Below the pieces are notes generated by a model. The model worked only from the letters and a program-made list of their open reading frames with translations, was not told where the DNA came from and did not search any database. 27,171 nucleotides of DNA from the IMG/VR virus record IMGVR_UViG_3300031997_000053, positions 1 to 27,171 of that record, one strand, 5' to 3'. Position numbers and translations under genes: made by a program. Shown here in pieces: positions 1-27,171 of this stretch; positions within the stretch are counted from its first letter, which is position 1; each line of letters opens with the position of its first letter. The DNA is from a virus.

Positions 1-375
1 TGCTGAAGTTAGGGGGCCAGTGACGGCCGTTGAAACGGTTGATTTAACGTCTACCTGTACCTTGGAACTGGTGACTGCCCCCGCCAACGTGGAGAGATAG
101 CCAGAGATATCAATTAGTAGGTTCTTTGCAGCCTTGAGGACCGAGGTATGTGTCCTGGCGGTTCCGGTCTCGTCTTCGGATACGGATGCTGCGGCGTCTG
201 TGTTCGCTCCTGCAGCGGCGGCAGTGGCCAGGCCTGAAGGATCGAGAGTCGCATTTATTTCGGTGTCTACTACGAATTTGCCATCCGCAGTAACTAGGAC
301 GTCTACCTCAACGTCTTGGTCTGTCGTGCCTTTGAGAACTATCTTTTGAGGATTCGTGCCTCGAAATGGTGCCAT
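1..375 (-). CDS. Partial virion structural protein (fibre/appendage-like), 3' end outside window
   Basis: Open reading frame starting with ATG at 375 and still open at base 1 (125 codons visible). A GGAG ribosome site lies 6 bases before the ATG. The N-terminus begins MAPFRGTNPQKIVLKGTTDQ; the rest is rich in Ala, Thr, Val and Asp (a GLATAAAAGANTDAAA stretch near residues 56-71), which suits a beta-rich appendage or adaptor protein. It directly follows the repeat-bearing fibre-like gene and is probably in the same late operon. I do not recognise a named family; the structural role is inferred from position and composition. Confidence 0.6.
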   Translation of the reverse strand, partial: MAPFRGTNPQKIVLKGTTDQDVEVDVLVTADGKFVVDTEINATLDPSGLATAAAAGANTDAAASVSEDETGTARTHTSVLKAAKNLLIDISGYLSTLAGAVTSSKVQVDVKSTVSTAVTGPLTSA

Positions 376-451
376 TTATTCTCCGTTTTAGATAGGTTGC
401 GGGAAGAGAGGACTAAGTTCCTAACTCCTCCTCGCATAATCTATCCTATAT

Positions 452-1873
452 TCAGCTAGCTCCCTCGAGACCAGCTATCAGAACGAAGACATACTCGGTA
501 GACGAGTTGGTCTCACATTCGACCATGAAGCCGGTCGTTGCCAGATTGGTTGTCGAGATATCCATTGCTCCGAGGGATGCCTGGGCTGTTCCGGTTTTGG
601 TCGCAAAGACAGAATAGTTCGTGTCCTTCATGTCTTTGGCATATCCCAGACCCTGCCCCCCATATCCTACGGCGTTCTGAGCCAGACCGAGTACCGTCTT
701 TAGAGTGCTGTTGCCCATCAAGACCTTCGAGCCGTATCCGGACGTCTTCGAGGTAATCCGCACAGCTCCTGCAACAACTGTTGCCACTACATAGGCGGTC
801 ATGTCGCCGTTGATTACGGCAACGATTTCCGTGGCGGTTACTGCGCTGGCATCGTTAACGTCTCCTGTGCCGTCTGTGTTGGTCCCGTATCCAGTTCCGA
901 TCTCGAGCTCGTCACTGGCATCGTGGTCGGCGGCAGGAGTTATCCTGACCTTTGAGTTCTTGCCTTTTGTCGGAGATGTTATCACGTACTTGTCGGTGCT
1001 GAAGGCGACTGCAACAAGAGTCTTCTTCCCGCCCAGAGCACGGATCTTGGTCTGCATCTCAGCGGCTATTTCGGCACCGGTGTCGCAGCTCCCCCCAACC
1101 CAATCGCATGTCACGGTTTCGGGCGTGTCGTTGTCTACGGAGATCTTGAACTTGGTGTCGATCTCGGCTAACATGTTAGTTGATGCGCCTGTCCCGCCCG
1201 TGTGGTATCCTGCGGCAAAGTTGACTGTGGCCGTCTTCTCGCCTTCTGCGTCCGGAGTTACTAGGATTACGCCTCCATCGCCAACGCCTGTAAGATTGAA
1301 GTTTTGTGTGTTAGTTCCAAGAACCGTTCCGGGCGTTGATGCCTTGAAGAGTACAGCAACCTTCCCGTCTCCTCGGAGCCTGACCTTACCGTGTCTCAGA
1401 ACGTCCAACGTGGCATCGGCCAGAAGATCTTCGTTGACTCCGGTGATCTGGGTGTCTACGTACTTCTTGGTAGCTGCATCCTGGTTAGCTGACGGATCTA
1501 CGACGTTGTTGATCTTGTGTGTACCCAGGTCCAGGGCACCCGTCATGGCTACAGTGCCGTCCTTCTTGATCATCAGACCAAGACCATCATCAGTGTACTT
1601 CTTGGTGGCAGCGTCTTGGTTGGCTGCTGGATCGACTACATTGTTGATCTTATGTGTCCCTAAGTCCAGGGCACCCGTCATTGCTACGGTGCCGTCCTTT
1701 GCCAGGAATCCCGTTCCGGCAACTATCGCGTCTATCTGGGCTTTGGTAGCTGCGTCCTGCGGATTCGTCCCATCGGCTACGTTGACTATCTTCTCGGACT
1801 CCATGTCGAGAACGCCGGAGAACCTGAAAAATAGGCCGGAGGTTATCTTGGAGACTTTTCTAAGAAATCCCAT
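452..1873 (-). CDS. Tail-fibre-like protein with N-terminal repeats
   Basis: 473 residues; ATG at 1873 preceded by GGCGGAGGCGA. The N-terminal 140 residues hold three copies of a phage-fibre-type repeat: residues ~20-48 (diverged), 60-93 and 105-138, the last two nearly identical (core GALDLGTHKINNVVD, then QDAATKKY). Repeats of the form G-A-L-D-G-KI-V-D-QDAAT-YVD are familiar from tail fibres and adhesins that build beta-helical stalks. Residues ~150-473 are Gly/Thr/Ala-rich, low in Cys, and end in a beta-rich part. It follows the capsid gene, which is unusual for a fibre, so it could instead be a capsid-surface fibre or head appendage. Virion surface, possibly host recognition; the function is inferred. 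Confidence 0.65.
   Translation of the reverse strand: MGFLRKVSKITSGLFFRFSGVLDMESEKIVNVADGTNPQDAATKAQIDAIVAGTGFLAKDGTVAMTGALDLGTHKINNVVDPAANQDAATKKYTDDGLGLMIKKDGTVAMTGALDLGTHKINNVVDPSANQDAATKKYVDTQITGVNEDLLADATLDVLRHGKVRLRGDGKVAVLFKASTPGTVLGTNTQNFNLTGVGDGGVILVTPDAEGEKTATVNFAAGYHTGGTGASTNMLAEIDTKFKISVDNDTPETVTCDWVGGSCDTGAEIAAEMQTKIRALGGKKTLVAVAFSTDKYVITSPTKGKNSKVRITPAADHDASDELEIGTGYGTNTDGTGDVNDASAVTATEIVAVINGDMTAYVVATVVAGAVRITSKTSGYGSKVLMGNSTLKTVLGLAQNAVGYGGQGLGYAKDMKDTNYSVFATKTGTAQASLGAMDISTTNLATTGFMVECETNSSTEYVFVLIAGLEGAS
1460..1822. repeat. Three in-gene direct repeats encoding fibre repeat units
   Basis: Coding repeats within the fibre-like gene. Two near-identical units lie at 1460-1561 and 1595-1696 (45-codon period) and a diverged third at about 1730-1822. 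The two close copies differ mainly at synonymous positions, which fits unit duplication followed by drift, and could allow stalk-length variation by recombination. Confidence 0.75.
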
Positions 1874-1893
1874 TGTGAATCGCCTCCGCCTAT

Positions 1894-2895
1894 TTAGATT
1901 CCGTATGATCCAGTGGGCATGAACAGGCCGGCTGTCGCGTCCTTGACCATGATCGTGTTCTCAAGCCAGAGCTGGATGTTTAGCTCGTGAGTCTTGTCCT
2001 CGAGGTATCTGTGGCTGTGCAGACCGAAGTTGTTGTCGAGCGTCTGGTTGTTCTCCATCGGTACGAACTCTTTGGGTGCGTACTCTGGGTTGTACGTGTA
2101 GTACATCGTCGCAGGAGTTATGCTGCGGTCCATCGCCATAATGTCGCCTTCGGTCAGGCCGTACTGGACCTTGTGGATGGTCGCGCCCAGCACTGGGATA
2201 TAGATACTGTCCATCTGGGCCTGCGGCATACCGAACAGAGCCTCTCGGGTCGGCCTGTCCACGTCCAGATTGATCAGGTGCCGGAGCATCTCGGCGAAGT
2301 TGTCCTTGTGGACGAAGAAATCAGTTGCCCTGTAGCCTGGCGCGTGATCCTCCATGTCCTGGCTCATCAGGATCATGTCGTCAACTGGGTTGGCCGTTTC
2401 CGCAGACCACTTTGCGACTGTTCTATCGTAGAACTTCATGCCGCTTGCCTCTCTGTCAACGCCTTTCGTGGCATTGGTCAGGGCGGATATGATCTCGCGG
2501 TTCATGTACTCGCCCATCCAGTTGATGATTCTCATCAGCCTCCGGCGGACCATGTCCCGGTCGGTCCTTGCGAACCTTCTCGCCCTCTCTGTGAAGACTA
2601 CGCTCCATCCAGCCTGAGCCACGATAGCCGAGATCTCCTGGAGGTCAGAAGCTGTCACGACTACGAACTCGGCGCCAGATGTTCTCTTCCTGGGGAGTCT
2701 CTTCTTCGGATCAGTGTCGGCGGAATATTGTTCCCTGTAGCCTACAATGCTCTCGGCATCCGTCTCCACCTTCGGGATGAAATCCAGCCACTCCATCGTC
2801 TTAGAGAACTTCTCGATCATGAAGCCCTCTATGAACTCCTTCTGCCAGATGTAGTCGTTAGGCAGGCCATCGATATCCTTGTAAGTGTCTACCAT
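1894..2895 (-). CDS. Major capsid protein (HK97-fold type), probable
   Basis: 333 residues, ATG at 2895, GGAGGGATAG ribosome site. It sits where the major capsid gene of tailed viruses sits: after protease/scaffold and a small decoration-like gene. The sequence suits an HK97-type coat protein: a helical N-terminal arm with EFIEGFMIEKFSKTMEWLDF (residues 20-39), a basic PKKRLPRKRTSG segment, a long helix rich in Arg around residues 100-135 (RARRFARTDRDMVRRRLMRI), and a C-terminal part with NPEYAPKEFVPMENN and HSHRYLEDKTHELNIQLWLE. The decisive check would be a profile or structure prediction; an encapsulin-like or other structural protein is the alternative. Confidence 0.75.
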   Translation of the reverse strand: MVDTYKDIDGLPNDYIWQKEFIEGFMIEKFSKTMEWLDFIPKVETDAESIVGYREQYSADTDPKKRLPRKRTSGAEFVVVTASDLQEISAIVAQAGWSVVFTERARRFARTDRDMVRRRLMRIINWMGEYMNREIISALTNATKGVDREASGMKFYDRTVAKWSAETANPVDDMILMSQDMEDHAPGYRATDFFVHKDNFAEMLRHLINLDVDRPTREALFGMPQAQMDSIYIPVLGATIHKVQYGLTEGDIMAMDRSITPATMYYTYNPEYAPKEFVPMENNQTLDNNFGLHSHRYLEDKTHELNIQLWLENTIMVKDATAGLFMPTGSYGI

Positions 2896-2907
2896 CTTCT
2901 ATCCCTC

Positions 2908-3516
2908 CTAAGTGACTACCTCAATGGTTTGCATCCCCACTCCAACAAGGACAGGGGCCACGACGTCGACCGAAGTAGACCCGGTTATGTGGTGCAGAGG
3001 CACGAGTTTGTTGTTCGTCCCAGTTCCGTACATGAACTTGCCTGCACTCTGGTCCCAGACAAGAGATGCCGGTACTCCGACTGCCAGCGTGTACGCCCCG
3101 TCGTGGTCCTCCACGGTGATCTCGAGGGTCATCATTCCGACCATTCCGACCGGCTCAATTGTAGCCTTCCGGAGGTTCTTGCCGGCCAGCATCAGGCCCA
3201 GGTCTGTCATGGGCGCAGCCGGACAGTCCTCGTATGGATGGATCTCGATAACTCTTGCTACATACTTTGCGCCGCTGCCAGATATCTTCTGGACGACGGG
3301 TAATCCTTGGGTGACTGCATAGGTCAGCGCAGCGTTGTCGAAGAACTCGACGAGCTCTCCCTCGACTATCTCTTTCTCAATTGCCACCTGGTCTTCTCTC
3401 TTGAGACCAGTTCGGCTGAATACGGACGTTGGCGTCATGTCGCCTTCGAACAGCCACGCAGTTATGCGTGTCATGCCGAAACGTAGATCGCCAGCGACCT
3501 CACCAGTTAATGCCAT
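2908..3516 (-). CDS. Capsid decoration/head structural protein, probable
   Basis: 202 residues; ATG at 3516 with GGAGAGTGGGGGAATAA before it. A small Gly/Val/Thr-rich protein with predicted beta content (for example GMVGMMTLEITVEDHDGA) ending 12 bases before the major capsid gene. This slot, between scaffold/protease and major capsid protein, is usually held by a decoration or head-stabilising protein. No catalytic motif is visible. The call depends on context; I do not recognise the family. Confidence 0.5.
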   Translation of the reverse strand: MALTGEVAGDLRFGMTRITAWLFEGDMTPTSVFSRTGLKREDQVAIEKEIVEGELVEFFDNAALTYAVTQGLPVVQKISGSGAKYVARVIEIHPYEDCPAAPMTDLGLMLAGKNLRKATIEPVGMVGMMTLEITVEDHDGAYTLAVGVPASLVWDQSAGKFMYGTGTNNKLVPLHHITGSTSVDVVAPVLVGVGMQTIEVVT

Positions 3517-3564
3517 TTATTCCCCCACTCTCCTTAGAATTGTTTCTATATTCGTTGCGGAATG

Positions 3565-3584
3565 TTATCTTATCTTATCTTATC
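3565..3584. repeat. Tandem pentamer repeat, four perfect TTATC units
   Basis: TTATC four times in a row (GATAA on the coding minus strand), located 50-70 bases upstream of the decoration-like gene and 40 bases after the protease/scaffold stop. The 108-bp gap has no ORF. It could act in the 5' leader of the capsid genes or be neutral slippage. Seen directly; the role is unknown. Confidence 0.8.
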
Positions 3585-3624
3585 AACCTAGAACAAGCGT
3601 GAACATGATTTGTCACCTTCACAT

Positions 3625-5235
3625 TCAGATCGACGTTTTCAGTTCCTTCTCCATCCGCTTCTTGAGCTCCAGGTAGGTCTCGCCGCCACCCTTCGTCGGA
3701 GATGGCTTCTGAAGCGTGATTGGTGTCGGAGATTTTACAGAAGGTGCTGGTGATGGAGCTGGAAGGGTTACTGTCGGTGCTGGAGCTGGTGCGGAAGGAG
3801 CGCCTTCGATTGGTGTCGCCCCGATTCCTGGGCTGGTTACATCCACCGCAGGCTTCGAAGAACCTACGATATCGCCCACGATACCCTGGAGGATGTCCAG
3901 AGGCATCGTCTCATACCTGGCAAGATCCTTCAGGCCAGGCATGGCCCCCCTCAAGGAGTCTATCAATATGCTTCGAGCAACCTTCTCGGCGCCATCTGTC
4001 AGACCGGCCTTCTTCTGCAGGTCCGCCAGGGATAGCTGCATGTCACCTATGATCTTCTCGAACGCCTTCTTGGCCTCTTCCGGGTCGACTGTTGCGCTCC
4101 AGGATATGCTGATCTTTCCCTCGTCCGTCATGTTGACTACTGGATATATGAGCTTGTCCGGAGCTTTCTGACTTTTCTTACTCTTCTCAGATTTCCATGC
4201 CATGTTCTCCCCCACTGCCGCTTCAGGAGCTGCTTCCTCGACTGGAGCTGCTTCGACCGGATTCATCAGAACGGCTCCGGCTTTCCACTGCTCGACGGCC
4301 CAGTTCAGGATCTCTACGATAGCGTCTGCATCGCCCGCTTGATGTGCGTTCAAAGCATTATTCATGATAGTGTTCATGACATAATCCATCGCCATCTCGA
4401 GTTGTGAGAACATCAGTTCTTTGTCGGTCAGAGCCGACTGAGCCTTGACGTACTCTTCGAGAGCTTCTGGTGATCCGAACGCAGGGAACGCATCCGGGGG
4501 CGGCACAACTGATTCTCCACCGCCTGGCTCATCCTGATGACAGGTCTTCGTCGCTGGATTCTTGGTACTCTTCTTTCCCGTTCCCATCTCCACACCTTCT
4601 TGTTTCTCGTTCAACTTCAACTTCAACTTCGACTTCGCAACTATTGGGTTTGATGTTGCTTGCAACAAACAACCGTCTTTAATCTGACATGCCCCGATGG
4701 GCACGATAGCAATATGATCATAATATATTTTAGATACTGTATATTTATAATTCTTCTCGTCGAATACGCCTCCATCTTCGTGAAGGAAATCCACCTGGCC
4801 GACGGAGACGCCAAGAGGGTCGCCTTTCTCCAAACGTTCCAGTAGATCTGGTGGCATCCTGTTCTCCCAGCCAGCTATGAGGGCTTTTGTGCTGGACGTT
4901 TTATCATCGAATTGGACGCCGATTACTTGCCCTAGAGCAACATCTGGATAATTCGGTTGAGAATCGACCTCGGGATGGCCCCATAAAAGGTACTTGCCCA
5001 GTAGAGATGAGGCCGCACCCTTGAGGACCGCCGCAGACTCGTAAATCTCGTTCCAAACCCCCTCCTTGATGGCAGTTGCTTCGAGAAATTTGAGCCTGAA
5101 ATTCTCTGGATAACTTACCGAGAGTCTCATCTCGACTGCATTGGGTTGGATATTAGTATCCTGAGCAGGCCAATCACCTAACTGAACTAACTTGATGTTA
5201 GTAACATGATGTGTCCTTGAGACTATCGCGGCCAT
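3625..5235 (-). CDS. Prohead maturation protease fused to scaffold
   Basis: 536 residues, ATG at 5235, leader with GGTAGGGGAGTGG. Residues ~1-195 resemble the DUF2213/S78-like prohead proteases of tailed viruses: a loading segment around YLLWGHPEVDSQPN, then a GDPLGVSVGQV strand, then YYDHIAIVPIGACQIKDGCLL, which aligns with the conserved H-x-A-(L/I)-V-x-x-G block of that family. A Lys-rich linker (~201-225) follows, and then an acidic, helical and Pro/Ala-rich region (~250-536) typical of a self-digesting scaffold, ending in a charged helix (YLELKKRMEKELKTSI). It would guide procapsid assembly and cleave coat and scaffold. First gene of a transcript starting near 5290. The fusion is common in siphoviruses. 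Catalytic residues cannot be fixed by eye. Confidence 0.75.
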   Translation of the reverse strand: MAAIVSRTHHVTNIKLVQLGDWPAQDTNIQPNAVEMRLSVSYPENFRLKFLEATAIKEGVWNEIYESAAVLKGAASSLLGKYLLWGHPEVDSQPNYPDVALGQVIGVQFDDKTSSTKALIAGWENRMPPDLLERLEKGDPLGVSVGQVDFLHEDGGVFDEKNYKYTVSKIYYDHIAIVPIGACQIKDGCLLQATSNPIVAKSKLKLKLNEKQEGVEMGTGKKSTKNPATKTCHQDEPGGGESVVPPPDAFPAFGSPEALEEYVKAQSALTDKELMFSQLEMAMDYVMNTIMNNALNAHQAGDADAIVEILNWAVEQWKAGAVLMNPVEAAPVEEAAPEAAVGENMAWKSEKSKKSQKAPDKLIYPVVNMTDEGKISISWSATVDPEEAKKAFEKIIGDMQLSLADLQKKAGLTDGAEKVARSILIDSLRGAMPGLKDLARYETMPLDILQGIVGDIVGSSKPAVDVTSPGIGATPIEGAPSAPAPAPTVTLPAPSPAPSVKSPTPITLQKPSPTKGGGETYLELKKRMEKELKTSI

Positions 5236-5299
5236 GTATTTTGGAGAGCCCCCACTCCCCTACCAAAATTTGTTTTCAGATTATATCCTTTTTTGAGTG

Positions 5300-5325
5300 A
5301 TGATACTATAAATACGTTTTTTCCA
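5300..5325 (-). promoter_or_regulatory. Archaeal-type promoter of the capsid operon (TATTTATA box)
   Basis: On the minus strand, TATTTATA (5307-5314) follows an A-rich BRE-like AAAAAACG. A start site about 25 bases on (near 5285) would leave a ~50-base leader before the protease/scaffold ATG at 5235. The upstream gene stops at 5328, so the promoter lies in the only real gap (92 bp) of this part. It would let capsid genes be transcribed apart from the packaging genes. Confidence 0.55.
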
Positions 5326-5327
5326 TT

Positions 5328-5564
5328 TTAGCTTACTTCGTTCAGGTTGAAGCCTACTGGCGACTGTGGTTCTGGCTTCTTATACTTTTCGTCGTACATT
5401 ACGCACTGATGAAACCTGGCGCAGAGCGGGGTACATTCGCCGAGCCGGAAGATATGTACTCCACGTTCTGATCGTATTTGGATACAGGCACAATTGCCTC
5501 TAAGAGCATCGTTTATGGCCTTTAAGCTACCGTGCATATCTTCTTCATCGATTGGAATTCTCAA
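5328..5564 (-). CDS. Small Cys-containing protein, unknown function
   Basis: 78 residues from a TTG at 5564 (an AGGGGGG run is only a base or two before it) or 69 from the in-frame ATG at 5537. Cysteines occur as CAC, then CTPLC, then a further Cys (residues ~25-55), enough for a small metal site. Ends just before the capsid-operon promoter. No family recognised; the start is uncertain because the ribosome site is too close to the TTG. Confidence 0.5.
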   Translation of the reverse strand: MRIPIDEEDMHGSLKAINDALRGNCACIQIRSERGVHIFRLGECTPLCARFHQCVMYDEKYKKPEPQSPVGFNLNEVS

Positions 5565-5677
5565 TCCCCCCTGTTAGCCTCGACTGCGGCTCCCTGGCGT
5601 TCGGCCCTGGCGCGGGCCCTCGAAGCACCTTCTTCGCCCAACCGGAACCCGGGGACGGTTGTTTTCTGAGCAGGATC

Positions 5678-5857
5678 TTACTGATCTTTTGTCTCCTCGT
5701 TGCAAAGCTGGTTGCGATTGGTCGTAGTGCCTTTATACCCACGGGCTCTCTTGGCCGGGCATAAACCTAGATCGCCACATCCTTTCAGGACATCCCAGAA
5801 AACGCAGTTCCCGCAGATCTCTAGGCCGCCCTGGTTAATGGGTACGATTTGTTTCAT
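5678..5857 (-). CDS. 59-residue Cys-rich (zinc-ribbon-like) protein
   Basis: Starts with ATG at 5857 inside the stop of the preceding HTH gene (GCATGA), so translation is probably coupled. The order CGNC (residues 15-18), CG (27), CP (33) and a final Cys (51) resembles a small zinc ribbon or Cys-cluster protein. The first 45 residues are hydrophobic/Gly and the tail is basic (PAKRARGYKG). Role unknown; the overlap and Cys spacing make it very likely a true gene. Confidence 0.6.
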   Translation of the reverse strand: MKQIVPINQGGLEICGNCVFWDVLKGCGDLGLCPAKRARGYKGTTTNRNQLCNEETKDQ

Positions 5858-6660
5858 GCGTTACCCTTATCCTTTTCGAGCTGGAAATATCGTATCTCTG
5901 CTGGACTGACCACTAATCCAGTTTCCTCGAAGATGACATCAGATACCCCGTTGGCGGTGTAATTTTCAGTGAGCAGTTCGATGATGCGGGTCTTGATCTC
6001 GTCCGAAAGGGAGACTATCGTTTCGGTGCTGGATTCATCCGTGGGCGGAGCGGGCTTCTTAACTAGACCAAAGACGTCGCTGGGAGATATATCGATGCCT
6101 TCGTTCTTGAGGGCAGCTGCAATTTCCCTACATGTCATCTTTGAGTACATCTCGGTGATGCGATCTCTGAGATCTTGTGGCTTCTCGTCTGAAATTTTCC
6201 CTCCTCTGACGGTTGGAGGATATGGTCCGAAGCCGACGATATCATTTGGTCCGGGTTCAATAACGATGCCACTTAATTCGTTCTTGGATTTGATTCGTCT
6301 GGCTTTGAGCTCGTTGCCACGAATGATACCGTTAACTCGCCTTGCTGGAAGATTGAGCTTCTTGGCGATATCTTTCGGCCTCAGACCATTTCCAGCTAGC
6401 CCCAGGATCTTACTTTTGGTGTCGTCTGGCAATGGATACAGTAACTCTTTGGCCCTCTTCTCCTTTTTCGTCTTCTCTTTTGGTTCGGCCGTTTTTCCAG
6501 GCGTTGTCTCGTCCGGAAATTCCTGCCAGGATGGGGCGGGAATCTTAGCCGCAGGAGTTATATGGAGTTCGCTGTCGCCTTTGAGGGCTGATATCATGCT
6601 GATAAGCCTGGTTGCATCGACCGATTTCGGCTTTATAATAATGGTTATATCTACATCCAT
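5854..6660 (-). CDS. Protein with three helix-turn-helix-like modules
   Basis: 268 residues from ATG at 6660, chosen because GAGGGACG precedes it; an upstream TTG at 6672 has no ribosome site. A short alpha/beta N-terminus (MDVDITIIIKPKSVDATRLI) is followed by a Lys-rich linker and three HTH-like modules: residues ~75-120 (LRPKDIAKKLNLPARRVNGI), ~165-205 (MTCREIAAALKNEGIDISPS) and ~220-262 (YTANGVSDVIFEETGLVVSP). Each begins with a similar L-x-D-x-x-(K/R)-x-(R/K)-I helix, as in resolvase/HTH_23-type domains. It lies between the MuF and protease genes, where regulators are rare. It could bind DNA or be a repeat-built head component. Confidence 0.6.
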   Translation of the reverse strand: MDVDITIIIKPKSVDATRLISMISALKGDSELHITPAAKIPAPSWQEFPDETTPGKTAEPKEKTKKEKRAKELLYPLPDDTKSKILGLAGNGLRPKDIAKKLNLPARRVNGIIRGNELKARRIKSKNELSGIVIEPGPNDIVGFGPYPPTVRGGKISDEKPQDLRDRITEMYSKMTCREIAAALKNEGIDISPSDVFGLVKKPAPPTDESSTETIVSLSDEIKTRIIELLTENYTANGVSDVIFEETGLVVSPAEIRYFQLEKDKGNA

Positions 6661-6791
6661 CGTCCCTCGCAATAGTATTTGATCTGTTCTGGCGTGAGCT
6701 CCTTGAGAGCCAGATAATCATCTTCGAGAAACTTCATGCCTCGAAAGGCCCTGGCCTCAAAAGACTCGTCGTAATCCATAACTTTGTTCAT
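6651..6791 (-). CDS. 46-residue acidic protein, unknown
   Basis: Starts at ATG 6791 within the stop of the previous gene (ATATGA), with GCGAGGTC as ribosome site, and ends inside the start region of the HTH gene. Sequence MNKVMDYDESFEARAFRGMK, then an acidic helix LKELTPEQIKYYCEG. A longer reading from 7007 is possible, but its first 70 residues are Arg-rich shadow of the neighbouring frame. No family recognised. Confidence 0.5.
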   Translation of the reverse strand: MNKVMDYDESFEARAFRGMKFLEDDYLALKELTPEQIKYYCEGRWM

Positions 6792-7036
6792 ATCAGACCT
6801 CGCGTTTGTCGTCTTAGGTTTAGAATCGTGCGACTGTGGACGTGCCATTCCATGAAGTCGTTTGTCCATATCACGTTGCCTTTTAGGTACTGAAGACCTT
6901 TGAGGTTTAGCAGATAGCTCTTCTCGTCGTCTTGCATTGGCTGCATCTCGACGGGATGCCCAACGAAGTGCTCGACGAGCCTTCTTGCCGCGCCTAGTGT
7001 CGGACATTTGTAATCAGTATCCCTCGCGAGTTTCAT
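6788..7036 (-). CDS. 82-residue protein, unknown
   Basis: ATG at 7036 overlaps the previous stop (AATGA). Sequence MKLARDTDYKCPTLGAARRL, then VGHPVEMQPMQDDEKSYLLN and a C-terminal part rich in Trp and basic residues (WTNDFMEWHVHSRTILNLRR). Balanced composition and overlaps at both ends support a real gene. It sits between MuF and protease, where head-completion or small accessory genes are common. Function unknown. Confidence 0.6.
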   Translation of the reverse strand: MKLARDTDYKCPTLGAARRLVEHFVGHPVEMQPMQDDEKSYLLNLKGLQYLKGNVIWTNDFMEWHVHSRTILNLRRQTRGLI

Positions 7037-7281
7037 TTTTGTAAGATATCATAATCGGGATTGGTTACAATGGCGATCTCCATGATCTGCTGCAAGGTCT
7101 TCCCGGATGCCACGAGCTTTTCGGCTGCCAGGATGCTCTTCTGGTCGTTGAGAGGGAGATCTTCAAAAGAGTCTGTACTATCGACCCTCTGTGCAAGAGC
7201 CATACGATCGTCCATCGAGAGGCCTAGCATAACCATGATGTCGATAACTTTAGCCACCCTACGACTTAACTCCGGATTCAT
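7033..7281 (-). CDS. 82-residue helical protein, unknown
   Basis: ATG at 7281 directly after the TAA of the MuF gene (7282-7284), giving zero gap. Sequence MNPELSRRVAKVIDIMVMLG and on to ILAAEKLVASGKTLQQIMEI: mostly helical, with no Cys or catalytic motif. It immediately follows the gene with the ADP-ribosyltransferase-like domain, so a role as its partner, such as an immunity protein, is possible but rests on position only. Confidence 0.6.
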   Translation of the reverse strand: MNPELSRRVAKVIDIMVMLGLSMDDRMALAQRVDSTDSFEDLPLNDQKSILAAEKLVASGKTLQQIMEIAIVTNPDYDILQK

Positions 7282-8823
7282 TTATTTACCTACCACGTAT
7301 AGAGCTTTGCGGTTTAATATAATCATGTATCCATTTTGAGGCACATCAATCGCATCATATCCATACATTAATGCTACACGACCAGGATCGGAAATTATAT
7401 TTGAACCTGCTGTAATTTTACTTTGCAACTTGTGAATTGTATTAAAATCAACGCCCGCGTCTTGCATGGCATGTACTTTCTTGAACATTGCATCAGTGTA
7501 TCGTGAGTAATCCTTGGCTACCAATTTCTCAAGATCTTGAATTTGAATTGCCTTTGCGTTTTTATCTAATGCCATTCTTATTATACATTTTTCGTTTCCT
7601 TTGGCAAACACATCGGCAACAATTTTTCCATAATTGCCCCAATCTTTGGCTGGTATCCCTGGGATCTCCTTATAACCATATGCTGTGTAGGTTCCATTCC
7701 CCCATACGCCTTTGCCACCAAAATATTCTCCGTTTATAAAATCATTTGCATATGCCTCGTTTGTAACTCCTCGATAAAGTTCTCGATGTCCAGCTTTTAT
7801 TATCTCGTCAAGCTCTTTATCGTTTACTTTTATCGGAGGGAGGTCGAAACCGGCTTCTTTGGCCAACCCCTCAAGCACCGTATCGTTTGGAGTCGCCGTC
7901 GGAGTGGTTTGTGCTTCACTCATTTCTTTTAGATATCGATTAACTGTAGGACTCTTCTCAAAATCTATCTCTTTGCTCTCCAGAAGCGGCATGGGAACGT
8001 CTATCCCTGGTGCGGCCATCTCTTGTGGAGGGGGGACGTCGACGGGCCTGGAGGGGGGCATCCTCTCTTCAGCTTCCTCCACCTCTTTCGCAAGCTCCTC
8101 TAGCGATTTCGTGTAGTGGCCTTTGGGCCTGCACCGGCAGCCATTGTGGGCTGGCGGCGTTGGGTCGTTGAAGGTGAAGATTTTGCCATTTTTCTCTCCA
8201 CACTCCGGACACATCCGTTCGTCTTCCGTAGCTATCCATTCCCAGCCATCAGCTACGCCGCCCTGCTTGAGCCTGGAGACGTACCCCTCGTTTCGGAGTT
8301 TGTAGGGAACTACTTGAGAAACCATATCAGCGTAGGATTCAGCCGTGAACATGACCGGATTCTTCCCGGGACGTTGGATTTTGACTGGCTCGTTCTTGAG
8401 GAAATCGGGGATGCTGGACCTGAGTTCCCTGGCGATGTACCCTGGAGATTTGCCTTCCTCGATCATCGTGGTTAGCATCCCCTCTACTTTCGAGGCCAGC
8501 GCCTGGTTATAATCTTTCATGGGTTGCGTCATCTGTTTAGCAACACCTACCAGCCGGCCTACGTCTGGGCCCTGGAGTTGGGGCGGGTAGTACCCGGCGG
8601 CCTCTTTGGTTGCCTGAGCGAACCCGTAGCCATAAGCTCGTTCGAAGTGTTCGACCAGGTTAAGCTCGAACCGGTTGTTCAGGCCGTCGAGAGCTTTCGC
8701 AATCTCTGGGTTAGCTACGGGTGTTCCAACGTTGACCATGTTAACCAGGCTTTCTTTAGCATGTTCGTCCTGCTTCGTTTGGCATATGATGCGGGTTCTC
8801 GTTTTACATAACGTCTCTGACAT
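7282..8823 (-). CDS. MuF-type minor head protein with C-terminal ADP-ribosyltransferase-like domain
   Basis: 513 residues visible. Residues ~50-240 are a phage MuF/SPP1-gp7-like head domain ending in the family's Cys cluster: WEWIATEDERMCPECGEKNG (196-213 region), then PPAHNGCRCRP (223-233). A Pro-rich linker (255-285) leads to residues ~330-513, which look like an ART effector: LYRGV (Arg351), GVWGNGTYTAYGY (373-384), GYDAIDV (488-494) and a terminal IILNRKALYVV strand. Such MuF toxins are known in bacterial temperate phages; they would enter the cell with the DNA and modify a host target. The ART part (7282-7900) is visibly more AT-rich than the MuF part, suggesting an exchanged module. The gene's true 5' end is cut off by the IS element: the ATG at 8823 appears to come from the element's end. 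Confidence 0.7.
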   Translation of the reverse strand: MSETLCKTRTRIICQTKQDEHAKESLVNMVNVGTPVANPEIAKALDGLNNRFELNLVEHFERAYGYGFAQATKEAAGYYPPQLQGPDVGRLVGVAKQMTQPMKDYNQALASKVEGMLTTMIEEGKSPGYIARELRSSIPDFLKNEPVKIQRPGKNPVMFTAESYADMVSQVVPYKLRNEGYVSRLKQGGVADGWEWIATEDERMCPECGEKNGKIFTFNDPTPPAHNGCRCRPKGHYTKSLEELAKEVEEAEERMPPSRPVDVPPPQEMAAPGIDVPMPLLESKEIDFEKSPTVNRYLKEMSEAQTTPTATPNDTVLEGLAKEAGFDLPPIKVNDKELDEIIKAGHRELYRGVTNEAYANDFINGEYFGGKGVWGNGTYTAYGYKEIPGIPAKDWGNYGKIVADVFAKGNEKCIIRMALDKNAKAIQIQDLEKLVAKDYSRYTDAMFKKVHAMQDAGVDFNTIHKLQSKITAGSNIISDPGRVALMYGYDAIDVPQNGYMIILNRKALYVVGK

Positions 8824-8826
8824 ACT

Positions 8827-8847
8827 CCCAGGGCTAAAGCACCTGGG
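8827..8847 (-). repeat. Right-end hairpin of the IS; 3' part of a probable omega RNA
   Basis: Perfect 6-bp stem with a 9-base loop 20 bases past the tnpB stop, followed by GGGAGTATGTCA and the junction with the MuF gene. In TnpB elements the guide RNA comes from the tnpB 3' region and right end, with its guide reading into flanking DNA; here that would start at GAGACGTTATG. The stem is seen; the RNA is inferred from the family. Confidence 0.6.
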
Positions 8848-8866
8848 GTTCTACGGTTAGCTGGAT

Positions 8867-9874
8867 TCAAGCCAGAGCCGTTTTAGGGCTATCAGTGGTC
8901 CCTTTGCATACATCTCTGTCTGTATGCAATCGATCAATGCACGGACGCTTAGCGATATTGAACCCTGCGTTTGCATCAGCATGATCAACGTGCCCACAAT
9001 GAGGACACTTGAAACTCTTTTTGTTCCTGTCTCCAATGAGTCCGCATCTACTACACGATTTTGAAGTATATGCTGGATCAACATAAGCGACTTCTACACC
9101 AAGCAGCTTAGCCTTATACTCTATCTGATTTTGAAGCTGATAGAATGACCAACTGTTCTTAGCATAGCGGAACGACTTTGTATTATGCTTGCCGTTTCTG
9201 ATTCCTGTTAGATCTTCAAGCTTGATACCTTTGCCAGATTCCTTAGCAGTATCAACGATCTTCCTTGAAACCCTGTGGTTTATGTCCTTGACTATTCGGC
9301 TCTCCCTGTCCTTGATTTGCTTAACCTTTCCATATTTGCCGTTCTTCTGAAGTCCTTTGCGAAGGTTCTTGTATTTTTGGTGAATATGGAGGGCAGACTT
9401 TCCAAGCTTGATAACTTTGCCTGTCTCAGGATCAGACACCGCCGCTATATGTCCAACAGTGTTTCGATCAACGCCTATCCATTTCTCAGACTTGATCAAT
9501 TCCGGTTCTGGAATGGATACTGAGACATAGGCGTATTCCTCGCCGACTTCGATTTGATTAATCTTCTCAAAGTTATCAGGGAATTCATATTTTAGGGAGA
9601 GCTTCAAACACGGTGCTGATATGGTCTTTGCGTCTCGGTCTACCTTGATTCCCTGGTTAGGAATTGCTAATTTGACACTCTTAACCGATCTTGCGGTATT
9701 GCTTCGGCTATACTTCCTGAGAATCTGATTAGAGATCATTGATTTAAGACCGAAGTGCTTGACATCTTTGGAGCTAAGGCTATGGGTTTGGATAGCAAAC
9801 TTTGCAATCTTCTTAGCCTTTCTCAGTTCATCTGAGAAGTCCTTTCCATGCTTGATTTTGTAGGTTAGGATCAT
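8867..9874 (-). CDS. tnpB: RNA-guided endonuclease TnpB (OrfB)
   Basis: 335 residues, ATG at 9874 overlapping the tnpA stop (AATGA). RuvC-like catalytic residues are all present: Asp136 (KWIGVDRNT), Glu220 (GIKLEDLTGI) and Asp300 (DHADANAGFNI). The zinc finger is complete (CSRC at 274-277, CPHC at 290-293). The protein is short for the family (often ~370-400), mainly in its N-terminal part, yet no active-site piece is missing. TnpB proteins cleave DNA opposite a TAM using a right-end-derived RNA and help the element persist. It ends 44 bases before the MuF start region. Confidence 0.92.
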   Translation of the reverse strand: MILTYKIKHGKDFSDELRKAKKIAKFAIQTHSLSSKDVKHFGLKSMISNQILRKYSRSNTARSVKSVKLAIPNQGIKVDRDAKTISAPCLKLSLKYEFPDNFEKINQIEVGEEYAYVSVSIPEPELIKSEKWIGVDRNTVGHIAAVSDPETGKVIKLGKSALHIHQKYKNLRKGLQKNGKYGKVKQIKDRESRIVKDINHRVSRKIVDTAKESGKGIKLEDLTGIRNGKHNTKSFRYAKNSWSFYQLQNQIEYKAKLLGVEVAYVDPAYTSKSCSRCGLIGDRNKKSFKCPHCGHVDHADANAGFNIAKRPCIDRLHTDRDVCKGTTDSPKTALA

Positions 9875-10272
9875 TTTTTCTTTTGCTCCTCGATGTACTT
9901 TTTAACCGTATCCTCTGAGATATGTCCACACGATTCAACATAGTAGCTTCGTGTCCAAAGAGTAGGCAATCTGGTTCTCAGAGACTTGAATTGCTGTCTT
10001 AGTTCATGGGATGTATAGCCCTTTAATTGCTGTACTATCCAATGTGGACTAGCAACAGGTGACGCTTTGACAAATAGATGAACATGGTCTGGCATGATCT
10101 GCATTTCTTCAATGGAAACACCAATCTTATCGGCCTTCTCTTGAAGGAGCTGCTTCAGTCGGGCTTCAACATCGCCAACTAATACCTTTCGTCGGTACTT
10201 AGGACACCATATAAGGTGATATCCTATATTATAGACCGTGGTATTACTCCTTGTCCATCTATCTGTTGTCAT
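9871..10272 (-). CDS. tnpA: IS200-type Y1 HUH transposase TnpA
   Basis: 133 residues, a normal length. The N-terminal strand YNIGYHLIWCPKYRRKVLVG is typical of the family; the metal-binding HUH is in MPDHVHLFVKA (residues ~60-70), and a C-terminal helix with the candidate nucleophile Tyr (VKKYIEEQ) closes the protein. It would cut and rejoin single-stranded DNA at the two end hairpins during replication. The ATG lies 2 bases inside the left-end hairpin. Intact, so the element may still be mobile. Confidence 0.95.
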   Translation of the reverse strand: MTTDRWTRSNTTVYNIGYHLIWCPKYRRKVLVGDVEARLKQLLQEKADKIGVSIEEMQIMPDHVHLFVKASPVASPHWIVQQLKGYTSHELRQQFKSLRTRLPTLWTRSYYVESCGHISEDTVKKYIEEQKKK

Positions 10273-10273
10273 C

Positions 10274-10465
10274 TCAAGATGTTATATGCTTGATTGGTAT
10301 ATAAGGTTTATCCTGGAGCGTACGGTAATACCGAACGGCTGCGACATCAGAGAAGGTACGACCGAAGATTTCGAGTACCAACGCCCTGGCATGGTAGAGC
10401 TCGTAGTTCTTATAGAGCCACGCGCCGGGGCTTGACTTCCTGGCATCTTCGTTCGGCTTGGGCAT
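10274..10465 (-). pseudogene. Severed N-terminal part of the MuF gene
   Basis: 63-codon ORF starting with ATG at 10465, three bases after the portal stop (TAGTCG, then ATG), exactly where a MuF gene would begin. It reads MPKPNEDARKSSPGAWLYKN, then YELYHARALVLEIFGRTFSD. Codons 1-55 (to 10301) are host sequence; the last eight and the stop lie in the IS left end. Joining codon 55 to base 8817 gives one open frame of about 566 codons. A short peptide may still be made. The assignment depends on the inferred IS boundaries. Confidence 0.65.
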
Positions 10466-10468
10466 CGA

Positions 10469-12325
10469 CTACCCCTTCGACTGTGGTTGAAGTTTCCCCT
10501 CCTCGGCTTTCCTGGCAACCTCTTCTATGAACCAGGTGTAGCTATCGAGCAGACCGGCCTTGACGCCCGCCTCCATAGAGGGCTGGTCCTTGGGGAGGGT
10601 CGGATGGTCCGGCTCGAATCCAGGTTGGCCGGGCTGGACGTCGCCGGATAGGGGCTGGTTCGACCTATCTAAGGCCGGCATGAAGTAGTTCGGCGATGGA
10701 GAGACTAGAGGCTGCAGGGGTTTGAACTCGTCCCCTCCCACGACGTCAGGAAGATCTTCGAGAGATGACAGGCCGTCCCTGAGCAGAGCCCGGGACTCGT
10801 TTTTGGTCAGCAAGCTGCCCTCGTAACACGTCCTGGCAGCCGTCGCTATAGAGTTGATCGCCGTCGCCTTGGCAGTCTCAGCCGCCTGGACTGCCATGAG
10901 CTCTTCGGTATCGTCGCGCTCGTAGTCAATGTAGAGGTTATCCCAATCCTTTGGAGACGTGGCCCAGCCCCGTTGAGTGAACTCCCGTTTCAGGAACGTG
11001 ATGAGGGTGTCCTCGAGTGATCTTAGGAGCCCTCCGCCTATGCCACTTGTGAACCGAGAAGTAACACGACCAATCGCATAGGTGGAGCCTTCCTCATAAC
11101 CTAGCAACGACATCGGCACGCCCATTGCCGAAGCTATCGCCCTATTGCACTCCTGCGTTATACCGAGGATCTGGACGTCTGGAGAGTTGGCGCCGCCCTT
11201 CTGCTCGAATGTGAGATCGCTGGTATGGAAGAATATAGCATCCGGTTCGACAGGTAGTTTCTTGTCAAAAGTCGGGCTCTCTTCGTCCTGGTCTAGATAG
11301 TAGAAACTCTCTTCAATCTTGTCAAAGAGCTCCTTGCCTTGCCTTTCCGCCAGAACTACTCGTTCGTCGTCTGTCCCGGTATACTGATTAAGATCGCTCA
11401 AGAGGGACATGTCTACGCTTGCCGTCCACCTCGGGATCCCCATACGGACCCATCGTAGGTAGTCGGTCATGATCATCAGTTTGGCTTTTACGTAGACTAC
11501 AATCGAGTCGTAAGGCGATTTGCCCCAGATGTTATACGTGTCTCGGCCTAACTTGTCCTTGCAAGCGTTGGCTTCTGCATCCCAGGCAAAATGAATCATG
11601 TTCGCGGGAGAGAGGATTATTTCAGGCAAGATCTCATCATTCTCGACCTCTGGCCCCTCCACGCGGTTGGGATCGATAGGATACTTCTCTCTGTTAACGT
11701 CCTTCTGCTCGTTAATTATGTAATAATCCGCCTCGGTGATCAGGATACTCTTCTTCTTTGTGGTCGTGAACTCCTCGGAGACTATCGTTATTGAATCGGC
11801 CGGCAGGATCTCGACATCTTTGATATGGTTGTCTACGTCGCTTCTGATTATCCTAGCGAACGCATTGCCCCGGACGAAATCTTTCATCAGAGGGAACAGT
11901 TTCGAAGTGAACTTGAGTTCGGCCAGGATTGAGTTCACGCGGGCAAGGAAATCGGGTGAAGGCATATAGGACGGATCCACTGTGTCGAGTGCCATGCCGA
12001 GAAAATTTCGGTGGATCATCAGAGAGATATAGTTCCTGGCGATCAACAGTTCTGGGTCTAACGATTCCATCGACCGATAGAAGGCAAACCTGTTCTCGTG
12101 AGAGATCTCCGTGATAAGGAACTCTCGGATGCCTTTACCTATGATCTCCTGGATCGCCAGGATCTCCGATCCGCCTTTTGATCTCGAGAAAAAGGATTTG
12201 ATCAGCGGGAAATCAGTTCGTTTTGAAGACCTTAACTTAGCTGGTTTGTTTGATGCTGCTTTTGCTACAATTTCTACCGCCCCCACTCTGGTTCGTAAAG
12301 ATTGGTTTTCAGCGTCTGATGCCAT
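10469..12325 (-). CDS. Portal protein
   Basis: 618 residues, ATG at 12325; no clear ribosome site before it. Position directly after the packaging genes and before MuF fits the portal. Matching sequence features include FVRGNAFARIIRSD (~residue 148), the stem-type segment with ADSITIVSEEF, YLDQDEESPTF, a long crown/clip helix region around SAMGVPMSLLGYEEGSTYAI with LLRSLEDTLITFLKREFTQR, and a Pro-rich C-terminal tail (~560-600). Twelve copies would form the DNA gateway and motor dock. The C-terminal extension is longer than in small portals. Confidence 0.8.
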   Translation of the reverse strand: MASDAENQSLRTRVGAVEIVAKAASNKPAKLRSSKRTDFPLIKSFFSRSKGGSEILAIQEIIGKGIREFLITEISHENRFAFYRSMESLDPELLIARNYISLMIHRNFLGMALDTVDPSYMPSPDFLARVNSILAELKFTSKLFPLMKDFVRGNAFARIIRSDVDNHIKDVEILPADSITIVSEEFTTTKKKSILITEADYYIINEQKDVNREKYPIDPNRVEGPEVENDEILPEIILSPANMIHFAWDAEANACKDKLGRDTYNIWGKSPYDSIVVYVKAKLMIMTDYLRWVRMGIPRWTASVDMSLLSDLNQYTGTDDERVVLAERQGKELFDKIEESFYYLDQDEESPTFDKKLPVEPDAIFFHTSDLTFEQKGGANSPDVQILGITQECNRAIASAMGVPMSLLGYEEGSTYAIGRVTSRFTSGIGGGLLRSLEDTLITFLKREFTQRGWATSPKDWDNLYIDYERDDTEELMAVQAAETAKATAINSIATAARTCYEGSLLTKNESRALLRDGLSSLEDLPDVVGGDEFKPLQPLVSPSPNYFMPALDRSNQPLSGDVQPGQPGFEPDHPTLPKDQPSMEAGVKAGLLDSYTWFIEEVARKAEEGKLQPQSKG

Positions 12326-12345
12326 ATTTTGTGAGATGGGACTAC

Positions 12346-13032
12346 TTATATTATGTCCATGTAGGTAGGTTCGAGAGGTTTCGTTTCTGCCCTGATCTTC
12401 TCGATCTCCTTTTGTTTAATCCTCTTCTGTATTGCTCCGAGCCTGGCGCCAGCGCACCGCATCCAGCGAACGACTTCTTGGTACGTTTCTTCTGAGATGT
12501 TCTTCCCCGCGTGAAGAATCACCGTGTTGACTAGTCTTTCTGACCTCTTTGGAGCCGGCCAATAGATGTAAACCTTCCCGTCGTATTCATAGTAGATCGG
12601 CCCACGTCCGAAGATGTATTCGCCTGGGAGATCAACCCCTTGCTTAACGTTGACCCACCGTACTATCCTTCGCATTGGCCGATATCGAGTATTTACCTGG
12701 CCCCCAACCAAAGCCATCGTTGTCTTCTGCGTATGGAGTTCGGTCAGACCGGATGGCCTAACGCATATCTCGGGCTTTACGGGGAGATCCTTTTTCGGTT
12801 GCGTGGGATAGGCAACAAAAAAGTTGCCGTTACTAACCCGCCAAAGGTTGTTGACTTGGTGCGTGTGCGTGTGTGGGTCACTCGTTTCTTTGGCTAGACA
12901 TGGACTGCGCCGGGGCTCGCTGGCGTGATGCTTGTGTGGGCGAATTGTTTCTCCAAATGGGCAGGCATTGCAACTGCGATCAGATACGTGCCTTTTTGGC
13001 CTGATCTCTTCTAGTTCTATTCTTGGTACCAT
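12346..13032 (-). CDS. Cys/His-rich N-terminus protein, unknown, in packaging module
   Basis: 228 residues, ATG at 13032 four bases past the aminotransferase stop, with GAGGTT as ribosome site. The N-terminal 60 residues carry CNACPFG, HKHHAS, a further Cys and HTHTH, a likely metal-binding cluster. The C-terminal half has a beta-rich part (GRGPIYYEYDGKVYIYWPAP) and ends in a Lys/Arg helix. It stands between the sugar aminotransferase and the portal. I do not recognise it; a head-assembly or virion-modifying role would be a guess. Confidence 0.6.
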   Translation of the reverse strand: MVPRIELEEIRPKRHVSDRSCNACPFGETIRPHKHHASEPRRSPCLAKETSDPHTHTHQVNNLWRVSNGNFFVAYPTQPKKDLPVKPEICVRPSGLTELHTQKTTMALVGGQVNTRYRPMRRIVRWVNVKQGVDLPGEYIFGRGPIYYEYDGKVYIYWPAPKRSERLVNTVILHAGKNISEETYQEVVRWMRCAGARLGAIQKRIKQKEIEKIRAETKPLEPTYMDII

Positions 13033-13035
13033 ATT

Positions 13036-14190
13036 TTAAACCTCTCTGAGTTCGATCACGTTTTTTAATGTCTCTATCACATCTGCCGCATCAAAATCCG
13101 TCATTCCGTGGAACATCGGTAAAGAGACGATTGATTTATAAGCTGCATCCGCTACAGGACATTTTTTATAATAACCTAGATTTTTATAATATGGATGTTC
13201 ATAAATCGGAATATAATGAACGTTAACGCCTATGTTTTCGGTGTGCATGTCCGAATAGATTCTTGATTGAGACGATTTTATAATGTCGAAATCGAACCTA
13301 ACAGGATAGAGGTGCCAGGACGAGATCGAGTTCGATCGCTCCTTCGGCAACACTAGACCCGGCATTCTTTGAAATGCGTTATTATAGATGGCGGCTATCT
13401 CCCGACGACGTTTTAAATTTTCAGGAAGTTTGCGTAGTTGGGAGATGCCAAGTGCAGATGCGATATCAGTCAACCTGTAATTATATCCGAGATCGGTCAT
13501 TTCGTATTTCCACGTTCTTGTCAGGCTTCGTTGCCTAAAATCAAGTCCTATTCCGTGGTTCCTAAAAAGAGTCAGACGTCTTGCAAGATCACAGTCGTTG
13601 GTTGTAACCATCCCTCCTTCTCCAGTTGTTATATGTTTTACCGGATGAAAAGAGAAAATTGTCATGTCACTAATTCCACCAATTGGTTTTCCCTTATATT
13701 TGGCTCCGAGGGCATGACATGCGTCTTCTATCAGAAGAAGATGGGAATCTTCTGCGATTTGAGCTAAACTATCCAGATCTGCGGGATGGCCCCCATAATC
13801 CACTGCTAAGATGGCCTTGGTTCTTGTAGAGACTAACTCGGCAACCTCGTTGGGGTTAAGATTGAGTGTATCATAACTTACGTCTGCAAAGAGTGGGCGT
13901 CCTCCCTGGTAGAGAACGCAATTTGAGGTAGCGCAAAAACTTAGCGGTGATGTTACAACTTCATCATCCTTTGCGATATTTGCAGCGTAGATGGCCCCAT
14001 GTAGTGCTGCTGTTCCGGAACTGTAACTGACTGCATAATCCGCTTCGACTACATCTGAGAAAAATTCTTCAAATTCTACTACTTTCGGGCCAGTTGTTAT
14101 GAAATCCGATCTTAGAACTTCGTTCACGGCCCGGATGTCATCTTCCTCAATCTTCTGTCGTGCATAAGGCAAAAAGGTTTCCCGGGTCAT
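13036..14190 (-). CDS. DegT/DnrJ/EryC1 sugar aminotransferase, PseC-like
   Basis: 384 residues, the family's normal length, and intact. PLP fold type I signs: SSGTAALHGA (57-66), LLIEDACHALGA with Asp156 binding the PLP ring, and FHPVKHITTGEGGM with Lys185 as Schiff-base Lys. The sequence resembles PseC, which transfers an amino group from glutamate to C4 of a UDP-keto-deoxysugar on the way to pseudaminic-acid-like sugars; related enzymes serve other amino sugars. The ATG overlaps the large-terminase stop (CGATGA), so it is coupled to a late viral gene. The gene is more AT-rich than its neighbours, suggesting recent capture. No other sugar gene is present, so it would use host intermediates. 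The substrate cannot be told from sequence alone. Confidence 0.85.
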   Translation of the reverse strand: MTRETFLPYARQKIEEDDIRAVNEVLRSDFITTGPKVVEFEEFFSDVVEADYAVSYSSGTAALHGAIYAANIAKDDEVVTSPLSFCATSNCVLYQGGRPLFADVSYDTLNLNPNEVAELVSTRTKAILAVDYGGHPADLDSLAQIAEDSHLLLIEDACHALGAKYKGKPIGGISDMTIFSFHPVKHITTGEGGMVTTNDCDLARRLTLFRNHGIGLDFRQRSLTRTWKYEMTDLGYNYRLTDIASALGISQLRKLPENLKRRREIAAIYNNAFQRMPGLVLPKERSNSISSWHLYPVRFDFDIIKSSQSRIYSDMHTENIGVNVHYIPIYEHPYYKNLGYYKKCPVADAAYKSIVSLPMFHGMTDFDAADVIETLKNVIELREV

Positions 14191-15701
14191 CGTATGGCTC
14201 TCCCGAAAGCGAACAGAGCTCGTCTCTCTTTACCAAGACCGCAGAAGGTTTCCTGGATGTAGGTTATAGCCTGGCTGGTAGCATCTACTTGATCATCATG
14301 TTTCGATCCGGGAAAGTTAAGGAGTTCGTTTACGTATTCGTGCATCCAGGGGGCTTTCCTTATGAAAACGTTGCCACTACGAAAGTAAGGAGTTACAGCC
14401 GACGCCCTGGATTCTTTGGACCCTACTGCTCTTATCGGGATGATCCCTCCAACCTTCTCCGAGAGGACGTTTATGATGGCGTCGCCGTTCGCCGCCTCCT
14501 CTATCAGTTTTGCGGACAGGCCTGGATAAAGAATTAGAATATCCGCGAGCTCATCTAAACTTTTTGTGAAACTCATCTTCTTTCGGACTTGGTCATGAAG
14601 GTACATATTCGGTCGTTTCCAGGCCCAGACCTGGATGACTACATAATCTCCTTTTTTGCTTTCCTTGAACGTAGCGTCAACAGACATAATATAGGCTTCG
14701 ATGTCCTGGGGGAGGTGATCGTAAGACAGCATCCAATTTCGTTCGAACATTGCCCCCTTTTTAGGTGAGGGGAGTTGCTGTTGTTGTGCAGCGAAGACGT
14801 ATTCGTCCTTCTGGTATTCTTTGATCTGCTCCATCCCTTCTCGTTCGGGCCAGAGTAGATCGCCTTCTTTGCGGGATACTATGAGCCTCTTGTCGCCGAT
14901 AGGCGAATAGATGTCCTCGTCCTGCTCGGAGATGAGCGGGATCCTGAGTAACGTCCACTCACCTCCTTTCAGAACATGCGCATTGAGACCCGAGACGTCC
15001 AGGCCTGTAAGGTATCCCGTCATGTCGTTCTGGTGAAGCCTTTGCTGGATGAGTACAACCGCTCCTTCTCTTTTATCATCGAGACGAGATTTGAAGGTAT
15101 TGGAGTACCAGGTGTTCGCCATCTCCCTCATTGCTTCTGACTCGGCCTCTTGCGGACTCGTTGGGTCGTCGATAACCAGCCTATTGCCTCCCATGCCCGT
15201 TACCTGGCCGCCGATTGAGGTCGAGTACATCGCCCCCCTTTCTGTGTTAACGAAATCGGCTTTCCGGTTATGATCGTCGCGGAGCTTTATTATATTGGAC
15301 CAATTCTTTCTGAACCACTCGGAAAGGATTATGTCCTTGCGTTTTATCGAATGAAGAACCGAAAGATCGGAAGCGTAGCTTGAGAACACCCACCGTTGGG
15401 ATGGTACGTGGAGCCACTCCCAGCACGGCCACATCAGACTGACCAAGGTGCTTTTAGTGTACCTTGGCGGGATGTTTATAATTAGACGTTTGATCTCGCC
15501 GAGGCTGACTGCCATCAGGTATTCGCAGATCAGCTCGATATGCCAGTTGCGGAGGAACTTAGTCGCTGGGTTTATGATCGGCCAGGCGTTTTGCGTGAAA
15601 TTGAGAAGGTGCTCTTCAGATTGGTACTTCTCGTCTTCCTGGAGCAAACGCAACGTATATGGATTATTCAGAGACATTTCTTTGCAAGCCGCAGCACCCA
15701 T
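14187..15701 (-). CDS. terL: Large terminase subunit (ATPase/nuclease)
   Basis: 504 residues. Walker A is NIPPRYTKST (76-85) and Walker B RLVIDDP (174-180, Asp178/Asp179), followed by a TSPQEAES coupling region; Gln-rich LIQQRLHQNDMTG matches the family's motif III area. The nuclease domain has Asp342 (SVDATFKESKKGDY), Glu401/402 (IEEAANG) and KHDDQVDA (Asp469, 470, 473). It packages viral DNA into the procapsid through the portal and cuts the genome. ATG at 15701 follows GGTGAAACC; an in-frame ATG eight codons later is an alternative. Followed by the overlapping aminotransferase gene. Confidence 0.95.
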   Translation of the reverse strand: MGAAACKEMSLNNPYTLRLLQEDEKYQSEEHLLNFTQNAWPIINPATKFLRNWHIELICEYLMAVSLGEIKRLIINIPPRYTKSTLVSLMWPCWEWLHVPSQRWVFSSYASDLSVLHSIKRKDIILSEWFRKNWSNIIKLRDDHNRKADFVNTERGAMYSTSIGGQVTGMGGNRLVIDDPTSPQEAESEAMREMANTWYSNTFKSRLDDKREGAVVLIQQRLHQNDMTGYLTGLDVSGLNAHVLKGGEWTLLRIPLISEQDEDIYSPIGDKRLIVSRKEGDLLWPEREGMEQIKEYQKDEYVFAAQQQQLPSPKKGAMFERNWMLSYDHLPQDIEAYIMSVDATFKESKKGDYVVIQVWAWKRPNMYLHDQVRKKMSFTKSLDELADILILYPGLSAKLIEEAANGDAIINVLSEKVGGIIPIRAVGSKESRASAVTPYFRSGNVFIRKAPWMHEYVNELLNFPGSKHDDQVDATSQAITYIQETFCGLGKERRALFAFGRAIR

Positions 15702-15747
15702 CTAGGTTTCACCCGGTGTTTTTGATTTTAGTAAATTAAAACGAGGG

Positions 15748-16437
15748 TTATTTTTTATCTTTCGTTGTGTTTCGGCCGGTTTGTGGCTCGGTTTTGCCTG
15801 CCTTTTTACTTTTTGCAAGATTATGGAACTTCGGACGCACAGAACCCTCGGCAAGATCTTTTTCTTTCTTAACCAAAAGCTCTAAAATTTGGCGTTCCCG
15901 TTCTTCAGGCGAGAGAAACGTTAGCTCAAGTGGCCCTTCCCCTGGCCCGCTAACTTCGATGTTCTGAGTGTTCATCCACTTGTCAGGATCGCTGCTCCTT
16001 AAGAACCTGGTGCGGTTCACGAGGAAAAATATCTGGGCGGTAACGTTACCGCCGACTCCAGTAGTGTACAGAGCATCTGCCATAGCAGCCTGCTGAGTCT
16101 TCATCGCTGCTCGGACTTTCGCATCGTAAGCAGGATGTGTGGCCCTGTACTCGATTATGTAAGACGGAGAGACGTCCAAAACGTTGCATGAGTGCATAAA
16201 GGTATTCCCAAAAGCGAGCAACTCCAGAAGCCTCTCCTTTATCTCCGAGGTGATCTTGGAGAACCTTGGCTTCTTAGCGATTACCTCCTCCCTGACTTCA
16301 TGTCCCGAGGCACGTAGGCTCTCTACAACCTCTGGCGAAGGATCATGTAGAAGCATCTCTTCGCCATTAACTATCAGAGTGAACTTTTTGGCGATGGCAA
16401 CTGGCCCTGGTTTCACTGGTGGTTTTTCTGGTTCCAT
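15748..16437 (-). CDS. terS: Small terminase subunit, probable
   Basis: 229 residues directly before terL. The middle has a helix-turn-helix-like DNA-binding segment (IKERLLELLAFGNTFMHSCN, then VLDVSPSYIIEYRATHPAYD, residues ~66-104), then the typical small-terminase pattern AAMKTQQAAMADALYTTGVG with a final helix NVTAQIFFLVNRTRFLRSSD and the conserved Trp (DPDKW). The tail is Lys-rich. It would recognise the packaging start and load TerL. The 46-bp gap to terL is AT-rich. Confidence 0.8.
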   Translation of the reverse strand: MEPEKPPVKPGPVAIAKKFTLIVNGEEMLLHDPSPEVVESLRASGHEVREEVIAKKPRFSKITSEIKERLLELLAFGNTFMHSCNVLDVSPSYIIEYRATHPAYDAKVRAAMKTQQAAMADALYTTGVGGNVTAQIFFLVNRTRFLRSSDPDKWMNTQNIEVSGPGEGPLELTFLSPEERERQILELLVKKEKDLAEGSVRPKFHNLAKSKKAGKTEPQTGRNTTKDKK

Positions 16438-16452
16438 TCATAACACACTCGA

Positions 16453-17082
16453 TTATTTTTTTGCAAAATATTGTGATTTATTGGGATATATCGAATCAAT
16501 AAAATCTGGCTTGTAGACAAAAACGATATATCTGTAGTTAGGAAGACTATGATCTAAAAAAACATATCTGGAGAAGGTTTGGAGACAAAAGGTCAGCATC
16601 TCCGCAGGATCTATATAAGTAACCTTTTCATCATTGAAATCGACGTAACTCGAGAAGCAATCAAAAGCAATCCCCTTTTTAGCGACCGCGTACATAACTC
16701 GCAGCTCATCCAACAGCTCCTCTTTTGGTGATTCGTTGAAGGTCGTGATAGTAACCACGTAATCAGCATCAAGAAACGGAGAGATGTCTTTGAGGTGGCC
16801 GTGATAAATAGTAGATCGCTGGTGCTTCTGCTTGGAGAATACGACCATATCCAGGAGAGTATCATTGCCCGAGTAGCCGACTCTTCGCCTGGTTTTCAGG
16901 TATTCCTTGAAATGGCATAATCCGCATCCCACTTCATGAACACGGATTTGATCTCGTTCAAACTTGAAAAGCTGAAGGAACCTTGAGAACATTAGGTTCT
17001 GGGATTCCGGGCCGTTGTACCCTACCGCTCTGGGATCATCACTAAATTCCATTAGAGCCCGACTATATTCAGCCGGTTCCAT
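16453..17082 (-). CDS. Class I SAM-dependent methyltransferase-like protein
   Basis: 209 residues, ATG at 17082. Motif I is VHEVGCGLCHFKEYLK (residues ~48-63), with a second acidic strand at VGYSGNDTLLDM and a motif-IV-like strand at DADYVVTITTFNES (~105-118). The C-terminus ends in aromatic YRYIVFVYKPDF, a common final strand of the fold. No DPPY-type DNA target motif is seen, so a small molecule, glycan or protein target fits better. It is AT-rich like the nearby aminotransferase; the two may act on one glycan, which is inference only. It sits 16 bases before terS. Confidence 0.65.
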   Translation of the reverse strand: MEPAEYSRALMEFSDDPRAVGYNGPESQNLMFSRFLQLFKFERDQIRVHEVGCGLCHFKEYLKTRRRVGYSGNDTLLDMVVFSKQKHQRSTIYHGHLKDISPFLDADYVVTITTFNESPKEELLDELRVMYAVAKKGIAFDCFSSYVDFNDEKVTYIDPAEMLTFCLQTFSRYVFLDHSLPNYRYIVFVYKPDFIDSIYPNKSQYFAKK

Positions 17083-17185
17083 GAATTACCTCTGTTATGG
17101 CATACTTCTCGTAGTTCATGATGAGATTCCTGCTGGTCTTCGGGCCTAGATTGAATAGCATATCTATTACTGATAACCTTGGCAC
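17069..17185 (-). CDS. Possible 38-residue small protein
   Basis: From GTG at 17185 (or ATG at 17161) the frame reads VPRLSVIDMLFNLGPKTSRN, then MNYEKYAITEVIHGTG, and its stop lies within the methyltransferase start. The sequence looks protein-like, but the start is uncertain and there is no strong ribosome site. It may be a remnant of a larger gene. Confidence 0.3.
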   Translation of the reverse strand: MPRLSVIDMLFNLGPKTSRNLIMNYEKYAITEVIHGTG

Positions 17186-17193
17186 GAAGATAT

Positions 17194-17370
17194 TTAAATG
17201 CTTGTTTGAGCATCGAATAGCGCGTGCCACTTCCCGGCTCCGTAGATCTTGTCGAGTATTCCCTTCGTGTCTTCGTCCTCGTCCAGGAAGTTCTTGTATA
17301 GCTCTCTGGCCTGTGCTATCTTCACCTTTTCTGCTCTTGTGAGCTGCCGGAATGGTTTTGCCATGTTCAT
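17194..17370 (-). CDS. 58-residue helical protein, unknown
   Basis: ATG at 17370 overlaps the previous stop (GCATGA) and has GGAGAG as ribosome site. Reads MNMAKPFRQLTRAEKVKIAQ, then ARELYKNFLDEDEDTKGILD, ending HALFDAQTSI. A basic N-terminus then an acidic helix. Overlap, ribosome site and codon use all support it. No family recognised. Confidence 0.65.
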   Translation of the reverse strand: MNMAKPFRQLTRAEKVKIAQARELYKNFLDEDEDTKGILDKIYGAGKWHALFDAQTSI

Positions 17371-17945
17371 GCACTCTCCTTTCCCGCAAGGATATTCTCG
17401 ATTGCCTGGAGCTGGGTCATGCGGCTGTTCAGCATCGCTTTCTTCTTGTTGGCCTTTTCGACTGCCTCCTTGAAGGACTCGTTCAGGCCTTTTACAATTT
17501 CCTGAAGGCTATAGCGTTTTATGGCAGCTTTGGTATCCATGTCGGTCGCAGTATTGTTGAAATGGCTATGCTCCCCCTGCCACCGTGACCAATCGCCTTC
17601 CTGGGTGAAAAGAATAAACTTGCCTGATCTTGTCAGCACGAGGATATCCCCTTCGTACCACCCTCTGTTGTCCCTATCATCAGAACGCTGTTTGGTATTG
17701 TTAACCAGGATCAGCCCCTTCTCCTCGGAATATTCGTACAGCCACTCTTTCGTTTGATAGCCTATCGAGTGTCCGTGTACCTGGATTTTGTAGTCCATGA
17801 ACCTCATCATCGGGAGGAGATTTTCGACTATCCTATCGAGGATGACGGTCTCCTGGTCTATCGTGGCCGTCAGTATTCCTTCTACCTCTCGTCCCATCTT
17901 TTCCAGCTCGCCTAGCTGGCCTATGAAGCTCTCTATTGCTTCCAT
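17367..17945 (-). CDS. 192-residue protein, unknown, with helical termini
   Basis: ATG at 17945 with AAGGTGAC before it, the ribosome site standing directly behind a 6-bp hairpin. N-terminal coiled-coil-like helix (MEAIESFIGQLGELEKMGRE), a central beta-rich part with NRGWYEGDILVLTRSGKFIL and GDWSRWQGEHSHF, then a C-terminal helix with KEAVEKANKKKAMLNSRM. No catalytic motif recognised. The fourth-last gene before terS, so it could be an early-late accessory protein. Confidence 0.65.
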   Translation of the reverse strand: MEAIESFIGQLGELEKMGREVEGILTATIDQETVILDRIVENLLPMMRFMDYKIQVHGHSIGYQTKEWLYEYSEEKGLILVNNTKQRSDDRDNRGWYEGDILVLTRSGKFILFTQEGDWSRWQGEHSHFNNTATDMDTKAAIKRYSLQEIVKGLNESFKEAVEKANKKKAMLNSRMTQLQAIENILAGKESA

Positions 17946-17957
17946 TTTTTGTCACCT

Positions 17958-18024
17958 TGGCCCTTCTGGGCCACGACAGCCGCCGGATTCGAACCGGCCT
18001 TGCGCCGCCTTGACGGACGCTGCC
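17958..18024 (-). other. Structured leader element with tRNA T-arm-like hairpin
   Basis: In the 108-bp gap before the 192-residue gene, on the coding strand: GGCAGC (18019-18024) can pair with GCTGTC (17975-17980, one G-U); inside is GCCGG-TTCGAAT-CCGGC (17982-17998), an exact T-arm and T-loop pattern; a TGGCCC-AGAA-GGGCCA hairpin (17958-17973) follows. Only about 20 bases separate the acceptor-like strand from the T-arm, too few for D and anticodon arms, so this is not a whole tRNA. It could be a tRNA 3' remnant, a tRNA mimic or a translational control element. Confidence 0.55.
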
Positions 18025-18053
18025 CACGGAAATAAATATTGGTTTATCGGATA

Positions 18054-18185
18054 TTAATGTACTTGTTTGATCCACAGGACACGTCCCTTCTGTGCAGCCT
18101 CCATCATGGCAAGATATTCGGACTCCTCCGAGAGGACGATTGTCTTTGTCCTTCCTTTGCGCCTGACTTTGGCTTCGAACCTCAT
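18054..18185 (-). CDS. 43-residue basic protein, unknown
   Basis: ATG at 18185 overlaps the previous stop (GTATGA). Reads MRFEAKVRRKGRTKTIVLSE, then ESEYLAMMEAAQKGRVLWIK. A basic N-terminus that looks like an extended strand followed by a helix, which would suit a small nucleic-acid-binding protein. Real by its overlap and composition; family unknown. Confidence 0.55.
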   Translation of the reverse strand: MRFEAKVRRKGRTKTIVLSEESEYLAMMEAAQKGRVLWIKQVH

Positions 18186-18355
18186 ACGCAAACCACCACC
18201 TTCTGCCTGGCATTAGAGATCAGATTCTCCACGGCCAGGACGTGTTTCTCGTCTTCTCTTCTCATCTGCTCCGCCCGGATATCCATGATAAGAAATGAGA
18301 GCTGCCGGTCAGTGAGACACGGCAGGCCGGCCAGGATTGAGTCGTAGCGGTTCAT
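18182..18355 (-). CDS. 57-residue helical protein, unknown
   Basis: ATG at 18355 overlaps the stop of the 166-residue gene (CTATGA) and its own stop overlaps the next start. Reads MNRYDSILAGLPCLTDRQLS, then FLIMDIRAEQMRREDEKHVL. Mostly helical and charged. Member of the ATGA-linked chain; no family recognised. Confidence 0.6.
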   Translation of the reverse strand: MNRYDSILAGLPCLTDRQLSFLIMDIRAEQMRREDEKHVLAVENLISNARQKVVVCV

Positions 18356-18852
18356 AGATCCTCGGCTATGGTTGCGGTCGGCTTCTCCTCTACGTCCACA
18401 AAATCCAGGGATAAGCCTTCGGCCGCCTTCTTGAACTTGGCCGCGTTTAGATCCAGCAAATTCGTGAAGTTATGCTCAACTGCCCAGGACTTGGCCGTGT
18501 CTATATCGTAATTGAAGACCTTCACGAGCCTGATCCCTACGCCTGGCGCTGGCTTCTTGTTTTTGCTCCAGAAGTATGTCGCAAGCGTCATCTCCCGAAG
18601 CTTGTTTTCCTCTGCCTGGAGAGCGACCTTGATGCTATCGACTAGCTCGATTTGGGAGCGATTCGCTTCCGCCCAGACAACTCTGGCAGCATCCAGGCTA
18701 GACTTCTCGGCGGAGAAGCGGTTCCTGGCTTCCCTGACTGCCTGGATTTGCTCCTCTAATTCGGATACTAGCATTGGAGGATCATCCTTAAACTGATCCT
18801 CTCCATTATGGCCTGTGATATAATTATCCAATTCCTTTTTATCTATCTCCAC
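18352..18852 (-). CDS. Conserved phage-type coiled-coil protein
   Basis: 166 residues, ATG at 18852 with AGGTGGAGATA before it. Residues ~28-90 form a long coiled coil (LVSELEEQIQAVREARNRFS onward). The C-terminal half (YFWSKNKKPAPGVGIR, then DTAKSWAVEHNFTNLLDLNA, ending EEKPTATIAEDL) resembles a conserved siphovirus protein seen near recombination and replication genes, whose C-terminus usually reads like K-P-T-A-T-I-x-x-D-L. That match is from memory and its function is not established. A Gam-like nuclease inhibitor was considered but not supported. Confidence 0.6.
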   Translation of the reverse strand: MEIDKKELDNYITGHNGEDQFKDDPPMLVSELEEQIQAVREARNRFSAEKSSLDAARVVWAEANRSQIELVDSIKVALQAEENKLREMTLATYFWSKNKKPAPGVGIRLVKVFNYDIDTAKSWAVEHNFTNLLDLNAAKFKKAAEGLSLDFVDVEEKPTATIAEDL

Positions 18853-18853
18853 C

Positions 18854-19102
18854 TTAAGCCACCTCCTCGCCTACTATGATCGTCTCCCTGTACCCGAGCT
18901 TCCCCGAGGGGCCTGTTCCCAACGTGTACGTCCCCGGCTCCAGGTCGAGCTCCGCCTTGAGATCCTGGTCGCCTGGCGTGTAGGGCAACTTTACGAACCC
19001 GTTCGGCCCCTTCATCCACCACCTTCTCTGCCCGGTTGTCTTGCAAGCTTTCTTTGCTGGCTTAGATAGTGCCGCCAGCCTGAACAACTCAACTTTCACC
19101 AT
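18854..19102 (-). CDS. 82-residue protein, unknown
   Basis: ATG at 19102, ribosome site TTGGAGGCGG. N-terminal basic part (AALSKPAKKACKTTGQRRWW) then a beta-rich C-terminus (AELDLEPGTYTLGTGPSGK). It ends one base before the next gene's start region. It may be a small nucleic-acid-binding or structural protein; no family recognised. Confidence 0.6.
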   Translation of the reverse strand: MVKVELFRLAALSKPAKKACKTTGQRRWWMKGPNGFVKLPYTPGDQDLKAELDLEPGTYTLGTGPSGKLGYRETIIVGEEVA

Positions 19103-19244
19103 TGTTTACCGCCTCCAACATCTTAAACCTCTTGAACAATGCTGCCCTTATCTGCCTCTTTGCTTCCGCATCTATTTCGTGTTCAGTGTCCCTCCAGCAT
19201 TTTGATGAGCCTATCCTGCCCTTTCTCCAGGCGCATCGCTTCAT
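19089..19244 (-). CDS. Doubtful 51-residue ORF
   Basis: The C-terminal half (DTEHEIDAEAKRQIRAALFK, then RFKMLEAVNNGES) reads like a real helix and its stop overlaps the next start, but the N-terminal half from the ATG at 19244 is a shadow of the 50-residue gene on the same strand. A start inside 19183 would need a rare codon. Listed because the gap between 19183 and 19102 otherwise holds no gene. Confidence 0.25.
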   Translation of the reverse strand: MKRCAWRKGRIGSSKCWRDTEHEIDAEAKRQIRAALFKRFKMLEAVNNGES

Positions 19245-19335
19245 CGCTGTTCCACCAATACTTGCCCTTCTTGTTGAGCTCGCCAATCCGCATCTCGTTG
19301 CGGATTATCCATTTCTCTATGGCCTTCTCGTCCAT
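19183..19335 (-). CDS. 50-residue helical protein, unknown
   Basis: ATG at 19335, one base after the previous stop, with AAAGGTGGTC as ribosome site. Reads MDEKAIEKWIIRNEMRIGEL, then NKKGKYWWNSDEAMRLEKGQ, ending in an amphipathic helix (DRLIKMLEGH). The Trp pair (KYWWNSDEA) is typical of small phage proteins of the early region. No family recognised. Confidence 0.6.
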   Translation of the reverse strand: MDEKAIEKWIIRNEMRIGELNKKGKYWWNSDEAMRLEKGQDRLIKMLEGH

Positions 19336-19336
19336 C

Positions 19337-19510
19337 TTAGACCACCTTTCCGATCAGCCCCTTCTCGCAGGCCTCGTTTAACGTGTAGCCGAACACCAGG
19401 ATATGGGACGTTGCTGCCATATGACCCCGGGCAGCCGCACATGCTGTCTTCTTATTTTTTGTGCGCAGGAGTGTTTTTTTGCACTCGTGGCAGTAGGTGA
19501 CGGACTTCAA
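19337..19510 (-). CDS. 57-residue Cys-containing protein, TTG start
   Basis: The TTG at 19510 shares bases with the previous TGA (AATTGA) and has GAGGTG six bases before it; this start gives MKSVTYCHECKKTLLRTKNK, then KTACAAARGHMAATSHILVF. A longer reading to 19597 only shadows the upstream gene. CHEC plus a later Cys may bind metal. Function unknown. Confidence 0.5.
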   Translation of the reverse strand: MKSVTYCHECKKTLLRTKNKKTACAAARGHMAATSHILVFGYTLNEACEKGLIGKVV

Positions 19511-19845
19511 TTTCCACACCTCTTTGCAATGATCTCGTTGTACTTCTCCTGCTCTCCATAGAACACCAGTATATGGAAATAGCTCGTCTTGGGCCACCTA
19601 GCGAAATCGTCCCAAGCATCCACAACCTTCAGGCCCGGAACTGCTCTTGTCAGCTTATAGCATACGCTTTTTGGGGTATTCCCCATCCTGTAGAAATAGC
19701 TGAACTTGGCCTCTATCGTCCCATCGCGCTTGAAGGTTACGTGATCCGCTCCAGCACAGAGAATTGCATCCTTGAGCTGCTCTTTGATCGCCTTTTTGCC
19801 CTTGGCATCTATTATGTAAACGTCATCCTTTTGATTATAGGCCAT
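19507..19845 (-). CDS. First gene of operon B, 112 residues, unknown (holliday-resolvase-like size, no motif)
   Basis: ATG at 19845, ribosome site AAGGAGGCG 10 bases away and inside the duplicated leader. Reads MAYNQKDDVYIIDAKGKKAI, then ADHVTFKRDGTIEAKFSYFY and a second half with Trp/Tyr/Phe (WDDFARWPKTSYFHILVFYG). The alpha-beta-beta layout with D-x-T-I-E-A-K could suit a small PD-(D/E)xK-type nuclease (a D...E-x-K pattern is present at DGTIEAK), but this short match is weak evidence. Otherwise unrecognised. Confidence 0.55.
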   Translation of the reverse strand: MAYNQKDDVYIIDAKGKKAIKEQLKDAILCAGADHVTFKRDGTIEAKFSYFYRMGNTPKSVCYKLTRAVPGLKVVDAWDDFARWPKTSYFHILVFYGEQEKYNEIIAKRCGN

Positions 19846-19851
19846 CGCCTT

Positions 19852-19945
19852 TTCGCCTCCTTTTTAGCCAACCTATCCCCCCACCTATTAGGGGATAAAA
19901 TGATTGGTTATGATATATATACATGGTAGGTATTTATAGTTTTCT
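19852..19945 (-). promoter_or_regulatory. Duplicated promoter-leader, copy 1 (operon B)
   Basis: 94 bp, differing from copy 2 (22666-22759) at one base (19882). On the minus strand: BRE/TATA as AGAAAAC-TATAAATA (TATA 19931-19938), a near-palindromic AT run around the likely start (TGTATATATATCATA), a leader hairpin TATCCCC/GGGGATA (19874-19897) and an AAGGAGGCG ribosome site. The leader is about 65 bases. The near identity implies recent duplication or strong selection for joint control of operons A and B. Confidence 0.85.
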
Positions 19946-19988
19946 GTGAATCGCCGTCTAGCGGAAATCAAAATCGAAAAGGGTAAAA

Positions 19989-20066
19989 GGCGGCCAGAGG
20001 AAAAGAGAATCGTCATCGGAGCTAAGGAGGCTGAACCGATGACTTTGGTTTGACCCTCTGGTCGCC
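19989..20066 (-). terminator. Operon A terminator-like stem-loop
   Basis: Nine bases past the stop of the last gene of operon A lies a 12-bp stem (19989-20000 with 20055-20066) with a nested 8-bp stem (20012-20019 with 20036-20043). On the minus strand it is followed by a T-rich stretch (GCCTTTTACCCTTTTCG). This fits transcript end formation before the operon B promoter. The one non-Watson-Crick pair is G-U on plus-strand RNA and A-C on minus-strand RNA, so a plus-strand RNA cannot be excluded. Confidence 0.6.
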
Positions 20067-20074
20067 ACGTTGGG

Positions 20075-20314
20075 TTAGTTACCGTTTCTGCCCATGACGG
20101 TCGCCGCCGTTGCTGCAAAGGCTCCTAGCTTTTCGATTGCGTTTTCTGTTGCCCTCTCGTCTCTGTTGCGAAGCGCCTGGAGACCTTCTATGCAGAGGGC
20201 CAGGAAGATGTCATCGACCCTCATCTCTTTGTCGCCAAGCCTTGACCCGGCGTACAGAAAAAGACCGTGGGCGATAAGGAACATCGTTCCGCTTATCTTT
20301 TCATCGTCCGTCAT
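20075..20314 (-). CDS. 79-residue helical protein, unknown
   Basis: ATG at 20314 with AACAGGTGTCG before it. Reads MTDDEKISGTMFLIAHGLFL, then DDIFLALCIEGLQALRNRDE and an Ala-rich tail. Helical, with one hydrophobic stretch too short for a firm membrane call. Last gene of operon A, just before the stem-loop. No family recognised. Confidence 0.6.
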   Translation of the reverse strand: MTDDEKISGTMFLIAHGLFLYAGSRLGDKEMRVDDIFLALCIEGLQALRNRDERATENAIEKLGAFAATAATVMGRNGN

Positions 20315-20348
20315 TTTTCGACACCTGTTTTTGATGTCTGCTGGCTGT

Positions 20349-21494
20349 CTAGGCTGCCAGCACCGTCAGGATCTGTCTGGTCTCTCCGGCCATCTTGCCG
20401 AACTCGTAGCTCCTGTCTGGCGGCATCTGTTTCGCTGCGGCTGTCATGCCCTGGATTATAGCGTAGGCTGAGTCTCTGTCGTCCGGCTCGACGGTCTTGT
20501 CGCTCATCATGCAGTCCAGGATGAGCTGGACCTCATCGTCGGTTAGCTTGAACTCTTCTGCTACCTTCTTGACGGAGACGGTAGGCACCACCTTGATCTC
20601 TTTGGATTCCCTGAGCTCCTGGGCCCAGACCTCAAAGAGGTTATGGTTGACCAGTGTCGAGTTCATGACATCCCTTACCTGGCGGTGCCAGAGCTCGGCG
20701 GCCAGCTTGCGTGTCTCGGGGGAGAAGATGCCTTCGTCCAGCTTTTCGCCTCGATGGATCTTTCTGAGTACCGGGGATTTGATGGCCCTGTTGATACATG
20801 CCCACCGGAAGAACCCGGGCTCGATGCTCATCGATCCGGCGCCGACTTCGTTGTTCTGGATGATCAGCATCGCGCTGTACAGGTCGCCTTTGCCGATGTC
20901 GTACTGCTGGCCTTCGTCTATGAGGTCGAGGTATATGTGTGTTTCCGAGCAGTCGGCTTTGTAGAAATTGACCGGCTGCTCAGTTGTCAGGCGCGAGTCG
21001 TTGATGGTCTTGATGCTCACGGCGACCTGTTTGAGCATGTCGAGGCTGTCGTAGGCAAAGAAACTCGGGCTCACCATCGCCCTGAACCTGTCGCCTACGG
21101 TGCGGACCATCATGCCGTCTTTGTCCCTGTACCAGGAGTTCAGGTTCGTTGTAGCCAACGGGGACTTGCCGGCTCGTAACATATCGTCATGATATCTACG
21201 TGGTATGGGCGTGCGGTCTACCGATTGCTTCTGGGCCCAGTTGGTCGGATGGAATATTTTGATCCCCTCCTCAGTCGCTATCTCCAGCTCCCACTCGTGA
21301 GCGTCGTTGGTCGGCTGGAAGGTCATCTTCTCGCCGGGGGCCACGTAGTCTACGCTGTGGTCCCTGATATCCTGGAGGTGCCTTATCAGATCCGGGAGCA
21401 TCTTGCGGTCGAAGCTACGGTCTTCCATCCTTACAGGCATATCGATCTGAGATAGATCGATGGTTTCTTGGGGTCTTACCCCTATGTCGTCCAT
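20349..21494 (-). CDS. DUF932-like phage/plasmid protein
   Basis: 381 residues, ATG at 21494, ribosome site AAGAGGTGAGA. The central region matches the pattern of DUF932 (phage/plasmid-like protein family): SWYRDKDGMMVRTVGDRFRA (residues ~122-141), SFFAYDSLDMLKQV, later an LIIQNNEVGAGSMSIEPGFF strand and FRWACINRAIKSPVLRKIHR. DUF932 proteins occur widely in phages and plasmids with replication and recombination genes; the function is unsettled. It is the longest gene of operon A, so a central role in early DNA metabolism is plausible by context. Confidence 0.7.
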   Translation of the reverse strand: MDDIGVRPQETIDLSQIDMPVRMEDRSFDRKMLPDLIRHLQDIRDHSVDYVAPGEKMTFQPTNDAHEWELEIATEEGIKIFHPTNWAQKQSVDRTPIPRRYHDDMLRAGKSPLATTNLNSWYRDKDGMMVRTVGDRFRAMVSPSFFAYDSLDMLKQVAVSIKTINDSRLTTEQPVNFYKADCSETHIYLDLIDEGQQYDIGKGDLYSAMLIIQNNEVGAGSMSIEPGFFRWACINRAIKSPVLRKIHRGEKLDEGIFSPETRKLAAELWHRQVRDVMNSTLVNHNLFEVWAQELRESKEIKVVPTVSVKKVAEEFKLTDDEVQLILDCMMSDKTVEPDDRDSAYAIIQGMTAAAKQMPPDRSYEFGKMAGETRQILTVLAA

Positions 21495-21518
21495 TTCAAT
21501 CTCACCTCTTACTTTTTT

Positions 21519-21911
21519 TCAGCAGTTGTATTTCGGGATCCACTTCCAGAGAGGAGTTTCCATCCAGTAGTCCTCGCCATTGTGTGCCTTCCAGACGTTG
21601 TTCTTGAACTTCCAGTACCAGGAGCCGATTTTGAATCTGGTGGGCTTCAGCTCGCCGGCCGGAGTGAAGATCGTCGCCGGACCTCCGGAGCATGAGACTA
21701 CGCTGGCATCCCTGTACTTGCTGGCGTTGAAGCAAATGCTGTACTGTTCTTGATCCTGGTCTACACAACCGCCCAGGAATCCGATCGCGCCTCGTTTGGA
21801 TATCGACCAGCTTTCGGATGCAAGGATCACTGCATCACCGGCTCTTGGCCCCCTGTCGGGAGGAGAGGACTTGATGAGCCGGATGTCTTTCACAGAGAAG
21901 TCTTTCCTCAT
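21519..21911 (-). CDS. 130-residue protein, unknown
   Basis: ATG at 21911 overlaps the previous stop (GCATGA). Reads MRKDFSVKDIRLIKSSPPDR, then GDAVILASESWSISKRGAIG, with a Trp-rich end (KIGSWYWKFKNNVWKAHNGE). Beta-rich, three Cys, no known motif. It ends 24 bases before the DUF932-like gene. Function unknown. Confidence 0.65.
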   Translation of the reverse strand: MRKDFSVKDIRLIKSSPPDRGPRAGDAVILASESWSISKRGAIGFLGGCVDQDQEQYSICFNASKYRDASVVSCSGGPATIFTPAGELKPTRFKIGSWYWKFKNNVWKAHNGEDYWMETPLWKWIPKYNC

Positions 21912-22387
21912 GCTTCTGCCTCTTGATCCTGGTCTTGTCCTGGTCCTTGTCCTTGCCCTTGTCCTTTGGTATCGGCCACAAGCAGCCTTTCGATCAAGCT
22001 GCTGGTCTGCTGGTCGAATAGGTATCGTTCATACGTGGTTCCCTGGCGTTCGCACTGATCGCTGCATACGGGATGCCAGCTTCCCTCCTCGAAGGAGTAG
22101 ATGCCCGGAATACGCATCCCGTTTGTCGGTTCGGGGATCTCGGCGCCGCAGACGTAGCAATCCGTCTCTGCCAGGGCGAACCCGGGACAAAGGATGGCCG
22201 CATCTTCGATTCGAGGGAGGCTGAAACCGAAGGCGTTCATGATTTTGATCGTAGTCTTGCAGTAGCTCAGGATGAAGTCTCGTTCCTCCAGGACTTCTAT
22301 CTGCCTCTTGATGAGCAGGTTGTCGCGGCACTCGCCATTCGAAGGCCACGCGGTTCTGCACATCAGACAGCGTTTGTGCATTTTCAT
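21908..22387 (-). CDS. Zinc-cluster protein with Gln/Gly tail
   Basis: 159 residues, ATG at 22387 with GAGGTGATAAAA before it. Two Cys groups: CLMC near the start (residues 7-10, with Cys20) and CYVCG at 77-81 with C-x-x-x-C further on (VCSDQC). The last ~20 residues are low-complexity (KGQGQGQGPGQDQDQEAEA) and come from a short tandem DNA repeat that may vary in length. Probably a zinc-binding regulator or adaptor; not recognised further. Confidence 0.65.
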   Translation of the reverse strand: MKMHKRCLMCRTAWPSNGECRDNLLIKRQIEVLEERDFILSYCKTTIKIMNAFGFSLPRIEDAAILCPGFALAETDCYVCGAEIPEPTNGMRIPGIYSFEEGSWHPVCSDQCERQGTTYERYLFDQQTSSLIERLLVADTKGQGQGQGPGQDQDQEAEA

Positions 22388-22394
22388 ACTTTTA

Positions 22395-22454
22395 TCACCT
22401 CAGAAATGGACATCGAACGGGAACGTCGAATTCCTCGCCGTCTATCAGACTCAT
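22395..22454 (-). CDS. Possible 19-residue micro-ORF
   Basis: ATG at 22454, one base after the preceding stop, and the stop at 22395 lies inside the next gene's ribosome site. Reads MSLIDGEEFDVPVRCPFLR. Its placement, filling the gap exactly, is what makes it worth listing; so short a frame may arise by chance. It could be a leader peptide for the zinc-cluster gene. Confidence 0.35.
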   Translation of the reverse strand: MSLIDGEEFDVPVRCPFLR

Positions 22455-22455
22455 C

Positions 22456-22659
22456 TCAGACCACGTCCAGAACTCGGAAGGCCCTGATCTCCTCGCCGAG
22501 CTGCATTTTAGCCTGGCTCCTTATAGCATCCAAGGTCTTGACTGGGATTGCGCTTCTGAATCCCGGGAGCTTTACGCCTCTGCTTGGCGGGATATTAACA
22601 TCCACCATCCCGCTGAATTTGAGACCCGTTGATGTCTGGACCTCAACCTTGTATTGCAT
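22456..22659 (-). CDS. First gene of operon A, 67 residues, unknown
   Basis: ATG at 22659, ribosome site in the duplicated leader at the same 10-base distance as in operon B. Reads MQYKVEVQTSTGLKFSGMVD, then PPSRGVKLPGFRSAIPVKTL. A strand-rich start then a helix with QAKMQLGEEIRAFRVLDVV; it might be a small nucleic-acid-binding beta-barrel. No family recognised. Confidence 0.65.
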   Translation of the reverse strand: MQYKVEVQTSTGLKFSGMVDVNIPPSRGVKLPGFRSAIPVKTLDAIRSQAKMQLGEEIRAFRVLDVV

Positions 22660-22665
22660 ACCCTG

Positions 22666-22759
22666 TTCGCCTCCTTTTTAGCCAACCTATCCCCCAACCT
22701 ATTAGGGGATAAAATGATTGGTTATGATATATATACATGGTAGGTATTTATAGTTTTCT
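22666..22759 (-). promoter_or_regulatory. Duplicated promoter-leader, copy 2 (operon A)
   Basis: 93 of 94 bases as in copy 1, with TATA at 22745-22752, the same leader hairpin and ribosome site. Identity ends exactly at AGTTTTCT (22752-22759, plus strand), where the 392-bp insertion begins. The core TATA and BRE are kept because the target sequence is present on both sides of the insertion, but everything upstream of the BRE has been displaced by about 0.4 kb. Confidence 0.85.
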
Positions 22760-22859
22760 CTCCGTGTCCAAGAAGACCCCATCCTTCAGGGCGGGGATGA
22801 ATTGGCCCCACCGTTGCCGCAAATACCTTAATATACCATTAAGCATAATATCTCTATAG

Positions 22860-23151
22860 TTCCCTGGTAACAGGCCAGGAAACAGATTTCCGCCTTCGCA
22901 AGAAGGTAGGGCACTTCGGACAACCGAAGAGAGACGGTGAACGGAAATCAATCGCTTTGGAAGGCATGAGATCCGCAAGGATCTGGGCCGAGTTAAGCAG
23001 AAACGACTTAACCACTTAACGGCGTCAAGCTCTCCGTCCAAAGCAGGCTGCCGGAATAATCCCAGGATTCGCCATCTGGAGTCAACCAGCCGATAGCGAC
23101 ACGACTTTTTGCGTAGTCGCAAGCCACATCCTTCAGGGTGGGGTAGTTGAC
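22860..23151 (+). ncRNA. Candidate structured RNA (orphan omega-RNA-like?)
   Basis: Inside the insertion, after a TATA-like TTAATATA on the plus strand (~22832-22842), hairpins follow closely: CCTGG-TAACAGG-CCAGG, GGAAA-CAGA-TTTCC, CCTTC-GCAA-GAAGG, CTTCGG-ACAA-CCGAAG, GATCC-GCAA-GGATC, GTTAAG/CTTAAC, and a long-range GCTTTGGA/TCCAAAGC. GNRA loops (GCAA) recur. Such density suggests a folded RNA on the plus strand. It may be the guide RNA of a lost TnpB/IscB-type element or a new RNA. I could not match it to RNase P or a known intron. Confidence 0.5.
23080..23151 (+). repeat. 72-bp inverted repeat, copy A
   Basis: Matches the reverse complement of 27065-27136 at 68 of 72 positions. It contains GCGACACGACTTTTTGCGTAGTCGC, which itself forms a stem, and the IS200/IS605-like end hairpin before GTAGTTGAC. 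It forms the right end of the 392-bp insertion and faces into the 3.9-kb segment that holds the early genes. Confidence 0.85.
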
Positions 23152-23236
23152 AGTTTTCTGATGATCGTTCTATCTCAGAATCAGATGGAAACTGTTGCGT
23201 TTTGGTGCTAAAACACAGTCGCCGCTATGGGTTCAT

Positions 23237-23321
23237 TTAAATCTGATTTAAGGCCATGAAAAATCAGAAAAGGTAATTGGAGGTGGGGGGATGAAAAAAA
23301 GTGTCTTAAAATCGATTTTAA
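23237..23321. promoter_or_regulatory. Two related operator-like palindromes
   Basis: TTAAATCTGATTTAA (23237-23251) and TTAAAATCGATTTTAA (23306-23321) are perfect palindromes of the same kind, about 70 bp apart between centres, in a gene-poor stretch upstream of operon A. Similar paired palindromes are typical of repressor binding. The ribbon-helix-helix protein at 24877-25107 is a possible binder. The regulatory role is inferred. Confidence 0.55.
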
Positions 23322-23365
23322 ACGAGATCGCTAGATATTTTTTTATAATGGAGACCCCCGGTTGA
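23291..23365 (+). CDS. Possible 24-residue plus-strand ORF
   Basis: ATG at 23291 preceded by TTGGAGGTGGGGGG, a strong ribosome-site match, reading MKKSVLKSILNEIARYFFIM then ETPG. It overlaps the second palindrome. It is short and on the opposite strand to all solid genes, so chance is likely; kept because of its ribosome site. Confidence 0.25.
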   Translation: MKKSVLKSILNEIARYFFIMETPG

Positions 23366-23410
23366 GACACCAACCTTGCTCCCGTGTTAAGTATCGTGTA
23401 CCAACTGGGG
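23356..23410. terminator. Stem-loop after the phosphoesterase gene
   Basis: CCCCGGTTG (23356-23364) pairs with CAACTGGGG (23402-23410) with one G-U on plus-strand RNA, and an inner GGTTG/CAACC or ACAC/GTGT stem is possible. It begins 27 bases past the stop of the phosphoesterase gene. No clear T-run follows on the minus strand, so it may protect the 3' end or be unrelated. Confidence 0.4.
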
Positions 23411-23436
23411 AAAATCAAAGCAGACTTGGCCTGAAC

Positions 23437-24390
23437 TTAGTAGTCCTCCTTTACGCTATCGTACTTGAGATAGGTACACTTAGGCACGCTGAATGATCTG
23501 CCACCTTTGAACTCCAGGATTATGCCGGCTATATCGGGGATGCGGCCCAGGCGCCGGCCGAGACTCGTTTGTGCCTGGAAACATCCCATTTGTACCATAA
23601 AAAATTTCATGTAGTCGGGAAGGATACATGAACAGTGGTAATGACCGAGTATTATGATCCTGGCGGCTTCTGCGGGATCGTCCTCAACGTGTGCCTCTGC
23701 AAGCTTCTGACACTTATATGATCTGGCGTAGGCCGTTCCACCGATTCCGTGGTGCAGTGCTATCTTCAAGTCGCCCACGAGGAAATTTGCGCTATGAAAT
23801 CCTCTGTGGATTATGTCTTTCCTCTTATTGCTTATTGCTTCGCCTATGTCCATCCCGGAACGCCGATATAGAGACTCATCGTGGTTGCCGCAGAGAAGCT
23901 CGGTCGTTATCCCATAGTCTGGATAGTTCTGGCAAACGTACTCGCAGATCTCGTCTGCACCATGTCGGAAGACCTCGAACTCGTGGCCTTTATAGACAAA
24001 CATGCCGTCGCATATGTCGCCGGCATGGAGGATCGTGGTTATGCCCTCGTCTGCGCAGTGCTTGTAGAACCGATGGAGGCTCTTGAGCTGTTGGTACTTG
24101 GACCCGAGGTGAGTGTCCGAGACGCAGCCGATCTTGTATGTCTTGCCCTTCACCGGATCGATGTCGAGGTCGAATGTGTACCCCTGCTGGAGGGGGGTTT
24201 TGGTTACAAAATAGCCGGAGTTCTCGATGAGTTTGATCGCCGACTCAACTTCTTTTTTAGAGAATTTCTTTCTATCGGAACCGTTACCAAGCGGCGCTTT
24301 CGCCGACAAAAAATGTCCTAAAGAGTCACGTTTCTGCTTGGTAAACTGTTTGTTTCCATTTTGGAAACGACCTTTGGCGTCAGTATCCAA
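23437..24390 (-). CDS. Calcineurin-like metallophosphoesterase
   Basis: 317 residues. All family motifs are present in order: CVSDTHLGS (Asp92, His94), HAGDICDG (Asp125), LCGNHDES (168-173), ALHHGIGG (His213/214) and ILGHYHCS (His250, His252). Two-metal phosphoesterase fold, with substrates that may be phosphodiesters in DNA, RNA or nucleotides. An N-terminal basic extension (RFQNGNKQFTKQKRDSLGHF and KKFSKKEVESAIKLI, ~1-60) may bind nucleic acid. No SbcC/Rad50 partner is nearby, so a Mre11-type pair is not supported here. Start TTG at 24390, with AAGGGGGAG just before it; no ATG fits better. Confidence 0.85.
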   Translation of the reverse strand: MDTDAKGRFQNGNKQFTKQKRDSLGHFLSAKAPLGNGSDRKKFSKKEVESAIKLIENSGYFVTKTPLQQGYTFDLDIDPVKGKTYKIGCVSDTHLGSKYQQLKSLHRFYKHCADEGITTILHAGDICDGMFVYKGHEFEVFRHGADEICEYVCQNYPDYGITTELLCGNHDESLYRRSGMDIGEAISNKRKDIIHRGFHSANFLVGDLKIALHHGIGGTAYARSYKCQKLAEAHVEDDPAEAARIIILGHYHCSCILPDYMKFFMVQMGCFQAQTSLGRRLGRIPDIAGIILEFKGGRSFSVPKCTYLKYDSVKEDY

Positions 24391-24654
24391 CGTCTCCCCC
24401 TTGAAAAGGTATGGATTGTTCGTTCTTTCGCGGAAACTTTAAAGCTCGCCGGTTATAAAATTGTGCGATGGCCCTATAAGTCGTTTGCTGCAATTCTAGG
24501 GCCGGAACAGTCTCTTTTTTTGGGTTTTGCCCCGGAGAGAGACTTCCAAAACACTTTCGTACCGCACTTAGGAAGTGATGGTCGGCAGAGAAGGGGGGAC
24601 TTCCTAAAACAGTATATTAAGAACGATTTTGACGGGAAGAAACATGGCAGATAG
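24361..24654 (+). CDS. Possible 97-residue plus-strand protein, start unclear
   Basis: From codon ~20 on the frame reads like protein: RSFAETLKLAGYKIVRWPYK, then AAILGPEQSLFLGFAPERDF and GDFLKQYIKNDFDGKKHGR. It stops at 24654, one base before the end of the convergent minus-strand ORF. Against it: the only upstream start is a TTG without ribosome site inside the phosphoesterase start region, and no plus-strand promoter stands out. The minus strand here has a TATA-like TTTTATAA (24453-24460) that could serve the phosphoesterase. Confidence 0.3.
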   Translation: METTFGVSIQRLPLEKVWIVRSFAETLKLAGYKIVRWPYKSFAAILGPEQSLFLGFAPERDFQNTFVPHLGSDGRQRRGDFLKQYIKNDFDGKKHGR

Positions 24655-24840
24655 TTAAGTTTTGGCTAGAGAGATATAATCCTCTATAGCCTCGAATATG
24701 CTTTTGAGGGGCATTTGGAGCTCGTGAGGTGGGGGGATGGGCGATAGGGGGGGCGTATTCTGATAGTCTTTGGAATCGGTCAGGTGGGAACCCTCGTATG
24801 GTTGATTGTCAGATAATTTCAGAAGTCTTGTTTCCTGCAA
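24655..24840 (-). CDS. Possible 61-residue ORF, Pro-rich centre (TTG start)
   Basis: Starts at TTG 24840 within the preceding micro-gene in another frame. Pro-rich middle (PPLSPIPPPHEL) and a plausible C-terminal helix (LKSIFEAIEDYISLAKT). It may be the remaining part of a gene that began at 24880 and lost its frame. No family recognised. Confidence 0.35.
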   Translation of the reverse strand: MQETRLLKLSDNQPYEGSHLTDSKDYQNTPPLSPIPPPHELQMPLKSIFEAIEDYISLAKT

Positions 24841-24880
24841 CCTGTTTTACCACAAATTTCGATCCTGCTTCATCGCTCAT
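24809..24880 (-). CDS. 23-residue micro-ORF with strong start, maybe a frameshifted gene
   Basis: ATG at 24880 overlaps the previous stop (GATGA) and has GAGGAGGCC before it, as good as any gene in this operon. Reads MSDEAGSKFVVKQVAGNKTS then EII and stops. Its strong start but early stop, with an open frame continuing at 24840, suggests either a true micro-protein or a frame disruption. Confidence 0.4.
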   Translation of the reverse strand: MSDEAGSKFVVKQVAGNKTSEII

Positions 24881-25107
24881 CTCGTGGCCTCCTCACCAAT
24901 TCTCTCTTTATATATATCGTCTATCATTTTTATCATCTCCTCGTCTTCCTCTTCCAAGGCCCAGATCCAATATGCCATTGCTGCTTCTATTGCCATTCGT
25001 AAGGTTCCTTTTTTATTGCCGTATCTTTTTGCTGCCATAAGCCTAAATTCCTCATCCAGTTTTGCATCGATGGTTGTATTTAGAATATTGGATGGCCTCC
25101 AAATCAT
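24877..25107 (-). CDS. Ribbon-helix-helix DNA-binding protein
   Basis: 76 residues, ATG at 25107 overlapping the previous stop (AGATGA). The segment TTIDAKLDEEFRLMAAKRYG, then NKKGTLRMAIEAAMAYWI (residues ~11-48) has the strand-helix-helix layout of CopG/Arc/MetJ-type repressors, with alternate strand residues to contact the major groove and the G-x-(L/I)-x-x-A-I second helix. The acidic C-terminus (ALEEEDEEMIKMIDDIYK) may mediate oligomers. It would control viral promoters, perhaps its own operon. Confidence 0.75.
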   Translation of the reverse strand: MIWRPSNILNTTIDAKLDEEFRLMAAKRYGNKKGTLRMAIEAAMAYWIWALEEEDEEMIKMIDDIYKERIGEEATR

Positions 25108-25295
25108 CTCTTCTCCTCCAGGGCATCGAGCCGCTCCGTAAACCAGGTTGCATGCTTCTTATAGCGGAATATCCCGAGCAATATACTTGTTCCGTCTTTG
25201 TTTACATCATAGACATGCCAATTCTCCGTTCCTTCTGTTAGGATTTGGTGTGGGATAAACGCTTTTATTATGTCAAATTTATAATGCTCTCTCAT
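25104..25295 (-). CDS. 63-residue protein, unknown
   Basis: ATG at 25295 overlaps the previous stop (AAATGA). Reads MREHYKFDIIKAFIPHQILT, then WHVYDVNKDGTSILLGIFRY. A beta-rich core and basic helix at the end. Precedes and overlaps the ribbon-helix-helix gene; no family recognised. Confidence 0.6.
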   Translation of the reverse strand: MREHYKFDIIKAFIPHQILTEGTENWHVYDVNKDGTSILLGIFRYKKHATWFTERLDALEEKR

Positions 25296-25609
25296 TTCGC
25301 ATCATCCTCTTCACCCCAGGGGCCAAGATTTGGGTACTCTGTGGCAAGTTCACGGCGGGCTTCCATTTTTCTCATTCGCTCAATTTCATCACCAGAATAT
25401 TCTGGCCACGGCCTTGTGCCACGAATAAATACATGCCTTGCCCGCTCCTCCACCAGCGCCTCGCGGAGCTGGGAGATCATGGAATGTAGCCGCTCAATTT
25501 CGGCTATGGCTTCTCCAACAAGCATTTCGGCATACGTTTCAGTTATATAAGTCGGTTTGTTTTCAAGATAGTCCTCGGCTCGCTGGAGCCAGGTATCATC
25601 GACTGTCAT
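25292..25609 (-). CDS. 105-residue helical protein, unknown
   Basis: ATG at 25609 chosen over 25639 because GGAGGAGCG stands just before it. Reads MTVDDTWLQRAEDYLENKPT, then a coiled-coil-like helix (LVGEAIAEIERLHSMISQLR) and an acidic tail. It starts inside the end of the previous gene in another frame (14-bp overlap). Function unknown. Confidence 0.6.
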   Translation of the reverse strand: MTVDDTWLQRAEDYLENKPTYITETYAEMLVGEAIAEIERLHSMISQLREALVEERARHVFIRGTRPWPEYSGDEIERMRKMEARRELATEYPNLGPWGEEDDAK

Positions 25610-25769
25610 CGCTCCTCCTGCAGGGCGGGCCGAGGGCAAATTTTAATGCAGATTGCCGCCCTTTATACCATCCCAATTTTCGGTATGCGGCGAAAAGACT
25701 ATCAAGAGCTTCCTTTTCTAATTCTATAGCGGTATCCAGAGCTTCCCGGATCTCCTCTTCGGATCTCAT
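25596..25769 (-). CDS. 57-residue helical protein, unknown
   Basis: ATG at 25769 with GGAGGACTAGAAC before it. Reads MRSEEEIREALDTAIELEKE, then ALDSLFAAYRKLGWYKGRQS, with one Cys near the end (GPPCRRSDD). Acidic helix first, then a basic part. No family recognised; well supported by its start site. Confidence 0.55.
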   Translation of the reverse strand: MRSEEEIREALDTAIELEKEALDSLFAAYRKLGWYKGRQSALKFALGPPCRRSDDSR

Positions 25770-25772
25770 GTT

Positions 25773-25811
25773 CTAGTCCTCCATCGCAGTGCCCCCGCAG
25801 ACGCAAGTCAT
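25773..25811 (-). CDS. Possible 12-residue micro-ORF
   Basis: ATG at 25811 overlaps the previous stop (TCATGA) and its stop falls in the next ribosome site. Reads MTCVCGGTAMED, with a C-x-C. It fills a 38-bp gap exactly in a chain where all other joints are overlaps. It may be a leader peptide, a remnant of a zinc-ribbon gene, or chance. Confidence 0.3.
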   Translation of the reverse strand: MTCVCGGTAMED

Positions 25812-26245
25812 GACTTATCCTCCTGCGCCTCCATTCTGCGAGCGGCTGCAACGAGACGGCGAAAAATTTCGAGATCGTCTAATGCTAAATCCTTATTGCC
25901 TCCGTCTTCATCAAACAATTCAAATTGTAATTCCAAAAAGCTGATCAGTCTATCTAATGCGACTGTGTCTCCTGATTGGAAGCATTGCAGCACCTCCAGG
26001 AGAGCGGGGGCGGCGTTGCGAAGAGCTGCTATTAGGTCAGCATCTTCTTTCGTATCAAATTCTCCGAAATCTATATAGTTACGCAATCCATATTGATCAA
26101 TATAAGAACGCCAGACTTCATATTTCCAAGTATTACCTGCCGCGAACAGTTCTGTAAATTCGCCTTCCCACTCTGCTTTCGGCTCTGACTGAGTTGCCTT
26201 CTGCTCAAGAGCCCGGAGCTGTGCGACCTTATCGATTAGGGTCAC
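25808..26245 (-). CDS. 145-residue acidic helical protein, unknown
   Basis: GTG at 26245 shares bases with the previous TGA (AAGTGA). Reads MTLIDKVAQLRALEQKATQS, then WEGEFTELFAAGNTWKYEVW and a helical, acidic second half (AALRNAAPALLEVLQCFQSG). Phage early-region character; no motif recognised. Confidence 0.65.
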   Translation of the reverse strand: MTLIDKVAQLRALEQKATQSEPKAEWEGEFTELFAAGNTWKYEVWRSYIDQYGLRNYIDFGEFDTKEDADLIAALRNAAPALLEVLQCFQSGDTVALDRLISFLELQFELFDEDGGNKDLALDDLEIFRRLVAAARRMEAQEDKS

Positions 26246-26355
26246 TTCTTCATCATCTCCTCACACTCATCACACATGAATTCAAAATAATCGACATCCT
26301 CATCAACTGAGTACCAACCGAGACATTTCTTGCATTTTCTTGAATATACTTTCAT
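26242..26355 (-). CDS. 37-residue zinc-ribbon micro-protein
   Basis: ATG at 26355 overlaps the previous stop (CCATGA) and its stop overlaps the next GTG. CKKC (residues 8-11) and CDEC (28-31) are spaced as in a rubredoxin-type knuckle pair, followed by a Lys/Met tail. Probably binds one zinc ion; nucleic-acid or protein partner unknown. Confidence 0.6.
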   Translation of the reverse strand: MKVYSRKCKKCLGWYSVDEDVDYFEFMCDECEEMMKK

Positions 26356-26615
26356 GGCTTCCTGGCCTCCTCTGGATTCATCATTTCAACTAAGTCGGTA
26401 TTATCCAATCTCGTTCGGGGGCCAATGATTCTATGATTTGTTCTGTTCTGAGATTCCAGCTTCGCGATGCGATCATTAAGCTCTCCTAGCCACCGAGCTT
26501 GGCGCGCACGTACTTCATTGATTAGCTCCAGTTCAGCTAGGATGTCACGATGAAGCTGGGCAACCATCTCATGCCATCCATCATGCGAGCGGAGATACTC
26601 TTCATAGGACTTCAT
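26352..26615 (-). CDS. 87-residue coiled-coil protein, unknown
   Basis: ATG at 26615 overlaps the previous stop (TCATGA). Reads MKSYEEYLRSHDGWHEMVAQ, then a long helix to about residue 57 with a heptad pattern (ILAELELINEVRARQARWLG, LNDRIAKLESQNRT). Probably forms dimers. No family recognised. Confidence 0.6.
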   Translation of the reverse strand: MKSYEEYLRSHDGWHEMVAQLHRDILAELELINEVRARQARWLGELNDRIAKLESQNRTNHRIIGPRTRLDNTDLVEMMNPEEARKP

Positions 26616-26773
26616 GACCGGGGCTCCTGAATCTGGATTTTCACGTTAGCCCTGCATATGGGGCAGCTTACGTAGAATTGCTTGCCTGGATTCTTTTCTA
26701 TCCACCTTTCGCGACTCCATCCTGGTCTATAGTGCCACTCATGACCGCAGGAACATTTCGCGGGGATCTTCAT
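26612..26773 (-). CDS. 53-residue zinc-ribbon protein
   Basis: ATG at 26773 overlaps the previous stop (GGATGA), with GGAGGGTTT as ribosome site. CSCGHEWHYRPG (residues 7-18) and CPICRANVKI (38-47) make a four-Cys zinc ribbon of the kind common in archaeal viruses. Probably nucleic-acid binding; the target is unknown. Confidence 0.65.
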   Translation of the reverse strand: MKIPAKCSCGHEWHYRPGWSRERWIEKNPGKQFYVSCPICRANVKIQIQEPRS

Positions 26774-26940
26774 CCAAACCCTCCTACTTGTATACTATCA
26801 GTTATCAGCTCGGCTTTAAAGTGGTACTTCCAAGGAGTTGTGAGGTTCCTATTAGCCTCTTTTATCATGTCCTCGAAATATCTAGAAGCATCGGTGAAAT
26901 GCCTATCCTCTTCTTGGATCTCAAAAATTACTCTGATCAT
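26770..26940 (-). CDS. First gene of the early-type operon, 56 residues, unknown
   Basis: ATG at 26940 about 26 bases after a TATA box with no ribosome site between, so the mRNA is probably leaderless. Reads MIRVIFEIQEEDRHFTDASR, then YFEDMIKEANRNLTTPWKYH. Strand, helix, strand layout. The stop overlaps the zinc-ribbon gene. No family recognised. Confidence 0.6.
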   Translation of the reverse strand: MIRVIFEIQEEDRHFTDASRYFEDMIKEANRNLTTPWKYHFKAELITDSIQVGGFG

Positions 26941-26957
26941 AATAGGTAATAATAATA

Positions 26958-26980
26958 GGTAATATTAATAGTTTTCCGTC
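26958..26980 (-). promoter_or_regulatory. Leaderless promoter of the early-type operon
   Basis: On the minus strand, GGAAAAC then TATTAATATT (26962-26971), the same BRE-TATA arrangement as the duplicated promoters (AGAAAAC-TATAAATA). Two direct repeats ATTACCTATT follow (26954-26963, 26941-26950), up to the ATG at 26940; they overlap the start site and could be operator half-sites. Confidence 0.6.
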
Positions 26981-27064
26981 TAAGATTTTAGCAGGGGTTT
27001 AAGAGGTATCCCACCCGAAAAGCAATTGCCCTAGAATCGCTATCGGTGACTTATTAACAATATT

Positions 27065-27136
27065 GTCAACTACCACAACCTGAAGGATGTGGCTTGCGAC
27101 TACGCAAAAAGTCGTGTCGCGTTCGGCTGGTTGACT
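27065..27136 (-). repeat. 72-bp inverted repeat, copy B
   Basis: Matches 23080-23151 in reverse complement with four mismatches. Its next bases toward the window edge differ in sequence from copy A but keep a short hairpin (GGACT-TCGCT-AGTCC against CCAGG/TCTGG in copy A), which hints at a conserved RNA fold. The rest of the element lies beyond 27171. No gene seen in 26981-27171. Confidence 0.8.
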
Positions 27137-27171
27137 ACCGGACTAGCGAAGTCCTGGTGCTTCATGGGTTT

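Follow-up and report, generated by a model that had tools for sequence, protein, structure and literature searches.

What does a sugar-nucleotide aminotransferase do inside the packaging module of a virus? The question is raised by the window analyzed here, a stretch of 27,171 nucleotides (positions 1-27,171 of IMG/VR record IMGVR_UViG_3300031997_000053), which is a 27-kb fragment of a genome of at least 77 kb. The minus strand of the window encodes, in order, a methyltransferase-like protein, the small and large terminase subunits (terS and terL), the aminotransferase, an unknown protein and the portal (12325-10469), followed by an IS200/IS605 element, a Mu F-like head protein and the capsid genes (Table 1). 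The aminotransferase reading frame is complete, begins with ATG and contains no internal stops. As the original prediction had described, it shares four bases with terL, in that the ATGA at 14187-14190 belongs to both the terL stop and the aminotransferase start, and it is AT-rich, with a GC content of 0.431 (GC3 of 0.387) compared with 0.498 (0.590) for terL and 0.525 (0.640) for the portal gene.

Profile searches place the protein in the DegT/ArnB superfamily (Pfam DegT_DnrJ_EryC1, E=1.6e-116, 389.9 bits). It scores 454.9 bits against the NCBIfam PseC equivalog TIGR03588, which exceeds the curated cut-off of 423.5, but does not reach the cut-off for the ArnB equivalog (301.3 versus 631 bits). 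Residue K185 pairs with K188 of ArnB, which is a lysine in 1mdo and an alanine in the K188A mutant 4oca. Across an alignment of the aminotransferase and 19 relatives, K185, D156, H159, S180, G59-T60 and N237 are invariant, and the retention of the catalytic lysine and family residues in all 20 sequences rules out a degenerate active site, a weakness that the original prediction had allowed for. In a fold search, an AlphaFold model of the protein (mean pLDDT of 90.3) matched ArnB, PseC (2fnu/2fni) and perosamine synthase with similar scores (Z about 50), so the substrate cannot be read from the fold alone. Sequence comparison thus confirms an intact DegT/ArnB-type, PseC-like enzyme, as had been proposed, and its predicted reaction is C4 amination of a UDP-4-keto-6-deoxy-N-acetylhexosamine.

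Table 1. Features of the window around the aminotransferase gene.
Feature	Position	Strand	Evidence or comment
Protein between aminotransferase and portal	12346..13032	-	228 aa; fast evolving, dN/dS 0.61 vs G002
PseC-type (DegT/ArnB superfamily) sugar-nucleotide 4-aminotransferase	13036..14190	-	384 aa; PLP lysine K185; profile, alignment, fold
terL, large terminase	14187..15701	-	phrog_38 6.5e-101; psiM2_ORF9 84.8 bits
terS, small terminase	15748..16437	-	phrog_309 4.1e-10
Putative SAM methyltransferase	16453..17082	-	weak Methyltransf_25 match (G002 copy)
wbqC remnant	17069..17205	-	last ~44 codons; whole 236-aa WbqC-family gene in G002
Deletion junction	17204..17206	.	~5.84 kb of G002 cassette missing; 1-nt overlap at join
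5' ORF fragment	17206..17370	-	108 aa in G002 (51620-51946); truncated by deletion

The same terL-aminotransferase arrangement was found in two further viral contigs. The first, G001 (IMGVR_UViG_3300031834_001561, 12.7 kb), agrees with the window at 99.8%, with no difference across the aminotransferase and its two junctions; elsewhere the two differ, which indicates that G001 is a separate assembly. The second, G002 (IMGVR_UViG_3300032053_000040, 77.3 kb), has the gene order of the window and an aminotransferase protein that is 97% identical. Because both contigs carry the same junctions, chimeric assembly at 13036 or 14190, the other ground on which the gene might have been set aside, is excluded.

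Comparison with G002 also revealed what the window has lost. The two sequences are collinear, but approximately 5.84 kb of G002 (51786-57621) is missing from the window at about position 17205. In G002, this block sits just upstream of the methyltransferase-terS-terL-aminotransferase run and encodes a formyltransferase, a PIG-L deacetylase and a FlaA1/PseB-like UDP-GlcNAc 4,6-dehydratase, followed by a 235-aa protein of no named family, a GT4-like glycosyltransferase (a weak match), a ParB-like protein and a WbqC-family protein. The formyltransferase belongs to PF21553, with 1zgh, annotated as a methionyl-tRNA formyltransferase, as its nearest solved chain and weaker matches to ArnA and GDP-perosamine formyltransferase. 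The dehydratase belongs to PF02719 (Polysacc_synt_2), and its best solved match is 2gn4, the UDP-GlcNAc C6 dehydratase (FlaA1/PseB) of H. pylori. The GC content of the cassette genes, 0.43-0.49, is low like that of the aminotransferase, compared with 0.53-0.55 for the portal and capsid genes. One G002 protein (L010:4197-5486) combines a ParB-N domain with an N4/N6 DNA methylase-like domain.

Both genes at the edges of the missing block are truncated in the window, which indicates that the window arose by deletion from an ancestor that bore the cassette, and the open reading frame listed at 17069-17389 is, on this comparison, a deletion scar and not a gene. The methyltransferase gene overlaps wbqC in G002, which makes it probable that this gene is what remains of the 3' end of the upstream cassette (dN/dS of 0.25 between window and G002). 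When viral contigs were searched for the exact junction near 17205, the window was its sole carrier, and G001 stops some 350 bases before reaching it, so the junction rests on one assembly. The original prediction had held that the virus carries no other sugar-nucleotide genes, which the comparison does not bear out in that form: the window is a fragment that keeps the truncated tail of wbqC, and G002 has a sugar cassette beside the same run of genes.

Based on these findings, we consider it probable that the aminotransferase catalyzes the second step of a UDP-amino-sugar pathway that the virus itself encodes and that serves to decorate either virions or the host surface. In the order of steps predicted for G002, the PseB-like dehydratase would make a 4-keto-6-deoxy sugar from UDP-GlcNAc, and the aminotransferase would then aminate this keto-sugar at C4, a reaction of the PseC type. 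The formyltransferase, whose specificity for a sugar is predicted, perhaps N-formylates the new amine, and the GT4-like transferase would attach the sugar either to a protein of the virion or to the surface of the host. The PIG-L, WbqC and methyltransferase proteins could supply further tailoring steps. A role in decorating virions or changing the host surface glycan had been suggested for the aminotransferase before and is plausible. In the window variant, the dehydratase gene and most partner genes were lost with the 5.8-kb deletion, and the enzyme, if active at present, would thus use a host keto-sugar or the products of genes outside the fragment; otherwise, it would be a leftover.

A virus that encodes the aminotransferase alone by design, diverting a 4-keto-sugar of the host to alter the glycan of host or virion, is an unlikely alternative, yet the best placed of those we weighed. 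It is consistent with an aminotransferase that is intact and under constraint, with the presence of DegT aminotransferases in some other phages, and with a search of the window and G001 that yielded no dehydratase. However, the window is merely part of a genome of at least 77 kb, and the syntenic G002 has partner genes beside the same run, while the wbqC gene of the window is cut short. The proposal that the enzyme borrows a host keto-sugar is therefore possible for the window variant but does not describe the original state, in which a dehydratase is encoded upstream; the truncated wbqC tail at the breakpoint makes host dependence at most a secondary state. Further viral contigs with DegT proteins (L096-L102) encode distant enzymes that are 31-37% identical and have no structural genes detectably shared with the window over the compared stretch.

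Somewhat less likely still is a true pseudaminic acid route, in which PseB and PseC are viral and PseH, PseG, PseI and PseF come from the host. This reading is favored by the aminotransferase score above the PseC cut-off and by an unrelated virus, G003 (IMGVR_UViG_3300033145_003114), which carries terL, portal and capsid genes together with a long sugar block. That block encodes a PseB (476.8 bits, cut-off 407.75), a PseC (494.3 bits, cut-off 423.5) and a pseudaminic-associated methylase (TIGR03587, 168.8 versus 112.05 bits), along with a weak PseF-like cytidylyltransferase, WecB and a nucleotide-sugar dehydrogenase, and at the very end of the contig the first part of PseI is matched over a short length. 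The sugar genes of G003 extend over about 15 kb and include LicD-like and repeated unknown glycosyltransferase-like proteins; an apparent intein lies within a ligase-like open reading frame at 27935-30205. In G002, by contrast, the PseB-like dehydratase scores only 309.5 bits against the same PseB profile, and the cassette includes a formyltransferase. The search for PseB and PseH elsewhere, which had been proposed as a check, thus found a candidate for the first, below the cut-off, and none for the second: PseH, PseI and PseF had no match in the window, G001 or G002, contigs that may be fragments. The product accordingly need not be pseudaminic acid, and a formylated or free 4-amino-hexose is the more likely product on the genes present.

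We regard as improbable a relic in which the cassette is gone and the aminotransferase, left without substrate, is being lost. The deletion of the upstream block from the window fits this account, but the reading frame is intact and identical in the near-identical G001, and dN/dS between window and G002 is 0.17, although most of this divergence may predate the deletion. Finally, it is very improbable that chimeric assembly produced the arrangement, since G001 and G002 exclude it for the aminotransferase itself and, even though the junction near 17205 is absent from other viral contigs, the one nucleotide shared there is too short to join on, which disfavors an assembler misjoin. The virus-encoded pathway thus remains the reading that we prefer.

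We also investigated where the aminotransferase came from. In a maximum-likelihood tree, the window and G002 enzymes group with Acidobacteriota PseC as their sister clade (support 100/98; 54-58% identity), and in the five nearest Acidobacteriota relatives pseC lies directly downstream of pseB. Families of the cassette also occur near cellular pseC, as in a cellular locus (L079) where WbqC, PIG-L and PseC are found together. The stem of the viral clade is long (0.77 changes per column), which suggests that the transfer was not recent or that the true donor lineage lies outside the set of the tree. The G003 aminotransferase is 47-48% identical to the window and G002 type and branches elsewhere in the tree, so that tailed viruses must have acquired pseB-pseC at least twice.

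Divergence between the window and G002 varies along the locus. The dS of the aminotransferase, 0.081, equals that of the portal gene (0.08) and is near that of the capsid gene (0.13), which makes it less likely that the high identity of the aminotransferase reflects its recent passage from one virus to the other. The inflated dS values of terL (1.03), the gene at 12346-13032 (0.37), the methyltransferase gene (0.32) and terS (0.25) suggest instead that the flanks were exchanged, and the locus appears to be a mosaic in which the aminotransferase sits at background divergence. Within this virus group, terminase genes apparently move independently of their neighbors (terL at 14187-15701 of the window, 59064-60620 of G002). 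The 12346-13032 protein has 65% amino acid identity between window and G002 and a His/Cys-rich N-terminal part.

Other features of the window were also recorded. The IS200/IS605 element (8817-10324; Y1 TnpA at 9871-10272, TnpB at 8867-9874) lies between the portal and Mu F-like head genes; it is present in G001, and its site is empty in G002 (64477/64478), so the insertion separates the window and G002 lineages. The Pfam match of the Mu F-like head morphogenesis protein (7282-8823) covers only its Mu F part; the long extension at its C terminus looks, on visual inspection, like an ADP-ribosyltransferase domain (LYRGV...YGYDAIDV). A tail-fiber-like protein at 452-1873 has internal repeats (KDGTVAMTGALDLGTHKINNVVDP type), and the matching region of G002 gives several overlapping alignments.

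The host of this virus group is likely archaeal. G002 has the sheath and baseplate J genes of a myovirus and, unlike the window, encodes a full-length MCM helicase. Among viral proteins, the best long matches to this helicase come from viruses of haloarchaea, Altiarchaeum and Methanocaldococcus, but MCM matches also turn up in certain Microbacterium and Bacillus phages, and an archaeal host is therefore not proven. Copies of TnpB in a few Thermoplasmatota genomes mostly share 63-66% identity with that of the window, which is suggestive of a host in that phylum, and a TerL search of up to 390 Thermoplasmatota genomes found nothing closer than relatives at 29-33%.

The predicted pathway resembles known systems in part. 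Like the FlaA1-PseC pathway of H. pylori and C. jejuni, it combines an enzyme above the PseC cut-off with a FlaA1-like dehydratase, encoded upstream in G002, and the cellular sisters of the viral enzyme occur as pseB-pseC pairs; in contrast, the viral gene is split from the dehydratase gene by terS-terL, G002 has a formyltransferase, and PseH, PseI and PseF were not found in these contigs. With ArnB/ArnA, which yields UDP-Ara4N and its formylated form, it shares the fold, 35% identity and the logic of an aminotransferase plus a formyltransferase, but the viral enzyme is far below the ArnB cut-off and the G002 dehydratase is of the FlaA1 type. G003 likewise is a tailed-virus contig with pseB-pseC, although it represents an unrelated virus with a larger, pseudaminic-like cassette. 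Phage-encoded surface-glycan genes in Acinetobacter, such as epaA and epaB, alter host amino-sugar or nonulosonic acid chemistry (PMC12053666). Those genes convert a finished sugar, in contrast to the upstream dehydratase-aminotransferase cassette placed here around the packaging module. The spike of HRPV-1 carries host-made 5-N-formyl-legionaminic acid, which is implicated in virus-host interaction (PMC6137143). HRPV-1 is thus an archaeal virus whose particle bears an N-formylated amino sugar, as the genes here would predict, but it uses the pathway of its host and has none of its own, whereas the window and G002 group encodes part of one. In the open-access literature searched, we found no precedent for pseudaminic or nucleotide-sugar pathways encoded by archaeal viruses.

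As a more tentative proposal, possible but short of probable, archaeal tailed viruses may encode their own pathway to a formylated 4-amino-4,6-dideoxy-sugar around the terminase genes, with lineages losing or keeping parts of it by deletion and thereby changing virion or host glycans within a population. Among amino-sugar glycans on archaeal virus particles, the one studied best, that of HRPV-1, is a product of host machinery. If a virus group does bring its own dehydratase, aminotransferase, formyltransferase and glycosyltransferase, some archaeal viruses would make their own sugar coat or alter that of the host, comparable to lysogenic conversion in bacteria. G002, which has the cassette, and its near relative the window, which lacks it, offer a natural comparison for the role of the sugar.
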